Of a stretch of 64,000 bases of DNA, positions 1 through 64,000 are shown piece after piece. The notes under the pieces were generated by a model that ran no database searches, was not told the origin of the DNA, and was given only the letters and a program-made list of their open reading frames with translations. The stretch comes from Loigolactobacillus binensis. Lineage in GTDB: Bacteria > Bacillota > Bacilli > Lactobacillales > Lactobacillaceae. Every line of letters starts with the position of its first letter. Position 1 is the stretch's first letter. The DNA is taken from positions 1 through 64,000 of the forward strand of contig NZ_BJDN01000006.1 of the NCBI RefSeq assembly GCF_005405165.1, given 5' to 3'. The translations under genes and the position numbers were made by a program.

Positions 1-121
1 TTTAATATTGAGCGCAAATTTTATATGATGGTCTATAGGGTTCACGGTTTTCTCATATCCTTTTAAATGATACTGTTGTGGGTGGATTTTTTGGATGGGG
101 GCTGTGGGCTCTTTTTTGCAC

Positions 122-166
122 AAAAAATCCTGTTAATAGCTTACCACTTTGTAAACGATCAACAGG
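122..166 (-). terminator. Rho-independent terminator after mutY
   Basis: Read on the minus strand, arms starting CCTGTTGAT and ending ATTAACAGG form a roughly 16-bp stem with one mismatch and two G-U pairs. The stem is followed by ATTTTTT. It lies 27 bases beyond the mutY stop and reads only in the mutY direction. Nothing else is recognisable in bases 1-121. Confidence 0.8.
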
Positions 167-192
167 AAAAAGTATAGAGCCACTCTTTTTGT

Positions 193-1308
193 TTATTGCT
201 GCCGTAACTGTTGATAGCGTTGCCAGATTTTTAACTGAACTTTAGGTAAAGCCAATTCAGCAAAATCAGCTGGCATGACCACACGACCAGGAAAGTAACT
301 TAAATCAGGTACTTGCGCTAATTCGACATATAACAACGTGATCTGCCACTTTTGATGAGTAAAGGTATGACTTACTGGCTTGCCACCAATTAGCGCAGGT
401 GTAAGCTGAATACCGGTATTTGCGGCAAATTGTTGGGCCGTTAAAGCAACCAATTCTGGTAATAGCTTAGTTTCTGGCTCCGCAGTTAATTCATCCCATT
501 TAATTAAGGGCACTGTCCATAACTCGGCTAGCATGCCTCGATTAGGTCGCTGCTCAAATAAATAACCTTTAGGTGTTTTTACCAATAAAGCAAAATAATC
601 AACTGGTAGTGGCCGCGGCTTTTTCGTTTTCACTGGATAGTCTAGCTCTCGCCCATCTAAGTAGGCTTGATCAAACTCCCGTACTGGTGAATGGGCACTA
701 TCGGGATTTTTTGCCGTCATATAACTAGACCCAAGATCCATGATCGCCTGATTAAAATCGCCAGGTCTTTCTACCGAGATCACTTCTTTGATCAAATCAT
801 AAAAAATTTGGCGAGTTTGAGGTTTAGCAATATCCGCATCGATTTCAAATAAACGCGCAAAAACACGAAAGGCATTCCCATCGACCGCTGGTTCAGGCTG
901 ACCAAAAGCGATACTAGCAATAGCACCAGCAGTATAAGGTCCAATACCAGCTAATTTTTGTAATTCATTGGCAGTTTGGGGCCAAATACCTTGATAATCT
1001 TCAATCAGTTGTTGCGCTGCTTTTTGCATGTTGCGTACCCGTGAATAATAGCCTAATCCGGCCCATGCCTTGAGTAATTCTGCCTCTGGAGCTGCTGCTA
1101 AGGCGGCAACCGTTGGAAATACTGCCATAAAACGCTGATAATACGGAATCACAGTCTGTACCTGCGTTTGTTGGAGCATAATTTCAGATACCCAAATATG
1201 GTAAGGGTCATGATCATGTCGCCACGGTAGGTCCCGCTTTTCTTGATCGTACCAAGTCAGTAACGTTTTTTGAAACGCGTTGATTTTTGTTTGTGACCAA
1301 TATTGCAT
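193..1308 (-). CDS. mutY: A/G-specific adenine glycosylase MutY, clusterless type
   Basis: This base-excision repair glycosylase removes adenine mispaired with 8-oxoguanine or G. The 371-residue protein has the HhH-GPD core: catalytic Glu42 in SEIMLQQTQ, the hairpin LAGIGPYTAGAIA (about 119-131) and catalytic Asp143 in PAVDGN. A C-terminal NUDIX-like 8-oxoG recognition domain spans about 235-370. Oddly, the protein contains no cysteine anywhere, so the CX6CX2CX5C [4Fe-4S] ligands that normally follow the MDLG segment (about 193) are absent. Cluster-lacking MutY proteins are known in some lactic acid bacteria, so this is probably functional. AAGGAA lies upstream of the ATG. It is a single-gene unit with its own terminator. 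Confidence 0.95.
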   Translation of the reverse strand: MQYWSQTKINAFQKTLLTWYDQEKRDLPWRHDHDPYHIWVSEIMLQQTQVQTVIPYYQRFMAVFPTVAALAAAPEAELLKAWAGLGYYSRVRNMQKAAQQLIEDYQGIWPQTANELQKLAGIGPYTAGAIASIAFGQPEPAVDGNAFRVFARLFEIDADIAKPQTRQIFYDLIKEVISVERPGDFNQAIMDLGSSYMTAKNPDSAHSPVREFDQAYLDGRELDYPVKTKKPRPLPVDYFALLVKTPKGYLFEQRPNRGMLAELWTVPLIKWDELTAEPETKLLPELVALTAQQFAANTGIQLTPALIGGKPVSHTFTHQKWQITLLYVELAQVPDLSYFPGRVVMPADFAELALPKVQLKIWQRYQQLRQQ

Positions 1309-1435
1309 TAGTTCACTTCCTTGATTGAATTAAGCCAGAAAATAACCAAATATAGCCTTACTAGTACGGCCGCCACTGAGAAAACACCGGCGCATAAGCG
1401 ATAATAAGTTAGTCAATGGTAAACTAGCCTAACAC

Positions 1436-1582
1436 TTATTTTTTACGTGCACGCCGTTGTTGCTGAAAGCGAGTATAGCTGACCAATAATAAGGCCAGAC
1501 CAGCGATCCATAAGGGGGTCAATTGACGGGCTAACCCTAGAACCAATAAAAATGAATAGGTCGTTTTTGTTATAAGCTTCAT
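1436..1582 (-). CDS. small membrane protein, unknown
   Basis: The 48-residue product has one hydrophobic span (about residues 21-36, LTPLWIAGLALLLVSY) followed by a strongly basic tail (QQQRRARKK), suggesting a single-pass membrane protein with a cytoplasmic positive end. The ATG at 1582 is chosen because AAAGGAG lies 7 bases upstream; a longer reading frame exists but has no ribosome site. No family is recognised. It lies between mutY and an oxidoreductase gene in the same direction, with independent spacing. Confidence 0.6.
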   Translation of the reverse strand: MKLITKTTYSFLLVLGLARQLTPLWIAGLALLLVSYTRFQQQRRARKK

Positions 1583-1665
1583 TTCATTACTCCTTTTACC
1601 CAAAATACTACGCCGTATATTATACCATGTGTACCGTTGAAACCGTGTAAACAAATTAGCAAAGC

Positions 1666-1703
1666 AAAAAACCGTATTAGAAGTTGTATTACTTCTAATA
1701 CGG
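1666..1703 (-). terminator. Rho-independent terminator after oxidoreductase gene
   Basis: A perfect 13-bp stem (CCGTATTAGAAGT with its complement) around a 6-base loop is followed on the minus strand by TTTTTTG. It sits 25 bases downstream of the stop at 1728. Confidence 0.9.
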
Positions 1704-1727
1704 CCTACCTAGAGCAACCTCTGATGT

Positions 1728-2600
1728 TTATTTAGCAGTCCACCAAAGTTTAACTAGCGCTTGCGTCCCAGCATTGCCTAGCTTTTGGTCTTCAACTAAA
1801 CGCCGATACAGTTCGGTGGCAGCTTTTGTTGCGGGTAAATCTAAATTCTGCTTAGCGGCTTCATCGAGAGCAATTCGCAGATCCTTTAGAAAATGCTTAG
1901 CAAAAAAGCCCGGTGTATAATCCTGTGCCAAAATTCGCGGCGCATAATTACTTAAACTCCAATTGGCTGCACCACCAGCACTCAATGTTTCAACCACTGC
2001 GGATAAATCTAAACCAACCTGTTTAGCATAAACCAACATTTCGCTCATGCCCGTCATTGTTCCAGCGATCATGATCTGGTTAGCCATTTTCGCGTGTTGT
2101 CCTTTACCAGCCCCGCCAAATAAATGATAACTTTTACCGATCACCTTAAATAAGGGTATCAGCTGTGTATAGGTTGTCTGTGCGCCCCCGACCATAATCG
2201 TTAAACTTCCATTTTTAGCACCGATATCGCCACCAGAAACTGGCGCATCCAAAACCTGAATATCGCGAGCAATGGCAGTGGCCGCGATTTGCTGGGCCAA
2301 CGTTGGCGTACTGGTGGTCATGTCAACAATAATACTGTTTGCTTGGGCACCTGCAAAAATCCCATCGGTGCCATAATAAACTTCCTTTACATCTTGTGGG
2401 TAACCAACCATAGTCAAAGTAATATCACTATTTTCAGCCACCAAACGTGGACTAGCGGCCCAATTGGCACCATTGGCCAAAACTGTAGCAGCATGGGCCT
2501 TAGTTCGATTATAAACAGTAACTGCAAAGTTGGCCTTTAACAGATTATTAATGATACCAGTTCCCATAACACCTGTGCCAATAAACCCGATTTTTTGCAT
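1728..2600 (-). CDS. NAD(P)-dependent oxidoreductase, 3-hydroxyisobutyrate dehydrogenase family
   Basis: This beta-hydroxyacid dehydrogenase-like protein has 290 residues. The N-terminal Rossmann domain starts with IGFIGTGVMG (dinucleotide-binding GxGxxG). The substrate-binding signature DAPVSGGDIGAKNG lies near residue 118, and the catalytic lysine segment GKGQHAKMANQ near 165. The all-helical C-terminal domain is complete. The exact substrate (hydroxyisobutyrate, tartronate semialdehyde or similar) cannot be assigned. An in-frame GTG exists at 2609, but the ATG at 2600 is preferred because AAGGAG is 8 bases upstream of it and would overlap the GTG. Monocistronic. Confidence 0.88.
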   Translation of the reverse strand: MQKIGFIGTGVMGTGIINNLLKANFAVTVYNRTKAHAATVLANGANWAASPRLVAENSDITLTMVGYPQDVKEVYYGTDGIFAGAQANSIIVDMTTSTPTLAQQIAATAIARDIQVLDAPVSGGDIGAKNGSLTIMVGGAQTTYTQLIPLFKVIGKSYHLFGGAGKGQHAKMANQIMIAGTMTGMSEMLVYAKQVGLDLSAVVETLSAGGAANWSLSNYAPRILAQDYTPGFFAKHFLKDLRIALDEAAKQNLDLPATKAATELYRRLVEDQKLGNAGTQALVKLWWTAK

Positions 2601-2769
2601 TTGATCCACTCCTTCAATAATAAGTTATTGTATAATAATTTGTTTGCCAGAACCTGTTTGACACACTTGAACGCTATTTAGTTTACCATGAAAACCAGCA
2701 TTCTAACTTGCAAAAGCCTTAAAAAATGCTATATTAAGTTCAATCACAAAAAGTAGAGAGGGCGATTTT

Positions 2770-3141
2770 TTGAAAAGAAAGTTACGGAATATTTTACAAG
2801 TCATTGAAGAACATGGGGACAGTGTCAAACAGTTAGCCAACCCGAATATTTTACAATTAAAGTTTGCCGCACAACCAACTTTTACCGATCATTTAATTAT
2901 TGATAGTGAAGTTTTTCAATTACTTAAATTATACGCCGCGGATGCCGCGGTAGTCAGCACTGCACCAATTGCTGAGGTCCCAGCATTCTTTCAAAAAATG
3001 TTCCAGAGAACCAGCACGGCTGCGGCCAAAGATTTTCAGGCTCATGTCACGCCTAGCAGTTCCGTTACGGTCACGGTGGCCTTAACCACTGACGACCAGC
3101 ACCATGACCTAGGCAGCTTAAGCATCCAGTTCTGGGATTAA
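2770..3141 (+). CDS. hypothetical protein
   Basis: The 123-residue protein has no recognised family, no signal peptide and no membrane segment. It begins MKRKLRNILQVIEEHGD and ends SLSIQFWD; the middle is alanine- and valine-rich. The start is a TTG following a GAGAGG stretch. It is the only plus-strand gene in the left host region, divergent from the oxidoreductase gene and convergent with the SDR gene, whose stop lies 9 bases away. Coding is supported by length and host-like codon use only. Confidence 0.6.
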   Translation: MKRKLRNILQVIEEHGDSVKQLANPNILQLKFAAQPTFTDHLIIDSEVFQLLKLYAADAAVVSTAPIAEVPAFFQKMFQRTSTAAAKDFQAHVTPSSSVTVTVALTTDDQHHDLGSLSIQFWD

Positions 3142-3149
3142 ATGGATCA

Positions 3150-3938
3150 CTATCGTGTCCGGTACGCTACGGCAATGACTTTACGACTTAAATTTGGCGC
3201 CAAATGAATAATTGGTGCTAACCACTGGTAAAATACCGGTAGACGTAAAAGTCTTTGTCCTTGTAACGCCCTGGTCACGATTTTTTTAGCCACTTTTTCC
3301 GGCGCCAATTGTGTTTTACTTAGTAAATAGGCCAGTTGCGGTTTAAGGTATGGCTGTGTTTGCTGCTGAAAATGGCCAGTTGCCAACAAACTCGGTAACA
3401 CCGTCATTAAATTAATCTGTGTCCGCTGTAATTCAAAAGCTGTCCCCTGTGCAAAGCCTAATAAGGCCGCTTTACTCGCCGCATGGAACCCAGCATAGGG
3501 CAACGCCAGCTCCGCCCCAGCCGATGCTAAATTGATCAAATAGCTAGGCCGCACATCACGATAATGAGCTTGAATAAAGAGTTGACTTAAAGTAAGGGGT
3601 ACAAGCGTATTTAATTGGATGATCCGTTGAGTTTGCTGACTGGTCAAATCATTAACCGCACCAAAACCTGGTAAAGCTGCGTTATTAACCAAAATATCCG
3701 GTAACCCACAGCGTGCCACACATTGGTGCCAAACTGTTTTTCCTTGATCATTTAATAAATCGCTAGCTAAAATCGCCACCGGTGCAGCTGTCAGTCTGGC
3801 AGCACGGCGCGCAACCTGCGTCAAGCGTTGATGATTACGCCCGATCAAGACGAGTTGCATTTGGCGGCTGGCAAAGGCATAAGCTAATTGCTCACCTAAA
3901 CCAGTTGAAGCACCAGTGATCATTACCAATTTTGCCAT
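3150..3938 (-). CDS. SDR family oxidoreductase with altered catalytic Tyr
   Basis: This classical-type short-chain dehydrogenase has 262 residues. The cofactor motif GASTGLGEQ (about 8-16) and NNAALPG (about 89-95) are intact. The active-site Ser is in NLASAG, but 13 residues on, where the family has Tyr in YxxxK, the sequence reads HAASK: the Lys is kept and the Tyr is His. It may therefore be weakly active, use another residue, or have a non-catalytic role. Substrate unknown. The C-terminal part (LPVFYQWLAPIIHLAP) is hydrophobic, as in DltE/YqjQ-type SDRs. A GGAGG site precedes the ATG. Confidence 0.82.
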   Translation of the reverse strand: MAKLVMITGASTGLGEQLAYAFASRQMQLVLIGRNHQRLTQVARRAARLTAAPVAILASDLLNDQGKTVWHQCVARCGLPDILVNNAALPGFGAVNDLTSQQTQRIIQLNTLVPLTLSQLFIQAHYRDVRPSYLINLASAGAELALPYAGFHAASKAALLGFAQGTAFELQRTQINLMTVLPSLLATGHFQQQTQPYLKPQLAYLLSKTQLAPEKVAKKIVTRALQGQRLLRLPVFYQWLAPIIHLAPNLSRKVIAVAYRTR

Positions 3939-4184
3939 TAGTTCCTCCTACGCCACATATAACGGCGGTTATTGGCTTAAAATATAACGACTGCCATTAC
4001 TTACCTACCACATAAAAAGATTAAAGTTTAACTGTTTACTGTCAGTATAGCACGGTCACCAATGTTGACCTATTTTGCCGCTTTTATCAAACTGTTTTTC
4101 AAGTATTGATCTAGTTGAATTATCTGTTTTTAAGGCCACTCAGCGACATCAGTTAGCCGCAACGGTTACAACCACTGATAACGC

Positions 4185-4228
4185 AAAACCGCCAGCACAA
4201 ATAGAAATCTATTTGTGCTGGCGGTTTT
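4185..4228. terminator. strong bidirectional terminator, ancestral lepA terminator
   Basis: A perfect 21-bp inverted repeat with a 2-base loop begins AAAACCGCCAGC and ends GCTGGCGGTTTT. It can terminate in both directions. It lies about 67 bases beyond the stop codon of the displaced lepA 3' end, so before phage insertion it was probably the lepA terminator. The rest of 3939-4268 shows no gene or other clear signal. Confidence 0.85.
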
Positions 4229-4294
4229 ATTTATTGGTCATTTAACGTAATAAAAATATAACTGGTCAGTGGAACATTATTTTCATGCAAGCTC

Positions 4295-4350
4295 CTACTT
4301 CTTATGGCTTTCTTCCTCATCGGTGCGCAAAACAGCCATGAAGGCTTCCT
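4295..4350 (-). pseudogene. lepA: displaced host lepA 3' end (remnant)
   Basis: On the minus strand this encodes [17 protein letters not shown] followed by TAG, exactly the C-terminus of the intact LepA at 44649. The DNA differs at five third-codon positions (TTG/TTA, GAT/GAC, AGC/AGT, CAT/CAC, AAG/AAA), all synonymous. Similarity also runs past the stop (17 identical bases, GGAACATTATTTTCATG, 4271-4287). This is the original chromosomal end of lepA, cut off when the phage inserted. Confidence 0.93.
4329..4350. repeat. attachment core, left copy (attL)
   Basis: Twenty-two bases, beginning AAAACAGCCATG and ending GGCTTCCT, are identical to 44683-44704. Left of the core the two copies continue as diverged lepA sequence; right of it they are unrelated. 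This places the strand-exchange region inside lepA codons for AFMAVL. Confidence 0.9.
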
Positions 4351-4487
4351 ATCAGCAATCCATTTCTAAAATGTTCCACGCAATTCCATCATCGTCCTAA
4401 AACATTGTTAGAATAATCTTTCATAGGCATTCCACACTCTTATTTAGTCCATAACTTTCCTATGATATCCTATCGCTAATCTTTTTT

Positions 4488-4529
4488 CGTAGGAAAATTG
4501 TAGGAATTCACGAAACACTTCTTTCCTAC
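4488..4529. promoter_or_regulatory. candidate integrase arm-type sites, left end
   Basis: GTAGGAA occurs at 4489 and 4500 (11 bases apart, one helical turn) within a 24-base block shared, with one mismatch, with 44592-44615. An inverted copy, TTCCTAC, lies at 4523. The same set (one inverted, two direct) lies beside the right core. The pattern fits arm-type binding sites for the N-terminal domain of the tyrosine integrase; this is inferred from position and repetition. Confidence 0.6.
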
Positions 4530-4587
4530 ATAAAATAAAACTAGCTTTAAAGAACGTATGTTTGTATAATGATTTTGAGGTGATCAA

Positions 4588-5073
4588 ATGACCGAACGTG
4601 AAATTATTGAATTGCTATACAAGAACCTAAAAGACACTACCACCCCTGAAGAATACGAACACATCATTGCTGACGAGACAGCTAAACTAATTGAGAGCAA
4701 TAAGCACCCGTACATTAGAATCAAAAATTCTGATTTTGTCGCAAAAACCATTACCGAATACGAGCAACATCTTATTTCATTTACTCGTTTATTGTCAGTA
4801 ATTTGGGAAACAACCTACGATGCAATGAACGACCTAAATGATGACTTATATAATAGGTACAGATTTTATTTATATGCCGAACCAGACGTTTATTACAACG
4901 GAGAAAAATATCCACGAATTCAACGACAAAATGAGTCAATTTTTGTTGAATTTCGCGGGGATAGCTATGATGATCAGCGCTTTAACAATCCAAATATGTC
5001 ATTAATGCAAACCATTTCTGCAAATCGCTTCTTGAACGCAACGATTGACGAATATGAACGAAATAATCAATAA
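4588..5073 (+). CDS. hypothetical phage accessory protein
   Basis: The 161-residue protein is acidic and Tyr/Asn-rich, with no membrane segment and no recognised family. The N-terminus (MTEREIIELLYKNLKD) looks helical. A TATAAT box at 4565-4570 and GAGGTG 5 bases before the ATG suggest its own promoter. It is the outermost prophage gene on the left, a typical place for cargo genes expressed in the lysogen, and probably forms an operon with the next gene. Confidence 0.7.
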   Translation: MTEREIIELLYKNLKDTTTPEEYEHIIADETAKLIESNKHPYIRIKNSDFVAKTITEYEQHLISFTRLLSVIWETTYDAMNDLNDDLYNRYRFYLYAEPDVYYNGEKYPRIQRQNESIFVEFRGDSYDDQRFNNPNMSLMQTISANRFLNATIDEYERNNQ

Positions 5074-5104
5074 ATTATTTAAGAATTTACAGGAGGTAAT
5101 CAGC

Positions 5105-5362
5105 ATGCATCTACTTGATCAGTATAAGCGTGGAGATATTTCTTTTAAAGAATTTCATCACAGATTATGGGCAGGATCACCAGAAAAATTTATCGCGGAA
5201 CTTGGCTATAAACAGTTCAACTTTTATTTATTAGCTGGGCCCGGCGAATTTTATGAAGATATTGAAACTAAGCTAAAAGTCATGCTGACTGCTGCCCCAC
5301 CAAAAGTGCAAATCGAAATGCAAGAGTACCTTAGCTCATTGATTGAACATAAGTCAGCCTGA
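5105..5362 (+). CDS. hypothetical phage accessory protein
   Basis: The 85-residue protein starts at ATG 5105, with AGGAGGT 7 bases upstream. Earlier in-frame starts (5045, 5054) would overlap the preceding gene and lack a ribosome site. It begins MHLLDQYKRGDISFKEFHHR; no domain is recognised. It follows the 161-residue gene after 31 bases and ends just before a bidirectional terminator, so the two form a small plus-strand unit convergent with the trio to its right. Confidence 0.7.
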   Translation: MHLLDQYKRGDISFKEFHHRLWAGSPEKFIAELGYKQFNFYLLAGPGEFYEDIETKLKVMLTAAPPKVQIEMQEYLSSLIEHKSA

Positions 5363-5367
5363 TTGCG

Positions 5368-5411
5368 TAAAAATAACACCTCGGCTATAGAGTAGCTGAG
5401 GTGTTATTTTT
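5368..5411. terminator. bidirectional terminator between convergent cassettes
   Basis: The stem AAAATAACACCTC...GAGGTGTTATTTT has A- and T-rich edges on both sides, so it can end transcripts from the plus-strand pair and from the minus-strand trio. Confidence 0.9.
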
Positions 5412-5422
5412 GTTAATAGAAG

Positions 5423-6028
5423 TTATTTTAAAATGGGAATAGCTTCAGCAAATCTTTGTTCCAAACGTTCTATAACTTTATTAATAGATTCAATATCTTC
5501 GTCAGTTAATGCTTCAGGAACTTCAAAAGCCCTCAACATCACTAAAGACTTATATGCCTTATATATTTTTTGTAATTCAATATTTGGTAAACCATTATTA
5601 CTAATCATCGAATCCCAAATCATGGTTGAAATTCCTTGCTTAATTGCATTAAAGGTTGTCGGTGTATCATCTCTCTTCAACCTTGGTTTTTTCACACGAA
5701 TTGCCTCTAAATTATCTTCTAACTCCATTAACAATAATCCACAATTATCTTTATTTTTTCTTTTCTCAAGTTCTTCATTTTCTTGCTGTTCTTTACGTAG
5801 AGATAGAGTCGCCTTATTCGCTTGCGACTCAGAAATAAAATAAGCCATAACTGCGGAAATTATCGCCGATAGAGCCGCACTAATTGCATCGACAATTGCA
5901 ATAATTCTATTTTCACTACCCAAATTACTTAAAACTAAATGTGTGATAATCCAGATACCAAAACAGAATAATAATGTCAAAAATATTGTTTGGATAATTG
6001 GATATTCTTTAAAAGTTTTCAAACGCAT
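5423..6028 (-). CDS. two-TM membrane protein with coiled coil, unknown
   Basis: The 201-residue protein has two hydrophobic spans (about 12-34, IFLTLLFCFGIWIITHLVL; about 43-66, IVDAISAALSAIISAVMAYF). A Glu/Lys/Arg-rich coiled-coil stretch (about 68-110) and a helical C-terminal domain follow. The layout, short membrane anchor then cytosolic helices, resembles membrane effectors of phage-exclusion systems, but no family match is recognised. It is the last gene of a three-gene minus-strand unit, overlapping the previous gene by 20 bases. Clearly AT-rich compared with the structural genes, suggesting separate acquisition. Confidence 0.72.
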   Translation of the reverse strand: MRLKTFKEYPIIQTIFLTLLFCFGIWIITHLVLSNLGSENRIIAIVDAISAALSAIISAVMAYFISESQANKATLSLRKEQQENEELEKRKNKDNCGLLLMELEDNLEAIRVKKPRLKRDDTPTTFNAIKQGISTMIWDSMISNNGLPNIELQKIYKAYKSLVMLRAFEVPEALTDEDIESINKVIERLEQRFAEAIPILK

Positions 6029-6527
6029 TTCCGTCTACTCCTCTACCACGATCATCTTCTTTCAATGTTGCATTCGTAAAAGGTAGTAAAACATCTCTTT
6101 CATCAGGATTTTTGTTACCGATAACTTCATCAATAACTGGTTGAACTAGTAAATCAAAAAAAGTCTCAATATTATCAGAACTAATTGTAACTTCCTCTAA
6201 AGTATTTTCATTAAAAAAAGTTTTTTGTTTAATTATGTCTTCTTTATTTGATGCGGTAATTAAGATTTCCCAAGTTACTGGGTCGCGATATTGGTAACAT
6301 GGCTTGAAAATACCTGCTCCCGTTGCATCATCAAAAACTTGAAGTGCTGCTCCCCAAGGAACCTGAACCGATGCCGCAAATTGTAACGGATTAATAAAGT
6401 GAGTGGCTCTTGGAATTAAAGTAACGAGCCATTGATCCAGATTTTCAACCACACTTGCTAGGGATTTACCAGAAGTTCCCTGTTTCAAATATTTATCTTG
6501 TAAGGTTTTCAAAGTCTTGAAGTACAC
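6009..6527 (-). CDS. hypothetical protein, middle gene of accessory trio
   Basis: The 172-residue soluble-looking protein belongs to no recognised family. Segments such as PWGAALQVFDDATGAGIFKP and DPVTWEILITAS suggest an alpha/beta fold. The start lies inside the preceding gene (35-base overlap) and the end inside the next (20 bases), so the three are translationally coupled and probably act together. AT-rich. Confidence 0.7.
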   Translation of the reverse strand: MYFKTLKTLQDKYLKQGTSGKSLASVVENLDQWLVTLIPRATHFINPLQFAASVQVPWGAALQVFDDATGAGIFKPCYQYRDPVTWEILITASNKEDIIKQKTFFNENTLEEVTISSDNIETFFDLLVQPVIDEVIGNKNPDERDVLLPFTNATLKEDDRGRGVDGNAFENF

Positions 6528-7740
6528 TTTGTAGAACCTCCTCTCGAACAGATTTCATAATAAAGTGAATAGTTAGCAAATTGGGAAATGCTGTATATCT
6601 CGTGCTATGAATCAAATTGTACTTTCTCCAAGATACATCTAATTCTTGTAAAGACTCTGCATGAAAAATAGTATCTTTTGTATCAAAATACGTTGTTGAA
6701 CTTTCCATCGGTGGTCTTGCAGTACCTATAGTGTACATTCCACCACCATTTTTACCATTTATAGTACTACCATCTAAATCATGATAATTGAACGAAACAA
6801 CACTTCCAGGCATATTTGACACATGATTCTTGAAGTTATCGAAATCATTAATAATGAGCAACCTAACAAAAGTATTAAAAATTCTATCTCTCACATAAAT
6901 TCTATCTTTTTTAGATTCTAGACCTAATCGTTCTAACATATTTAAATAGAAAGTATCAACCAATGATGTTTTATTCTCAGTTTCAGCATCCATAACAAGC
7001 TTGACATATGTTTGTTCATTTGTTGCAGTTAATTTCTTATATAATTCAAAAATCTGTTTAGAATTATCTTCATTATGAAATGTAATATTGTATTCGTGAA
7101 GAAGATAGGCACTAATTATCTTAAAACTTATCATTGGTGCTACTGGCTTGCTCGGTTCATATAAATTATTAGCCATTGAATGAAAACGAAAAATCGCTTT
7201 TCTTGTTTTAAGATTCAGATTCACCCAAGTAAAATCAACTCTCAAATTATCTGCATCCGCTATATCCCTACTAGCAAAACGTCTCCCAAACATGATGTCT
7301 AACTGGTCTACTCTATCATTTTCTTCATTCAATGTGAACTTGCGATAAACAATTTGAAATCGATCGTTAGGAATAAAATTAAAGAAATTATTGACATTTA
7401 AATCCTGAATATTCTCTACGTCCTTACTATGTGTAAAAATATCCAAGCTAGAATTTAAAGTAGAATTTGTCAAATCTAGGTAGCTTAGACCAACTAAATG
7501 ATTACATTTCTCCTTATATTGCAAAAGAAAACTTTCATTAAATTTTTTTATAGCAATTTGTTGACGCTCCACTGTTGTCTCAGCATTCAGACCAATAATA
7601 AAATTTGCTAGTCCATCAGTTTTTGACTTTACCTTCCCATAATTCTGGTCCACTAACAGTTCATTCAACATATCAGTATTACAATAAGCCGATAGCGCAT
7701 TTAACAAATAATGACTTTGCTCATATTGCTGAAGAGGCAC
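6493..7740 (-). CDS. hypothetical protein, first gene of accessory trio
   Basis: The 415-residue protein has no recognised domain, signal peptide or membrane span. Conspicuous segments are FKIISAYLLHEYNITFHNED (about 205-224) and a Gly/Asn loop NGKNGGGMYTIGTARPP (about 330). The GTG at 7740 is preferred because AGGTGG lies just upstream; a GTG at 7749 is also possible. It heads the overlapping trio placed between the lysis genes and attL, where temperate phages often carry genes not needed for growth. AT-rich (about one-third GC by eye). Confidence 0.7.
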   Translation of the reverse strand: MPLQQYEQSHYLLNALSAYCNTDMLNELLVDQNYGKVKSKTDGLANFIIGLNAETTVERQQIAIKKFNESFLLQYKEKCNHLVGLSYLDLTNSTLNSSLDIFTHSKDVENIQDLNVNNFFNFIPNDRFQIVYRKFTLNEENDRVDQLDIMFGRRFASRDIADADNLRVDFTWVNLNLKTRKAIFRFHSMANNLYEPSKPVAPMISFKIISAYLLHEYNITFHNEDNSKQIFELYKKLTATNEQTYVKLVMDAETENKTSLVDTFYLNMLERLGLESKKDRIYVRDRIFNTFVRLLIINDFDNFKNHVSNMPGSVVSFNYHDLDGSTINGKNGGGMYTIGTARPPMESSTTYFDTKDTIFHAESLQELDVSWRKYNLIHSTRYTAFPNLLTIHFIMKSVREEVLQSVLQDFENLTR

Positions 7741-7833
7741 TTTCCCCACCTGCCTAATAGAAATTCATAATAGATTCATTATAAAATAATATGGGCAAAA
7801 CAACCATACTATTTTTCAATATATTATGTATCC

Positions 7834-7860
7834 AGCCCATTTTGAAATACAAAATGGGCT
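7834..7860. terminator. hairpin between lysis genes and accessory trio
   Basis: A perfect 11-bp inverted repeat (AGCCCATTTTG / CAAAATGGGCT) with a 5-base loop lies 24 bases past the endolysin stop. There is no long T tract on the minus strand, so termination of late transcripts here may be partial. The flanking 7741-7833 holds AT-rich sequence, probably the promoter of the trio. Confidence 0.6.
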
Positions 7861-7883
7861 AGTTTTAACTTAGGCATCAATTC

Positions 7884-8810
7884 CTATTTAAACGTGCCCC
7901 AAACGTTATTAGCAGTACCGGACGGGTGTGTTGGTAAATATAAATCTCTACCATTATATCCAATATAGTGTACCCAGACATAGCCGTCATAGTTGACATA
8001 GCTGTCATAATTGATCGACGCACCAGCCGGCAGCATACCCGCACGTGACGCATCTACACCAGCTAAATAGCGAACTTGAATCGGCTGATCACCGTTGACG
8101 AAAGTCCCACTTTCAGCCGTAAACCCGTTAGCCATTTTATTAGAGCTAGCCGCTGGCGCCGAAGTTGCTGGCTTAGACGGATTGTTGATCACGTTGCTGG
8201 AACCACCAAGGCTAGAAACACCTGTCACGACGTCATGACCTAATGTTGCTTGGGATACGCCCCACTTAGCCATATAAGCTACTGGATCAGAATGGTCACC
8301 CCAAATATTTTGACTAACAAAATTATGAGTAATAATGCCGCCATTAATATCATTAAATCGTAACGGAATATTAAACTGAACTGCTGAGTCATGTGCTAGG
8401 GCAACGTAAGCTGCGTAATCCTGCTTAAACTGTGCATAGCTATTGGCATGACCTAACTCAATTTGAACTGGGCTATTACTGTTGGCATAGTCACCGGCGC
8501 CCCAAGCAACATAACCAGGCTCACCGATTTTAAACACTTGGCCCCCGTCACCGACTGTATATTGAGTATATGTGTACGAAACATTCCAGTTATTGTCAAA
8601 GTAATTCGCATTCGCGGCAGCGCCAGACTCAGTCCCAACATCATGCAATACAATATACTTGTTATTCGCGATCTGTGACGATCCTTGCGAAGCGCCAAAG
8701 GCATACGTATTATTTACCGTATAGGCAGACGCTGGTGCTACTGGTGCCAACAAAAAAACAGCCGCGGCGGCGACTGTTAAACGGGTTGCTAATTTAGTTT
8801 TATTTTTCAA
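7884..8810 (-). CDS. endolysin: secreted N-acetylmuramoyl-L-alanine amidase
   Basis: This lytic enzyme cuts the amide bond between MurNAc and the stem peptide. The 308-residue protein has a Sec signal (basic KNKTKLATR, hydrophobic core, AxA-type end PASA, about 1-29). An amidase_2/PGRP-type domain (about 45-175) contains Zn-ligand-type His in VLHDVG and ITHN. A linker and a C-terminal SH3_5-like cell-wall-binding domain (about 230-305) follow. The TTG at 8810 is chosen because AGGAGG lies 8 bases before it. A Sec signal implies export without needing holin holes, as in some Oenococcus and Lactobacillus phage lysins, with the holin then triggering activity. Confidence 0.9.
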   Translation of the reverse strand: MKNKTKLATRLTVAAAAVFLLAPVAPASAYTVNNTYAFGASQGSSQIANNKYIVLHDVGTESGAAANANYFDNNWNVSYTYTQYTVGDGGQVFKIGEPGYVAWGAGDYANSNSPVQIELGHANSYAQFKQDYAAYVALAHDSAVQFNIPLRFNDINGGIITHNFVSQNIWGDHSDPVAYMAKWGVSQATLGHDVVTGVSSLGGSSNVINNPSKPATSAPAASSNKMANGFTAESGTFVNGDQPIQVRYLAGVDASRAGMLPAGASINYDSYVNYDGYVWVHYIGYNGRDLYLPTHPSGTANNVWGTFK

Positions 8811-9024
8811 CCTGATCACCTCCTGTGGGATTGTTTGTGTCAGTCAAAATTCCCATTCCAGCTAAAATCGACAAAACAGCAGTAATACCACTATATAATG
8901 CTGTGGCGTCTGTCTGTTTTACGATCACGCCAAAGGCCGCTAATAACGAAATAATGAACGCAATTACGGCAGATGACAATGTGGTCCACGCCTTGATAGA
9001 CTTCACATCAAAGTTAATTTTCAT
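8800..9024 (-). CDS. holin, phi-LC3-like
   Basis: The 74-residue protein has two hydrophobic segments (about 14-32 SAVIAFIISLLAAFGVIV and 40-58) and a hydrophilic C-terminus with LTDTNNPTGGD. This resembles the conserved tail of phi-LC3-type holins. The ATG at 9024 has AAAGGAG 8 bases upstream; the upstream ATG at 9045 would put this site inside the gene. The end overlaps the endolysin start by 11 bases. It forms membrane lesions that time lysis. Confidence 0.85.
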   Translation of the reverse strand: MKINFDVKSIKAWTTLSSAVIAFIISLLAAFGVIVKQTDATALYSGITAVLSILAGMGILTDTNNPTGGDQVEK

Positions 9025-9334
9025 TTCTAGGCTCCTTTTCATCATCGATTTGTATCTTGCTTCGTTTTAAATGACTCCGATCATACAAAATACCGATTTC
9101 TTGGTCATGCTGCCATAACTGTTTATCATGCCGATCATAATGCTGCCATAATCGATTGTGCTCGATCAGCGAATTCTCGCTAATCTGATCAATCGACTTA
9201 CTGAGTGTCTCTAGCTTATTAAGCAGCGGTTTGACAATAAATCCATAAGTTCCGGACAAAATACCAACAATTCCTACCCATTCGCTTACCGTAAATCCGA
9301 AAATTACATGTGGTCCCAACCGCATCACCTTCAT
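9014..9334 (-). CDS. small membrane-anchored protein of lysis region
   Basis: The 106-residue protein has one N-terminal hydrophobic span (about 12-32, FTVSEWVGIVGILSGTYGFIV). A helical stretch and a charged His/Asp-rich region with a short internal repeat (LWQHYDRHD / LWQHDQE, about 63-80) follow. It could be a holin partner or antiholin; phages of lactobacilli often have such a gene just before the holin. The start may be 9334 or 9325. It overlaps the holin start by 11 bases. Confidence 0.7.
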   Translation of the reverse strand: MKVMRLGPHVIFGFTVSEWVGIVGILSGTYGFIVKPLLNKLETLSKSIDQISENSLIEHNRLWQHYDRHDKQLWQHDQEIGILYDRSHLKRSKIQIDDEKEPRNEN

Positions 9335-9362
9335 AATCTGAATCGTATTTAATTCCTACTAA

Positions 9363-10490
9363 TTATTTTGGTACTGTTGCAGACACATACTTGTGTGTTT
9401 GAGTGGTCTGGTCTTGATGAACCATAATGCTGTGTAGAGCAATATTAAAATCAGGTGTGGTTCCAGAGTTATAATCCCCAACCTCGACATTAAAATAAGC
9501 CAAACGACCTTCGTCATCAGCATTTAATTTATATAAAGTTTCGGTGTCAAAGTAGAAATACTGTTTGTTAATTCCGGTATTGTTGTCTGGTTTTAAACGC
9601 AATGCATTAACACTCGTATTAATTATCTTACCAGCATCATCAACGATAAATGCGCGTAATTTGACTGAAAAATACTGATCAGTCTCATACTCAATATATC
9701 CACTAAATGGTTGCATAGACACATATGGTATTCGCTGAATTGCAATCCCTTTAAACCCACTCACATAATTAGGTGAAACATTGGTGGTTAATGGGAACAT
9801 TAATCCACCCTGAGGGGTTAATGAGAATCCGGTCTTTTTAGCCGTTAGCGCATCGGCCGTAACGCTATAAATTTCATTTGAGAAACTAGTGGATAAGGCT
9901 TTATTATCGTAGATAGCACGCCACATGTCGCCACTAGACAATAGCGCGTTATCGTACGCTGTATATCCAGTTGCTTGATTGCTGGTGTCTACTGTGATCT
10001 TAACATTTTCCATAACAACCTCAACTAAAGGTTGGGTTGGGGTACTTGATGTAACTCGAAGGTTAAGCCAGACCCGTTTAAGAATCTTATCCGCGTTCAA
10101 ATATTCTGAGAATATGTTATCAATGTACATTGATAACTTAATATGATGTGTGCTCTCTGTAATTATTTCACTACCAATTAGCGAACTCTGATCCGTAATG
10201 TTGGAACCATTGGAGGCATATGAATTAACAAGTAGTAGTGATTTTCCTGCCACACCGGTTACATCTAGATCAACTGTGATTCGATCTCCAATTAATAGAT
10301 CGTTTAGCTCGGGTTCTAGAAAGCAATTCTGCCCACTAGCCGGCTGCTTTAGTTTAAACCACGATGAATGATAATTTGGAGCATAGATTACTCGTCCTGA
10401 TGCATTTGTGTACACATTTAAATCAGGTGTAATAAGATTAGAGTAACTTCGAAATGCATTCGCTGGCGATATATAAAAACTATATTGCAT
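9363..10490 (-). CDS. putative baseplate or receptor-binding protein
   Basis: The 375-residue protein is rich in beta-strand-forming Ser/Thr/Asn/Tyr, without membrane segments. It starts MQYSFYISPANAFRSY after a GGGGGAAA stretch. Two similar-looking halves (about 30-170 and 200-360) may be carbohydrate-binding jelly-roll modules. Position after the BppU/GDPD protein and before the lysis genes suggests a host-recognition part of the baseplate. No family recognised with certainty. Confidence 0.6.
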   Translation of the reverse strand: MQYSFYISPANAFRSYSNLITPDLNVYTNASGRVIYAPNYHSSWFKLKQPASGQNCFLEPELNDLLIGDRITVDLDVTGVAGKSLLLVNSYASNGSNITDQSSLIGSEIITESTHHIKLSMYIDNIFSEYLNADKILKRVWLNLRVTSSTPTQPLVEVVMENVKITVDTSNQATGYTAYDNALLSSGDMWRAIYDNKALSTSFSNEIYSVTADALTAKKTGFSLTPQGGLMFPLTTNVSPNYVSGFKGIAIQRIPYVSMQPFSGYIEYETDQYFSVKLRAFIVDDAGKIINTSVNALRLKPDNNTGINKQYFYFDTETLYKLNADDEGRLAYFNVEVGDYNSGTTPDFNIALHSIMVHQDQTTQTHKYVSATVPK

Positions 10491-10508
10491 ATTATTGTTT
10501 CCCCCTTT

Positions 10509-12002
10509 TTAAGCCTGTGTGACTGTAATTGGCAATAATGAATCTGTTTCGACAAATCGAGCACCGCGCTGAATACTGTCCTCATATTGACTAACTGAAT
10601 TAACGCCATACACATGTAAAGGAAAGCCGCTAGCTGCAATTGCACTATAATCGCGAGATAGATTCTCGTAAACAATTGAAATCACAGCATTTGTGTAAGT
10701 CTTGGCCTCAGCGATGTAATCATCAATATTATCATAACTCAACCAAGATAGGGCGGCATCTGGATATAATGCGTTAAGTCTTTTACGAGCTGCTGGATCT
10801 GAGATTACAAAAAATGAACGCCCCATTAATCCAGCCTGCTTAATTATTCCGACAACTGTGTTAATCACGTTGTCATCTTGCCAATCTAATTTGCCACCAT
10901 CGATATTGACACCCATGCCATACTGATTAACCTCATGTAGAATTTCGGCTAAAGTGGGCACACGAATGGTATTATAATCATTCTTCCCTGAGAATGCTGC
11001 ATCGACTGTCATTTGTTTCAACTGATCAAGCGTGAAATCTGATACCTTGCCAGCACCATCAGTCATTCTATCAACCGTGTCATCATGCATTAGCACAACT
11101 TGATTATCTGATGTTAATCGTGGATCACATTCAATTAATCCATATCCATACATTCCAGCATGTGCCACAGCCATAGCTGTGTTTTCGGGTGCATCAATAT
11201 GAGCACCACGATGGGCACTGAGCGGCTTAATATTGTTATAAATCCAACTTGAGTTTCTAACAGTGTCAACATAGCCACTAACCGTTTTTAAAGTATCTGT
11301 AACTGTTTTAGCGGATGCGGCAAATTTGCCATCAAATTCCCCAACTGTTATTAATCCATCAAGTTTAATTTGAGCCTCTAAATCTTTAAGCGTTGCCTGC
11401 AACTGTAATAGAACGTTAGCAGTATCATCACCCTGTTTACTCAAATCCTTAAACAGCTGACTATATTTGTCGTTCCAATCGCTAATAATCTTGCTAATGT
11501 CAGATGCAGCCTTATCTTTGTTAGCATTCATTTCATCAATGAGTTCTTGAAATGGGTCCATATAATCACTAGGAATAATGCCACTGATAACTTGGTCAGC
11601 CAGCACTTCGAATGGGAACTCAAGTGTGGCCACACTTGAACCGTCCCGATATAATCTGAAAAATGCTTGTCGATATGAGCCAAATGTGGCAAATGCTTGA
11701 GCTGGAAAATCAAATCTAAACACACCATTAGGTGCATCAAGCATTACACTGTGACGACCATCAATGATTTTACGCTCATCGCCTGTCAATCCTTCAAACA
11801 TTGGATTGATTCCAGTCAAATCAAATGGTTGGGTCATCTCTTTATCTTGATAAATAATTACTTTAACTTGGCGAAGAGAACGCTCGTATTGACGACCTTG
11901 AACCCAGTTCTTATCGCCAACTTGAACTTTGTCAATCTGAAAGCCCTCGGCCTTCTCAAACATTCCGCGCTTATCTTCAAGCGTAAATTTTAAAGTTTGC
12001 AT
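10509..12002 (-). CDS. baseplate protein: BppU-like N-terminus plus glycerophosphodiester phosphodiesterase
   Basis: The 497-residue protein begins with a BppU_N-like baseplate attachment domain (about 1-150; FDLTGINPMFEG, FRFDFPAQAF), then a helical linker (about 155-235). A GDPD domain follows (about 258-495): catalytic HRG in SAHRGAH, ENT in DAPENTAM, metal ligands in IECDPRL and LMHDDTVDRMTDG. GDPD enzymes hydrolyse glycerophosphodiesters, and phage versions can act on glycerol-phosphate teichoic acids. The protein therefore probably grips and trims host wall teichoic acid during adsorption. Substrate is inferred. Confidence 0.88.
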   Translation of the reverse strand: MQTLKFTLEDKRGMFEKAEGFQIDKVQVGDKNWVQGRQYERSLRQVKVIIYQDKEMTQPFDLTGINPMFEGLTGDERKIIDGRHSVMLDAPNGVFRFDFPAQAFATFGSYRQAFFRLYRDGSSVATLEFPFEVLADQVISGIIPSDYMDPFQELIDEMNANKDKAASDISKIISDWNDKYSQLFKDLSKQGDDTANVLLQLQATLKDLEAQIKLDGLITVGEFDGKFAASAKTVTDTLKTVSGYVDTVRNSSWIYNNIKPLSAHRGAHIDAPENTAMAVAHAGMYGYGLIECDPRLTSDNQVVLMHDDTVDRMTDGAGKVSDFTLDQLKQMTVDAAFSGKNDYNTIRVPTLAEILHEVNQYGMGVNIDGGKLDWQDDNVINTVVGIIKQAGLMGRSFFVISDPAARKRLNALYPDAALSWLSYDNIDDYIAEAKTYTNAVISIVYENLSRDYSAIAASGFPLHVYGVNSVSQYEDSIQRGARFVETDSLLPITVTQA

Positions 12003-12005
12003 ACG

Positions 12006-12341
12006 TTAAATCACTCCTTCATCTTTTAATATTTGGGTAACAACTAATTTAATTGATTGCTGATCAGTTCCTAAGATGATTCTGTTAATTCGTTCAGTTA
12101 ATTCATCAAATTGAGACGACTGATTATTATCCTCGGTATCATCAGGAATTAAATCGGTTACTTGCTTGAACATTCGTTCAAATAATCTAGCAATCACTTC
12201 CCTGACATCAACCCCATACATCTTATTTCTAAGTTCGGCTAATAATTCTTTAGTCTCATCATCTAATCCACTTGTATCATTTGGATTAACTGGATCAATG
12301 TGGGTTGGGTCACGATAATCAACACTCGTGTTTTCTACCAT
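12006..12341 (-). CDS. hypothetical tail/baseplate protein
   Basis: The 111-residue acidic protein has a C-terminal helix (about 55-105, LFERMFKQVTDLIPDD and FDELTERINRIILG). Its ATG overlaps the TAA that would end the broken Fn3-like gene upstream (TAATG), showing translational coupling. It ends four bases before the BppU/GDPD gene. Probably a minor baseplate component or chaperone; no family recognised. Confidence 0.65.
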   Translation of the reverse strand: MVENTSVDYRDPTHIDPVNPNDTSGLDDETKELLAELRNKMYGVDVREVIARLFERMFKQVTDLIPDDTEDNNQSSQFDELTERINRIILGTDQQSIKLVVTQILKDEGVI

Positions 12342-12557
12342 TATTCATCATCTCCTTCCGTGATTATGATTCGTGCAATGGGACTATATGGGCTTGCATA
12401 ATCACCAATAATGGCTTTTGCTCGCACATAATAAGTGCCGGGGATCGGCCACTTCAAAAGTATTAACAAAATCAGTTGTTGGCGTTGCGTCATGATATTC
12501 AACCTTGGCTGCGAAAGTCTTCTTGTCGTTAATCCAATTTAAATAATCATCCGCCAT
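12341..12557 (-). pseudogene. Fn3-like baseplate protein gene, frameshifted
   Basis: ATG 12557 follows a GGAGG site and opens a frame for MADDYLNWINDKKTFAAKVE, which stops at 12402. The other frame, from about 12450 to the TAA at 12341, encodes PGTYYVRAKAIIGDYASPYS and ends EGDDE. It has the YYVRAKA and SPYSP pattern of fibronectin type III-like domains. Joining the two with one base fewer between 12440 and 12455 gives one domain of about 71 residues whose stop overlaps the next start. It is therefore a natural mutation, a sequencing error or an unusual recoding site. Confidence 0.82.
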
Positions 12558-12599
12558 TTAAGTTCCTCCTTTCAGCAATCTGTATTTTCGTTAGTCTTT

Positions 12600-14078
12600 T
12601 TATTCATTTGTTGTTCCCCCCGTTGGTGCTTCCAGCGCACTAATGCGCGCGTTAATTCTTTCGTCTGCTGCCTGCAAATCGCCAATCGACTTCTGGTTAG
12701 CCAGAACCTCCGTACCGATCTCGCCCAAGTTAGCAATCACGGTGGCAGTCTGATTTTGCAAGGCTGTTAGCTGCGAAGTGATCACTGTACTTCCAGCCGT
12801 GTTGATTAAATCCTCATAATCATCTTTCAGCTTTTTCAGTGACGCACTCGCAGTTTTCGCGGCTTCCGATAATTCTGTGATTTTTGCGTTCTGACCGATA
12901 ATCACACCGTTCATTAAATCAATTTGAGCAACTGCCTTACGTTGCTTACTGTTATATTCGGCCAAAGTTAATTCCTTATCACCTATCGTCAAAGTATCGG
13001 TTTCTGGATTATCTAAATTTAAGGTTATAGTCGCAATCCTTAATTCATCGTCGATACCCATATACTCATTAATTAACCGATTGTAATTACCAACAGAAAA
13101 GCTATCAACCGCTAACCCAAAAGGTTTTAAGTCGATAGCTCCAATTTGATAGCCAACCGCAACTGGCCTATAATTTGCGAAACCTGTTTTTGCTTTAGAT
13201 AAAAGAATCTTGGCATCATGAACATCATCCCAATTTTTAGTACCACTAATTCGACCGAACTCGCCAATCAAATCGGAACGCTCTAAGTAATCATGACCAC
13301 TATTAACACTACTAATAGTTAAACGCGGACTTGCCACATCGGCACTATTTGTTTCAGTAGCGTTAGTCTGTTCGATTGTCGCACCATACGGATAAAAAAC
13401 TGAATATACTTGTGATGGATCTAGCTTTCGCTCCATGGTCTTCAAATTAGTATCAACGTCGATCACTTGGGTGGCATGAATACCGATTTCCTTTAACCAA
13501 TCGATATAATTACCGTCATTTTCATGGCGAATCCGTAACTCCCCACCCCACTTAGTAATCAGCTTTTCGTTGATTGTGGCAAGGGTTGAGGTCCCCGGCG
13601 TTACGTAATGGTAAACATTATCCGTTGAGTTTGTAATTTCTATTTTACCAACCTTAAACTGGCGATCTGCAGAAACTTGTTGATTATGAATATTGATTAG
13701 GCTGGTAAAATCCTGTGCCGGTGTTGTATTCTGGACCTTTTGAAATGGTTGCTTAGAATCATTAAGATAATCCAGATCACTAGAACAGGTTACTGCTTTA
13801 TAATATCCAGTCGATCCATCATATATTTCCTCAGCAAGTAAGATGCGTCCACGCGATAATTCGCGGCCGTCAATTTCTGATTCAATTTTATACTTGGACA
13901 CCATACCGTTAATTTCGTTATAAATCGATGCAAAGGGATAAATCTTAAAAGTGAATTTATCCGAAACATTAATACCTAAGCCTAACTGACCATCGGAAAT
14001 CACTTGGTCTAAATAACTAGCCTGCACAACAGTTCCAACTTGATCGGCAGCATCCTTGTAAAGCGTCACTTGATACAT
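12600..14078 (-). CDS. tail hub protein, Tal/prophage endopeptidase tail type
   Basis: The 492-residue protein's N-terminal part (about 1-370) resembles the gp27/Tal hub of siphophage baseplates that closes the tail below Dit. The C-terminal part (about 375-480) is a long coiled coil (ITELSEAAKTASASLKKLKD, LGEIGTEVLANQKSIGDLQ). No separate peptidase or lysozyme domain is visible, so it is probably structural. Its start overlaps the Dit stop by one base. Confidence 0.8.
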   Translation of the reverse strand: MYQVTLYKDAADQVGTVVQASYLDQVISDGQLGLGINVSDKFTFKIYPFASIYNEINGMVSKYKIESEIDGRELSRGRILLAEEIYDGSTGYYKAVTCSSDLDYLNDSKQPFQKVQNTTPAQDFTSLINIHNQQVSADRQFKVGKIEITNSTDNVYHYVTPGTSTLATINEKLITKWGGELRIRHENDGNYIDWLKEIGIHATQVIDVDTNLKTMERKLDPSQVYSVFYPYGATIEQTNATETNSADVASPRLTISSVNSGHDYLERSDLIGEFGRISGTKNWDDVHDAKILLSKAKTGFANYRPVAVGYQIGAIDLKPFGLAVDSFSVGNYNRLINEYMGIDDELRIATITLNLDNPETDTLTIGDKELTLAEYNSKQRKAVAQIDLMNGVIIGQNAKITELSEAAKTASASLKKLKDDYEDLINTAGSTVITSQLTALQNQTATVIANLGEIGTEVLANQKSIGDLQAADERINARISALEAPTGGTTNE

Positions 14079-14791
14079 TACAAGAGCTCCTTCCTAAATT
14101 TGAAATAAATCGTACCGGTGCCAGTTAAGGTGATTAAATTTTCACCGCGACTAAACTTAATAGGCGTCCTAGAATAACTTCCAGCCTTAAAGTCGACCGT
14201 TTGTCCGTTTAAATTAACTGTCAGTGTGCCTGTCACGTCTATATCAGGTGCTATTTTAATGGCAGAAGTATTAATAATTGTCACGGTGCGACTACCGTTA
14301 ACCGTGAGATCAGTAATTTGTGCAACATCCAACTCAAAGTTGAAATCATCCCAAACATCATTGCCCTCTAACTTGTCACTAATTTTAAATGGATAGGCGG
14401 TAAACGTGACTGCTAACGTGCCAGTGCCTTTCCATTCTGTGAAAGTTGGTGCTTCCTGTACTTCGGCCATAAAATAATAACCTGGTATAGAATCGTCCAC
14501 TAATTTCCGTTGAATGCCTGGAACCAGCCAATTCAGTACCTGAATCTTTTTGACATTCATAATATCCTTACGCAAGGTTCGATAATCGCCAAGATTGAAA
14601 GTGTACTTTAATTGGCGCTCACCGTACTGTTCACCAAGGATAGCGGCATAATCATAATAGCCATTACCATTTGGAATAGCGATTCGCCGTTTCTTTTTAG
14701 CAGGATTACCAATTTCTTTTTCGTTAACAGTTAAACCAAAGTCATTAAAACTAGATTGGTTATCCCAATAAATCTGCTTCCATTTAGCCAC
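14078..14791 (-). CDS. distal tail protein (Dit)
   Basis: The 237-residue protein shows Dit-family features: an N-terminal belt domain beginning MAKWKQIYWDN with FNDFGLTVNEKE, and a C-terminal galectin-like part (LTVNLNGQTVDFKAG). It forms the ring linking tail tube and baseplate hub. The GTG at 14791 is chosen because GAGGTG lies 6 bases upstream; it overlaps the tape-measure end by 8 bases. Confidence 0.85.
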   Translation of the reverse strand: MAKWKQIYWDNQSSFNDFGLTVNEKEIGNPAKKKRRIAIPNGNGYYDYAAILGEQYGERQLKYTFNLGDYRTLRKDIMNVKKIQVLNWLVPGIQRKLVDDSIPGYYFMAEVQEAPTFTEWKGTGTLAVTFTAYPFKISDKLEGNDVWDDFNFELDVAQITDLTVNGSRTVTIINTSAIKIAPDIDVTGTLTVNLNGQTVDFKAGSYSRTPIKFSRGENLITLTGTGTIYFKFRKELL

Positions 14792-17700
14792 TAAATACAC
14801 CTCTTTCCGTCAGAATATTATTTTGCATTTGATTCCTAGACACCACTGGCTCAATGCTTTGACCAACTTGTTTACCGTCTAAATAAAGATTAGGATTCTT
14901 ATCCAAAATCTTTCCTAAATAGCCAACAATATTATCTAACTTATCTAATTGCCGTAGCTTTTCCTCTAGACCATTAAAATTAGAAACTTGTACGATCCTG
15001 TTGTTGGTTACACTTTGCTGTTGTGCCTGAATCATCGGCTTGGCATCAAGCAATGTTCTAACAGCTTGATCATGCCCTGCTGTACCATTAGCAAACTGCG
15101 GAATTCCACCAAGTAAGTGGTTTGTCTTTGCTGCAGGAACGACTTGCGTATGCTTAGGCGCATTAAATACAACATTTCGCCCTACCGGAACAAACGAATC
15201 ACCATTAGGAAACCTAACTAATTCACGAAAAACAGGCCCAGCTTGATCATTGACCATTATTGCGCCACCAGCAAAATCTCTGGTACCTTTTGCGCTCTGG
15301 GTTATTTTTTTATAAATTGATTTGAATATACTTGTCAGCGTTACAGTATGGTCTCTTTTGTTTGCAAAAGCCCCAACTGCACTACTTGCAGCATTGGCTG
15401 GTCCAGACGCGTGATCTGCTGCATTTGCATTTTTAGTTGATCCCGGTGAAGTACCGCGGAATCGATTTACCGCTCCGGTTGCGGTACCAAATTGCCCCGA
15501 AGTATGGTCACTCCCGTTAGCATTTTTGGTGCCACCGGGTGAAGTACCACGAAATGAATCAACACTTCTTTTAGCATTATTCATCTGCCCACTAGCATGA
15601 TCCGCACCGCTAGCATTTTTAGTTCCTCCTGGTGAGGTGCCGCGCCATTTATTAACGGTATCGATTGCACCTTGTACATCGCCACGACCAATTTGTTTCG
15701 CAACAGCCGTCTTTTGACCAGGTGTTAGTTTTTCCCAACCACCGAAAGTCTGGATAGCGCTCCAAACCTTATCAGAACCTTGTGTATTAGCAATCGCCCA
15801 TTTTTGGGACGGTGTTAACCCGCTCCAGATGTTCATCTTACTAGTCAAATCAGTGACGCTACCGTTACCAATCGCTTGAGCAACTGCCTGTTGTGTTTTA
15901 GGGTTCAAGGCATTAAAGGCGCCAATCCCACCGATCATTTGTAATAACTCTGGGTGGCCTAAAGACTGCACCGTTGCATTTTTTTGCTCAACAGACATTT
16001 GGTTCCAACTGTCCATGGATAGGATAGTTTTACTGACCGCCTCACCGCCAAGCGTTTGGACTGTGGCTTGTTTCTGCTCAGGCGTCATAGAATTCCAGTT
16101 CTGCAAAGTGAGTACTGCTTGCTCGACATTTTCTTTGCCAGCAGTTTTAATGATCGCATTTTGTTGTTCTGGTGTGGAGGCGTTCCACCGATCAATGCCA
16201 CCAATAGCGGCAAAGACTTCATCCTGCCCTTTTGCTTGAGCGACCGCCGTTTTTTGTTCTGGCGTTAGCTCATTCCAAAGTTTAAATTTTCCGAGTGCAT
16301 CAATAACTTTATCATTACCGGTAACTTTAGCGACCAACAACTGATTCTTAGGGGTCAATTTATTCCAAGAATTAGTTGCTAACGTCGCCTTCGATACTTC
16401 TTCCATGCCCTTGACATCCATCTTGCCCTCTTTAACCAGGAGATTGATGTCATTCCACGTATCGGAACCTGCTTTAGCCTGACCGATTATTTCCGCGGTA
16501 TTAGTTTTCATTTTGCCGGTTTTTGGATCGAAAACTAAATCATTCCAATTGTTGGCCGCATCATGAACCGCACTGGACATTTTCGTTGATGTTGATACGA
16601 TACCATCAGCAGTATCTTTCGTTGCAGAATCAGATTTTTTTACGACTTTAAGAAAAGTATCGAATGGAATACCTAGCGACTGTACAGCTAAAGCTAAGTC
16701 CCCGTACGCGGATTGTAGCTTAGTCTGCTTGGTTGCTTGATCATCAGAAGAACTGTTGATTTTTTTTACCTGGGCTAAGTAGTTATCGTAAACTGGCCCC
16801 AAGGTTGAGACATTGTCCTTAACGAATTTGGCCCAGTTGCTGTTCTTTTGTGAATCAGACAATCCCTTATTCGCTTCTCTAACAGCATCCAGCGCACCCT
16901 TATATTCTTTAGTTTTGCTGGCAGCAGTTGCATAGGCCTGATTCATCGAATTTAATTGTGAAACCGATTTATCTTTAAAATCCTCGGCAAATTGATCCGC
17001 GACAATTTTCTGTTTTTTAGAACTTAAATTGAGTCCTTTAATTTGTGCTTCGATCAAGTCATTCTGGGCATTAAGAATCATCTGGTTGTCAGCGGTTGTT
17101 CGTTTACGTTTTGACTCACTCTGACCTTTTTCGATATTGTCAACAACGCTCTGCGCATGTTGAGCCAACTGAATACTCTGTTGATAATAAGTAGCTTTCT
17201 TTTCTAAGGCAGATGTATTATAACCGTCACCTAAGCTCCGTTCAGTTTGTTGAACTGCAGCCAATTCGCGTTTGCTGCTTTGTTCAATACTGCTAGCCAT
17301 TGAATCAAAAGCTTTTTTAATCTGTTCAGTATTTTCTTGAGTCCCAGAATTAGCAGCATTCATATAAACTTTGGTTTGGGTACTAAAATTCTGCATCTTA
17401 GTCAAAGACTTATCCGCAGCGGCGCCAACATCCGTGCCCCAGCGTTCTGTCCTTTGACTAGATTCATAAGCTTTTTTACCCCATAGCTCCCATGCCGCAA
17501 CACCAACTCCAGCAGCAAGTGCGGTGGCGCCAATCGCAACGCCAACAGGGCCAATTGCTGCGAGTAAACCAGTACTTCCGGTCTCTGCAGCAGCTAATCC
17601 GCCGGCCATGCCCTCTGCCTTAACGCCAACCGTACTGGCGGCGCCGGCAAATGTAGTCGCCTCATAGGCCGAATTGGAAAATCCAGCCTTCAAAACATCT

Positions 17701-19397
17701 AGCCCGGTACTGCCAAGCTTGGCTGCGCTACTCATTCGGCCAATACCTTTAGCTAATGAACCCATGACCGTACTAGTACCACCAATTAATGACCCAACTT
17801 TACCTAGGGTTCCCGCAACTGGTCCAATTGAGGCAGCGAAAATAGCCCACTTAATAATCGACTGTTGTGTGGACGAATCCATTTTAGAAAATGATTGCAC
17901 CATGTCTGTTGCTTTGTTAATTAATGGTGTTAAAGCAGGCAATAATTTTTCACCTACTTCAATTCCAAGAACATGGATCGATTCTTTAAATCTGGCTACC
18001 TTAGCGGCTTGCGTGTCATTCAATTGATCGGCTATTTCTTTGGTAGTACCGGCAGACTCTTTTGCCCCTTTGGTATATTTGCGTAATTCATCCCCACCCG
18101 CAGAAATCAACGCATTCATCCCAGCTTGCGCTTCAGTACCAAAAGCCATTGCCACAGCAGAAGCCCGCTGCTCATCGGTCCAACCTTTTGTATTCGTTTT
18201 AATTTTGTCAATGATCTGCGGTAGAGTTAGCGTGCCTTTTTTGAAATCCGCTACATTAACACCTAATTCTTTAAAGCCAGCAACGTTTTGTTTTGATGGC
18301 TTGAGTAAACGAGTCAGCGCACCGCGTAGTGCAGTACCAGCAACTGAGCCTTCGATACCCTTATTACTCATAATCCCGATTGCGGCAGCAGTTTCTTCTA
18401 AACTGATTCCAGCAGCATGAGCGGACGGTCCAACATAAGTCATAGCCTCGCCCATATCCTGAAATCCAGCCGCAGTTGCGTTCGCAACATAGGTCAAGCT
18501 GTCGGTAACGCGACTAGTATTTTTCAGCATCCCATTGGTTGAATTGGTTTTTAAACCGAATTGTTCAAGAACTGAGGTCGAAACATGCATAACATCATTA
18601 AAGTCATCACCGGAAGCCTTAGCTGCATTTAAAACAGCGGGCATTGCGCCCATGGTTTGTTTGGCCGAATAACCACGCTTAACCATTTCAGTCATACCTT
18701 CATTGATCTTGCCGGTGGAAACACCAAATTGCATGGACCACTGCTTTGATGATGCGCCCATTTGATCTAATTCTTGTCTAACGGTAGCGGTTATTTTGCC
18801 GCCATTAGTTAGCAAGGGACCCATAGCGCTGATCTGTGAATTAAAATCCACTGCAGATTTAGCAGCAGCGGCCAAGCCAAGTACAATCGGCGCGGTTACT
18901 TTGGTCGTCATCCCTGAACCAAAAGTGCTTAATTTTTGACTGACTTGGGTTGTTTTTGAACCAAAAGCAACCATTTTATCGCCTGCTTGGGTCCAACCGT
19001 CTTCCTGCAGCACAATCTGTTGCTTCATCGTTGCCATACGCGCGCGTAATGCTTCAACGTTCGCAGATGTTCTGTTGTACTGGTTAGCGGCATTTGCCTG
19101 ACGAGTAGTGAGCTTTTGCTGTTCCGCTTCGGTTTCGGCGGTTGTATTCTTTAATTTGTCATAGGTAGCTTTTTGACGCTCCAACTGGGCATTATAATTT
19201 TTCATCTGTTGCTGCATTGATCCATAGGCAGATTTCATACCGTTAACACTGTTGCCTGCGCCCTTAATCGCAGCTTCTTGGGCCTTCAATGCTGCCGCGG
19301 TCGATTTTATTTGTGCTTTAAGTGCTGTTGCCGATGATTTAAATGGATCAATATTCAAACTAACCGTTGAAGCTAAATGGCCTAAACTTTGAGACAT
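14784..19397 (-). CDS. phage tail tape measure protein, TP901 type
   Basis: The 1537-residue protein sets tail length and assists DNA entry. Regions: N-terminal coiled coil (about 10-130); TP901 core (about 160-500, with MGAMPAVLNAAKASGDDFND and AAGISLEETAAAIG); hydrophobic helices (about 590-640, TGLLAAIGPVGVAIGATALA); helical rod. Then come ten exact 30-residue repeats (951-1250) and three 31-residue repeats (1251-1343). The C-terminal domain contains AGGAIMVNDQAGPVFREL. It is preceded by the G/GT chaperone pair and followed by Dit, the standard order. Confidence 0.95.
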   Translation of the reverse strand: MSQSLGHLASTVSLNIDPFKSSATALKAQIKSTAAALKAQEAAIKGAGNSVNGMKSAYGSMQQQMKNYNAQLERQKATYDKLKNTTAETEAEQQKLTTRQANAANQYNRTSANVEALRARMATMKQQIVLQEDGWTQAGDKMVAFGSKTTQVSQKLSTFGSGMTTKVTAPIVLGLAAAAKSAVDFNSQISAMGPLLTNGGKITATVRQELDQMGASSKQWSMQFGVSTGKINEGMTEMVKRGYSAKQTMGAMPAVLNAAKASGDDFNDVMHVSTSVLEQFGLKTNSTNGMLKNTSRVTDSLTYVANATAAGFQDMGEAMTYVGPSAHAAGISLEETAAAIGIMSNKGIEGSVAGTALRGALTRLLKPSKQNVAGFKELGVNVADFKKGTLTLPQIIDKIKTNTKGWTDEQRASAVAMAFGTEAQAGMNALISAGGDELRKYTKGAKESAGTTKEIADQLNDTQAAKVARFKESIHVLGIEVGEKLLPALTPLINKATDMVQSFSKMDSSTQQSIIKWAIFAASIGPVAGTLGKVGSLIGGTSTVMGSLAKGIGRMSSAAKLGSTGLDVLKAGFSNSAYEATTFAGAASTVGVKAEGMAGGLAAAETGSTGLLAAIGPVGVAIGATALAAGVGVAAWELWGKKAYESSQRTERWGTDVGAAADKSLTKMQNFSTQTKVYMNAANSGTQENTEQIKKAFDSMASSIEQSSKRELAAVQQTERSLGDGYNTSALEKKATYYQQSIQLAQHAQSVVDNIEKGQSESKRKRTTADNQMILNAQNDLIEAQIKGLNLSSKKQKIVADQFAEDFKDKSVSQLNSMNQAYATAASKTKEYKGALDAVREANKGLSDSQKNSNWAKFVKDNVSTLGPVYDNYLAQVKKINSSSDDQATKQTKLQSAYGDLALAVQSLGIPFDTFLKVVKKSDSATKDTADGIVSTSTKMSSAVHDAANNWNDLVFDPKTGKMKTNTAEIIGQAKAGSDTWNDINLLVKEGKMDVKGMEEVSKATLATNSWNKLTPKNQLLVAKVTGNDKVIDALGKFKLWNELTPEQKTAVAQAKGQDEVFAAIGGIDRWNASTPEQQNAIIKTAGKENVEQAVLTLQNWNSMTPEQKQATVQTLGGEAVSKTILSMDSWNQMSVEQKNATVQSLGHPELLQMIGGIGAFNALNPKTQQAVAQAIGNGSVTDLTSKMNIWSGLTPSQKWAIANTQGSDKVWSAIQTFGGWEKLTPGQKTAVAKQIGRGDVQGAIDTVNKWRGTSPGGTKNASGADHASGQMNNAKRSVDSFRGTSPGGTKNANGSDHTSGQFGTATGAVNRFRGTSPGSTKNANAADHASGPANAASSAVGAFANKRDHTVTLTSIFKSIYKKITQSAKGTRDFAGGAIMVNDQAGPVFRELVRFPNGDSFVPVGRNVVFNAPKHTQVVPAAKTNHLLGGIPQFANGTAGHDQAVRTLLDAKPMIQAQQQSVTNNRIVQVSNFNGLEEKLRQLDKLDNIVGYLGKILDKNPNLYLDGKQVGQSIEPVVSRNQMQNNILTERGVFSG
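15369..15647 (-). repeat. three 31-residue repeats in tape measure
   Basis: Three 93-base units encode copies starting [WF]RGTSPGGTKNA with HASG near the middle (residues 1251-1343). Gly/Ser/Asn-rich, probably flexible, directly following the helical 30-residue array. Confidence 0.85.
15648..16547 (-). repeat. ten 30-residue repeats in tape measure
   Basis: Ten consecutive 90-base units, residues 951-1250, each begin with Trp (Phe in one), with a typical core WNxLTPEQKxAV and a Gly at position 17. The first two units are diverged; units 3-10 are clear. DNA identity is low, so this is an old array kept at protein level. Confidence 0.88.
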
Positions 19398-19413
19398 TTT
19401 TTAACCTCCTTTC

Positions 19414-19925
19414 CTAAAATAACCATGGAAATGCCTGGTCGATAGTTGTTTCCTTTTCTTCATAAATACGATTCCAACGCTCAATATCGTATTGAGTTAA
19501 CCGATCTATTTCTTGGAAGTGATAGCCTTCTTCCAATTTTGACTTATAAAAATCGTCGAGATTATTGATAGCTTCATCAACATCCTCGACGGTTATTTTT
19601 TTCCGGTTTTTTCCTCACTATCGGTATCTTTTTTGCCTAGAGAATCACCAATGGCATTATTAATTTCATCAAGTGAGGCTAGTGTACAGCCATTGACAAC
19701 TTGTTCGGTCTTGAACTGACCATTCCAAAATTTAACAGCAAATTCGGCTAAATCTTTTTCATTACGTTTATAGTGTTCGTCAGAAGGACCACCTTCATCA
19801 GAATACATTTCTAACTGATGCCGTTGCAAAATTAATGCTTGAGTCATATCTTTTAGCATTGGCGGATCATTACGGCTAAACTCTTGTTTTTCATGGTCAA
19901 TGACTAATTCCAGTTTATAGGTCAT
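19414..19925 (-). CDS. tail assembly chaperone fusion GT made by -1 frameshift
   Basis: At the end of the G gene, reading shifted by -1 on A_AAA_AAA (19596-19602) gives ITVEDVDEAINNLDDFYKSK and continues for about 60 residues to a TAG at 19414-19416 (ending AFPWLF). The fused protein would be about 170 residues. Position between major tail and tape measure genes, size and slippery site match the conserved G/GT chaperones of long-tailed phages, where the frameshift ratio is needed for tail assembly. Confidence 0.88.
19593..19925 (-). CDS. tail assembly chaperone G
   Basis: The 110-residue zero-frame product (MTYKLELVIDHEKQEF to EEKTGKK) binds and protects the tape measure during tail assembly. 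Its last codons GGA AAA AAA are immediately followed by TAA and form the slippery site for the GT fusion. Confidence 0.88.
   Translation of the reverse strand: MTYKLELVIDHEKQEFSRNDPPMLKDMTQALILQRHQLEMYSDEGGPSDEHYKRNEKDLAEFAVKFWNGQFKTEQVVNGCTLASLDEINNAIGDSLGKKDTDSEEKTGKK
19596..19602 (-). other. -1 ribosomal slippery heptamer (G/GT)
   Basis: A_AAA_AAA in the zero frame is directly followed by the TAA stop. The -1 frame is open for 61 codons. This is the canonical X_XXY_YYZ form. Confidence 0.87.
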
Positions 19926-19996
19926 TTATTACATTCCCTTCATATAAGTTTATAGTCGTTTCACTCCGTTTACGTCACTGTCGATCATTAAAATAC

Positions 19997-20248
19997 TTAT
20001 GCTGTTGTCTTGGCCGTAACGGTTACTACACATTTAGCCGTAAGACCACCATCATTAGCGGTATAGGTAACATTTGCTGTTCCTTCAGCAACGGCATTCA
20101 TTTTACCGTTGGCATCAACCGTAACAACTGATGATTTATCACTAGTCCATTGACCAGTTTTATCAGTAGCATCTACGGGTGTGCTAGTCGCAACCAGCGT
20201 TTCATTTGCACCCACTTCTAAACTTGTGGTCGTTTTATTTAAAGTCAC
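19997..20248 (-). CDS. Ig-like (Big_2) domain, -1 extension of major tail protein
   Basis: The 83-residue bacterial Ig-like domain shows TTTSLEVGANETLVATSTP, VTVDANGKMNAVAEGTANV and CVVTV, the usual Big_2 strands. The possible start is a GTG overlapping the TGA stop of the major tail gene (GTGA), without a ribosome site. The domain frame is -1 relative to the tail gene. It probably decorates part of the tail-tube subunits by frameshifting, as known for other siphophages. No canonical heptamer is visible here, so translational coupling is the alternative. Confidence 0.8.
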   Translation of the reverse strand: MTLNKTTTSLEVGANETLVATSTPVDATDKTGQWTSDKSSVVTVDANGKMNAVAEGTANVTYTANDGGLTAKCVVTVTAKTTA

Positions 20249-20859
20249 TGCTGTACAGCTACTTTTGTATCTGCATCTGGAATTTTTGCTTCTTCATCAG
20301 TTTTTGGAAAAGCCCACTTATGGAATTGATCGAAATCAAAACCCGGATTATCCTCACGCCCAATTAAAACAACGTTACCGTTTTCTTCATCGCCACGTGG
20401 GACAAACGATCCTTCAATGGAATCAGCAGCCGGATCAGGCGTTCCATCAACCGTCTTTTGATCCATAGACGGCAACGAAAATTTACCTTTCAACATGGCC
20501 ACCCAAACAAATTTGCCATTACTTAGCTTGGTGCGGAAAATCGTGGCCACATCACTAGGAGTTAAGTTTTTGGGATAAATTTCAACCCCACTTACGACAC
20601 GAATGCCATACAGATCCTGTTTCATCTGCGAATCAACGTCATAAATTTCGATTGACTCAGTAGCTTCGGTGATCCCACCGGATAAAATAACGTATGGGCC
20701 ATCATCTGCCGCAATCGTCTTCAATTCATTTTTTAGATCCATTTTAATTGAGCTTAGGCCTGGTACTTTGCGCGTTGTTGCTACTAATTCCGTATCATCA
20801 ACAACACCATACTCAAAACCGCTAGCACCGAATTTAACTAATTTTTTTGCATCTGCCAT
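20245..20859 (-). CDS. major tail (tube) protein, phi13 family
   Basis: The 204-residue tail-tube subunit starts MADAKKLVKFGASGFEYG, with DDGPYVILSGGITEATE and GVEIYPKNLTPSDVATIF in the core, matching the phi13-type tube family. It lies after the tail completion gene and before the chaperones. Its end overlaps the following Ig-like frame by four bases. Confidence 0.9.
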   Translation of the reverse strand: MADAKKLVKFGASGFEYGVVDDTELVATTRKVPGLSSIKMDLKNELKTIAADDGPYVILSGGITEATESIEIYDVDSQMKQDLYGIRVVSGVEIYPKNLTPSDVATIFRTKLSNGKFVWVAMLKGKFSLPSMDQKTVDGTPDPAADSIEGSFVPRGDEENGNVVLIGREDNPGFDFDQFHKWAFPKTDEEAKIPDADTKVAVQQ

Positions 20860-20897
20860 TACAGATACCTCCTTAAATTTGTGTATAAAAATAGGAC

Positions 20898-21308
20898 TTA
20901 ATCGAAGCCCTGAAAGTTTCCTTGAATCATCATTAATGTTTCAATATCTGTATCTTGCTCATGATTCTTGTAGTAACGTTCGTAGCCACCCTCATGGAGT
21001 ACGGAATAGATCAACGCTTCGAGTTCTGCCAACTCCTGAGTCAGTTCGCGCCGAATCCAGAAGTCAACTTGCACTCGCGGATACTCGACGATTCGTTCAT
21101 CATCGGCGTAATCGGCCTCATCCCCCGGAATCAAGGTGACGCGAATCCACGGTGCATTATCAGCACCAGAATCCAAGAATTTATCAGTTGGTGTAGTCGT
21201 AAAGATCGGTGGAAACGTAAGCTTGAATCCGCGAATTTTATCCATTAAATCCACAATTGCTTGGTTATTATTTAACAGATTTCGCACTGTCACTTCGGGT
21301 ACCGACAT
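20898..21308 (-). CDS. tail completion/terminator-like protein
   Basis: The 136-residue protein begins MSVPEVTVRNLLNNNQAIVD and contains YPRVQVDFWIRRE, a pattern of the phage tail completion proteins (gp17/DUF806-like) placed directly before the major tail gene. It joins head connector and tail tube. Assigned mostly by order. Confidence 0.72.
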   Translation of the reverse strand: MSVPEVTVRNLLNNNQAIVDLMDKIRGFKLTFPPIFTTTPTDKFLDSGADNAPWIRVTLIPGDEADYADDERIVEYPRVQVDFWIRRELTQELAELEALIYSVLHEGGYERYYKNHEQDTDIETLMMIQGNFQGFD

Positions 21309-21686
21309 TTAATCACCCACTTTTAAATTTTTAACAAATGCTTCTAGCACAGGTCCCCTAGCCTCTTGCTGTGACTTTTCTATGAAGTGCTGGGGATCTT
21401 GTTTCGATGTACCTGCGTTTGGAAAATGAGCAATGCGCCCCTTCACATTATCGTAACCGACCTGTACTTCATAGCCACCCGTCTGTACGGAAACACCGGT
21501 AACCGTAACATGTTCTGCCAATGGCCCTTTACCAGTTTTATCCTCGTTAGAGACTGGTGTGTTTGGCTTTAAAATGTCGGCGAAGACTTGCCCGCCTTCT
21601 TTGACCGCTTTACGAGCGCGCCGATCATACCCCTTAGTTAAATTATCAACCGCTAACAATAATTCTGCTTCGCCTTCGACACTCAT
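21309..21686 (-). CDS. HK97 gp10-like head-tail joining protein
   Basis: The 125-residue protein carries the gp10 pattern: basic N-terminal half (YDRRARKAVKEGGQVFADIL), then APxP-like NTPVSNEDKTG, and HFPNAGTSKQDPQHFIEKS near the end. AGGAGGTGA precedes the ATG. It overlaps the previous gene by four bases (ATGA type). Confidence 0.85.
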   Translation of the reverse strand: MSVEGEAELLLAVDNLTKGYDRRARKAVKEGGQVFADILKPNTPVSNEDKTGKGPLAEHVTVTGVSVQTGGYEVQVGYDNVKGRIAHFPNAGTSKQDPQHFIEKSQQEARGPVLEAFVKNLKVGD

Positions 21687-22003
21687 TGGGTCACCTCCTG
21701 AGTTGAAATCTGAATCAAATCCTTAGTTCGGTAATCAGGATCCAGCGATTTGATTTCATACATGACATTGTGCCACTTAATACGCCAGTTAGGTTTAACT
21801 TCTTTTTGGGTTTTAAAAGCAATAATAAATACTGGCGATTGTTTCCGATAGCCCACTTTATTGCCTTGATTAACAAACTCACGAATTGATAATTTAGGTA
21901 CTTCCGCCCAAACGGAAAATTCTTCGGTCTCAACGGCGTCAACTTGCACACCGTCGGCAGTGATCCCCGGACCAACCGAATAGAATGTGATCCGCTCATT
22001 CAT
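21683..22003 (-). CDS. head closure protein, SPP1 gp16-like
   Basis: The 106-residue protein contains ITFYSVGPG, SVWAEVPKLSIREF and IKWHNVMYEIKSLDPDYR, typical of head closure/adaptor proteins that stop DNA leakage at the connector. ATG 22003 sits one base after the connector stop; an in-frame ATG at 22027 is an alternative. Confidence 0.82.
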   Translation of the reverse strand: MNERITFYSVGPGITADGVQVDAVETEEFSVWAEVPKLSIREFVNQGNKVGYRKQSPVFIIAFKTQKEVKPNWRIKWHNVMYEIKSLDPDYRTKDLIQISTQEVTQ

Positions 22004-22004
22004 G

Positions 22005-22328
22005 TTAGTTGTTTTCAGCGGTATCATCCCCTAACTCAGAGCGTAACTGATTAATAATACCAACAATTGTGGTTGATAGAATCGGCCGATAACTGTCTGC
22101 AGTAAGTCCGCGTTGATAATAATCCTCTTTAACTTGCTTCATCAACGCAATCAAAAAACGTGGCTCTTCAATAAATTCTTGTGCTTGGGAATCATACTTG
22201 ATTGCTCGGGCGATTTCTAATGCTGTCGCACCAATCAGTGTCTTCAACAAGTCATCATCAAAATCTTGATCAATTTTGCAGTAGTTTTTCAGCGTTTTAA
22301 ACTGATCAACTGTCAATAGCTCAGCCAT
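22005..22328 (-). CDS. head-tail connector, gp6/gp15-like
   Basis: The 107-residue mostly helical protein (VDQFKTLKNYCKIDQDFDDD, IGATALEIARAI) has the pattern of the HK97 gp6 connector that forms a ring below the portal. It is followed immediately by the head closure gene. Confidence 0.85.
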   Translation of the reverse strand: MAELLTVDQFKTLKNYCKIDQDFDDDLLKTLIGATALEIARAIKYDSQAQEFIEEPRFLIALMKQVKEDYYQRGLTADSYRPILSTTIVGIINQLRSELGDDTAENN

Positions 22329-22338
22329 TTGATCTCAC

Positions 22339-22593
22339 CTACGCTTCAGTAACGGTGACTTCACAACTGGCCGTTTTAGCACCATCAACCGTTGCTACCG
22401 TAATTGTGGTCGTACCAGCCGCTACTGCAGTAACTTTACCAATAACTGGTGTTACTGTAGCTATTGCCATATCCGACGTTGAAAACGCAACAGTTTGATT
22501 AGTTGCGTCACTAGGTACAACAGTGGCTTTAAGAGTGGCAGTCTCGCCAATCTTTAAAGCTAATGCTGTTTGGTCCAATTCAACGCCGGTCAC
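22339..22593 (-). CDS. Ig-like (Big_2) domain, -1 extension of major capsid protein
   Basis: The 84-residue Big_2 domain shows VELDQTALALKIGETATLKA, GKVTAVAAGTTTITV and CEVTV. Its frame is -1 to the capsid gene and overlaps its end (GTGA). The slippery heptamer C_CCA_AAA lies at 22596-22602, so a small fraction of capsid subunits should carry the Ig domain on the shell surface. Such displayed domains are thought to bind carbohydrates weakly. Confidence 0.87.
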   Translation of the reverse strand: MTGVELDQTALALKIGETATLKATVVPSDATNQTVAFSTSDMAIATVTPVIGKVTAVAAGTTTITVATVDGAKTASCEVTVTEA

Positions 22594-23792
22594 GCTTTTG
22601 GGGCTGCCGCATACGTGTATGTTAAGAAGAAGCCGGCTTTTTTATCTGCTGGCTTAGCATCAAACCGAGTTGCAACTTGCAGGTACTGACCATAAATCTC
22701 GCTATCCACCCAACGTACAGTTACATCAGAACGATTAGCAAAAATAACCGCACGTTTAACGTCACCAATAAATGCGTGCGCTTCACCCGCTACACCAAAT
22801 AAAGTATCCGCAATTACAAAAATCGGCATATTTAACACGGTTTTACCACTCGGCGAAACAATCGAATCTTGTAGCAAGTAGCGACCATTGCCGTCCTTCA
22901 AAGTATCCAACCAATTGTAAAAGCTTTGAGTCGCAACGATTACACGCTCATAGGCGGGATCTAGATCAACATTATTGATATGTTTTAAATCATCAAGCGT
23001 ATTGACTGATTTTGCGGTAAAGCCCTTCATAACTGTTGCAACTGCACCATTAGTCGTATTTTGTTTTTGCTGATTGGCATTTTCGCCCACGATTCCAACT
23101 AAATCAACTACGGCATCATCAATTGATTCTTGGGATAATGGAATGGCACCACGGTAAGTTTGAATTTTCCAATCAACATTGGCGAATTCCGGTTTAGCCA
23201 ATGCCGGATTCTTTTCTAACTCGGCAACGGAGGTCAAAGTCGCGGTAGTATTTTTCAAAATTGGATATTGCCCAGATGCTGTCGTTGCGGCAAATACGTT
23301 AGTAAATTGTTTTAAGTCGACACTTGTTTGCAATTCGCGTTGCGGCGTATAACTAATGGCTACTGGGATAACCGGCTTGGCATCGGGGCTACTAATACCA
23401 TCAGTAGTTGGCGTAATATCACGTAACATTTCTCCTGGAATAACGGCCTCACCATCACGAATTTCAACACCTTCAGTTATCTTGCCTTTGCTACGAATAT
23501 ATTCATTAATAGCATGCCGTTGTTCTTTGTTTGCTTCCACCTTATTACGCTTAGCTGCTGGCTTAGTTTTCCCTCTTAATGCTTCCTTGTACAAGTCCAA
23601 ATTTTCTTCATTCATACGAATTTCTTTATTTAGATTATCCAGTTCCGACCGTTTCGCTTTTGCAGCAGTAAAATCAGCTTCATTTTCAGCCTTTTCAGCC
23701 AAACTACGAACCTCCGTTTGCAACGCAGTTACTTTGGACCGCTGCCCTTCTAATTTGGCCTTCAATGCTTTAATCTTTTCATCTAAAGTCAT
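22590..23792 (-). CDS. major capsid protein, HK97 fold
   Basis: The 400-residue protein has an N-terminal coiled-coil delta/scaffold region (about 1-110, LDEKIKALKAKLEGQRSKV), to be removed by the prohead protease, then the HK97-type shell domain (about 115-400; IPGEMLRDITP, VDLVGIVGENANQ, NMPIFVIAD). The ATG at 23792 is preferred over an in-frame one at 23825 because GAGGAG lies 8 bases upstream. It follows protease and portal, the usual order. The frameshift signal at its end adds an Ig-like domain. Confidence 0.93.
   Translation of the reverse strand: MTLDEKIKALKAKLEGQRSKVTALQTEVRSLAEKAENEADFTAAKAKRSELDNLNKEIRMNEENLDLYKEALRGKTKPAAKRNKVEANKEQRHAINEYIRSKGKITEGVEIRDGEAVIPGEMLRDITPTTDGISSPDAKPVIPVAISYTPQRELQTSVDLKQFTNVFAATTASGQYPILKNTTATLTSVAELEKNPALAKPEFANVDWKIQTYRGAIPLSQESIDDAVVDLVGIVGENANQQKQNTTNGAVATVMKGFTAKSVNTLDDLKHINNVDLDPAYERVIVATQSFYNWLDTLKDGNGRYLLQDSIVSPSGKTVLNMPIFVIADTLFGVAGEAHAFIGDVKRAVIFANRSDVTVRWVDSEIYGQYLQVATRFDAKPADKKAGFFLTYTYAAAPKA
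22596..22602 (-). other. -1 slippery heptamer at capsid gene end
   Basis: The zero-frame codons GCC CCA AAA GCG TGA contain C_CCA_AAA. A -1 shift reads CCC AAA AGC and enters the Ig-like frame, avoiding the stop one codon later. Confidence 0.75.
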
Positions 23793-23841
23793 GAATATGA
23801 CTCCTCTCCGCCTAATTTTAGGCATAAAAAATAGGCATTAA

Positions 23842-24471
23842 TTAAATACCCTTTAACAGTTCTTCCTTTTCAATTTGTCTAAGTAGTTCCCGTTGTTCCA
23901 GTCTCCATGCGGGTTCTTTGCGTAACGCTTCAACTAATTCTTTACTTCTTGAACCAACCATCACCTCAGTATCCGGATATGCTGGTGTCGTAACGACAGA
24001 TACATCATAAAGATGATCAATTTTGCGAATTGTACGCTGATAATCAACGCCCTCTTCTTCTGAATCTTCCCATTCTTCGGCACCTTTTTCATTAGGAATA
24101 GTAAAGGCAAAACTACATTGATTAATAACACCAGCCTTGATATTCGTCAGCAGGTCACGAGCAAACTGAGTATCGGTTGGTTTGACCCGAAATTTAAGGC
24201 CAATATTATCAACTTCCAAATCCAGATTAATTCCAGTACGTCCTAAGACTTGATTCTGATCGTGATTAAAGGTTGCAACAACGTTAGCCATGTCGGTTTC
24301 ATCTAAAGCATGGCTATCCAAAATTTCTCTAAATCGCACAAAACCGCCCAGAATATCAGAAGGTTTGTTGAATTTAAGCGCGTACCCCTCAATGACAGAT
24401 TCTTCGGAATCCTCAATCTGTCTTAGGTTGAGCGTCGTCGTTATCTGTCGCGTTTCCAAACCTGTTGTCAT
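23842..24471 (-). CDS. prohead protease, HK97 (S78) family
   Basis: The 209-residue serine protease matures the capsid. Catalytic His is in ATFNHDQNQVLGRT (about 65) and catalytic Ser in INQCSFAF (about 105); YALKFN and VTTPAYP are typical family segments. The start overlaps the portal end by 59 bases and has GGAGGTG upstream. Confidence 0.93.
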   Translation of the reverse strand: MTTGLETRQITTTLNLRQIEDSEESVIEGYALKFNKPSDILGGFVRFREILDSHALDETDMANVVATFNHDQNQVLGRTGINLDLEVDNIGLKFRVKPTDTQFARDLLTNIKAGVINQCSFAFTIPNEKGAEEWEDSEEEGVDYQRTIRKIDHLYDVSVVTTPAYPDTEVMVGSRSKELVEALRKEPAWRLEQRELLRQIEKEELLKGI

Positions 24472-25672
24472 TCATATCACCTCCCTTCGCTGCCTTCATT
24501 GCTTGATATTCTTCCTTTTTATCCATAAACACGGTATTAAGATTTGACTGATAGCGATCCATATCAGGATTATCTACAGGAACCCGACCAGATTCAATTA
24601 ATGCTTGATTAGGGGTCAATAACCCGCCTTCTACTGCCTTCTTAGCATCATCAACAGTTAATCCTGTTTCTTGCCGCGAATCGACTTCAAAGCGCCATTG
24701 GTGACGTTCTAGGTCATCAAATAATTTGAGCTGTAATTCTGCAGTAATCGGGGCAAAATAATAGGGTAAATCAGACTTAATGAAATCCTCATTCAATTGT
24801 TGAATGGACTGATTAGGACTATTGACGGCTAACTTATAGGCTGGAACGTGTAGGGCCTTGGCAATTTGCGCTGTGGAATAATTATTAGAATTGATCAGTT
24901 GAAGCACATTGGTGTCAACTTCTAACGGTTTATATTCCATGGTTTCATCGACAACGATTGGTGAACCACCGCTGGAACCTTCTTGCGCAAATTCAAAATC
25001 CTCGCGCATCTTTTTGCGGGCTTCACGGCTCAGCTTACCTTTGGCATTGAGAATTGACCCTTTTAAACCGCTCTTGAAGAAGCGTTTAAGCGTTTGAATA
25101 CCCGATTCCTGTAGTCCTATCTCATCCCTTAAGCTCAGCAATGGCGATCGACCGTGAACACCATCATAACTAAAGAATTTCCAATGGATCACATTCGCTG
25201 CTGGTTCAACAATTGTTTTGTTCGAATTATTCGGTGTAAATTCATAGATCAACGCATCTGCATGAGAATCGTCAACATAGGTCTGGCTAGGCAAATAAAA
25301 TTCTAACAAGGCAGGCTTGTCCGTTAATGGGTCGCGAACAATTCTGGTATAACTATCACCAGTTAAAATTGTGTTTACGGTCATAGCAAACTTCCAATGG
25401 TAACTGTCCATAGCAGTATTAGCCTTCTTATTCAATAAATAATCAAGCTCATTACCTTGAACAATTGTGCCTGTTTTCTCATCAATTATCGCGTACGGGA
25501 ATCGCGCAACATTATTTGCTACGTGAGACACGGCAGTTAATACATCGGAATTTTTTAATGCTGAAATACCAATATAGCTGCCACGCGAATAGCTAGGTAA
25601 CACACCACTATCCAATAGTTGTCTTGCCCAATCGCTTCCTTCTCCTTGATCAGCACTTCTAAAAAAAGGCAT
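24413..25672 (-). CDS. portal protein, HK97 type
   Basis: The 419-residue portal forms the DNA entry ring at one capsid vertex. Family segments: NDVLTAVSHVANNVARFPY-type N-terminus, MTVNTILTGDSYTRIVRD, VIHWKFFSYDGVHGRSPL, and FIKSDLPYYFAPI near 300. GGGAGGTGA precedes the ATG. It lies between the DUF1056-like gene and the protease. Confidence 0.94.
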   Translation of the reverse strand: MPFFRSADQGEGSDWARQLLDSGVLPSYSRGSYIGISALKNSDVLTAVSHVANNVARFPYAIIDEKTGTIVQGNELDYLLNKKANTAMDSYHWKFAMTVNTILTGDSYTRIVRDPLTDKPALLEFYLPSQTYVDDSHADALIYEFTPNNSNKTIVEPAANVIHWKFFSYDGVHGRSPLLSLRDEIGLQESGIQTLKRFFKSGLKGSILNAKGKLSREARKKMREDFEFAQEGSSGGSPIVVDETMEYKPLEVDTNVLQLINSNNYSTAQIAKALHVPAYKLAVNSPNQSIQQLNEDFIKSDLPYYFAPITAELQLKLFDDLERHQWRFEVDSRQETGLTVDDAKKAVEGGLLTPNQALIESGRVPVDNPDMDRYQSNLNTVFMDKKEEYQAMKAAKGGDMNDNRFGNATDNDDAQPKTD

Positions 25673-25678
25673 GCATCA

Positions 25679-25843
25679 TCACCTCCCTTCCGAAATAATC
25701 GAAACAGAGGCAATAATTACTAGAAATAGACCGGTAATAAACAAGCCAAGCGGTAAATTAATGAAGAAACTTGCTGCAACAATCAGTGCTAAACCAATTA
25801 ATAGAACAAATCTTGCTACATTTAGCTTTATCCAAGCAATCAA
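25679..25843 (-). CDS. small membrane protein, DUF1056-like
   Basis: The 54-residue protein starts at TTG 25843 with GGAGGT just upstream. Two hydrophobic stretches (RFVLLIGLALIVAASFFI and LPLGLFITGLFLVIIASV) cover almost the whole protein. Phages of lactobacilli regularly have such a gene between large terminase and portal, annotated DUF1056; its role is unknown. Confidence 0.8.
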   Translation of the reverse strand: MIAWIKLNVARFVLLIGLALIVAASFFINLPLGLFITGLFLVIIASVSIISEGR

Positions 25844-25854
25844 TTAACCACCTC

Positions 25855-27561
25855 CTAAAAACCAAAATCCTCATCAAATACATCATCATCAGTCAATGTC
25901 TCGACGCTCTGCCGGAAACAAATCGCAAAAGCATCCAGTAGCGCGTCAAGTGCATCTATTTTGTTCGAATATTTATTTTTATCAATGCGAACGCCGTTAT
26001 TATCCGAAAGTAGCACCGCATTATTAATTGCTGCAGTTAAAATCTCATTGCCAGAATGTTTGATTTTCTTTTCTAGCACATCATCCCTGAATTGCTTGGT
26101 CGGCATAGACAAGGTTAAGGTCCCTTGTCGCACCTGAATTTGCAACCATTCCGGGTGACCTTTTTCAATTTGAGTTAATAAGGTACCGTACTGTGCTGGG
26201 TCAAAGCAAATACCCTGAACATCTAAATCATTTTCGGCCACAAATTGATCTAACCATTGGTAAACCCGCTCAACGTCGATTACTCCCGATTCAAGCGTGG
26301 TGATCTCGCATTGACCGATTTGCTGCAGGCGCCGATAATCAAGCCGATCAGACTTAATTTTAGAGTCCAGCCCATACTTTGTACCAACAAACGCAAAAGA
26401 ATCAGCATACCAATAACCATCCATTGGAATTAACCAGCTAATAGCATACAAATCCGAAGTTTTACCAACATCGACGCCGATCCAGGCTTTCTTGCCGTGA
26501 ATATCAATTGGATCAATTTTCGCAGCATTCCAATGGTCAATATCCATATATGAGTTTTCCTCCGCTTGCCGCCACATATTAAAATTCTTGATCAACTTAC
26601 TATTCAGCGAGCCGTCACCACGTGCTTGCTTCAACTTACCAGTCAAATAACCTGTAATTTGTTTTTTTAAGCTATCTACGTCCAATAGCGGGTTTGATCT
26701 GATCCACGTTTCCGGTTGATCAATCTCACTTAAATCATTTTGCTCAGCTACGAAGGCAAAGTAGCGTTCAGCTTCGACTTCACCTAACAAAACTTTTTTA
26801 GCATAGGGATAATTTGAGACAAACATAGGAACATTCATATCAAATCCAGCGGTTGAAATAATAAAAGTCAAATAACTTGGCAACAAAACTTGCCCAGAAG
26901 ATAAGGTTTCAAGCATATCTGTCGTTTTAGCATTTGCATATTCATCAACTACCGCCACATGGGGTTCATAACCGTCGACTAATCCAGCATCCCTTGAAAA
27001 TGAACGAATAATGGAGCCGTCATCAAGATTAATAATTTCATCACGCGTGATTTTCGTCATCCGCTTAATTTCATCATCCTGACGGCACAATGCTTTCAGT
27101 CTATCTTTGACCATATTAAATACTATTCCGGCCTGTTTACGATCATTGGCAGCAGTATACAATTGCCGTTTAAACGCCGGATTCTTGCCAAATAAGAATT
27201 CAAATAGAATAATGCCTGAGATCAATAAAGATTTACCGTTTTTCCGTGCCATTGTAATGAATGCATCAGTGAACCTGCGAATCGTATGATTTTCCTTGTT
27301 GACCCAGCCATAAATTGAACCAATAATAAACTTCTGAAATGGCGCCAGTGGCTGCGGTTTACCCGTTTTTGGTTCCGGCAGCATTTCCATAAAAGCAACC
27401 GCCTTGCCTGCAAGTTCTTCATCATATTCCCATTCCCAGTCAGTGCGTTTTAAATCAGCCTCATGTCGTTTCACTGCCAATAAAACCCAACGAGAAGTTA
27501 AAAGCGTGCCGTCCAATACGCGCGGATTAAATGTTGGCATCGGATCGTCAAACTTCTTCAT
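25855..27561 (-). CDS. terminase large subunit
   Basis: The 568-residue DNA-packaging motor has an ATPase domain with a Walker A-type segment ITMARKNGKS (about 88-97), Walker B AVVDEYAN (about 200), and coupling STAGFD. The C-terminal RNase H-like nuclease has the first acidic residue in WIGVDVGKTSDL (about 340) and others in ICFDPAQYG and ALDALLDAF. The start overlaps the small-subunit stop (ATGA). It cuts concatemers and fills the procapsid through the portal. Confidence 0.95.
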   Translation of the reverse strand: MKKFDDPMPTFNPRVLDGTLLTSRWVLLAVKRHEADLKRTDWEWEYDEELAGKAVAFMEMLPEPKTGKPQPLAPFQKFIIGSIYGWVNKENHTIRRFTDAFITMARKNGKSLLISGIILFEFLFGKNPAFKRQLYTAANDRKQAGIVFNMVKDRLKALCRQDDEIKRMTKITRDEIINLDDGSIIRSFSRDAGLVDGYEPHVAVVDEYANAKTTDMLETLSSGQVLLPSYLTFIISTAGFDMNVPMFVSNYPYAKKVLLGEVEAERYFAFVAEQNDLSEIDQPETWIRSNPLLDVDSLKKQITGYLTGKLKQARGDGSLNSKLIKNFNMWRQAEENSYMDIDHWNAAKIDPIDIHGKKAWIGVDVGKTSDLYAISWLIPMDGYWYADSFAFVGTKYGLDSKIKSDRLDYRRLQQIGQCEITTLESGVIDVERVYQWLDQFVAENDLDVQGICFDPAQYGTLLTQIEKGHPEWLQIQVRQGTLTLSMPTKQFRDDVLEKKIKHSGNEILTAAINNAVLLSDNNGVRIDKNKYSNKIDALDALLDAFAICFRQSVETLTDDDVFDEDFGF

Positions 27562-28139
27562 CCAAACATCCCCTTAAGCGAATGATGTTCCTTTTCCTCC
27601 CCCTTAGGCATATTCATTTGCATACGCGAATTAACGTTTAAACCTAAATCACTAGCCAAGCCTTTAATATTCTTGGTTGCTTTGTCCAAACGTGAAATTT
27701 CACGATCACGTTTGGATTCAAGCTGATCGCACGCTGACTCGGCACCATCTACCTTAATCGCTGCTGACTTAATAATTTCCGGGCTACCAATTGCTTCTGC
27801 CTGCTGAAGTTCATCTTCAACAACTGCCAGAGTTTGCTCTGTTTTCGCTAACTGATCGTCAACTTTTTGCAGGCTTTTCGAAACCGATTTATAAATCGAA
27901 TACCAGGTACAATAATTTTCTAGCTCGGCACGATCTAGATTTCTAAGTGGTAACTCACCAAGCGATTGAATAATTCGTTTATATTCTTGTTTGGCAACGC
28001 CGGTTAAATGATGAGGCGCCGTTTTTTGTAAGTTTGGCAAACCGTCTTTGGCTAGAATTTCCGCTTTGTACTTGGCTTCTTGCTGTAAAACCGTCAAATT
28101 TCCTTTTGACTGAGAAAGTAATTTTTGTTTACGCGCCAT
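27558..28139 (-). CDS. terminase small subunit, P27 family
   Basis: The 193-residue protein starts MARKQKLLSQSKGN. P27-type helical segments (HHLTGVAKQEYKRIIQSLGE, LDRAELENYCTWYSIYKS) are followed by a coiled coil (about 90-160). It recognises the packaging site and loads the large subunit. ATG 28139 is used; the upstream in-frame codons would extend into the cos-like region. Confidence 0.88.
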   Translation of the reverse strand: MARKQKLLSQSKGNLTVLQQEAKYKAEILAKDGLPNLQKTAPHHLTGVAKQEYKRIIQSLGELPLRNLDRAELENYCTWYSIYKSVSKSLQKVDDQLAKTEQTLAVVEDELQQAEAIGSPEIIKSAAIKVDGAESACDQLESKRDREISRLDKATKNIKGLASDLGLNVNSRMQMNMPKGEEKEHHSLKGMFG

Positions 28140-28187
28140 ACCCCACAAACACCTCCCTTTTCTGCAAAAATGGGTACCATTCACCAC

Positions 28188-28295
28188 CTAAAGGCGAAAA
28201 ATAGATAGAATTTGGGGTGCAAAAAAGAGGACGTACGTTCAAGAGCACGGCCCAAACTAACCCCCGTTATTTTTAGGTGGGGGCTTCCCACTATT
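28188..28295. other. probable packaging (cos) region
   Basis: This noncoding stretch between the HNH gene and the small terminase is where cos lies in related HK97-type phages. Visible elements: the palindrome ACGTACGT (28231-28238) and a C5/G5 hairpin (about 28260-28285). The exact cut site cannot be read from the sequence. Confidence 0.4.
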
Positions 28296-29084
28296 CTATT
28301 CGGTAACGCGTTTGAAATTCGTGAAATTTTTTGTTTCAAATTCATTGAAAACTGAAATTAAACTTGAATTTAATCTTTTATCATTGTTCAATCGATCAAT
28401 GCAAGTTTGCTTATCAACATCAATCAAGATGTGATTGACATGATGATAAGGACTCAATAGACTATCGATCCGCTCATCCGGATAGGTCTGGATGATCCAT
28501 ACATTATCGAAGGTCTGTTCACTCTTAAGCTTGCGCAGCATCTGTTCAAAGAACAAGATAATATAATCATGAACATCAAAGTTCTTGCTATGACTTGGCA
28601 ATCCGGTTAACGATTGCATCAACGAATCATAATCATAGATCAAGTCGTGCTTGGTTTGATGCTTGTGAACATAGGTTGTCTTACCCGAACCAGGTAAGCC
28701 ACACACAACAGTAATCGTCATATATCTGTTAGCTCCTTTATGATGCTTAATCCACTCACGTTTAGTCTTAAGTCGATGACAAGCGTTGCACAAGCCTTGA
28801 AGATTATCATCACTCAAGCGATCTTCCCAATCATCTTTACTAGGAACAATGTGATCGACTAGCTCCAGTTCCATACCACAACGCTGACACAACTCAAGAT
28901 CACGTTGCTTTATTGCTTCTCGCTTATGCGTCCACAAAGCCGAATGGTAGAATTTAATGTACTTAGTCTGGTTAGCATCCCTTGCCTGGTTGTAGGCCTG
29001 ATCATTATCAGTGCGTTCTACCTGATCATATGGGACCAGCACTGGCTTACCACCAACAAACGTTAGCTTACTCGGTTTCGTCAT
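28296..29084 (-). CDS. HNH endonuclease fused to P-loop nucleotide kinase-like domain
   Basis: The 262-residue protein's N-terminal HNH nuclease (about 50-115) has zinc Cys pairs CQRC and CNAC and the HNH segment ELVDHIVP...NLQGLCNACH. The C-terminal part (about 127-260) is a P-loop domain with Walker A GLPGSGKTT and IYDYDSLM, as in polynucleotide-kinase-like proteins. HNH proteins beside terminase assist cos cleavage in HK97-like phages. The attached kinase-like part could repair or mark DNA ends; that is inference. It overlaps the preceding gene by 17 bases. Confidence 0.87.
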   Translation of the reverse strand: MTKPSKLTFVGGKPVLVPYDQVERTDNDQAYNQARDANQTKYIKFYHSALWTHKREAIKQRDLELCQRCGMELELVDHIVPSKDDWEDRLSDDNLQGLCNACHRLKTKREWIKHHKGANRYMTITVVCGLPGSGKTTYVHKHQTKHDLIYDYDSLMQSLTGLPSHSKNFDVHDYIILFFEQMLRKLKSEQTFDNVWIIQTYPDERIDSLLSPYHHVNHILIDVDKQTCIDRLNNDKRLNSSLISVFNEFETKNFTNFKRVTE

Positions 29085-29328
29085 TGGCCGACTCCATATC
29101 TTTCATCACACCAACTTGAGTAATCATTGCACGTCCATACTGTTCAAGTGCTGTTTCAAAGTCTAACTTATTCAGCTCAGCATAATTGCTGACCATGAAA
29201 TAAGTAAGCCTAACCAACACGAATTCAAGTTCATTGACCGTAACATCTTTAGGTACATTGATGTTGAATTCATCTTCTTTACCCTTATATGATTTCACAT
29301 TAGCGGTTACAACAGATTTCACTTTCAT
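29068..29328 (-). CDS. hypothetical protein
   Basis: The 86-residue protein has an N-terminal beta-like part (KVKSVVTANVKSYKG) and a helix (about 45-75). No family recognised. Overlaps the HNH gene start by 17 bases, so probably co-translated with it as the first late gene. A strong GGAGGG-type site lies upstream. Confidence 0.65.
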   Translation of the reverse strand: MKVKSVVTANVKSYKGKEDEFNINVPKDVTVNELEFVLVRLTYFMVSNYAELNKLDFETALEQYGRAMITQVGVMKDMESANDETE

Positions 29329-29485
29329 CTTCTAGCCCTCCTTAATGGTCATATAAAAGTTAGGTTACTTTATGTTAATTCTCACGCTCTGTCAAATGTC
29401 TAATTGAATGTTACAAAGGCAGTAATTATTAGTGTATAATTATTTTGTATCACATAATTTGTTACATACTTTGGAGGGAAAAACT

Positions 29486-29932
29486 TTGAAAAAATTAATG
29501 CTATCTGTTGCCCTACTTGGAACACTCACAGCACCACTTCTTAGCAATCCAGAAAATGTTGCAGCTAAAGTCAAAGCAGAAAAGAATCGTGTATACGGTA
29601 AATTAAAAAACGCAGATGCCGAGAAATTATCTAAAACCGCCTATAAGGACGACTACACTACGTTTGGAGTAACAGCAAAAAAGAAAATCATCAACGTTGT
29701 AAAACTTGATTTTACCGATCTACCATTAGACACCGAATTGGATAAGGATACGATCAACGAGCACATAACTGACTGGTTAGAAACAGATGCACAGATAACC
29801 GAAGATACCGCCGAGCGTGACGTATATCACTCCGATAAATTAAACAAAAACTTCATTGTCAAGTACACGCGTAATAGTGACAATCAGATTACAATGATTA
29901 AAATTATGCGTGGTGATGTAAATGGTATATAA
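29486..29932 (+). CDS. secreted protein, lysogenic-conversion candidate
   Basis: The 148-residue protein begins MKKLMLSVALLGTLTAPLL, a Sec signal peptide with probable cleavage near VAA/KVKA (about 28). The mature part is Asp/Lys/Thr-rich with no known domain. The TTG at 29486 is preferred because GGAGGG lies 7 bases before it. A promoter fits upstream (TTACAA 29411, TATAAT 29435, 18-base spacer). It runs against the late genes and has its own promoter and terminator, so it is likely expressed in the lysogen. Confidence 0.75.
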   Translation: MKKLMLSVALLGTLTAPLLSNPENVAAKVKAEKNRVYGKLKNADAEKLSKTAYKDDYTTFGVTAKKKIINVVKLDFTDLPLDTELDKDTINEHITDWLETDAQITEDTAERDVYHSDKLNKNFIVKYTRNSDNQITMIKIMRGDVNGI

Positions 29933-29998
29933 ATACTATACCTGATCTGTAAGGAGCAATAGAGAAATTAGACAATTTGTCTTTTAAATTAAGCTACC

Positions 29999-30036
29999 AT
30001 GGCTTGATACCTGTCACAGGGGTCAAGTCATTTTTG
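29999..30036 (+). terminator. terminator after secreted protein gene
   Basis: An imperfect stem (ATGGCTTGATACCTG with CAGGGGTCAAGTCAT) is followed by TTTTTG on the plus strand, 67 bases after the stop at 29932. The remaining intergenic sequence to 30219 holds one tiny possible gene (30157) and a short CCCTG/CAGGG hairpin. Confidence 0.65.
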
Positions 30037-30156
30037 TTTCTTGAATATTCATAGCATATCAGCCTCACCTCCGGCTATTTAATTTTATGTAGCGAAAAAC
30101 CCTGACCAAGTTAGCCAGGGCGGTGAACTATTATTTAGAAAAGGAGGTCAATCAAA

Positions 30157-30246
30157 GTGACATCTAAAAATATCACACTACTATTATATAATGTGAAGTA
30201 TGGACAAATGTTGGCGAATTTATGGCGCGAAATGACCATTGCTTAA
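30157..30246 (+). CDS. possible 29-residue peptide
   Basis: A short frame starts at GTG (MTSKNITLLLYNVKYGQ) with a very good AAAGGAGGT 9 bases upstream, on the plus strand. It ends inside the last codons of the late regulator gene on the other strand. No family recognised. Coding is supported only by the ribosome site. Confidence 0.3.
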   Translation: MTSKNITLLLYNVKYGQMLANLWREMTIA

Positions 30247-30750
30247 AAAGTCAGAAATGGCGTCAATGCCGTATAACATAACCGATAAATCATTGACTGC
30301 GCGGCGTTTGTCCTTATGAATCGTACTGACATCACAATTAAAATAAATCGCAATTTCCGACACACTCAAATGGGTTGTGGATAAGTAGAGGAACTCAATT
30401 ACCCGGAAACGACGCCATGCAGCTTCATCTCCATTTTTAGCTTGAAACTCAAATCCAGCTAAAATCGAATCAATAAATGACAAGAATTGCTCGGTCTTAA
30501 TGTGATACTTCATCAGTGAATTAAGTGTGATCTCATCCCCAGTTTCACGCTCATATTCCCTTTGCTCGTCCGACACTTCCGGTTGTGTGTCAACATGTGA
30601 CTTTAATTTACGATAATTATCCAGCAGCAAGTAAGTATTGCGTAATCGGTGATCACGACGTTCTTTCTTACTACGTTTTTCCTTTTTATCCAAGCTAGCA
30701 ACAACATTTTCAGTGATTGTTGCTACCTGCACTGCTGTTAATCCGTCCAT
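30220..30750 (-). CDS. late transcription regulator, ArpU/RinA-type
   Basis: The 176-residue protein has a basic N-terminal region (DKKEKRSKKERRDHRLRN) and a C-terminal sigma-70 region 4-like HTH (about 130-165; HLSVSEIAIYFNCDVSTIHK). The size and its place as the last gene before the late (packaging) block match the ArpU/RinA-type activators of late genes. ATG 30750 has GGGGTGA upstream; the longer frame to 30864 has no ribosome site and crosses a hairpin. Confidence 0.8.
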   Translation of the reverse strand: MDGLTAVQVATITENVVASLDKKEKRSKKERRDHRLRNTYLLLDNYRKLKSHVDTQPEVSDEQREYERETGDEITLNSLMKYHIKTEQFLSFIDSILAGFEFQAKNGDEAAWRRFRVIEFLYLSTTHLSVSEIAIYFNCDVSTIHKDKRRAVNDLSVMLYGIDAISDFLSNGHFAP

Positions 30751-30767
30751 GACTTCACCCCGTATGT

Positions 30768-30820
30768 TATAATTAATCTGCGAAGATTTAGGGATGAGCC
30801 ACTGGAGACAGTGGCTTTTT
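30768..30820 (+). ncRNA. candidate short antisense RNA unit
   Basis: On the plus strand an extended -10 box (TGTTATAAT, 30765-30773) is followed about 25 bases later by a perfect hairpin (AGCCACTG-GAGA-CAGTGGCT, 30797-30816) and T5. This would give a roughly 40-base RNA antisense to the leader of the late regulator gene. The hairpin does not act as a terminator on the minus strand. Predicted only. Confidence 0.45.
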
Positions 30821-30934
30821 CTATAGCAATGAAGCATCTGAATCACGATCATTCGTGATGACATAGTACACTTTGGTAGTTTCCTCTGACTTATGACCCA
30901 TTTGGATCAGCAGTTTCTGATGCTTGCCAGCCAT
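30821..30934 (-). CDS. small ORF resembling a tyrosine-recombinase C-terminus
   Basis: The 37-residue frame beginning MAGKHQKLLIQMGHKSEETT then KVYYV resembles the end of tyrosine recombinases (LxxMGHxxxxTTxxYY). It overlaps, in another frame, the end of the 54-residue gene before it. It may be a remnant or an unrelated phage peptide. Weak ribosome site. Confidence 0.35.
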   Translation of the reverse strand: MAGKHQKLLIQMGHKSEETTKVYYVITNDRDSDASLL

Positions 30935-31055
30935 CAATAAACCCGTCTCCCATTTTTTGCTGATCACTTTTGCTTAGCCTGTCAAAGCCAACTTCTGCCT
31001 TAAATCGTTTGAGTAAGCGCCGTGTATACTCACGGCTATCAATTTCTAGGATCAT
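30891..31055 (-). CDS. hypothetical small phage protein
   Basis: The 54-residue protein starts MILEIDSREYTRRLLKRFKA at ATG 31055, with GGAGGA 8 bases upstream. Basic, helical. No family recognised; part of the early/middle operon. Confidence 0.6.
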   Translation of the reverse strand: MILEIDSREYTRRLLKRFKAEVGFDRLSKSDQQKMGDGFIDGWQASETADPNGS

Positions 31056-31073
31056 AATATTTCCTCCTTAAAG

Positions 31074-31469
31074 TTATTTTTTGTCTTGTGCCAGATGGTC
31101 TAAAAGCCAGCTAACGTACTCTATTGCATCTTTCGCTGTATTAGCACCATAACCGCGCCCACCTTGATTGTTTGCATCAACCCACGATATATCGATAAAA
31201 CGGCTTGCATTCGGTACAAAATTTTCCACGTTCTCCAATAAATGATGTTCGTAGTCATCTGTAAGATACCCTGGTCTTTCAATTACTTTCACATCGCTTA
31301 AATACAGCCAACCAATTAAGTGATTGTTCCTTGAGATTTTATAAATACCTGGGCATTTCTCAGGTATTCCAATCAGATTTGGAACTTTATCAGTCCACAC
31401 AATATCAATATCTGCATTAACTTCAATTCCATATGCCATTTGGCTAAAAAGTGTTAGCTGCTCAGCCAT
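31074..31469 (-). CDS. hypothetical phage protein
   Basis: The 131-residue protein begins MAEQLTLFSQMAYGIEVNAD. It contains PGIYKISRNNHLIGWLYLSD and ends with a helix (NTAKDAIEYVSWLLDHLAQ). No recognised family. Follows the broken 66-codon gene in the operon with normal spacing. Confidence 0.65.
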   Translation of the reverse strand: MAEQLTLFSQMAYGIEVNADIDIVWTDKVPNLIGIPEKCPGIYKISRNNHLIGWLYLSDVKVIERPGYLTDDYEHHLLENVENFVPNASRFIDISWVDANNQGGRGYGANTAKDAIEYVSWLLDHLAQDKK

Positions 31470-31568
31470 ACGATTACCCCCTAAATTTAACTTTTAGCGG
31501 CAAAAAGTAGCTGCTACTCAAACCAACAGCGGCGCATGTTTACTCTTTGCCTTTTTACTGCTATTCTG

Positions 31569-31769
31569 TCAATTTTTGCTACGTTTTTTTAAAACCGCAG
31601 CGGCAACATTTTCTGCAAATCTCGCTTGCTGTGCCGCGTAAGCATCATCGGGTTGTCCTCCAGCAAGCACCTAGTCACCTATGCGTGTCCGAATATCTTC
31701 CAATGCTTCCGGCGGTAGCAAGTGTGCTACTTTAGCAATCCGATCCGATGGTTTTAATTGCTCACTCAT
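31569..31769 (-). pseudogene. 66-codon phage gene with internal amber stop
   Basis: The frame from ATG 31769 reads MSEQLKPSDRIAKVAHLLPP and meets TAG at 31671-31673 (codon 33). The same frame continues as VLAGGQPDDAYAAQQARFAE to TGA at 31569. One stop splits an otherwise continuous open frame; a CAG-to-TAG change would explain it. A GTG directly after the TAG could allow restart. Confidence 0.72.
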
Positions 31770-31776
31770 TCAATCA

Positions 31777-32250
31777 TTACTCCTTTGCAAATACTAGCCA
31801 GTGTGTCTTGCCGCGTTTGTCGCCAAACAACGGCTGATATCCGGCAGCGTCTAGAATTTCACTTAATTTAATTTGATCTTCGTTCCACTTAAAATTAATG
31901 AATCCGTTCGGCCGAAGCACTCGCATACACTCAACAAAGCCTTGCCGAATATCAAAGGGCCAAGTCTCGTCAAGTTTGCCGTATTTACGCGCCAACCAGC
32001 TATTTTCGCCGGCATGGATAAGATGTGGCGGGTCAAAAACAACTAAGTCAAACGTTGCATCATCAAACGGGATCGCTCTAAAATCGCCGATCACGTCCGG
32101 TTGAATATTTACGGTACGAATTTGGCCACGATCGGCAAACTCAAAACTGCCGCTACGGATATCCATATACGTCGTATTAGGATTATGCCGATCAAACCAA
32201 AACATTCGGCTGCCACAGCACACATCTAAAATTTTCGGCACGGTGGCCAC
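31777..32250 (-). CDS. class I SAM-dependent methyltransferase-like protein
   Basis: The 157-residue protein shows motif I as LDVCCGSRMF (about 8-17) and YMDIR (acidic residue binding the ribose). DVIGDFRAIPFDD follows, then motif IV as VFDPPHL (about 70), as in amino-group DNA methyltransferases, and RVLRPNGFINFKW. It probably methylates phage DNA or another phage-related target; no target-recognition domain is visible. The start overlaps a GGGGGTGG stretch acting as ribosome site. Confidence 0.82.
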   Translation of the reverse strand: MATVPKILDVCCGSRMFWFDRHNPNTTYMDIRSGSFEFADRGQIRTVNIQPDVIGDFRAIPFDDATFDLVVFDPPHLIHAGENSWLARKYGKLDETWPFDIRQGFVECMRVLRPNGFINFKWNEDQIKLSEILDAAGYQPLFGDKRGKTHWLVFAKE

Positions 32251-32273
32251 CCCCTATAAATCAACGATAAAAG

Positions 32274-32474
32274 CTAGTTTTTATCAGGCAGTCCAGTTCG
32301 TTTCGTGGCTGCCATGATTTTCTTTAAATCTTCTTGAATGTGCCAGTTAAGAGCTACTTCTTCGGCATGTGATCCCGGAATTCCAATATCAGACAAAACT
32401 GCCTTGATGTTTCTATAAGCATTCTCACGCCGCTTATCACTCATATTTTCATCAATTTTGATTTTATGTTCCAT
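32274..32474 (-). CDS. hypothetical small phage protein
   Basis: The 66-residue charged helical protein (MEHKIKIDENMSDKRRENAY) has a GGAGGTG site before the ATG. No family recognised. Confidence 0.6.
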   Translation of the reverse strand: MEHKIKIDENMSDKRRENAYRNIKAVLSDIGIPGSHAEEVALNWHIQEDLKKIMAATKRTGLPDKN

Positions 32475-32497
32475 AGTTCAAAAACACCTCCATAAAT

Positions 32498-32672
32498 TTA
32501 GTTTTTACTACGAAATTCATCCATGCTGACGCCCAAAGCATCAGCAATTTTTTCCATTAACAAGAAACTAGGCTTTTTTATTCTGCCGTGTTTGAATGCA
32601 TACCTACTCTCTTTATTTTTAAATATCGTTCTTACGCAACCGTTCTTTAACGAAAGCATCTACCGCTAACAG
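32498..32672 (-). pseudogene. truncated XRE-type HTH gene
   Basis: The frame ending at TAA 32498 encodes SRYAFKHGRIKKPSFLLMEK and then IADALGVSMDEF, the second half of an XRE-type helix-turn-helix (recognition helix onward). The first helices are missing: upstream the frame runs into the end of the preceding gene. It looks like an N-terminally deleted regulator, left after recombination at 32619. Confidence 0.65.
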
Positions 32673-33140
32673 TAAATGCATCAGTTCTGCCGACACCTCT
32701 GATTTTCCAGTACCCATTAAAGCATCCTGCCTATCTGAGATAAGTTCTCTAATGGCATAGGCACCAGAGATGTAGCCTTCGCCACGACTGGCATCTAGCA
32801 TAGCTTGTGTATTTGGGTCCAGCGCTCGCGTTTTTGGTGCTGGTTGCTCTTCTTTAAATGGATCGACGCCAAACTCATAGCTACCTCGTGGGATCACCTG
32901 GTCAACCGCAGTCAAGCTGCCAACGTTATATTTGAGTACAACCGCCTTGTAGACAATATTGCGCTGATCTACACTTGCAACCTGTTCAGCTCGTTTAGCG
33001 TACTGCTTAGCGGCTTCCATTGCTGCTTCATACGTGGAGTAGTGTTGGCTGAACCAATTAAGTTGATTAGTCTTCAGATCAACTGTAGCCCACACCCAGT
33101 CTTCAGGAATTGCTTCCCTTGGAAAAATCGGCTGTTTCAT
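32619..33140 (-). CDS. hypothetical phage protein, DUF1642-like
   Basis: The 173-residue protein begins MKQPIFPREAIPEDWVW. An N-terminal alpha/beta part (STYEAAMEAAKQYAKRAEQV) and a C-terminal helical part resemble the DUF1642-type proteins of lactobacillus phages, with moderate certainty. The start overlaps the previous stop (ATGA). Confidence 0.6.
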   Translation of the reverse strand: MKQPIFPREAIPEDWVWATVDLKTNQLNWFSQHYSTYEAAMEAAKQYAKRAEQVASVDQRNIVYKAVVLKYNVGSLTAVDQVIPRGSYEFGVDPFKEEQPAPKTRALDPNTQAMLDASRGEGYISGAYAIRELISDRQDALMGTGKSEVSAELMHLLLAVDAFVKERLRKNDI

Positions 33141-33511
33141 ATTTTCACTCGCTTTCCATCGCGCCATAAACCGACGTGATTTGCTTTATAATTACCAAAC
33201 GTAAAATCATATATCTTCGTGCCTATTTTAGCCTTAGCTATCGTTAACTTACGCTGTTTATGCTGGTTAAATTCACGTAAAGACCGGTAATAAGCTACAC
33301 TGTTAAAATGTTTGTTTAGCACCCGTAAATGATAAATCTCGTTCTGATAATTCAAATTACGGCGGATCACACGTAGTTCACTAGCCGTAAAATAATCGAT
33401 CATATCGGCGCGGACACGTCCATAAGCTAATAGCCCTGGATGTTCTTTTTCAGCCCTATTTTCTGCCGCAATAATCATTTCTTTAGCTATTTTGTATTGC
33501 TCCGTCGGCAT
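33137..33511 (-). CDS. hypothetical phage protein
   Basis: The 124-residue, very basic protein (TASELRVIRRNLNYQNEIYH, NQHKQRKLTIAKAKIG) may bind nucleic acid by composition. No family recognised. Overlaps neighbours by one and four bases in the early operon. Confidence 0.6.
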   Translation of the reverse strand: MPTEQYKIAKEMIIAAENRAEKEHPGLLAYGRVRADMIDYFTASELRVIRRNLNYQNEIYHLRVLNKHFNSVAYYRSLREFNQHKQRKLTIAKAKIGTKIYDFTFGNYKANHVGLWRDGKRVKI

Positions 33512-33699
33512 CAGTCATCACCTTGCTTTTTACGATATTCGTTAAATCCAGCGCGGGTCAGCTCGTAATCAGCATGCAGCACCCGCCTGATCAATTCAGA
33601 CGGCCGCTCGTGTGTCACCGATACGATATAAGCCAGTTCCTGCAAACTCTCTGGCGTCATAGTGTACTTGACCCGCTTATTTTCAGCTTTTACAGTCAA
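33511..33699 (-). CDS. small RHH-like DNA-binding protein
   Basis: The 62-residue protein has a beta-strand (KRVKYTMTPESLQELAYIV) then two helices with ERPSELIRRVLHADYEL, a pattern of ribbon-helix-helix regulators. TTG start with GAGGTGA upstream. Medium certainty. Confidence 0.55.
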   Translation of the reverse strand: MTVKAENKRVKYTMTPESLQELAYIVSVTHERPSELIRRVLHADYELTRAGFNEYRKKQGDD

Positions 33700-33715
33700 G
33701 TGGGGTCACCTCTTT

Positions 33716-33871
33716 TTAGTGGGTGGGCCCACCTTGTTTTACGCAGTCAGCTTTATAGTTAGCATTCACCACTGCTTTTAGCATAGCGATTGCTAACTGC
33801 TCTTTACGCCAGTTAACAAGTGCCTGCCGCTTAGCCTGCTCTTGCTGTATCTGACTAATAATTGCTGTCAT
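33716..33871 (-). CDS. hypothetical small phage protein
   Basis: The 51-residue helical, Gln/Lys-rich protein (MTAIISQIQQEQAKRQALVN) starts at ATG 33871 with GGAGGCGT upstream, immediately after the HNH nuclease gene. No family recognised. Confidence 0.6.
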   Translation of the reverse strand: MTAIISQIQQEQAKRQALVNWRKEQLAIAMLKAVVNANYKADCVKQGGPTH

Positions 33872-33872
33872 A

Positions 33873-34571
33873 TCACGCCTCCAATTGTTCCTTGAAATAA
33901 TATGCGGTCCCTTTGCGCATAATACCTAATTTGACTAGCTGGTCATAATTAAGCTTGATCGGTTTTATGTGGTACCGCTGAATAAAAGTCATGATGCCAA
34001 TATTGTGCTGTTCAGCATGATGGATCGGGCACAGCGCCATAAAGTGATACTGGCTGTGATCGATTTTATGCCGATTGCGGCCCATGCCGACGGTCTCCAC
34101 ATGCGCGTATTGCGCACGTTTACGGCAAATCACGCACTGCCGGTGCTTAAGGCATTGCATCTGTGTGCCGAAATCACTGCTGATGGCATCCCAGGTCTTG
34201 GTGGCAAATGGTACATCCCAGCGAAAGCAAAATTCCAGTAACAGCTGAATATAAAGCCGCGCAGTCGTCACACTGCAATTAGATAGGCTGAAATGTTCTG
34301 GAATCTCGCTAAAAGTGCTCATAGCAAAATACTTAAACATCTCTTCAACCGCTTGCGGTAAATCTCCCTGCCAGCTAGCGATATCACCGATCATGGCGAA
34401 CGCCTTTTTACGTTGTTCCGGCGTAATTGTACGATTGTCCTCAATATCAACTTCAACGCTGGGTTGCACACCACCAGATAGCTTGGCTAGCACATCAGGA
34501 TTAATTGGGTTATCAAGGTCGATTACGAGACGGTTGTCCTTCGTGTGAATTAATTTACCGTTAGTGATCAT
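33873..34571 (-). CDS. putative HNH nuclease of phage recombination module
   Basis: The 232-residue protein's N-terminal part (about 1-140) contains RTITPEQRKKAFAMIGDIA as in NinB-like recombination proteins. The C-terminal zinc HNH-type part has CLKHRQCVICRKRAQYAHVE, CPIHHAEQHN and YQFMALC-like FMALCPIHH. Matches the family described as putative HNHc nuclease in lactobacillus and lactococcus phages, thought to process branched DNA. The start overlaps the replication gene end by four bases. Confidence 0.8.
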   Translation of the reverse strand: MITNGKLIHTKDNRLVIDLDNPINPDVLAKLSGGVQPSVEVDIEDNRTITPEQRKKAFAMIGDIASWQGDLPQAVEEMFKYFAMSTFSEIPEHFSLSNCSVTTARLYIQLLLEFCFRWDVPFATKTWDAISSDFGTQMQCLKHRQCVICRKRAQYAHVETVGMGRNRHKIDHSQYHFMALCPIHHAEQHNIGIMTFIQRYHIKPIKLNYDQLVKLGIMRKGTAYYFKEQLEA

Positions 34572-35476
34572 GAATTGGCTCCTTCCTGTAGCTTAGCCAT
34601 TCGTGCTTCTAGGGCTGCGCGTTGTTCGGCAGTCACTTCTTTTTTAGGTGCTTCATAGCCTTCTTTAGCCCAATCTGGTAAGGTTTCTTTACGTATTGGC
34701 TGACCATTAGAAGACTTAGGGACAGGTGGCGTTAGATCAAGTGTGTCAGTATAGCGCCGTTCTTCAAAATAAGTTTGTGGATTAATCATGTAACGCTGCT
34801 GTGTGCCGTTGATACGATAATATTCAGCTAGATTTTTCAGTGCTCCTATAATCTGCTCGTTAGTAGCACCTTCTAGTAAATCCTCGTAATACGCCTGATA
34901 TGCGCCCTCAAACTTTGTCTTTTTATCAAATAGCGGCCAAATTTGCGTTATAAAGGTTTGTCGAATTTCATCATCAGGTGCCGATAATTCACGCTCGCTA
35001 TTATTGTTTGTTTTATTTTTATTTACTTTACTTTTGTTTCCTTTACTTTGTGTATTAATGTTGACATTAATACTATTTAAATTTGAGCTATTGTTAACAT
35101 TAATCCAGTACAAAGATGGTTTTGGCTTCTTTCGCCTTTTTGTCGCTTCTTGATAGGTCTCTTGAATTTCTTGACTAGTCAGGACACCGGCCGAATCAAA
35201 CAGGGCTTTATCAAAAAACTCCCACTTAATCAAGCGATCCACGATTTTATCAAGTAAATCCGTACTTACACCGGGTAGGCGCTTAACGAGTTTCATCTTA
35301 ACGAGATCGTTCCACACAACGAAATATCCTTTTTCATATATCGCGCATAGCAGTTTTATCACCGTAAGCTCACCTTTAAGTCCAAATTCACCGGACAAAG
35401 CTTCAATCCTATCATCTTCAAAAAAATGTACATCTAAGGGGAAATAGTCCAGACCATCTTTAATCGGTCGTGCCAA
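34568..35476 (-). CDS. replisome organiser/initiator, Lin1244/DUF4373 type
   Basis: The 302-residue protein's N-terminal winged-helix-like domain (about 1-115; DYFPLDVHFFEDDRIEALSG, VIKLLCAIYEKGYF) is typical of phage replication organisers. A low-complexity Asn/Ser/Lys linker (about 125-165) follows, then a DnaD-like C-terminal part (AYYEDLLEGATNEQIIGALK, YMINPQTYFEERRY). It binds the phage origin and recruits host helicase. The AT-rich DNA coding the linker contains inverted repeats that could be the origin. Confidence 0.84.
   Translation of the reverse strand: MARPIKDGLDYFPLDVHFFEDDRIEALSGEFGLKGELTVIKLLCAIYEKGYFVVWNDLVKMKLVKRLPGVSTDLLDKIVDRLIKWEFFDKALFDSAGVLTSQEIQETYQEATKRRKKPKPSLYWINVNNSSNLNSINVNINTQSKGNKSKVNKNKTNNNSERELSAPDDEIRQTFITQIWPLFDKKTKFEGAYQAYYEDLLEGATNEQIIGALKNLAEYYRINGTQQRYMINPQTYFEERRYTDTLDLTPPVPKSSNGQPIRKETLPDWAKEGYEAPKKEVTAEQRAALEARMAKLQEGANS
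34999..35104. other. candidate phage replication origin inside initiator gene
   Basis: The AT-rich segment coding the Asn-rich linker holds a perfect 10-bp inverted repeat around 2 bases (GTATTAATGT-TG-ACATTAATAC, 35052-35073), a further ACATTAAT at 35097-35104, and pyrimidine repeats of the type TTTACTTT. Many siphophage origins lie within the initiator gene, so this is a plausible site. Confidence 0.5.
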
Positions 35477-35487
35477 TATAACACCCC

Positions 35488-36306
35488 CTAGTTCAATAAT
35501 CGATCAACTTCAATAAATCCGTGAAGCTGTTTGTTATGCCGACAATAATCACATTCACCGCAATAATGTGGTTCGATTTCTCCGTTCATTACGTCCATAA
35601 TTCGTGGTAAATGTTTTTTGATGTATTCCGCTTCAAGTGAATAACGAGCATCATCGATTTTTACCGCCGCAATATCGGGCGGCGACTGCTTACTAACAGC
35701 AAAAATATAAGGGGTAAATGGCTTGTGATACATTTGCTGCAATAACTCTTTATAGACATACATCTGCAAAACATAACCGTAAGCTAAGATAAATGATACA
35801 TAACCACCAAAACGATCAGACCAAACACGTTTATGCAGATCAGCAGCCGTTTTTAAATCAACAAAATAACCCTTTTCAAGATTAAGACAGTCAATTTTAC
35901 CTTTCCATTCAACACCAAATAACTCTCCAGACACGATTGATTCTTTTTCACCTTGATAGACAAAATTAAAGAAATCATCTGCTTCTAAGCGACCTATCAT
36001 AGCATCTGCAGTTTTATATTCACTTCTTAATGCTCCTTTTTGAGTCAACATCTCTTTAGCATGAGCTTTTCGGAAAGCCTCATGTGCCTTTGCTGATTCA
36101 AAATAACTGTGGACGTAATTCCCTACTAATAGTGGGGTCGCAGTTTCATCAACTAACTTATCGGACTTAATCTTTGCTAAAGTTGCACCTTCGCATTGCA
36201 TGAAGCTTTTGAAAATTGTTGCTGACATGTACTGCCAGTCAGTTACGTGATCGTAATAGTTATCCTTGGTCAGTTTCATCAAAGATGGTTGACTGCTTTG
36301 TATCAT
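35488..36306 (-). CDS. PD-(D/E)XK exonuclease, exonuclease VIII-like
   Basis: The 272-residue protein has the family N-terminal segment KLTKDNYYDHVTDWQYMSAT (about residue 10). The nuclease core has GKIDCLNLEKGYFVDLKTA (Asp...Asp-Leu-Lys, about 137-155) and AYGYVLQMYVY. Cys residues CGECDYC near the end suggest a metal cluster or zinc. With the neighbouring SSAP-like gene it forms a two-component recombination module. ATG 36306 (GTG 36309) follows GAGGG; ATG 36279 is a possible alternative matching family starts. Confidence 0.85.
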   Translation of the reverse strand: MIQSSQPSLMKLTKDNYYDHVTDWQYMSATIFKSFMQCEGATLAKIKSDKLVDETATPLLVGNYVHSYFESAKAHEAFRKAHAKEMLTQKGALRSEYKTADAMIGRLEADDFFNFVYQGEKESIVSGELFGVEWKGKIDCLNLEKGYFVDLKTAADLHKRVWSDRFGGYVSFILAYGYVLQMYVYKELLQQMYHKPFTPYIFAVSKQSPPDIAAVKIDDARYSLEAEYIKKHLPRIMDVMNGEIEPHYCGECDYCRHNKQLHGFIEVDRLLN

Positions 36307-37240
36307 CACTTACACCCTCTTTTGACTTGGTGGTCGCTTTTCGTGTTGTCTTACGAGCCGTTTTCTTAGTGGCATCATCGGATTTTGTTTCTTGACTTTT
36401 CTTAAATTCATCAGCAACTGGATCATCGGACTTTTCTTGATTGACTGACTCACTAGCTTCACGTTTTTCAAACCAATCAGTAGGCTTACTCATGTTATCT
36501 TTTAAGGAATTGAAAATCTTAACCAGTTCTAATAGATTCTTTTCACTGAATTCATCCACTCCATAGGCAAATCGTTGTTCAATCTGTTCCTGAGTGACGT
36601 CAAAGTTCTCTTTAAAAGCATCTAGGCAACGTGCCATCCGATCTTTAAATGGCGTTTTATTATTACCTGACAGGGTTTTATTACATTCATTAATTGCATC
36701 CTCGACAATATCACCTGGAATAATACTCAGAATACAAGCCCGAACCCGCCGTGAGGATTGATTAGCAATCAACTCATAAATGTCACGAGGATCAGTCAGC
36801 ATTTGTACCCGTCCATGTGCTTTTCGTGAATGGGGTTGCTGGAAAATACGTTCTTGACGTGTATTTGTTTCGACATCCCACGCATATGCCATTACCGTTG
36901 ACTCGCCATCTGATTGACTAAGCTCTTTAAACCCGAAAGAAACATTGCCCCAGTTTTGTGCTAACACTTCTGCTAATCGAATTGATGGACCGGTAACATT
37001 TTGACCACCACGTGGATATGAATACAGTGCAGATTCAGCAAGTGTTTGTCTCTTGCATGCATCTTGAATCCGCTTTTGTGCTTGAAAGACATTACGTGGG
37101 AATTGTTTAGCCATAAATATCTGTCCTTTTACTTCTTCCATTTCACGACTAGCAGTGCTCATTTGCATTACACTGCCACCCTGCATATTTCCTGACATGA
37201 TCTGTTGATTTTGAAATTGTTGTTCTAACTCGTTACTCAT
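36260..37240 (-). CDS. putative single-strand annealing (recombination) protein
   Basis: The 326-residue protein's core (about 35-215) contains TLAESALYSYPRGGQNVTGP, SIRLAEVLAQNWGN and QSSRRVRACILSIIPGDIVE. The C-terminus is a Lys/Thr/Arg-rich tail (KKTARKTTRKATTKSK). A protein of this type regularly precedes an exonuclease VIII-like gene in phages of lactobacilli and probably anneals single strands, but the SSAP assignment rests on context. It overlaps the nuclease gene by about 47 bases. Confidence 0.65.
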   Translation of the reverse strand: MSNELEQQFQNQQIMSGNMQGGSVMQMSTASREMEEVKGQIFMAKQFPRNVFQAQKRIQDACKRQTLAESALYSYPRGGQNVTGPSIRLAEVLAQNWGNVSFGFKELSQSDGESTVMAYAWDVETNTRQERIFQQPHSRKAHGRVQMLTDPRDIYELIANQSSRRVRACILSIIPGDIVEDAINECNKTLSGNNKTPFKDRMARCLDAFKENFDVTQEQIEQRFAYGVDEFSEKNLLELVKIFNSLKDNMSKPTDWFEKREASESVNQEKSDDPVADEFKKSQETKSDDATKKTARKTTRKATTKSKEGVSDDTKQSTIFDETDQG

Positions 37241-37385
37241 TGCTTTCGCTCCCTTTCAAAAATTCAAATAATGCTGCGGCGCGCATCTGTTCTTCTAGTG
37301 CGTCTTGAGACATCTGTAGCGTCACCACGATTGGTGTTGGCGCAAAGTAATAGTCTTCAGCTGCTTTTTGATCTGATTCGTCCAT
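37233..37385 (-). CDS. hypothetical small phage protein
   Basis: The 50-residue acidic protein (MDESDQKAAEDYYFAPTPIV) starts at ATG 37385 with GAGG upstream. Its TAA overlaps the ATG of the SSAP-like gene (ATGAGTAA), indicating coupled translation. No family recognised. Confidence 0.6.
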   Translation of the reverse strand: MDESDQKAAEDYYFAPTPIVVTLQMSQDALEEQMRAAALFEFLKGSESNE

Positions 37386-37486
37386 TGTATCTAGCCTCAT
37401 TTCTGCTATAATTGAGGTATAAATTTTCTGGTTAGAATTTTTACACCTTAGCGCGTTGATGTTCCAGCATCAACGTGCTTTTTTTA
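37385..37486 (+). ncRNA. candidate short antisense RNA unit
   Basis: Plus strand: -35 TTGTAT (37385), 16-base spacer, perfect -10 TATAAT (37407-37412). Then an 11-bp stem with one G-U pair (37451-37461 with 37468-37478) and T7. The predicted RNA is about 67 bases. It lies in the gap between two minus-strand early genes and its 3' end touches the stop of the 65-residue gene. The hairpin has no T tract on the minus strand, so it does not serve the early operon. Confidence 0.5.
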
Positions 37487-37681
37487 TGCTGCTTTATTTT
37501 GATCATGTGTAACACCTCGTACCCAAGCATCAAGCACTTTATTTTGTTGCTCAGTCGGCTTAACTTCCGTAACATGACTGTGATCAACTTTATTAATCCA
37601 AGGTGCATCTAGCCAAAAGTTGTGCCGTACCGCATAAGTGAATACACCGAAGAAAAACATAAACTCTAGAAATCCCATCAT
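37484..37681 (-). CDS. small membrane-associated phage protein
   Basis: The 65-residue protein has a short hydrophobic N-terminus (MMGFLEFMFFFGVFTYAV) followed by a soluble tail. No family recognised. Overlaps the preceding HTH gene by four bases. Confidence 0.6.
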   Translation of the reverse strand: MMGFLEFMFFFGVFTYAVRHNFWLDAPWINKVDHSHVTEVKPTEQQNKVLDAWVRGVTHDQNKAA

Positions 37682-37968
37682 CCATCCCTCCGTTCTGCTA
37701 ACTTAGCCCGACCTTCATCAAGCACATCACTTAAATCTCTGCCTAAGTTATCACTAATGAATCGATCTACTTCCGTTTCCGGAATACCGATACTGCCAAG
37801 CTTTAAAGTTTGAATATAACCAGCATCAATCAATATAGAAACGTTTTGAGTTTGAGTACGTAATTGCCGCGCCGCCTCCGTCATACTTAGCAATTTAGGT
37901 TTCGGCTTACGCTTAACGATCAATCTCGGCACTGGCTGATCAAAACGCCGAATAACATTGTTTTTCAT
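37678..37968 (-). CDS. small HTH protein, excisionase/MerR-like
   Basis: The 96-residue protein has a basic N-terminus (RRFDQPVPRLIVKRKPKPK) then a winged-helix-like domain (LLSMTEAARQLRTQTQNVSI, then LGSIGIPETEVDRFI) as in excisionase-type proteins. It could be the Xis for this phage, though it lies in the early operon rather than beside int. Confidence 0.6.
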   Translation of the reverse strand: MKNNVIRRFDQPVPRLIVKRKPKPKLLSMTEAARQLRTQTQNVSILIDAGYIQTLKLGSIGIPETEVDRFISDNLGRDLSDVLDEGRAKLAERRDG

Positions 37969-37978
37969 ATGATCCACC

Positions 37979-38527
37979 TCAATTCGTGATACCCTCGCGC
38001 CGCCATTTTTGAGTCCGTTTGGTCAAAACCTCTTGAAAATTCAGACCAGTCTCACGGCAAGCGAAGGCTACATAATTTTGTAAGAATAAAATGGCGTCTA
38101 ATGACTCGTTAATTGACTGCTCAGGGTCGGCATGTTGCTCTCTAGTCCAATAATCGGACGGTGTGGTATATTCGTCCTCACTTTCGATAATGGCTTCTAC
38201 AGCTTCCTTAGCCTCTTTTACAGCCTTGATTGCCATAGCTAGTGGCTCCTTGATCACATGCGAACCATTGATCACTGGGACTGTGACACCAATCAACTTG
38301 TTTGAGATATCCATTGCTAAGAACGGATCAGGTACTTCTTCAAGCAGTTGCTGTAAAACTTCAAACGGTACATTCTGTTTACCATTCGCAAATCGCGAAA
38401 TAGTCGATTGATTGTAATGCAGGATATTACCGAGCTGGGTCATCGTTAATTTAACTTCACGGTGCTGTAATGCCGGTGCCATCGTCTCGCCAACGTTAAC
38501 GCTTGACGCTATTTTGTACTCTTCCAT
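37979..38527 (-). CDS. HTH-containing phage regulator
   Basis: The 182-residue protein's N-terminal HTH (about 26-60; LTMTQLGNILHYNQSTISRF) is a complete XRE-type motif. The C-terminal part is helical and acidic (KAVKEAKEAVEAIIESEDEY). Probably an early regulator or antirepressor; exact role unknown. Confidence 0.7.
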   Translation of the reverse strand: MEEYKIASSVNVGETMAPALQHREVKLTMTQLGNILHYNQSTISRFANGKQNVPFEVLQQLLEEVPDPFLAMDISNKLIGVTVPVINGSHVIKEPLAMAIKAVKEAKEAVEAIIESEDEYTTPSDYWTREQHADPEQSINESLDAILFLQNYVAFACRETGLNFQEVLTKRTQKWRREGITN

Positions 38528-38609
38528 CTAAATCACCTACTTGCATAATTTCCTAGCGACTATTCGCTAGGTTTTATTTATCATTAAGTTATGGGATGCC
38601 ATGAAGTGC

Positions 38610-38846
38610 TTATTTCAAGTCACTCCAATCAAAGTAAAAACCAGTATCGACCGGAATATAACGAATACCGGCTTCCTTAAACTCAGTCAATAGTTCAGGA
38701 ACTTGGCTGTAGTCAGCATGGATGATACCGTCTGTTTTGCCGTAATAGTCGCGAGCTTGGAACATCGCCTTGAATAGTTCCATCAGACGCTCAGCAAGTC
38801 GTTTCTCGCGGTTTGATTTTTGAATTTCAATTAATGCTTCATGCAT
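38610..38846 (-). CDS. hypothetical small phage protein
   Basis: The 78-residue protein begins MHEALIEIQKSNREKRLAER and ends FYFDWSDLK. ATG 38846 has AAGGAAGTG upstream and is preferred to the longer frame. No family recognised. Second gene of the early operon after cro. Confidence 0.6.
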   Translation of the reverse strand: MHEALIEIQKSNREKRLAERLMELFKAMFQARDYYGKTDGIIHADYSQVPELLTEFKEAGIRYIPVDTGFYFDWSDLK

Positions 38847-38867
38847 TGGATTCACTTCCTTTATCAA

Positions 38868-39095
38868 TTAATCAAAATGTTTAACTTTTTCGCGCAAAAA
38901 ATCATTAATATCTACTTCAAATATATCGGCTACTCTTAACGCTATTTCTAAGCTTAACTTAGCATGTCCGTATTCAATGTTTGCATAACGCTGACTCGAT
39001 TTAAAACCAAGTTTTTCAGCTACATACGTTTGCGATAAGCCTTTTTCAATTCTGATTTCTCGCATACGCTGTGCCACTGTTTTTCCTAGGTTCAT
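38868..39095 (-). CDS. Cro-like XRE regulator
   Basis: The 75-residue HTH protein (VAQRMREIRIEKGLSQTYVA, then EKLGFKSSQRYANIEYG) is first gene of the early operon. AAGGAG lies 7 bases before the ATG. Its promoter (TTGACT, 17-base spacer, TATTAT) holds an operator in the spacer. The motif SxxxYAxYEYG is nearly the same as in the divergent repressor, so both likely bind the same sites, as Cro and CI do. Confidence 0.87.
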   Translation of the reverse strand: MNLGKTVAQRMREIRIEKGLSQTYVAEKLGFKSSQRYANIEYGHAKLSLEIALRVADIFEVDINDFLREKVKHFD

Positions 39096-39114
39096 CAAAT
39101 TGCTCCTTTCTTTC

Positions 39115-39215
39115 TTAAACTTTACGTTTAACTTACAAGTAAATAATAACTAAACGTATAGTTTAAGTCAAGCTTTTTTTATACTTTTTGTTTAAATATC
39201 TAAATATTACGTTTA
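39115..39215. promoter_or_regulatory. lysogeny/lytic switch with three operators
   Basis: Three copies of TAAAC-N5-GTTTA: O1 39116-39130 (arms extend to TTAAAC/GTTTAA), O2 39151-39165, O3 39201-39215 (one mismatch, TAAAT). The cro promoter is -35 39166-39171 and -10 39143-39148 on the minus strand, with O2 filling its 17-base spacer and O1 just after the start point. O3 overlaps the probable promoter of the repressor on the plus strand (TTGTTT at 39188, AT-rich -10 near 39214). Confidence 0.85.
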
Positions 39216-39246
39216 ATAATGATAAACTATCACTGAGGTGAAATTA

Positions 39247-39642
39247 ATGGCTATATTAAGTGAGCGCCTTACTCAATTACGTGAGGAAAAGGGTTGGTCA
39301 AAAACCTTAGTTGCACAAAAATTAGGACTTAAAAATATGGCAACTTATGCCAACTATGAATATGGCACCCGTGAGCCGGATATCGATACATTGAAGCGAA
39401 TCGCTTCACTTTATGATGTCACAATAGACTATCTACTCGGACAAAATCAAACGCCTAAATGGGCTGACCAACGTGATACCCTGGACTTAAAGAAGTTTAT
39501 AGATGAGGATGCTGGGATGACTTATGACGGTGATGACCTGACGAAAGAAGAACTTGAACAATTAAATGTCGCTTTCACACAGATATTCTGGAAACGGCGT
39601 AAGGCTGAAAGAAAGATTGCACGCGATGGAAAAGAAGAATAA
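39247..39642 (+). CDS. phage repressor, CI/ImmR-like XRE protein
   Basis: The 131-residue protein's HTH (about 4-62; RLTQLREEKGWSKTLVAQKL, then YANYEYGTREPDIDTLKRIA) is followed by a short acidic-to-basic helical C-terminus. There is no LexA-type self-cleavage domain, which fits control by the ImmA-like peptidase encoded next. ATG 39247 has GAGGTG 6 bases upstream. Keeps the lytic promoter off in the lysogen, inferred from the operator layout. Confidence 0.9.
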   Translation: MAILSERLTQLREEKGWSKTLVAQKLGLKNMATYANYEYGTREPDIDTLKRIASLYDVTIDYLLGQNQTPKWADQRDTLDLKKFIDEDAGMTYDGDDLTKEELEQLNVAFTQIFWKRRKAERKIARDGKEE

Positions 39643-39666
39643 CTATTAAGTGATGTGATTTAGATT

Positions 39667-40101
39667 ATGAGGGAAGATTTAGAGACGGTTATCGAATACA
39701 TGGGTCATCGCTATAAGACCTTCGATCCGTTTATCATTGCTGAAAAACTAAATATTCAGGTTGACTGGCGCCCATTTGGTGCACATCCTGCTGGGCAAAC
39801 GAGACACTACCCTACAATAGGTGGTGGCAAAGCACCGATGATATTATTAAATGAGCGTATTCGCAATACACCTGAACGTTATTTTGCTATGGCTCACGAA
39901 TTAGGACATGTTTTAGAGCACGAAGGATTAGATGGCTATTACGACTTTGATCGCCGAAATCGAAGTAAAGTTGAAGTTGAGGCTGATTCTTTTGCCGCAC
40001 ACCTACTGACGAATTTTTTTGTTGAGGAATACGATCGGGCTGCTGACAATTATCAAGAATTAGTTTGGACATACGGCTTTCCTAAACTCAGTGACTATTA
40101 A
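39667..40101 (+). CDS. ImmA/IrrE-family metallopeptidase
   Basis: The 144-residue zinc peptidase has HExxH in MAHELGHVLEHEG (about 77-89) and the third ligand region VEVEADSFAAHLL (about 102-114). In ICEBs1 and related elements ImmA cleaves the ImmR repressor on induction. Here it follows the repressor by 24 bases and probably inactivates it. Confidence 0.9.
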   Translation: MREDLETVIEYMGHRYKTFDPFIIAEKLNIQVDWRPFGAHPAGQTRHYPTIGGGKAPMILLNERIRNTPERYFAMAHELGHVLEHEGLDGYYDFDRRNRSKVEVEADSFAAHLLTNFFVEEYDRAADNYQELVWTYGFPKLSDY

Positions 40102-40203
40102 ATCAATACTAGTTGTATACACTTTATAGCATGGGACTATCTTAATTATTATGTCCAAATACTGATCGACACTAAAAGCTGATTAAGTTTGGGGGAATTA
40201 CAA

Positions 40204-40785
40204 ATGAATAAGCACCACAAACTCATTGCACAGGTTAGTGTACTTAGTTCACTTATGTTAGGCGGCGTTATCGCTCCACTACCTACTTCGATGCACAATA
40301 ACGACCAAGTTACTGTGCAAGCAGCAAAGAAAAAATACTATTTCAAAAAGGATACAGCAAAATTAAGGGACTTGAAAATTAAAATTGATAAAGTTCGTTT
40401 TCTTAGCCCTTCTGAGGATGGTACTACAGACAAAAATATGGTTGTATTTGAATATAGTATTACAAACCTATCAAATAAAGACATTGATGCAGTTACTGGA
40501 TGGCAGGCCGTATTTAACGCTTATCAAAAAAATAAGGATACTGAAGGTAAGCTTGAAGTGGGTTCTACGCCGTCTGAGTATCAAGATGCGATAGACGTTC
40601 AAACTCAAAAAATCAACAAAAATGGAACAGTTAAATGTGTTACAGCCTATGAATTAGCTGATACAAAAACTCCAGTCGTTTTAAAAGCTACCAAAGGATT
40701 TGAAGGTAAAAAGTTAGGGCAAAAAACATACAAGATTGGTACTTTTGAACAAGCTAAAGACTATAGTACTGAGTCTGCAAATTAA
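40204..40785 (+). CDS. secreted protein, DUF5067-like
   Basis: The 193-residue protein has a signal peptide (basic NKHHK, hydrophobic VSVLSSLMLGGVIAPL, cleavage near VQA/AKK). The mature domain (about 40-190) has KIDKVRFLSPSED and MVVFEYSITNLSNKDIDA, the pattern of DUF5067/Ig-like extracellular domains. No lipobox. ATG 40204 follows GGGGGAA. A lysogenic-conversion candidate at the usual place beside the repressor. Confidence 0.75.
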   Translation: MNKHHKLIAQVSVLSSLMLGGVIAPLPTSMHNNDQVTVQAAKKKYYFKKDTAKLRDLKIKIDKVRFLSPSEDGTTDKNMVVFEYSITNLSNKDIDAVTGWQAVFNAYQKNKDTEGKLEVGSTPSEYQDAIDVQTQKINKNGTVKCVTAYELADTKTPVVLKATKGFEGKKLGQKTYKIGTFEQAKDYSTESAN

Positions 40786-40810
40786 CACTTAGGCTATTTG
40801 GGAGGATTTT

Positions 40811-41128
40811 ATGGAAGTAAAGTATGGGCGTTCATCTTTTTTTGATGGTGGGTTATTACAATTTATCGGCTGGTCAATTCTTGGTATTTTAATTACATTC
40901 TTCACACTTGGAATTTGTTATCCTTGGGCTCTAACAATGTTGTATGGCTGGAAAATAAATCATACTGTAATCGATGGTAAGCGAATGAGTTTTCATGGTT
41001 CAGCCATTGGGTTATTTGGTAATTGGATCAAATGGCTGCTACTCACTATAGTTACACTTGGTATCTACAGCTTTTGGGTCAACGTTAAACTTGAAGATTG
41101 GAAAGCTAAAAATACATCTTTTGCATAA
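40811..41128 (+). CDS. membrane protein, DUF898-like
   Basis: The 105-residue protein has two hydrophobic spans (about 15-42 and 70-92) separated by YGWKINHTVIDGKRMSFHGS, typical of DUF898/YjgN-like proteins. GGAGG site upstream. Likely in one transcript with the preceding secreted protein; may act in the envelope of the lysogen. Confidence 0.75.
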   Translation: MEVKYGRSSFFDGGLLQFIGWSILGILITFFTLGICYPWALTMLYGWKINHTVIDGKRMSFHGSAIGLFGNWIKWLLLTIVTLGIYSFWVNVKLEDWKAKNTSFA

Positions 41129-41137
41129 GTTATTGTA

Positions 41138-41177
41138 TCCCCTGCCGGTGCACCGTGGTTCGATTCCATGGAGGGGA
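41138..41177 (+). other. tRNA-like acceptor/T-arm minihelix
   Basis: Forty bases fold as a 6-bp outer stem (TCCCCT/AGGGGA), a 9-base stretch, and a 6-bp stem with the 7-base loop TTCGATT. The inner hairpin matches a tRNA T arm (GG-TTCGATT-CC) and the outer stem an acceptor. D and anticodon arms are missing and no CCA follows, so it is not a normal tRNA. It lies between the DUF898 gene and the ParA-like gene. Confidence 0.5.
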
Positions 41178-41217
41178 ATTTAAATTTTAATTTCATTTAA
41201 ACTTTGGAGGGTATAAA

Positions 41218-42150
41218 ATGAATAAAGAATCTGATACAGTAAATAAACCAAAAGTAATTTCTTTTATCAACATGAAAGGCGGCGTTGGGAAGACGACTTT
41301 ATGTATTAATACCGCTGATTACTTATCTAACAAAGGAAATAAAGTTATTATACTTGACTTGGATCCGCAATTTAATGCAACTCAAGCTATGTTGCTACAA
41401 AAAACACGTTTATCAAAGTACGATGAAGAAAAAAACAATATTGATGATGAATCACAAGAAGAAAACGATATTATTCGTGCAGAAGCAGATTCTGCTAAAT
41501 ATTATGAGAAATTATCTGATGACGAAAAAACGGTCATGCAAATTTTCGCGCCTACAAATGCTAATAAAGATACTAAAAAGGATATCATTATTTCATACTC
41601 AGAAAATTTAGATTTTGTGCCTGGTGATTTAGAGTTATCAGCCGTTATTGCTGGTGACACAGCAGGTAAAGTAGGTGCAATTCAAGATTATATCGATAAT
41701 TATCTTGAAAGTAATTATGATTTTGTATTAATTGATTGCCCCCCTACATGGTCTATTCTAACCCACTCTAGCCTGTACGCTTCTAACTATTATGTTATTC
41801 CAAGTAAAATTGATTTCTACTCTTCGATAGGTATAAATTCTCTACAAAATAAAATTAAAGAGAAGCTGCTAGATGATAGCTTATATAAAGCAACAGGAAA
41901 GAAATTAAAAAATTTAGGTATCATCTTTTCAATGACAACAGGGTTAAAAGCTGAAGCAGCCATCAGAGACATCGTTGAACGTGATTTTTCAAATAAAATA
42001 GAAATTTTTGCCGGTGAAATTCCATTAATAAAATCTGCTTCATCTGCTTTTATACTCTATTCAGAAGTTGAAGATAATGGATTATACTCAAATTTAACTA
42101 ATGGATTCGAAAAATTTGCGACTCAGTTTATGGAAAGGATCTCACAATGA
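41218..42150 (+). CDS. ParA/Soj-like ATPase, first gene of accessory cassette
   Basis: The 310-residue protein has a deviant Walker A FINMKGGVGKTT (about 17-28), Walker A' LDLDPQFNATQ (about 45) and Walker B DFVLIDCPPTW. An acidic insertion of about 60 residues (about 65-125) separates the first motifs from the rest. Partition ATPases are not needed by an integrated phage. With two overlapping partner genes lacking a ParB, a regulatory or defence role is more likely. GGAGGG lies upstream. AT-rich. Confidence 0.85.
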   Translation: MNKESDTVNKPKVISFINMKGGVGKTTLCINTADYLSNKGNKVIILDLDPQFNATQAMLLQKTRLSKYDEEKNNIDDESQEENDIIRAEADSAKYYEKLSDDEKTVMQIFAPTNANKDTKKDIIISYSENLDFVPGDLELSAVIAGDTAGKVGAIQDYIDNYLESNYDFVLIDCPPTWSILTHSSLYASNYYVIPSKIDFYSSIGINSLQNKIKEKLLDDSLYKATGKKLKNLGIIFSMTTGLKAEAAIRDIVERDFSNKIEIFAGEIPLIKSASSAFILYSEVEDNGLYSNLTNGFEKFATQFMERISQ

Positions 42151-42560
42151 CAGAAAATAGTAACTATGTGAAGAAAATAATAAAGCAAGTTGATATTTTA
42201 CAAAGTAATAAACTAGATTCGGAGGAATCTATCAACTATTTTACAGGTTTTATGTATTCATTAATATTGGATAAGACTGTATTCAAACGAAATGATGAAC
42301 TACCTGATTTCATTTTCAATTTTTTCCTAAAACCATTTGGATCTATGCAATATAAGGATTATGTATATAAAAGTAGAACGCTTCTAGGTGCAAGAGTATG
42401 CAGACATATAATTGATGATTTTAATTACTCTGATACTGTTAAATTATCGAAAATAATCTTAAATTATTTAGAAAAAAAGTATGCCTTGGGACAAGATGAG
42501 AATGCTCATAAAAAGTTAAATAGTATAGCAAACGAATTATCAGGATGGCTAAATCAATGA
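42147..42560 (+). CDS. hypothetical protein, second gene of ParA cassette
   Basis: The 137-residue all-helical-looking protein (MTENSNYVKKIIKQVDILQS, FTGFMYSLILDKTVF) has no recognised family and no ParB-like HTH. The start overlaps the ATPase stop (ATGA), so the two are translated together. Confidence 0.75.
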   Translation: MTENSNYVKKIIKQVDILQSNKLDSEESINYFTGFMYSLILDKTVFKRNDELPDFIFNFFLKPFGSMQYKDYVYKSRTLLGARVCRHIIDDFNYSDTVKLSKIILNYLEKKYALGQDENAHKKLNSIANELSGWLNQ

Positions 42561-43258
42561 ATCAAGATCAAAGTCGTACTAGAATCGCAAATCAAGAATT
42601 TGAACTAATAGATGATTTACTCCCAAAAACGCTGGCAAGGTTAGATGAAATTGGAAATAAAAAGCTTTATAAATCTTATAAGTATGTTTATTTCATTCAT
42701 TATTTTACAAATAGGTTTGAATTGCGTAAATTCACTAATGACGAATACTTTAAAGTTTCCATTTCATTTTGTAACGAAGCCTACATATCCATGATGTTAA
42801 ATCAAAAAAACGCTTCATTACTACTATTAAGATCTTCAATCGAAAACTTTATTAAGTTTATGCTGAATTATTATGGACTGGACATTGACCCTACAAGGTT
42901 TAAAACTAACAAAGGTACTCTGCAAAAATCAGGTCTTCTAACAACTGATTTAAATTCAAAACTTGATCGATTACTTTCATTTTATAATGATTTTTCCGGT
43001 TTATCACATTCAGCAACAAATATTAATACAGATATTATTGAGTTCCTAAATTTAGCAACAACATTAAGACCAACGAACTTTAACAAGAATTACTGTTCAT
43101 TTACAAAAATAATGAAAATCTATATTTATTTTATTATCAGTATCTGTAGCGAGTCCTTAATAAAATGGGATACTGCCGATTTGAAAAATAGTTTATCGAT
43201 TATTTTCTCGGACTATGAAACAATCCAAATAATTAGTGAAATCAAAGATAACGAATAG
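42557..43258 (+). CDS. hypothetical protein, third gene of ParA cassette, possibly HEPN-like
   Basis: The 233-residue helical protein has a central part NASLLLLRSSIENFIKFMLN and FYNDFSGLSHSATN, an Arg-containing helix followed by an (S)xxxH helix. This resembles HEPN-type or DUF5677-like domains found in abortive-infection proteins; the assignment is tentative. ATG 42557 overlaps the previous stop (ATGA), with AGGA upstream; ATG 42545 is possible. Very AT-rich. A hairpin terminator overlaps its stop. Confidence 0.7.
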   Translation: MNQDQSRTRIANQEFELIDDLLPKTLARLDEIGNKKLYKSYKYVYFIHYFTNRFELRKFTNDEYFKVSISFCNEAYISMMLNQKNASLLLLRSSIENFIKFMLNYYGLDIDPTRFKTNKGTLQKSGLLTTDLNSKLDRLLSFYNDFSGLSHSATNINTDIIEFLNLATTLRPTNFNKNYCSFTKIMKIYIYFIISICSESLIKWDTADLKNSLSIIFSDYETIQIISEIKDNE

Positions 43259-43285
43259 CAGCCCTTCAAGGGCTTTTCGTTATCC
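43247..43285 (+). terminator. nested hairpin terminator of ParA cassette
   Basis: GATAACGAA...TTCGTTATC encloses the inner stem AGCCCTT/AAGGGCT followed by TTTTCG. The outer arm starts in the last codons of the third cassette gene. It separates the cassette from the integrase. Confidence 0.75.
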
Positions 43286-43356
43286 CATTAAAGAACATAC
43301 GTTCCCTACTTGCATAATCAAGTCTTGAAAATTCATCTTATTAGGAGGTCATTATC

Positions 43357-44523
43357 ATGGCAGAAGGTTATATTCGCCACCGTGGCGACAGTTATTATTA
43401 TTCGTTTGAAGCGGCTGTAATTGGTAGCAAACGTAAGCGTATCGAGCGTTTTGGCGGTCATACAGAGAAGGAAGCTAAAAGAGCCTTACGTAAGGCTATC
43501 GCCGAGTATGAGCGTGCTGGAATCGAATACGAGCTATCAAACCTGAGTATTTCTGATTTTTTTGATTACTGGTTCAAAAAATATGTAGAACGTAATTTGA
43601 AGTATAATACTCAGCATAATTACAAGAATATTATTGATAAGTATATCAAGCCACACCTAGGTAATTATAAGCTTCGCACCATTGGCCCTGCTGTACTGCA
43701 AAAATTCATTGATGATGTTTCTGAAATCGTTGACGATCGAACTCACCGAACTTTAGCTAAACACACCGTTGAAATTATTTTTACGGTTCTTAAGGGTGCA
43801 TTTCGTAAGGCCGTTTATCCATATCAGTTTATTCGGGACAACCCGATGAACTATGTTGATATGCCTAAATACAATATAAAGCCGCATAAATCACGTGAAG
43901 ATTTGAAAATCATCACCTTGCAACAGTACGATCAGATTCTACAATTCACACCGCCTGCCGATTCATTTCATATACCACTCCTGATCGGTTTTAATACTGG
44001 AATGCGCCGCGGCGAAGTTTGTGGCTTACAGTGGGATATGGTCGATTTAGACGCTGCAACAATCAAAGTTGAACGTAATATGATCCAACTTACTGGACAC
44101 GACTACGAACTGGCATCCCCGAAAACAGCTGCAAGCTATCGCACGATCCTTATTGGTAGCTCACTTTTGAATGAATTACGTACCTGGCACAAACAGCAAA
44201 TGGAAAATCGCTTACGTTATGGCAGCTATTACTTTGAATCAAATTTTGTTTGCACTCACGAAAATGGTAAGCCTGTAACCCCCAACTCGATCAAATACAA
44301 GTGTGGTCATATCTCTAAAGAATTAGGCTTCCCGTTTAATTACCATTCCCTGAGACATACCCATGCCACGCTATTATTAGAAAATGGTGCTAAGCCTAAA
44401 GAAATTCAGGAGCGACTCGGTCACTCACGGATCTCGACTACATTGGATACCTACTCGCATGTCACCCAAAAGATGAAGAAAAACACAGTGGATATTCTGG
44501 AAAGAATACAAAAAAACAGCTAG
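43357..44523 (+). CDS. int: tyrosine integrase
   Basis: The 388-residue site-specific recombinase has an N-terminal arm-binding domain (about 1-50; GYIRHRGDSYYYSFEAAVIG), a SAM-like core-binding domain (about 60-165) and the catalytic domain (about 180-385). Active-site residues are Arg in GFNTGMRRGE, His/Arg in YHSLRHTHATLL and Tyr in STTLDTYSHV. AGGAGG lies upstream. It sits beside the right attachment core and recombines attP with the 3' end of lepA. Its last codons form part of a minus-strand terminator. Confidence 0.95.
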   Translation: MAEGYIRHRGDSYYYSFEAAVIGSKRKRIERFGGHTEKEAKRALRKAIAEYERAGIEYELSNLSISDFFDYWFKKYVERNLKYNTQHNYKNIIDKYIKPHLGNYKLRTIGPAVLQKFIDDVSEIVDDRTHRTLAKHTVEIIFTVLKGAFRKAVYPYQFIRDNPMNYVDMPKYNIKPHKSREDLKIITLQQYDQILQFTPPADSFHIPLLIGFNTGMRRGEVCGLQWDMVDLDAATIKVERNMIQLTGHDYELASPKTAASYRTILIGSSLLNELRTWHKQQMENRLRYGSYYFESNFVCTHENGKPVTPNSIKYKCGHISKELGFPFNYHSLRHTHATLLLENGAKPKEIQERLGHSRISTTLDTYSHVTQKMKKNTVDILERIQKNS

Positions 44524-44540
44524 GCAATTAAGCCTAGCTG
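44510..44540 (-). terminator. phage-supplied terminator of lepA, overlapping int 3' end
   Basis: A perfect 9-bp stem (CAGCTAGGC/GCCTAGCTG) with a 6-base loop is followed on the minus strand by TTTTTTT. It includes the int stop codon and faces lepA, whose own terminator is now 40 kb away at 4185. Confidence 0.85.
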
Positions 44541-44571
44541 CGTCGGAAAAATATACATTTATTTTTGTATA

Positions 44572-44615
44572 TTCCTACGATCAAAAAATCACGTAGGAAA
44601 ATCGTAGGAATTCAC
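44572..44615. promoter_or_regulatory. candidate integrase arm-type sites, right end
   Basis: TTCCTAC at 44572 (inverted) and GTAGGAA at 44593 and 44604 (11 bases apart). The 24-base block 44592-44615 repeats 4488-4511 with one mismatch. Confidence 0.6.
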
Positions 44616-44648
44616 CTATTTTGTGGAACATTATTTTCATGTAAGTCC

Positions 44649-46487
44649 CTATTTCTTGTGACTTTCTTCCTCGTCGGTGCGTAAAACAGCCATGAAGGCT
44701 TCCTGCGGCACTTCCACGGAGCCGATCTGTTTCATTCGTTTCTTGCCCCGCTTTTGCTTCTCAAGTAATTTACGTTTACGGGAGATATCACCACCATAAC
44801 ATTTAGCTAAAACGTTCTTTCGTAATGCTTTAATGTTAGTTCGCGCAATAATTTTATTCCCAATAGCTGCCTGAATAGGTACCTCAAATTGCTGCCGGGG
44901 GATAATTTTTTGCAACTTCGCGACGATTTCGCGACCACGATCAAAAGCAAAGTCTTGATGAACAATACTGCTTAAAGCATCGACTGATTCACCATTAAGT
45001 AAAATATCCATTTTAACTAATTTACTTTCACGGTAACCTTCAATTTGGTAATCAAGTGAGGCATAACCCTTAGTGCTGGATTTTAATTTATCGAAAAAGT
45101 CATAAATAATTTCTGATAACGGCAAATGATAAATCACGTTAACCCGGTTGTTATCTAGGTATTCCATCGTGTCAAAGTCGCCCCGCTTATTCTGCGACAA
45201 TTCCATGACCGCACCAACATAATCATTAGGCACCATGATCGAAGCATGGACAAAAGGTTCTTCAATCGAACGAATTGAAGCCGGATCAGGCATCTCCGAG
45301 GGATTAGCAACCACTTTTTGGCTACCATCAGTTAAGTTAATATGATAAATAACCGACGGCGCCGTTGTGATCAAATCCAGATCAAATTCGCGCTCCAAAC
45401 GCTCTTGGATCACATCCATGTGCAATAGGCCTAAGAATCCACAACGAAAACCAAAGCCTAATGCTTCTGATGTTTCTGGCTCAAAGGTTAAAGCAGCATC
45501 ATTTAACCGTAATTTTTCTAGTGATTCACGTAATTCATTATATTTTGAGGAATCAACTGGATATAAGCCACAATAAACCATTGGCGTCATTTTTCGATAG
45601 CCTTGAATAGCATTCGTAGCCGGATTATTGGCTAAGGTAACTGTATCACCGACCTCCGTGTCCTGAATCGTTTTAATGCTAGCTGTGATGTAGCCTACGT
45701 CACCAGCCATCAGCATTTCTCGTTGAACCGCCTTAGGTGACATTACGCCGACTTCAGTCACTTCAAAAGTTTTACCGCTTTGCATTAATTTGATCGTATC
45801 GCCTGGTTTAACAACCCCTTCAAAAACCCGTGTGTTCAGAACGACCCCACGGTAACTATCATAAACCGAATCAAAGATCAAGGCCCGTAACGGTGCCGTC
45901 AAATCACCTGTTGGCGCGGGAATATCCGTGACGATTCGTTCCAGGATCTCTTCAATCCCAACACCTTGTTTAGCACTTGCCAGCACAGCGTCCTGGGCCC
46001 CAATGCCAATATCATCCTCAATTTCTGCTTTCACGCGGTCCGGATCGGCCGCCGGTAGATCAATTTTGTTGATCACCGGAATAATCTCCAAATCATTATC
46101 AATCGCCAAATAGACGTTAGCTAACGTTTGTGCTTCCACACCTTGAGCAGCATCAACCACTAAAACGGCCCCTTCACAAGCTGCCAGACTACGCGAAACT
46201 TCATAAGAAAAATCAACATGGCCTGGAGTGTCGATCAAATGAAAAGTGTAGGTTTGGCCGTTTTTAGCTTGATAGGCCAATTCAACTGCATTCAACTTAA
46301 TTGTGATTCCCCGTTCACGTTCAAGATCCATTGTATCCAGGATCTGGGCCTCCATATCGCGTTTAGCAACAGTGTGCGTCAATTCTAAAATTCGATCGGC
46401 TAAAGTTGATTTACCATGATCAATATGGGCAACAATCGAAAAGTTGCGAATATGTTTTTGACGTTCTTGCATCGCTTTAATATCCAT
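44649..46487 (-). CDS. lepA: elongation factor 4 (LepA) GTPase
   Basis: The 612-residue ribosome-associated GTPase remodels or back-translocates stalled ribosomes. G1 [10 protein letters not shown]2 region [10 protein letters not shown]3 DTPGHVDF, G4 NKIDLP; EF4-specific C-terminal domain ending EESHKK. The last 17 codons come from the phage (synonymous to the displaced host end at 4295), so the protein is unchanged by integration. The ATG at 46487 is preferred; an in-frame GTG lies at 46514. Integration replaces its downstream terminator. Confidence 0.95.
44683..44704. repeat. attachment core, right copy (attR), inside lepA
   Basis: This 22-base copy of 4329-4350 lies within the lepA coding sequence (codons for AFMAVL). 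Everything from here to the stop is phage-derived. Confidence 0.9.
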
Positions 46488-46583
46488 TATCTTGCCTACT
46501 TTCTCAATGCCCACTTGCGTAAGCCATTCCTTTAAATTATAGCAAGCTCATCGCCTGGACGCAATTGGTCTTTAGCCGCTAAC

Positions 46584-46614
46584 AAAAAAGCAGGCGGCCT
46601 TACGCCACCTGCTT
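46584..46614 (-). terminator. Rho-independent terminator after dnaJ
   Basis: GCAGGTGG/CCGCCTGC stem with one G-U pair and 7-base loop, followed by TTTTTT on the minus strand. It separates the heat-shock operon from lepA. Confidence 0.88.
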
Positions 46615-46618
46615 GTCA

Positions 46619-47761
46619 CTATTTCTTTCGCTTACCAAATAATTTATCAAACAAGTTGCCTTCCGTTTCAGTCATATCTTCACCGCTAGCTTGAGCAAAA
46701 GACTTCAAAGCATCCTTTTGCTCGCCACTTAAATGTTTAGGCGTCACGACTTTAACCTTGACGTGTTGGTCACCACGACCATTACCACGCAAACGTGGTG
46801 CGCCTTGTCCGCGTAATCGGAAAGTAGTGTTAGTCTGTGTGCCGGCTGGAACTTTTAACTTCACTTTACCACTAACTGTATCAACTTGCAGTTCGTCGCC
46901 TAAGGCAGCCTGAACAAAACTGATCGGTACTTCTAAATAGATCTCAGCACCGTCTCGTTCAAACTTATCACTTGGTGCTACACGGAAAACAATGAATAGA
47001 TCACCGTAAGGGCCACCGTTTTCACCAGCTTCACCTTGTTCAGATAAGCGCATCTGCTGGCCATCTTCGACCCCGGCAGGAACTTTGACCTTAACACTAT
47101 GCCGCTCTTCTTCATGACCAGAGCCATGACAAGTTGGGCATTTTTCTTTGATTTCTTTACCAGTACCATGACAGACATCACAGACCTCGCGGGACTGCAT
47201 CCGCCCTAACGGCGTTTGCCGTGTGACTTGGATATAGCCAGAGCCATGGCATTTATGACACGTATCCGGTGTCGTACCTGGCTTAGCACCAGTTCCATTA
47301 CAAGTATGGCACATTGCTTCACGAGTATAAGAAATCGTTGTTTCCTTACCAAAAACCGCTTCTTCAAATTTAAGATCCATTTGATACTGTAAGTCAGAAC
47401 CCTGGCGTGGCGCATTTGGATTGGCGCGTTGACCACCGCCACCACCGAAAAATTGGCTGAAAATGTCGTCAAAGCCGCCAAAGCTTTGACCGCCACCACT
47501 AAAGCCACCAAAGCCTTGGCCGCCAAAACCGCCCTGACCTTGAGGACCGGCAGAACCATATTGATCATATTGCGCACGTTTATCTGCATCGCCTAAAGTT
47601 TCGTAAGCTTCCGAAATATCCTTAAATTTTTGCTCCGCATCAGGTGCTTTATTTAAATCAGGATGATACTTTTTGGAAAGCTTACGGTAGGCGCGTTTGA
47701 TTTCATCTTGTGAGGCGTCACGACTAACCCCCAAAGTTTCATAATAATCTTTATCCGCCAT
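46619..47761 (-). CDS. dnaJ: chaperone DnaJ (Hsp40)
   Basis: The 380-residue co-chaperone delivers substrates to DnaK and stimulates its ATPase. J domain (about 4-68) with HPD in KKYHPDLN, Gly/Phe-rich linker (about 75-120), four zinc CxxCxGxG repeats ([32 protein letters not shown], about 150-215) and C-terminal substrate domain. AGGAGG upstream. Last gene of the hrcA-grpE-dnaK-dnaJ group, separated from dnaK by 387 bases with a terminator, so partly independent expression is likely. Confidence 0.97.
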
Positions 47762-47969
47762 GCGTACTAAGAACCTCCTAGAAATTTAACGTATTTGAAA
47801 AAAGGCGTCCATATTCCTGCGCTTAGTTGGCAGGAATCAATTTCTTCAAATTCGTTTCTACTAAATCAATTGAAAAATTTCAGTGCCTGTTTAAGCAGCC
47901 AAAAAGGATGCTTTTACCAAGACACGCCGCTACCCTAAAAAACTTTGTCAAGCATACCATAGATTAAAA

Positions 47970-48003
47970 CAAAAAGCCAAAAGCCGCAATGGCTTTGGCC
48001 TTT
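47970..48003 (-). terminator. terminator between dnaK and dnaJ
   Basis: GGCCAAAGCC/GGCTTTTGGC stem followed by TTTTTGTTTT on the minus strand. The rest of the 387-base gap (47762-48148) has no open frame and no second CIRCE; it presumably holds a dnaJ promoter. Confidence 0.8.
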
Positions 48004-48148
48004 TGTTGGAAAATATGCTGCTTGTTTTTTAGCACAAACGTATTCCGTAGAGTAGCCACTTTCCTCTAGTTACAATTAATTAACGATCCGCTATGCGTAT
48101 CCTATAACTAATCTAGACTAGATTGCTGAGTGCTCTTCGTTATATATT

Positions 48149-50014
48149 CTACTTCTTATCCTTGTCAGGATCGACTTCTTCAAAGTCACCATCAACAGTG
48201 TCGCCATCATCTTTCTTGGCATCATCTGTAGTTTGACTAGCTGCCCCAGCAGCATCGCCGCCTTTAGCTTGTTGTTCTTTAGCAGCTTGTTCATACATTT
48301 TAACGGATAAATCTTGGACGATCTTGTTCAAATCATCGCGTTTAGCCTTCATGTCGTCTAAGTTGTTTTCATCTTGAGCTTTCTTCAAAGCAGCCTTAGC
48401 GTCTTCAGCCTTTTTGATTTCATCGTCGGACACTTTGCCCTTCAATTCCTTCAAGGTCTTATCAGTTGTGAAGAGGAGTTGTTCAACGTCATTACGCAAA
48501 TCAACTTCTTCTTTCTTCTTCTTATCGGCATCAGCATTTTCTTCGGCTTCTTTTTGCATCCGTTCAATTTCTTCGTCCGAAAGACCTGAAGAACTCTTGA
48601 TCGTGATCTTTTGTTCTTTTTGCGTACCCATGTCTTTAGCCGAAACGTTAACGATACCGTTCTTGTCAATATCGAACTTAACTTCGATCTGAGGAACACC
48701 CCGTGGTGCTGCTGGGATATCAGCTAATTGGAAACGCCCTAACGTTTTGTCGTCAGCTGCCATTGGCCGTTCACCTTGTAAAACATGGATGTCAACGGCT
48801 GGTTGGTTATCAGCAGCGGTGGAGAAGACTTGTGACTTGCTTGTTGGGATCGTTGTGTTACGATCGATCAACTTAGTGAAGACACCACCCATAGTTTCGA
48901 TACCTAATGATAATGGCGTAACGTCAAGTAAAACAACGTCCTTAACATCACCAGTGATGACCCCGCCTTGAACCGCAGCACCTAAGGCAACGGCCTCATC
49001 CGGGTTGATCGAACGATCTGGGTCTTTACCGGTCCATTGCTTAACCGCTTCTTGGACGGCTGGGATCCGAGTTGACCCACCGTTTAAGATCACCTTATCA
49101 ATATCACCTAAGCTTAATTTAGCGTCACGCAAAGCGTTGTCAAATGGTACCTTCGTCCGCGCAACTAAATCAGCAGTCATTTCATCAAATTTAGCCCGAG
49201 TCAAGGTTTTTTCCAAATGTAATGGACCTGCATCACCAGCAGAAATAAATGGCAAGCTGATCTGTGCTTCATTGACTCCAGATAAATCTTTTTTAGCTTT
49301 TTCAGCAGCATCCTTTAACCGTTGTAAAGCCATTTTATCTTTGGCAAGATCAACACCGTTTTCTTGCTTAAATTCAGCAACTAACCAGTCAATGATCTTT
49401 TGGTCAAAGTCATCCCCACCAAGGTGAGTATCACCATTTGTGGAAAGTACTTCAAAGACCCCATCGCCTAATTCAAGGACGGAAACATCAAAAGTACCGC
49501 CACCTAAATCATAAACCAAGATCTTTTCATCGGCGTCACCTTTATCCAAGCCATAAGCCAATGCTGACGCTGTTGGTTCGTTAATGATCCGTTGAACGTT
49601 TAAACCGGCAATTTTACCAGCATCCTTAGTAGCTTGCCGTTGGCTATCATTAAAGTATGCCGGTACCGTAATAACTGCATCGTTAACTTCTTCGCCTAAA
49701 TAATCTTCAGAGAATTTCTTGATGTATTGTAAAATCATGGCCGAAATTTCCTGTGGCGTGTAAGATTTACCGTCAACTTCTACTTTATAGCCTGCTTCAC
49801 CCATGTGCCGTTTGATTGAAGCAACGGTGTTAGGATTTGTGATTGCTTGTCGTTTAGCAACTTCACCAACTTGAGTTTCACCGTTCTTGAAAGAAACAAC
49901 AGATGGTGTGGTCCGATTACCTTCTGGATTTGTGATAATTTTTGGTTCGCTACCTTCGAGTACGGCAACAGCTGAGTTAGTCGTCCCAAGGTCAATACCG
50001 ATTACTTTAGCCAT
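48149..50014 (-). CDS. dnaK: chaperone DnaK (Hsp70)
   Basis: The 621-residue ATP-dependent chaperone has a nucleotide domain with [10 protein letters not shown] (N-terminus), [25 protein letters not shown] and [13 protein letters not shown]; substrate domain from about 385 ([14 protein letters not shown]), and an acidic helical lid ending [13 protein letters not shown]. Works with DnaJ and GrpE. Follows grpE by 30 bases. Confidence 0.98.
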
Positions 50015-50044
50015 AAATTCTAACCTCTTTACTTATTTTAGTTT

Positions 50045-50680
50045 TTATTGTGCGACTACAACCATTGCAGGTCGTAAAACACGATCCTTAAGCTTATAGC
50101 CCTTTTGCAAGACCTGTACTACAGTATCAGGTTTTTGATCACCTTCCACAGCGACAGTTTGCACTGCCTGGTGAATGGTCGGATCAAAGACTTGATCTGC
50201 AGCTGCGATCTCAATGATCTGATGATCCTTCAAAGTGCGTTCCAAATGGTCGTACACCATTTGGACCCCCTTTTTCAATTGTTTACCATTTTGATCACTA
50301 ACATCAACTGCCAAAGCACGCTCTAAATTATCGATCACTGGTAAAATATCTTTGATCAAGTCTTGGCCCTCGTACTTCAGTAATTGCTCACGCTCTTTTT
50401 TAAAACGATTATTCATATTTTGGATCTCGGCTTCTGCCCGTAGATACTTGTCTTCGGTACCGTCAACCTTATCCTGCAATGCCTTGATCTGTTCAGCCTG
50501 CGGATCTTTCGTTTCTGCCGCTGCACTAGTTGCCGTTTCAGCGGCAGTACTATCAGTCTGTTTTGGTGCATCACTAGCTGTACTTTGTGGTGCTGCACTA
50601 GTTGCTAAATCCTTTTCTGATGGAAATTCCGCCTTTTGCGTCAACTTATCTTCAGCTGCTGCTTGCTCTTTCTTAGCCAA
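50045..50680 (-). CDS. grpE: nucleotide exchange factor GrpE
   Basis: The 211-residue protein has a long Ala/Thr/Glu-rich, disordered N-terminus (about 1-60), a long helix pair (about 65-135, LRAEAEIQNMNNRFKKEREQ) and the C-terminal beta wing with QKGYKLKDRVLRPAMVVVAQ. Releases ADP from DnaK. Twenty bases downstream of hrcA. Confidence 0.97.
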   Translation of the reverse strand: MAKKEQAAAEDKLTQKAEFPSEKDLATSAAPQSTASDAPKQTDSTAAETATSAAAETKDPQAEQIKALQDKVDGTEDKYLRAEAEIQNMNNRFKKEREQLLKYEGQDLIKDILPVIDNLERALAVDVSDQNGKQLKKGVQMVYDHLERTLKDHQIIEIAAADQVFDPTIHQAVQTVAVEGDQKPDTVVQVLQKGYKLKDRVLRPAMVVVAQ

Positions 50681-50699
50681 ACAAATTCACCTCCAATGA

Positions 50700-51740
50700 T
50701 CACTCATCCCCGCGATGGGTATAATAATCAGTTATTTTTTTCGCCAACTCTTCGCGGAAAACATCCAGTAATCCAATCATCCGTGAATATGGCATACTCG
50801 TTGGACCTAATAGTGCGATCATGCCTTTACCGTGATCACCGACATCATAAGTGGCCGTGATCAAACTAAAATTGCGTAATAGATCACTGGTCAATTCATC
50901 GCCTAAACGCACCTCGATCGTCTGGTCTGGCACACCGATCAATTTAGCCAAATCATCATTCTGATCGATCAATGAGTAAAGTGACTTCAATTGATCCACA
51001 TTTTTCACTGTCGCCGGGTTAATCAGATTCATTTTACCGTCAACGTAGAAGCGCTCCTGGGCGGCCTTCTTTAACACATTGCCGAAAATATTCAAAAAAC
51101 CGGTCGGCGTGATCATGTAATGCGTTAACAACTGTGGAATATCACTTTGCAGCTTTTGAATCACTTCAGTTAACGATAAACCAACCAATTGATCATTGAT
51201 GATCCGAATAGCCTTCTCCAGGCTTTCACTATCTAACTCCTGCGGCACACTAAAAATTTGATTCTCCACCGCACCATTGTCGGTTACTAGGATCGCCATT
51301 ACTTGATGATCACCTAGCGGAACCAGTCGAAACCCAGTAAGCCGCGCATCCCGTAACTCAGGTCCTAACGAAATTGCCGTGTAACTTGTAAGGCTCGAAA
51401 GAATCTTAGCCGACTGGGCAATGATTTGATCGATCTGGTGATAGCTTTGGTCAAAGGACGTTTCGATCACGGCCAGATCACTGGCATCAACACCACTTGG
51501 CTCAACTAAATGATCCAGATAATAGCGATAACCTTTAGTCGAAGGAATGCGTCCAGAAGACAAATGAGTTTTTTCGATCAATCCCATATCTTCTAAGTGC
51601 ACCATCTCGTTGCGTACCGTGGCCGAAGAAACGTGCATTGGCAGTTGGTCCAATAATTTTTTGGAACCCACTGGCTGACCACTTTCAGTATACAAACGGA
51701 CAATTTCCTTTAAAATCACTAGTTGTCGTTTGGTCAGCAT
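50700..51740 (-). CDS. hrcA: heat-inducible repressor HrcA
   Basis: The 346-residue protein's N-terminal winged helix ([40 protein letters not shown]) binds CIRCE; the C-terminal GAF-like domain contains [20 protein letters not shown]. Represses its own operon at normal temperature, with GroEL aiding folding in known systems. ATG 51740 is used; an in-frame codon at 51749 is less likely. Confidence 0.97.
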
Positions 51741-51755
51741 TCGAACCACCTCTTT

Positions 51756-51821
51756 TTAGCACTTGATACATTTGAGTGCTAACACAATTATTAATATAAC
51801 AACTCCATCGCTTTAAGTCAA
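51756..51821 (-). promoter_or_regulatory. hrcA promoter and CIRCE operator
   Basis: Minus-strand sigma-A promoter: -35 TTGACT (51816-51821), 17-base spacer, -10 TATATT (51793-51798). CIRCE lies at 51756-51782: TTAGCACTC read on the minus strand, 9-base spacer, then the complement with one mismatch. This places the HrcA operator just after the start point. Confidence 0.93.
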
Positions 51822-51903
51822 GGCACCAGCTGGTTTTTCCAGTAAAAATTAGAAAATCGGTCGCAAGCCGGAGAAATAGCTCCTGCTTAATCACGATGAT
51901 GTC

Positions 51904-51932
51904 AAAAAAATCGCCACCTAATCGGCGCGACT
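51904..51932 (-). terminator. terminator after hemW
   Basis: A GC-rich imperfect stem (TCGCGCC...GGTGGCGA) followed by TTTTTTT on the minus strand, 16 bases after the hemW stop. Confidence 0.75.
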
Positions 51933-51947
51933 TTTGATGTTCTGATT

Positions 51948-53090
51948 TTAAGTTTCATCATCTAATAAAAAGGCCTGAAAAACTTCATTCCCCATAAATT
52001 CGCCGCGCCGAGTTAGATGAATATGCTGCTCATCTTCTGCTAATAAACCGCGCTTCACTAACGCCGCAATCGTTGTGCCATACAGCTCGGCCATAGGTAA
52101 ACCAAATTTAATAGCAAAATGTTGCTTATTAACGCCAGCTGCAGTTCGCAAACCGAGAAACAGTTCTTCCTCAATTTGCTCACTACGTGGCAAAACATGC
52201 CGCTGTAATACTGGTACATGGCCAGCATGTAGTGGCGTTAAATATTGTTGGATCGGGCCAAAGTTTTGGTAGCGTTCCTTTCCTAAATAGCCACTAGCAC
52301 CGGCACCAAAACCAAAGTAATTGTCATTCTGCCAATAAGTTAAATTATGTTGTGATTCATAGCCTGGTCGTGCAAAATTACTGATCTCATATTGCCGGCG
52401 ACCTGCTTGCGCAAATTTGTCGATCGCCAGTTCATACATATCAGCTTCTACATCTTCCGACGGTAAATGTAATTTACCCTGACGCATTAAATTATAAAAC
52501 ACGGTTTTCCGCTCTAAAATTAATGAATACGTCGAATAATGGGGCAGATCTAAAGCAATCGCCTTATCCAAACTATCAGTAAAGTCGGCCATACTTTGCC
52601 CTGGTAAACGGAAGATCAGATCAATACTGATATTTTCAAAACCAACTTTACGAGCATTGGCAATTGCGGTATAAACATCGGCACTGCGATGAATTCGCCC
52701 AATTTTTTTCAGCACCTCATCATTGAAAGATTGCACGCCGATACTTAAGCGATTCACACCATATTCATGTAGCACCGTTAACTTATCCGTGGTCAATAAA
52801 TCATTAGGATTAGCCTCAAAAGTAAATTCATGGCCGGTAAATGGCAAAATTTCCTGCATACCTTTAAGTAATCGTTCTAGCTGCTTAGGCGTTAATGTAG
52901 TTGGCGTACCACCACCAACATAAAGCGTATCGATCTGTTTTTCCGGGTGAGCCAGCGTTACCAACCGCATTTCTTGTAATAAGCAGTCAATATAATCATC
53001 AACAGGCTGTCCCGCTAAAAAAACTTTGTTAAAATCACAGTAGTAACAAATATGCTCACAAAAAGGAATGTGAATATAAGCGCCGGTCAT
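51948..53090 (-). CDS. hemW: HemW-type radical SAM protein (heme chaperone)
   Basis: The 380-residue protein was long annotated as oxygen-independent coproporphyrinogen III oxidase. Radical SAM cluster CEHICYYCDF (CxxxCxxC, about 8-16), GGGTPT (about 59), and HemW C-terminal domain. Known HemW proteins bind and transfer heme rather than oxidise coproporphyrinogen; assignment follows the lack of the extra HemN N-terminus. Overlaps ribF by four bases. Confidence 0.92.
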   Translation of the reverse strand: MTGAYIHIPFCEHICYYCDFNKVFLAGQPVDDYIDCLLQEMRLVTLAHPEKQIDTLYVGGGTPTTLTPKQLERLLKGMQEILPFTGHEFTFEANPNDLLTTDKLTVLHEYGVNRLSIGVQSFNDEVLKKIGRIHRSADVYTAIANARKVGFENISIDLIFRLPGQSMADFTDSLDKAIALDLPHYSTYSLILERKTVFYNLMRQGKLHLPSEDVEADMYELAIDKFAQAGRRQYEISNFARPGYESQHNLTYWQNDNYFGFGAGASGYLGKERYQNFGPIQQYLTPLHAGHVPVLQRHVLPRSEQIEEELFLGLRTAAGVNKQHFAIKFGLPMAELYGTTIAALVKRGLLAEDEQHIHLTRRGEFMGNEVFQAFLLDDET

Positions 53091-54043
53091 AGCGTTACCT
53101 GGCCGCTATGTGTTGCAAAATAATCACGCGTATGTTGTTCGTCTTGAGTCAGCTGGGCGATCAAACCATCAGCACCAGAAAATTTAACTTCGCCGCGCAA
53201 ACGGGAGAACCAAGCAACTTGTACTTGCTCACCGTAAACCATTTGCTTAAAGTCAAGCACATAAATCTCCACAGTGACCAAGTTATCATCACCAAACGTA
53301 ACGTTACGCCCAATGGAAGCCATACCTAAATGCCATTGACCATTGATAGCTAATTTAACCGCATAGACACCGAGCGCCAGCATATGCATTGTGGGATCAA
53401 CCGTTAAATTCAGTGTGGGAAAACCGATCGTTCGTCCCCGCGCAACACCGTGAACAACAACCCCTACTGTTCGGTAAGGATAGCCCAATAGCTCGTCGGC
53501 TAAATCAATATCCCCCACTTTGATCGCTGCTCTGATCCGTGTAGAGCTGATCTTAGCTGCAGCAGTTTGTTGTTGGGGAACTTCAACGACTTCAAACCGC
53601 TTTGCAGCATAATCAATTAGATCAGTCATCGTGGCCCGATCAGCACCAAAGGTATAATCAAAACCAGCCACTGCAACCTGAGCGTGTAACCCAATAATAT
53701 ATTGCTCAACAAACTCTTGCGGGGATAAAGCACCAAAGGTTGATGTAAATTCTACAATATATAAAATATCAACACCTAATTGGCGCATTAAATCGATCTT
53801 CATTTCCGGTGTAACCAAATACTTCATTTGTTCTGAATCTAATTTATTAAATACTAAACTAGGGTGTTGATTAAACGTCATTACCGCTAACGGTAACTTC
53901 TTTGTCTTAGCGATCGCAGCTGCCTGCTTGATCACTGCCTGGTGCCCACGGTGAACGCCATCAAAAAAGCCTAACGTCAATACAATTGGTGTCTCATCGA
54001 TTTGTGTTTGTGCATAGGGATGATGGATCCGAACAATCTTCAT
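53087..54043 (-). CDS. ribF: bifunctional riboflavin kinase/FAD synthetase
   Basis: The 318-residue enzyme makes FMN then FAD. N-terminal nucleotidyltransferase domain with LGFFDGVHRGHQAVI (about 25-39) and SSTRIRAAI; C-terminal riboflavin kinase domain with GRTIGFPTLNL (about 202-212). Placed between truB and hemW, 22 bases after truB. Confidence 0.97.
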   Translation of the reverse strand: MKIVRIHHPYAQTQIDETPIVLTLGFFDGVHRGHQAVIKQAAAIAKTKKLPLAVMTFNQHPSLVFNKLDSEQMKYLVTPEMKIDLMRQLGVDILYIVEFTSTFGALSPQEFVEQYIIGLHAQVAVAGFDYTFGADRATMTDLIDYAAKRFEVVEVPQQQTAAAKISSTRIRAAIKVGDIDLADELLGYPYRTVGVVVHGVARGRTIGFPTLNLTVDPTMHMLALGVYAVKLAINGQWHLGMASIGRNVTFGDDNLVTVEIYVLDFKQMVYGEQVQVAWFSRLRGEVKFSGADGLIAQLTQDEQHTRDYFATHSGQVTL

Positions 54044-54065
54044 AACCTAAACTCCAATCTAAAAA

Positions 54066-54980
54066 TTAATCATTGGCCAGAAACATTTTTTCCGGCTGGA
54101 AAAGGTGCGGATATTCTGAATGGGGCCGATATAGGGCCTTGATCTTACCTGCATAGACCAACGCGATCACCTCATTTAGCGCCGTTAGCTCTGCCCGCGG
54201 TAAAAAAGCCCCATGTTGAACTTTATCCCATTGTTCACTGGTTAATTCAACCTGTGGATAGTCACTTAATGCTGATTCCAACGGCCGTAAAACCGTCATG
54301 ATTTTCCCCGAAGCAGCCAGTTGTGCTACCGTATCTAGATCAACGGTATCCGCCAAGGTAAAGCCGCCACTTTGAACGCGAGTCAACGCAGACATTACTG
54401 CGGCCACCCCTAATTTACGGCCCAGATCCACTGCTAGGGTCCGGACGTAAGTCCCTTTGGAACAGCTGACTTCAAAACGAAACTTTTCCGTACCGGCAGC
54501 CCTATCGAATTCTGGCTCACTTAAGCGTTTAAAAGTGGTAATTGTTACTTGCCGGTGTGGCCGCTCCACCGTTTCACCAGCACGAGCATAATCATATAAG
54601 CGCCGTCCCTTTACCTTGACTGCAGAAAACATAGGCGGAATTTGCGTAATGGAGCCAATAAAGGCCGCCAACTGCTGATCAATTTCGGCTGCAGAAAAAG
54701 CGGTCGCTAATGGCGTTGTTGTCACAACTTCACCATCGAGATCTTCTGTTGTAGTGGCAAAACCGAGCGTCACTTCACCGCGATACGTTTTACCACTGGC
54801 AACCAAATAATCTACGACCTTGGTTGCCGTACCAATGCAGATCGGCAATACACCATCCACGTTGGGATCAAGCGTACCGCCATGACCGACACGCCGCGTA
54901 TGAAATAAATGCCGCAATTGCGCATCACAGTCGTGACTGGTCATTCCGCGCGGTTTATATAGTGGTAAAATGCCATTCAT
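54066..54980 (-). CDS. truB: tRNA pseudouridine-55 synthase TruB
   Basis: The 304-residue enzyme converts U55 of the tRNA T loop to pseudouridine. Start MNGILPLYKPRGMTSHD, catalytic Asp in GHGGTLDPNVDGVLPI (about 38), and CSKGTYVRTLAVDLG. Heads a truB-ribF(-hemW) group with its own promoter after the rbfA terminator. Confidence 0.97.
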   Translation of the reverse strand: MNGILPLYKPRGMTSHDCDAQLRHLFHTRRVGHGGTLDPNVDGVLPICIGTATKVVDYLVASGKTYRGEVTLGFATTTEDLDGEVVTTTPLATAFSAAEIDQQLAAFIGSITQIPPMFSAVKVKGRRLYDYARAGETVERPHRQVTITTFKRLSEPEFDRAAGTEKFRFEVSCSKGTYVRTLAVDLGRKLGVAAVMSALTRVQSGGFTLADTVDLDTVAQLAASGKIMTVLRPLESALSDYPQVELTSEQWDKVQHGAFLPRAELTALNEVIALVYAGKIKALYRPHSEYPHLFQPEKMFLAND

Positions 54981-55096
54981 AATCGTTCCTCCGAATTCTT
55001 TCTTTCAACTAGTTCTGCAAACTAAATTATTATAGCACATTGCACTAGTCCTACTTCACTTGCCAACTAATAAATCAATGAGAAATTGATCAATAT

Positions 55097-55131
55097 AAAA
55101 AAAGAGTTGCAACAATGATTGTCGCAACTCT
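55097..55131 (-). terminator. terminator of the rimP-rbfA operon
   Basis: Stem GAGTTGC/GCAACTC, extended by ACAAT/ATTGT, followed by TTTTTTT on the minus strand, 15 bases after the rbfA stop. Confidence 0.9.
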
Positions 55132-55145
55132 GCTAAACACTTCAA

Positions 55146-55499
55146 TTAACGTTCTTCGCGATGTAATTGATTGATCAATTCGTCAATACGATTACCGTAT
55201 TGAACCGATTCATCACGGGCAAAAGTTAACTCTGGAATTTTGAACAAACGAATCCGCTGGCCTAATTCTTTACGAATCAAGCCGGTTGCTTTTTCCAACC
55301 CACGCTGTGCTTTTTCACCATCGCCAGCTTTATCCGAAAGAATACTATAATAGATTGTTGCTTGTTGTAGATCGCCAGTAACATTGACGCCAGTGATCGT
55401 CACACCAACAACTCGCGGATCACGCACCCGCTTCATTAAAATATCCGTCGTTTCCTTTTGAATTTCTTGGGAAACGCGGCCAATGCGATATTGTGCCAT
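55146..55499 (-). CDS. rbfA: ribosome-binding factor A
   Basis: The 117-residue KH-like factor is for 30S maturation and cold adaptation. Starts MAQYRIGRVSQEIQKETTDI; contains DPRVVGVTITGVNVTGDLQ and the terminal helix. Last gene of the nusA-infB operon. Confidence 0.96.
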   Translation of the reverse strand: MAQYRIGRVSQEIQKETTDILMKRVRDPRVVGVTITGVNVTGDLQQATIYYSILSDKAGDGEKAQRGLEKATGLIRKELGQRIRLFKIPELTFARDESVQYGNRIDELINQLHREER

Positions 55500-55570
55500 T
55501 GCGTTGCCTCCTCATAATTAAGAAAGTTTATTAACAAGTTCTGCTAATAAGCCAGCTCCTTAAAGATAAA

Positions 55571-58081
55571 TTATTTAACCGGAACTTCTTCCATGATGAA
55601 GACTTCGATCTGATCGCCTTCTTCAACATTGTTGTAGTTTTCGATCATTAAGCCACCTTCAAAGCCCTGTTTAACTTCCTTAACATCATCTTTTAAATGC
55701 TTCAAACTAGCAATTTTACCTTCATAAATAACGATGCCATCACGAATCAAACGCACACCTGAATCACGACGAACAACACCTGAAGTGACGAAGAATCCAG
55801 CAATTGTACCGACCTTAGAAACCTTATAAGTCTGCCGAACGTCCAACTGGCCAATCACTTTTTCTTGATAGGTTGGTTCCAGCATCCCTTTCATCGCCGT
55901 TTCAACTTCATCAATCGCCTGATAGATAACATTATGCAAACGAATATCAACATCTTCAGTGGTTGCTTGATCCTTAGCGCGCGGCGTTGGGCGCACATTA
56001 AAACCAATGATGACCGCATTACTGGCAGCAGCTAAAGTAACATCACTTTCGTTGATCGCACCAACCGCCTCATGAATAATATTGACGCGAACCCCTTCAA
56101 CGTTGATCTTCTGTAAACTATTAACCAGAGCCTCAACTGAACCTTGAACGTCGGCCTTGATGATCAGGTCAACTTCTTTCAATTGACCTTCTTGCATTGT
56201 TTCAAACAAGTTATCCAATGTAACGTGCTTAGTCCGATTACGTTGCGATAATACAGCTTGTTTAGCACGTTCTTCACCAGCAGCCCGCGCCGTTTTTTCA
56301 TCTTCAAAAACAATAAACTTGTCGGCTGATTCTGGTACATCACTTAAACCAGTGATCTCAACGGGTGTTGCCGGTTTAGCTTCTTTGATTCGCCGACCAC
56401 GGTCATTGGTCATGACCCGGACACGGCCAAAGGTATTACCAACAACAATTGGGTCACCAATTCGCAAAGTTCCCTGTTGAACTAATAAGGAAGCAACCGC
56501 ACCTTTACCTTTGTCCAAACGAGCTTCGATAACCGTCCCTGCACCTTTTTGGTTCGGGTTAGCTTTTAATTCAAGCATATCAGCTTCTAATAAAATCATT
56601 TCTAATAGCTGATCTAAATTTTTACCAAATTTAGCCGAAATTGGCACGAAGATCGTTTCACCACCCCAATCCTCAGGAATCAAGCCATATTCGGTTAATT
56701 GTTCCATCACGTGGTTCGGGTTAGCGTTAGGTTTATCAATTTTGTTAACCGCAACAATAATTGGCGCATTGGCAGCCTTCGCATGATTAATAGCTTCAAT
56801 CGTCTGCGGCATAACACCATCATCAGCAGCAACCACCAAAACAATAATATCGGTAACATCAGCACCACGAGCCCGCATATCAGTAAAGGCCGCATGTCCT
56901 GGTGTATCTAAGAACGTGATCAGACGGTCGTTTGACTTAACTTGATAAGCACCAATTGCCTGTGTGATCCCACCAGCTTCGCCTTCAGTTACATTAGTAT
57001 GACGTAGCTTATCCAGTAATGTGGTTTTACCATGATCGACGTGCCCCATGATTGTGACTACTGGTGGCCGATTTTCTTGGTAATCCGTATTGGCTTCTTC
57101 GGCCGCAAAGAATTTATCCAGATCAGAAATATCAACTTCCACTTTTTCTTCGGCTTCAATGCCATAATCTGCCGCCAAAACTTCGATGGTATCTTTTTCC
57201 AAGGATTGGTTTTGGTTGACCATAACCCCCATCATGAACAATTTTTTGATGATTTCGGCTGGTTCACGGTGAATTAATTTAGCAATATCTTGAACATTCA
57301 TGCCTTCTGTATATTGCAATACTTCTGGCAAAGCACGTTCTTTCCGGGTCGTTGCTGGCGTTACTGAATGATTTTGTCGTCTGTTACGGCGATTGCGTTT
57401 CTTATTGAAACGACCACCGTTGTTGCCACCAAAGCGATTGCGACCACCACGGTTATTGTTGTTACCAAAACGACTGTTGTTATTCCGGTTGCCGCCAGCA
57501 GTATTACCGCCAACACCACCTTGATTACGATTATTGCTGCTGCGTACAGTATTATTAACTGAACTGATCGGTTTAGCAGCATTAACTGGTGCCCGATTAT
57601 CCGCTCGATTTTGTGGGTTCGGTGCTACCCGGTTATTACTTGCAGAAACTCGTGGTTTATTATTGTGGTTATTATGGTTGTAACGATCGTTACGATTTTG
57701 TGAATGATTGTTATTTCCATGTTGATTTTGGCTACTATGTGAGCCTTGATTACTGTGTCCCTGATAATTACGGTTTGGTTGGTTGCGCTCACGGTCACTA
57801 TGTTGTGGACGGGCTTCATGACTGTGTTCATTACGGGTCGGTTGTTGTGGGCGCGCTGAAGTTACTGGCGCTGCCTTTTTGGTGTGATCCACCGGCTGAG
57901 TATTTGGCGTATTGGCCACCTTTCCGCCACTGATCGCGTTACGTAAAGTCTTTTCTTGCGCGTCGTCGATCGTGGACATGTGATTCTTAATGTCGATGCC
58001 AGCTTTTTTTGCGGAATCGATCACTATTTTAGATTGAACATTTAATTCTTTTGCTAATTCGTAGATACGTTTTTTACCCAT
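55571..58081 (-). CDS. infB: translation initiation factor IF-2
   Basis: The 836-residue GTPase positions initiator tRNA. IF2-N module ([20 protein letters not shown]), a long Asn/Arg/His/Gly-rich disordered stretch (about 60-245), second IF2-N module, then G domain with [12 protein letters not shown] (about 345), DTPGHAAF and NKIDKP, and C-terminal domains. The low-complexity stretch is unusually Asn-rich, as in other lactobacilli. Confidence 0.97.
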
Positions 58082-58094
58082 ATCTTCACGCTCC

Positions 58095-58400
58095 CTACGT
58101 TTTCAGTAAGGCAATGAGCCGATGGGCAAATCCAGGCTCAGTAATGCCAACGATTGTTCGCGGGCGGCCTAGTGCTTGGCTCATTGCTTGTTTTGTGAAG
58201 GCTGTTATCACCGGCACTTGGTAAAATTCACCTTTGGCGCTGAATTTATCACGTGTTGCCTGACTAGCATCAACGGCAACCAAAACTAGCGCAACTTTAC
58301 GCTGTTGAATCGCCTTCAAAACTAAGCCTTCACCCATCGTCAATGCACCTGCTCGTAAACTTAATCCTAGCAGGTTTAATGCCTTTTGATTATTTTCCAT
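58095..58400 (-). CDS. rplGA: L7Ae-family ribosomal protein (YlxQ)
   Basis: The 101-residue RNA-binding protein ([30 protein letters not shown]) is of the L7Ae/L30e fold, probably binding K-turns. ATG 58400 is used; TTG 58412 would lengthen the overlap with rnpM. Confidence 0.9.
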
Positions 58401-58695
58401 TTTTGTCGCCAAAAAGTTCTTTACGCGCTTTTTGATGTTTCACATAAGCTAATAATTCACTATAAAAATCGTCATCAACCGTAGCATTTAAGGCTTTATC
58501 CAAGATATGCTTATTGGCAGCCTCTTCAACTGCAGTTGGTTCTAAGGAAACGTACGCCCCACGCCCCGACTTTTTGCCAGTTGGATCAATGGCAACTACG
58601 CCTTCTTTACTGCGCACGATCCGCACCATTTCTTTTTTAGGCTTCATTTCATTGCTGACGACATCTTTACGCATCGGGATTTTTCTTGGTTTCAT
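58390..58695 (-). CDS. rnpM: YlxR/RnpM RNA-binding protein
   Basis: The 101-residue DUF448 protein begins MKPRKIPMRKDVVSN, with IDPTGKKSGRGAYVS in the middle. In Bacillus the family modulates RNase P. The usual Cys after the IPMRK motif is Asp here. Between nusA and rplGA in the standard order. Confidence 0.92.
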   Translation of the reverse strand: MKPRKIPMRKDVVSNEMKPKKEMVRIVRSKEGVVAIDPTGKKSGRGAYVSLEPTAVEEAANKHILDKALNATVDDDFYSELLAYVKHQKARKELFGDKNGK

Positions 58696-58721
58696 ACTCA
58701 AGTCTGCTCCTTTTTCGTTAA

Positions 58722-59888
58722 TTAGTCGTTAGCGGCCGCCGAATCATCAGAAACAGTTGGCGCAGCTTCCGGAGTTGCTTCCGTTGGTGCTGCGTCAGTC
58801 GCTGGTTCTGCTGCTTCCGATGTTGATGGCGTAGCCGGTTGATCGGCTAATTCATCCGCTTCAGTTTCTGACTTAATATCAATTTTATAACCAGTCAACT
58901 TAGCAGCTAAACGCGCATTCTGTCCACGTTTACCAATGGCTAAAGATAATTGATAATCTGGTACGATAACCGTTACGGCCTTATCGTTGGTTGGATCAAA
59001 CGTAACATCAACAACTTGCGCCGGGTTCAGCGCGTTTGCAATGTATTCAGCCGGATCATCCACCCACTCAATGATATCCATATTTTCGCCAGATAGTTCA
59101 TTGACAATTGCCTGAACCCGCTGACCACGAGGGCCAACACAAGTTCCGACCGAATCTACATTATCATCGTGGCTACGAACGGCCATTTTAGTCCGATCAC
59201 CGGCTTCACGGGCAATTGAAACAATCTCAACTGTGCCATCATAGATCTCGGGAACCTCTTGCTCAAATAAACGCTTAACAAGATCGGGATGAGTCCGACT
59301 GACATAAACTTGCGGGCCCTTGGGTGTATTTTCAACTTTGGTCACATAGACTTTGATCCGATCATGTGGTTCATAGTGTTCATTAGGCATTTGATCGCTT
59401 TTAGACAGAATAGCTTCGATCTTACCCAAATTAACGTAAATATACCGGCTGTCCCGTCGTTCCACGACTCCTTGCATAATTTCGTTTTCATACTTAATGT
59501 ATTGGTCGTAAATGATACTGCGTTCAGCTTCCCGGACTCGTTGCATAATAACCTGCTTAGCAGTCTGGGCTGCGATCCGACCGAAATCTTTTGGTGTAAC
59601 TTCAAACCGAATATCATCGCCAACTTCATAGGCCTCATTGATCGCCAAAGCTTCCTTTAAGCTAACTTCCAAACGAGAATCAAAGACTTCATCCGTAACT
59701 TCTTTTACTGCGTAAACGTGGATGTCACCTTTTTTTTGATCAAATTCGACTTCTACATTTTGGGCTTGGCCGTAATTACGCTTGTAAGCTGACACTAAAG
59801 CAGCTTCCAGCGCTTCGATAACGACTTCCTTTTTAACGCCTTTTTCAGACTCAAGTGCGTCTAAAGCACTTAACATTTCCTTGCTCAT
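58722..59888 (-). CDS. nusA: transcription factor NusA
   Basis: The 388-residue protein controls pausing, termination and antitermination. N-terminal RNAP-binding domain (LDALESEKGVKKEVVIEALE), S1 domain (GVVERRDSRYIYVNLG), KH domains (VGPRGQRVQAIVNELSGE, LAIGKRGQNARLAAKLTG). The C-terminus is a low-complexity Ala/Pro/Thr/Glu tail. Confidence 0.97.
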   Translation of the reverse strand: MSKEMLSALDALESEKGVKKEVVIEALEAALVSAYKRNYGQAQNVEVEFDQKKGDIHVYAVKEVTDEVFDSRLEVSLKEALAINEAYEVGDDIRFEVTPKDFGRIAAQTAKQVIMQRVREAERSIIYDQYIKYENEIMQGVVERRDSRYIYVNLGKIEAILSKSDQMPNEHYEPHDRIKVYVTKVENTPKGPQVYVSRTHPDLVKRLFEQEVPEIYDGTVEIVSIAREAGDRTKMAVRSHDDNVDSVGTCVGPRGQRVQAIVNELSGENMDIIEWVDDPAEYIANALNPAQVVDVTFDPTNDKAVTVIVPDYQLSLAIGKRGQNARLAAKLTGYKIDIKSETEADELADQPATPSTSEAAEPATDAAPTEATPEAAPTVSDDSAAAND

Positions 59889-59908
59889 GGTAATTGTTTC
59901 CTTCCCGA

Positions 59909-60382
59909 TTAAAATTCGATGGCTAATCTAGCTTGCGCAATTTGTTTCCGCGCAAAGGTAAATTCCTTACGCCGAGTTTTGATTTTAACGGATAACGTTA
60001 ATTCATCAGGCGTGATCGCCGTCAAAGTGCCTTCATAAATTTTGGCACCATTCACCGCTTGATACAACGAGATATGGATGTAACTATTTAATGCACGCTG
60101 AAAATCAACTTCCTTTTTCAAAGGCCGTTCAGCGCCAGGCGACGAAACTTCTAGATAGTAAGCTTGTGGAATCGGGTCTGGATCCATTGAATCCAGCGTT
60201 TCACTGATCTTTTCACTGATCATGGCACAATCTTCTAAGGTAATCCCAGCAGGTTTATCAATATACACCCGCAAATACCAACTTTTACCTTCTTTAACAA
60301 ATTCAATATCAACTAATTCAAAATGATTACTGTCCACGATTGGTTGGACAACATCTTGGACTCTTTCAACAACCGAGCTCAA
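59909..60382 (-). CDS. rimP: ribosome maturation factor RimP
   Basis: The 157-residue factor is for 30S assembly: [32 protein letters not shown]. The TTG at 60382 is chosen because AAAGGAGG lies 7 bases upstream and it gives the usual length; the longer frame to 60448 has no support. First gene of the nusA-infB operon. Confidence 0.95.
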
Positions 60383-60511
60383 ACCATTGCCTCCTTTTCG
60401 CAATTTTAGTTTATTCGCTGACGAACAATTGCTGCTCAATACCGACACGCTGCGACCATAAATGCTTTAATGACGCGGTTTTTTCCTTTGGTGATACTCG
60501 CTTTATCCAAT

Positions 60512-60538
60512 AAAAAGAGTGAGCATCGCTGCTCACTC
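60512..60538 (-). terminator. terminator after polC
   Basis: Perfect 9-bp stem GAGTGAGCA/TGCTCACTC with a 4-base loop followed by TTTTT on the minus strand, about 70 bases past the polC stop. Confidence 0.92.
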
Positions 60539-60606
60539 GACCAAAGTCTCTAAATACAATCATTATATTACCACAAATTCGGTCATGACGCAACTTACAC
60601 GCCGAC

Positions 60607-63600
60607 TTACATCATATCAAACAGTGATAATTGGTTCTCATCTGGTAAGTCATTTAAAACGTGATTTTCGGTTAAGTAATCGATCAACGTTTTAGAAACT
60701 TTACCCCGTTTGCTTAAATCTTCCTTGGACAAAAACGGCTTTTCTTCCCGCGCGGAGACGATCTGTTTAGCCACGTTCATCCCAAGGCTAGGAACTGCCC
60801 GAAATGGCGCTAACAACGTTTTACCATCAGCTTCGATTTGAAATTCGGCCGCATCGGAACGGGTGATATCGACCATTTCAAATTTGAAGCCGCGCTCGAT
60901 CATTTCGTTGGCCAATTCTAATACCGTCAATAGATTTTTCTCCTTAGCGGAAGCATCCATTCCCTTGTCCGTAATTTCTTTCATCGCTGCTTTGACTGCA
61001 TCTTTACCACGCGCCATAGCCACTAGATCAAAATCGTCTGCCCGGACCGTAAAGTAAGCGGCATAATATAAAATCGGATAATAAACTTTGAAATAAGCGA
61101 CCCGTAGCGCCATCAAAATATACGCCGCCGCGTGCGCCTTAGGAAACATATACTTGATTTTTAGGCAAGAATCAATATACCAATCCGGTACATTTTTATT
61201 ATCCCGCATTGCTTGCTGCCAATCATCCGGAATTCCTCGGCCCTTACGTACATGCTCCATAATGTTAAACGCCATTGACGCATCCATTCCATAATGGATC
61301 AAATCTAGCATAATATTGTCCCGACAGCCAATGACATCCTTTAAGGTTACTACACCTTTTTGGATCAGTTCTTCGGCATTGCCTAACCACACATCGGTAC
61401 CGTGAGATAAACCAGAAATCTGCAATAATTCCGAAAAAGTTGTTGGGTTGGTTTCTTCCAGCATGCCCCGTACAAAACGTGTCCCAAATTCAGGGATCCC
61501 TAACGTACCCGTTTTAGATCCAATTTGTTCTGGTGTCACGCCAAGTACATCGGTTCCAGAAAACAACGACATCACCTTAGGATCCACAGGCGGAATCGAT
61601 TTAGGCTCGATTCCGGATAGATCCTGTAGTTTACGGATCATAGTAGGGTCATCATGCCCAAGAATATCCATTTTCAAAATGTTATCATGGATCGAATGGA
61701 AATCAAAATGACTGGTTCGCCATGATGCATTTTGATCGTCAGCAGGATACTGAATAGGCGTAAAGTCATAAATATCCATATAATCGGGCACGATCAAAAT
61801 ACCAGCCGGATGCTGGCCTGTGGTCCGCTTGACCCCAGTCGTACCTTTAGCCAGACGGTCGATCTCAGCACCACGTAAGGTTTGGCCAGTATCGCGTTCA
61901 TAAGCCTTGACGTAGCCATAACCGGTTTTATCCGCCACTGTACCAATAGTCCCAGCTCGGAACACATTATTTTCACCGAACAAGACCTTCATATAATTGT
62001 GTGCGATCGGCTGATAATCACCGGAGAAGTTCAAATCAATATCCGGCACTTTATTGCCGGTAAAACCTAAGAAGGTTTCAAACGGAATATCATGACCATC
62101 TTTTTCTAAGTTAGCGCCACAGTTAGGGCAAGCCTTATCAGGCAAATCATAACCCGAGCCATATTCACCTTTTGTATAAAACTCAGTATAGTGACATTGC
62201 GCACAACGATAATGCGGCGGCAACGCATTGATTTCAGTGATCCCGGCTAAGTAGGCAACTAAACTGGAACCAACTGAACCCCGTGAACCAACTAAATAGC
62301 CGTCCTTATTACTTTTATACACTAATTTCTGTGCAATTAAATAATGAACCGCGAAACCATTGCCAATGATACTCTTTAACTCTTGTTCGATCCGATCCGC
62401 CACAATTTTTGGCAATTCTTCCCCGTATAATTTATGGGCCAGACTGTAAGTCATATTTTTGATGTCATCTTCGGCACCGGGCATTTTCGGCGTATACAGT
62501 TTATCTTTAACTGGTGAGATCGTGCTGTCGATCTGATCGGCCAGGGCGTTGGGATTTGTCACCACTACCTGCTGAGCAACCTCATCACCTAAAAACTGGA
62601 ATGACTTTAACATTTCATCTGTAGAACGAAAATGTACATCCGGTAAATTAATTCGATTCAACGGATTAGCACCGCCTTGCGAATTAATCAAAATTTTCCG
62701 ATAAATTTTATCTTCTGGATTTAAGTAATGCGCATCGCCGGTGGCCACTACTGGCTCTTGTAATTCTTCGCCAATTTTAACGATATTGCGAATAATATCT
62801 TCTAAGTCACCATTGTTATTAACCAATTCGCGCTCCAATAATGGTGCGTAAACTGGCTTAGGCATAACTTCCAAGTAATCATAAAACTTAGCCTTATCCC
62901 GGGCTTCATTGTAGCCTTTTTGCATCATCGCGGTAAAAACTTCACCACTGGAACAAGCAGAACCGATCAACAGACCTTCCCGGTATTGATTAACTAAACT
63001 GCGCGGCATTCGGGGAATGCGGTAGAAATATTTGATCATCGACAATGAAACTAATTTGAACAAATTTTTCAAACCAGCCTGAGTTTGAGCCAATAAAACA
63101 GCATGAAAAGGCCGCGCTTGCTTATAAGCCTCATTCTCACCAACACGATCATTTAGCTGATCAACATAAGTCATCGCGTAGTGTTGCTTTGCTTCCTTCA
63201 AGAAAATATACAGCAAGTGGCCGGTTGATTCAGCATCGGCATTAGCGCGATGGTGATGTTCCAAGCTAACTTTAAACCGCTTAGCCAATGAATCCAACTT
63301 ATGATTCTTAAATTCAGGATGCAACATCCGCGCCAATTCCAAAGTGTCGATCACTGGCACATCGATCTGCCCCATTTGATGACGAGCATAACCAGCATTT
63401 AAAAAGCCAACGTCAAACGTTACATTGTGACCGACTAAAATCGTACCGGCATAAAATTTCTGAAACTTAGCAAATGCTTCTTCTTCGCTGTTGGTTCCCC
63501 GCACCATATCATCGGTAATGCTAGTTAAATTGATCGTGGTCTCCGACAACGGGTGACCAGGATCAATAAACTCTTCAAATTCGGCGATCACTTCGCCATT

Positions 63601-64000
63601 TTTCATTTTAACGGCAGCCAATTCAATGATTGAATCATAAACCGCTGATAAACCAGTTGTTTCTGTATCGAAAACCACATATTCAGTATCATCATTTAAC
63701 GGTGTATGCGCTACGTTATAAGCGATCGGCACCCCGTCATCGACCAAATTAGCTTCAACCCCATATAGAATTTTAACGCCATTTTTTTGACCGGCCGTAT
63801 GAGCTTCGGGAAACGCCTGTAGTGCAGCATGATCGGTAATCGCAATTGCTTTATGCCCCCACTTAGCTGCCTGTGCCACATAGTCGGAAACACTATTAGT
63901 TGCATCCATTTGGCTCATGTTAGAGTGCAAATGTAATTCCACGCGCTTCTGTCCTTCGGGTGCGGTATCTTGCCGCGCAGCATGCTTAATTTCTTGTAGA
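60607..64000 (-). CDS. polC: DNA polymerase III PolC, 5' end outside window
   Basis: This is the main replicative polymerase of Firmicutes. The visible part is about 1130 residues, and the frame stays open to the window edge (about 19 codons before the GTG at 63942). PHP domain ([19 protein letters not shown]), inserted 3'-5' exonuclease ([20 protein letters not shown]), zinc segment with CAQCHY and CPNCGA, palm with [19 protein letters not shown], and the polymerase C-terminus [13 protein letters not shown], ending in a beta-clamp motif. The N-terminal OB region is not in the window. Confidence 0.97.

Follow-up and report, generated by a model that had tools for sequence, protein, structure and literature searches.

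The window, i.e. the whole stretch of 64,000 nt of Loigolactobacillus binensis DNA that was analysed, carries three genes, P1, P2 and P3 (together, the cassette), in the position given by the first-pass annotation, that is, downstream from two lysogeny genes and upstream from an integrase gene (int) (Table 1). Two direct repeat pairs with an identical offset, one of 19 bp (44623/4269) and the other of 18 bp (44683/4329), point to the lepA 3′ end as the probable site in which a prophage of some 40.4 kb is integrated.

Table 1. Positions of the cassette genes and of the other features of the locus in the window
Feature	Positions	Strand	Evidence
P1, ParA/Soj-type ATPase, 310 aa	41218..42150	+	ORF, Pfam, PDB sequence matches
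P2, all-helical protein, 137 aa	42147..42560	+	ORF, phrog_6264, structure model
P3, all-helical HEPN-like protein, 237 aa (alternative start 42557)	42545..43258	+	ORF, alignment, structure model
Nested hairpin terminator, overlapping the P3 stop codon and closing the cassette	43247..43284	+	Arms 43247-43259/43272-43284; z -6.1; terminator scan 43260-43274
Leader, 89 nt	41129..41217	+	Folding and promoter scans
Tyrosine integrase (int), first gene downstream of the cassette, at a distance of 98 bp	43357..44523	+	Phage_integrase 2.9e-24
HTH repressor-like protein, lysogeny gene	39238-39642	+	HTH_3 7.8e-14
ImmA/IrrE-type peptidase, lysogeny gene	39667-40101	+	Peptidase_M78 3.3e-11
Probable right attachment repeat, lepA 3′ end, 19 bp	44623..44641	.	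Copy at 4269..4287
Probable left attachment repeat, 19 bp	4269..4287	.	Copy of 44623-44641

The genes overlap. P1 and P2 have an ATGA in common (42147-42150), as had been annotated; the same kind of join was annotated for P2 and P3 and is present (42557-42560) only if P3 begins at 42557, the overlap being of 16 nt if P3 is read from its first ATG at 42545. Among 73 cassettes (the window, the named records and the viral contigs, a redundant sample in which starts were assigned mechanically) P1 and P2 overlap in 61 and P2 and P3 in 56. The cassette is as AT-rich as had been stated: its GC content is 29.3%, versus 40.9% in the region 8000-41000 and 43.3% on the host side, and no other 2-kb stretch of the window is as low. 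The nested terminator of the annotation was also recovered and is strong. As for the claim that the cassette has its own leader, the 89-nt gap does exist, but its folding is not unusual (z -0.69) and the promoter-like sites predicted between 40700 and 43400 are at background (17 versus 15.3 ± 4.1 expected). A stretch resembling a tRNA T-arm was seen by eye in the leader.

Judging by its sequence, P1 is an ordinary ParA/Soj ATPase. It matches the Pfam family AAA_31 (9.4e-37) and, among PDB sequences, the segregation protein 1wcv (4.6e-17) and Soj 6iub (3.7e-15), and it has a deviant Walker A motif (KGGVGKTT, with the lysines K20 and K25) together with DxDPQFNATQ and LIDCPP. The long acidic insert pointed out by the annotation spans approximately residues 62-120; in the set that we aligned it was found in the window copy and in that of the Lactobacillus phage LF1, and it was absent from two E. 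coli copies and from a Fusobacterium copy.

P2 matches phrog_6264 (5.4e-15), a PHROGs family of unknown function, and has no Pfam match over the cut-off (DUF5659 is sub-threshold, 0.0021). Its recognisable residues are N49 and the group Y72..S76-R77, conserved in 115 sequences as Asn in 109, Tyr in 101, Ser in 104 and Arg in 108, and its C-terminal tail ends with LSGWLNQ. The structure model is an all-helical bundle (pLDDT 85.7), for which Foldseek and VIA gave weak helical matches only (best Z 6.9), so that P2 was not assigned to any known fold. A reading of the longer relatives of P2 as SAP/HeH-like nucleic-acid-binding proteins, made by eye, was also rejected, the sole Pfam HeH match being sub-threshold (0.0065) and in one doubtful protein (L161).

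For P3 the annotation had suggested a HEPN-like pattern; the fold is likely to be of this kind, and the canonical motif was not found. The model is all-helical (pLDDT 90.7). HEPN domains occupy ranks 1, 2 and 4 of the Foldseek matches (probability 0.99, with E values of 0.23-0.33, which are not significant, and none below 0.001) and all of the first five ranks of VIA-align, i.e. 2hsb (Z 10.4; 123 residues at 3.2 Å), the sacsin HEPN domain (10.2), 1o3u (9.9), 1ufb (9.7) and 1wol (9.3); unrelated helical chains come next at Z 9.2, and for helical proteins VIA Z values below about 13 are ambiguous, middling values being readily obtained with such folds. On the basis of the model, we consider a HEPN helical bundle as the likely fold of P3. 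Profile searches gave no corresponding family: window P3 had no Pfam match at E 1, none of the 25 families listed out of 27 scattered weak Pfam families matched by 49 P3 members at E 0.1 was a HEPN or Abi family, and the P3 profile had no match among PDB sequences at E 1. A search for HEPN_MAE_28990 (PF18737) in the genome of the window gave no match, but no control was matched either, so that this negative carries no weight. Of the checks named in the annotation, structure prediction pointed to a HEPN-like protein, and profile search provided no Pfam or PADLOC model over the cut-off for either P2 or P3.

The canonical Rx4-6H motif was looked for at the positions preceding the conserved histidine. 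Window P3 has no arginine from H-5 to H-7, and of the 117 members that were aligned 13 have one at this spacing. Four residues (numbered from the start at 42545) are instead kept almost throughout the 118 distinct P3 sequences: R96 (116), E100 (114), Y147 (110) and H155 (117). R96 belongs to an earlier long helix, its median distance from the histidine that follows being 58 residues. The near-invariance of the arginine, the glutamate and the histidine suggests chemistry. From the model we infer that P3 may be a HEPN-type RNase in which helix 2 instead of helix 3 would carry the active-site arginine (R96), beside the acidic E100, and in which H155 would keep the position of the HEPN histidine at the end of helix 3; RNase activity may be absent, because the Rx4-6H motif is missing. 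A similar RxxxE ... Y ... H pattern was noticed by eye in DUF5677 (PF18928). This family was rejected as an identification of P3, the hhalign probability being 1.7% and not significant (reversed control 0.1%), with a small DUF5677 alignment of seven and then, two sequences having been dropped, five sequences.

Relatives of the cassette were found in phages, prophages and genomes. A tblastn search of the phage collection with P2 and P3 retrieved two Lactobacillus phages that share the gene order of the window, LF1 by both proteins and JNU_P1 by P2 alone; in JNU_P1 the ParA is truncated and P2 and P3 are intact. A weak match in the plasmid collection led to Fusobacterium and to an E. coli prophage, in which a ParA and two further proteins are encoded in this order too. 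The proteins of the E. coli cassette are WP_000211299, WP_001039225 and WP_000941575. Single-sequence scans of the viral contigs with P3 and P2 gave no match, and the scan with the ParA alignment gave 80 loci that were kept, in 77 of which P1, P2 and P3 follow each other in order, which agrees with the annotation of the three genes as one unit; in the other three, either the ParA frame runs off the contig (two loci) or the match is limited to 49 residues at about 350 bp from the contig end. The viral loci are redundant: at 85%, the 73 cassettes (a number that includes the named records) collapse into 48 groups. The scan of genome contigs gave 158 related loci, of which the 80 best were kept, with many Bacillota and Pseudomonadota among them. 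The full trio was present in 46 of these 80, from several phyla and including records titled Mucilaginibacter, Chryseobacterium, Salinibacter and Desulfobacteraceae.

A longer P2 is found in a second branch, for which 24 of the remaining 34 genome loci were aligned; hhalign relates this alignment to the P2 profile with probability 68 and E 4.9e-5, and two of its members, L154 and L155, look unrelated. A third gene is present in six loci of this branch, of Burkholderiales/Xanthomonadales type, and in L165, and the alignment of these seven members matches the P3 profile with probability 97 and E 8.6e-11. Other loci, including metagenome-assembled genomes titled Micrarchaeota and Thorarchaeota, have ParA and P2 only or run off the contig end, and many distant ParA and P2 pairs have no recognisable P3.

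The P2 profile matched 8 of 398 genomes of the class (that of the window included), all eight in full trios, and the P3 profile matched 7 of 398 genomes of the phylum (again including that of the window). Among the P3-profile loci, L212 and L213 have the full trio, L215 has a ParA followed by a non-matching gene of 187 aa in the P2 position, and L214, L216 and L217 have weak P3-profile matches, with neither P1 nor P2 visible in these short loci. The L217 match is inside a frame of 507 residues and looks spurious. A search of 301 genomes of the family with P3 retrieved the genome of the window only. When the DNA of the E. coli cassette was compared with 5426 complete E. coli genomes, 68 matched it at least in part and 16 over at least 80% of it.

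We compared the distances among the P1, P2 and P3 proteins in 84 loci, leaving out L003, L022, L076 and the rows within 15% P1 distance, and obtained correlations of 0.71, 0.81 and 0.61, the maximum of 999 permutations being 0.19. Because their distances correlate, we considered P1, P2 and P3 as inherited together. The three genes are one conserved, co-inherited and mostly overlapping unit of temperate phages and prophages.

A detectable tyrosine integrase was present within the flank examined in 35 of the 73 cassettes. To describe the position beside int in the Lactobacillaceae we considered ten phages and prophages whose integrase is 52-61% identical to that of the window (L187-L194, L196 and L197; L195, with 71% identity, did not reach far enough, and a further, weaker match was left out), and the slot was readable in all ten. 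The full cassette occupies it in one (L194). In another (L196, Latilactobacillus phage TMW 1.1447 P1) P2 and P3 follow a gene that contains a sequence gap and is not recognised by the ParA profile; the DNA of this phage came from virions of an induced lysate, hence at least the P2-P3 part travels in an active phage. One slot each is held by an AbiD (L191; Abi_2 2e-29, PADLOC AbiD 3.5e-38), by a PDC-M24B protein (5.7e-58) and by a protein with a PemK-like domain (2.9e-10, with a weak PDC-M13C match of 0.0057), and the other five hold other cargo. These assignments refer to ten proteins scanned from seven of the other slots, i.e. not to every gene and to none of L193, and seven of the ten had no PADLOC match. 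The presence of recognised defence genes (AbiD, PDC-M24B) in the same slot of related prophages bears out the annotation, in which the place had been described as a frequent one for cargo.

In E. coli, the prophage integrase that adjoins the cassette was found in 409 of 5426 genomes and the full cassette in 16. We opened the slot directly after int in 12 prophages, chosen among 40 listed rows of 410 records, one of which (HN68) was chosen as a known carrier of the cassette. Besides the cassette in HN68, this slot holds an AAA ATPase with RloB (WL1277), an AAA ATPase with a DNA adenine methylase (JJ1887 and 410), a STAS-like gene set (UTI89) and, across the other seven strains, about three further hypothetical gene sets. 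RloB and the pairs of AAA ATPase and methylase go with defence. The E. coli slot is thus a second, independent exchangeable slot in which the cassette alternates with defence-type genes.

The cassette genes and their neighbours were also compared with the PADLOC 2.0.0 models. At E 1, neither P2 nor P3 from the window, LF1, JNU_P1 or one E. coli copy had a match, and P1 had ATPase-type matches only. For the neighbours, scanned at E 1e-10, we considered the 46 full genome loci. The near set consisted of 145 of the 246 proteins that were eligible at up to 3 kb from the cassette, and the far set of all 143 eligible proteins at 6.5-10 kb. The near set matched 101 families, and the 25 listed, each in one member (several models may match one protein), include PsyrT/PsyrA, a type II methylase, DpdF, PDC-S01, PDC-S03 and PDC-M24B. 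The far set matched 25 families: mad3 in four members, mad8 in two, and NsnB, PD-T4-7, PDC-M55A, HEC, AriA/GajA/AbiLi-type and others in one member each. Some defence-type proteins occur in both sets, and the numbers of families are not numbers of proteins, so that this comparison does not speak for a defence role. When the near set was compared with PHROGs, integrase families were at the top of the 25 listed out of 188, two of them with 9 of 145 members each.

The closest known arrangement that we found is in the HEPN survey of Anantharaman et al. (2013), in which a less common dyad, consisting of a MAE_18760-family HEPN protein and a ParA/Soj ATPase, was predicted as a toxin-antitoxin system (PMC3710099). 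As in the cassette, where the partner would be P3 with its likely HEPN fold, the gene of the ParA/Soj ATPase is in an operon with that of the HEPN protein, for which the roles of RNase toxin and controlling ATPase were predicted. Unlike the dyad, the cassette has P2 between ParA and P3 in the full loci examined, and P3 does not have the Rx4-6H motif that the table of the survey gives for MAE_18760, the two families being compared here by description; the passages of the survey on this dyad name neither a prophage slot nor a P2 (PMC3710099). The cassette is therefore best called a three-gene variant of the predicted ParA/Soj-HEPN dyad, with an extra gene, a HEPN-like protein lacking the motif, and a setting as prophage cargo.

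Other known systems share single components with the cassette. Tha, an anti-phage system of S. aureus prophages (PMC11087260), shows, by analogy, that a HEPN effector borne by a temperate phage is a design that works, and P3 would be an effector of this kind; as described in the parts of that paper relating to the system, Tha is activated by tail proteins, has the motif RNSIMH (Rx4H), and is named with neither a ParA nor a P2 (PMC11087260). The abortive infection proteins of AbiD, AbiF and AbiV type are described as HEPN-fold effectors (PMC3710099). AbiD shares with the cassette the slot of the related prophage L191; P3 differs from the Abi proteins in the absence of any Abi or HEPN model from the weak Pfam families listed above. 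In HEPN-MNT (HepT-MntA), HepT has a HEPN fold that is among the structural matches of P3 (Z 7.9), but its partner is a nucleotidyltransferase instead of a ParA ATPase and the motif differs too.

We consider that the cassette is a prophage-borne conflict module, most likely an anti-phage one of the abortive-infection type, in which a HEPN-like RNase would be under the control of a ParA/P2 switch, and we judge the balance of the evidence to be slightly on the side of this reading. ParA would be an ATP-dependent DNA-binding switch and P2 its adaptor, and together they would keep P3 idle in the lysogen. An infection that disturbs the state of the DNA or of the nucleoid, or that brings a trigger, would release or activate P3, which would then cut RNA, so that growth would halt before the rival phage completes. 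The conserved order of the trio, the correlated divergence, the HEPN-like P3 and the exchangeable slots beside int in both lineages examined support this proposal. On the other side, the ParA-P2 core may have another job, given the distant ParA and P2 pairs with no recognisable P3, and the three weak P3-profile matches that lack P1 and P2 count against the proposal as well. A narrower version, in which ParA, by means of the small adaptor, would sense the state of host or phage DNA (e.g. a rival genome in replication, or the loss of the host nucleoid) and would thereby turn on P3 as a HEPN-like RNase whose R-E-H site is rearranged, is put forward tentatively and is open to considerable doubt. 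We know of no ParA-type ATPase acting as an immune sensor.

The main rival explanation, to which we assign a minor share of probability, is a module of toxin-antitoxin or addiction type, serving to stabilise the prophage or its excised circle and having no direct anti-phage role, in which P3 would be an RNase toxin neutralised by ParA, P2 or both. The same two types of partner were predicted as a toxin-antitoxin system in the MAE_18760-type dyads (PMC3710099), the overlapping genes fit this explanation, and structures of the HEPN-MNT toxin-antitoxin system are among the VIA matches of P3 (6m6w and 7bxo, both with Z 7.9). However, in two copies, i.e. the E. coli locus L008 and the phage JNU_P1, IS elements split or truncate ParA and leave P2 and P3 intact. 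Cells expressing P3 should not survive this if ParA were the antitoxin. Because P2 and P3 are intact, these copies speak against ParA as the sole, indispensable antitoxin, unless the insertion, by polarity, silences P3 too. Furthermore, an exchangeable slot common to AbiD and RloB is a better fit to defence than to a toxin-antitoxin module.

Partition is the function that the current labels assign to P1, and it would concern the phage when excised or plasmid-like, P2 then taking the role of a small, non-homologous ParB. The ParA is ordinary by sequence, ParA and P2 pairs without P3 occur, circularised integrative elements can use ParA, and the record of one E. coli copy is that of a circular plasmid of 44.6 kb. 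In our reading this record is a prophage, as its int and its cassette are also found together in chromosomes, and the probable attachment repeats at lepA are also against partition. Among the features of a ParABS system, the ParA with deviant Walker A is present in the cassette, and the centromere-binding partner and the centromere repeats were not found. In fact, no ParB, RHH or HTH model of Pfam or NCBIfam matched P2 or P3, in agreement with the annotation, which had reported no ParB, and the fold of P2 matches nothing clearly. A repeat array beside parA was looked for in four copies, that of the window and those of three relatives, and none was present: in the window there are only scattered two-copy short direct repeats in the 481 bp upstream and no direct repeat in the 131 bp downstream, LF1 and L010 are like the window (L010 having AT-rich inverted pairs as well), and the E. 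coli copy has none. Two P2 queries against 72,556 plasmid records retrieved only the circular E. coli record and a Fusobacterium record of 2.1 Mb, neither of which we considered a genuine plasmid, and P3 had no match in these records. Partition would also leave P3 without a place. The cassette is thus unlikely to be a partition system, and the first-pass view that an integrated phage has no need of one agrees with the probable prophage described here.

Superinfection exclusion by positioning, in which ParA and P2 would place P3 at the nucleoid or membrane and block entry or early events with no RNA cleavage, is very unlikely in our opinion. ParA/MinD-type ATPases position cargo, and the lack of Rx4-6H in P3 fits this explanation; the near-invariant R, E and H of P3, which suggest chemistry, are against it. 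A regulator of lysogeny, integration or excision, which the position next to int in the window and in many relatives could suggest, is highly improbable, as the cassette lies upstream from int in the Lactobacillus phages and downstream in E. coli, is absent from related phages with a similar int, is less frequent in E. coli than the adjoining int (full cassette in 16 versus int in 409 of 5426 genomes), and has a Fusobacterium copy among chromosomal-looking genes with no integrase detected.

Returning to the conflict module, we consider the cassette as a good candidate for an undescribed, putative defence system. Its novelty, claimed in the annotation, applies to the three-gene form, for which no describing paper was found in the open-licence PMC literature (weak as an absence, the scope being open-licence papers), and does not extend to the pairing of ParA/Soj with a HEPN protein, which had been predicted in 2013 (PMC3710099).

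At present the ParA proteins of this subfamily are labelled as 'ParA-like partition protein' (phrog_164), 'chromosome partitioning ATPase' (LF1) and 'partitioning protein' (Javan1). The partition label is probably wrong for this subfamily, and this may affect the calling of phage-plasmids. If the cassette is a defence system, its range would extend from lactic acid bacteria to E. coli.

P22-like phages, among them Salmonella phage SE1 (phages ST160 and ST-32 gave hits too), have a ParA-like gene as the second gene downstream of cI, annotated as a partition or regulatory protein. Neither P2 (the small helical protein of the cassette) nor P3 (its HEPN-like protein) was detected beside the SE1 gene. 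The ParA of the P22-like phages is of a different ParA subfamily and occupies a rex-like position. ParA genes of the cassette subfamily were seen in two Epulopiscium loci (L092 and L093), repeated at close range within one locus; a P2-like gene was present there, and no P3 was recognised in either of them. Five further loci (L144, L157, L159, L164 and L166) were two-gene loci consisting of ParA and a long P2, with neighbours that by eye resemble TIR, Vsr, HsdR, OLD-type ATPases and cytosine methylases.

In two copies of the cassette ParA was interrupted while P2 and P3 were intact: in phage JNU_P1 an IS256 transposase gene stands in place of the first part of ParA, and in an E. coli prophage remnant ParA is split by IS903B.

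Coordinates of the features considered (window or fetched locus)
Sequence	Feature	Position
Window	DUF5067 gene and small DUF898-like protein	40189-41128
Window	T-arm-like stretch of the cassette leader	41137-41185
Phage LF1 (L002)	P3 relative	6380-7081
Phage JNU_P1 (L003)	Region of the ParA interruption (IS256)	3990-5990
E. coli prophage remnant (L008)	Region of the ParA interruption (IS903B)	9001-10912
Phage SE1 (L091)	ParA-like gene	4998-6071
E. coli prophages (e.g. L199, L202, L207)	Slot after int	about 5700-8450

Two labels in the record of phage LF1, "carboxypeptidase D-like protein" for the P3 relative and "chromosome partitioning ATPase" for P1 (the ParA ATPase), appear misleading. A 2.1-Mb Fusobacterium vincentii record in the plasmid collection, NZ_CP084075.1, which is filed as a plasmid and carries the cassette, is probably a wrongly filed chromosome; the genes surrounding its cassette are apparently chromosomal.

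By eye, the cassette leader contains a stretch resembling the T-arm of a tRNA (cgtgg-ttcgatt-ccatg), flanked by a CCCCT/AGGGG stem but lacking a D arm and an anticodon arm. No tRNA was called in the window by ARAGORN, and no second copy of the stretch was found in the genome. A CAU-anticodon tRNA is present in the lysogeny-int region of three related phages (L194, L196 and L197), to which the leader stretch aligned poorly.

Upstream of the cassette, between the lysogeny genes and int, lie the DUF5067 gene and the DUF898-like gene; DUF5067 was found again, as a weak match, in the exchangeable cargo slot of L197. The E. coli slot holds the variable cargo of a ymfK/yfdPQR-type prophage family, including unnamed cargos of one or two genes; about seven kinds occurred in the 12 genomes opened. 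This slot is a promising site for finding further defence systems.
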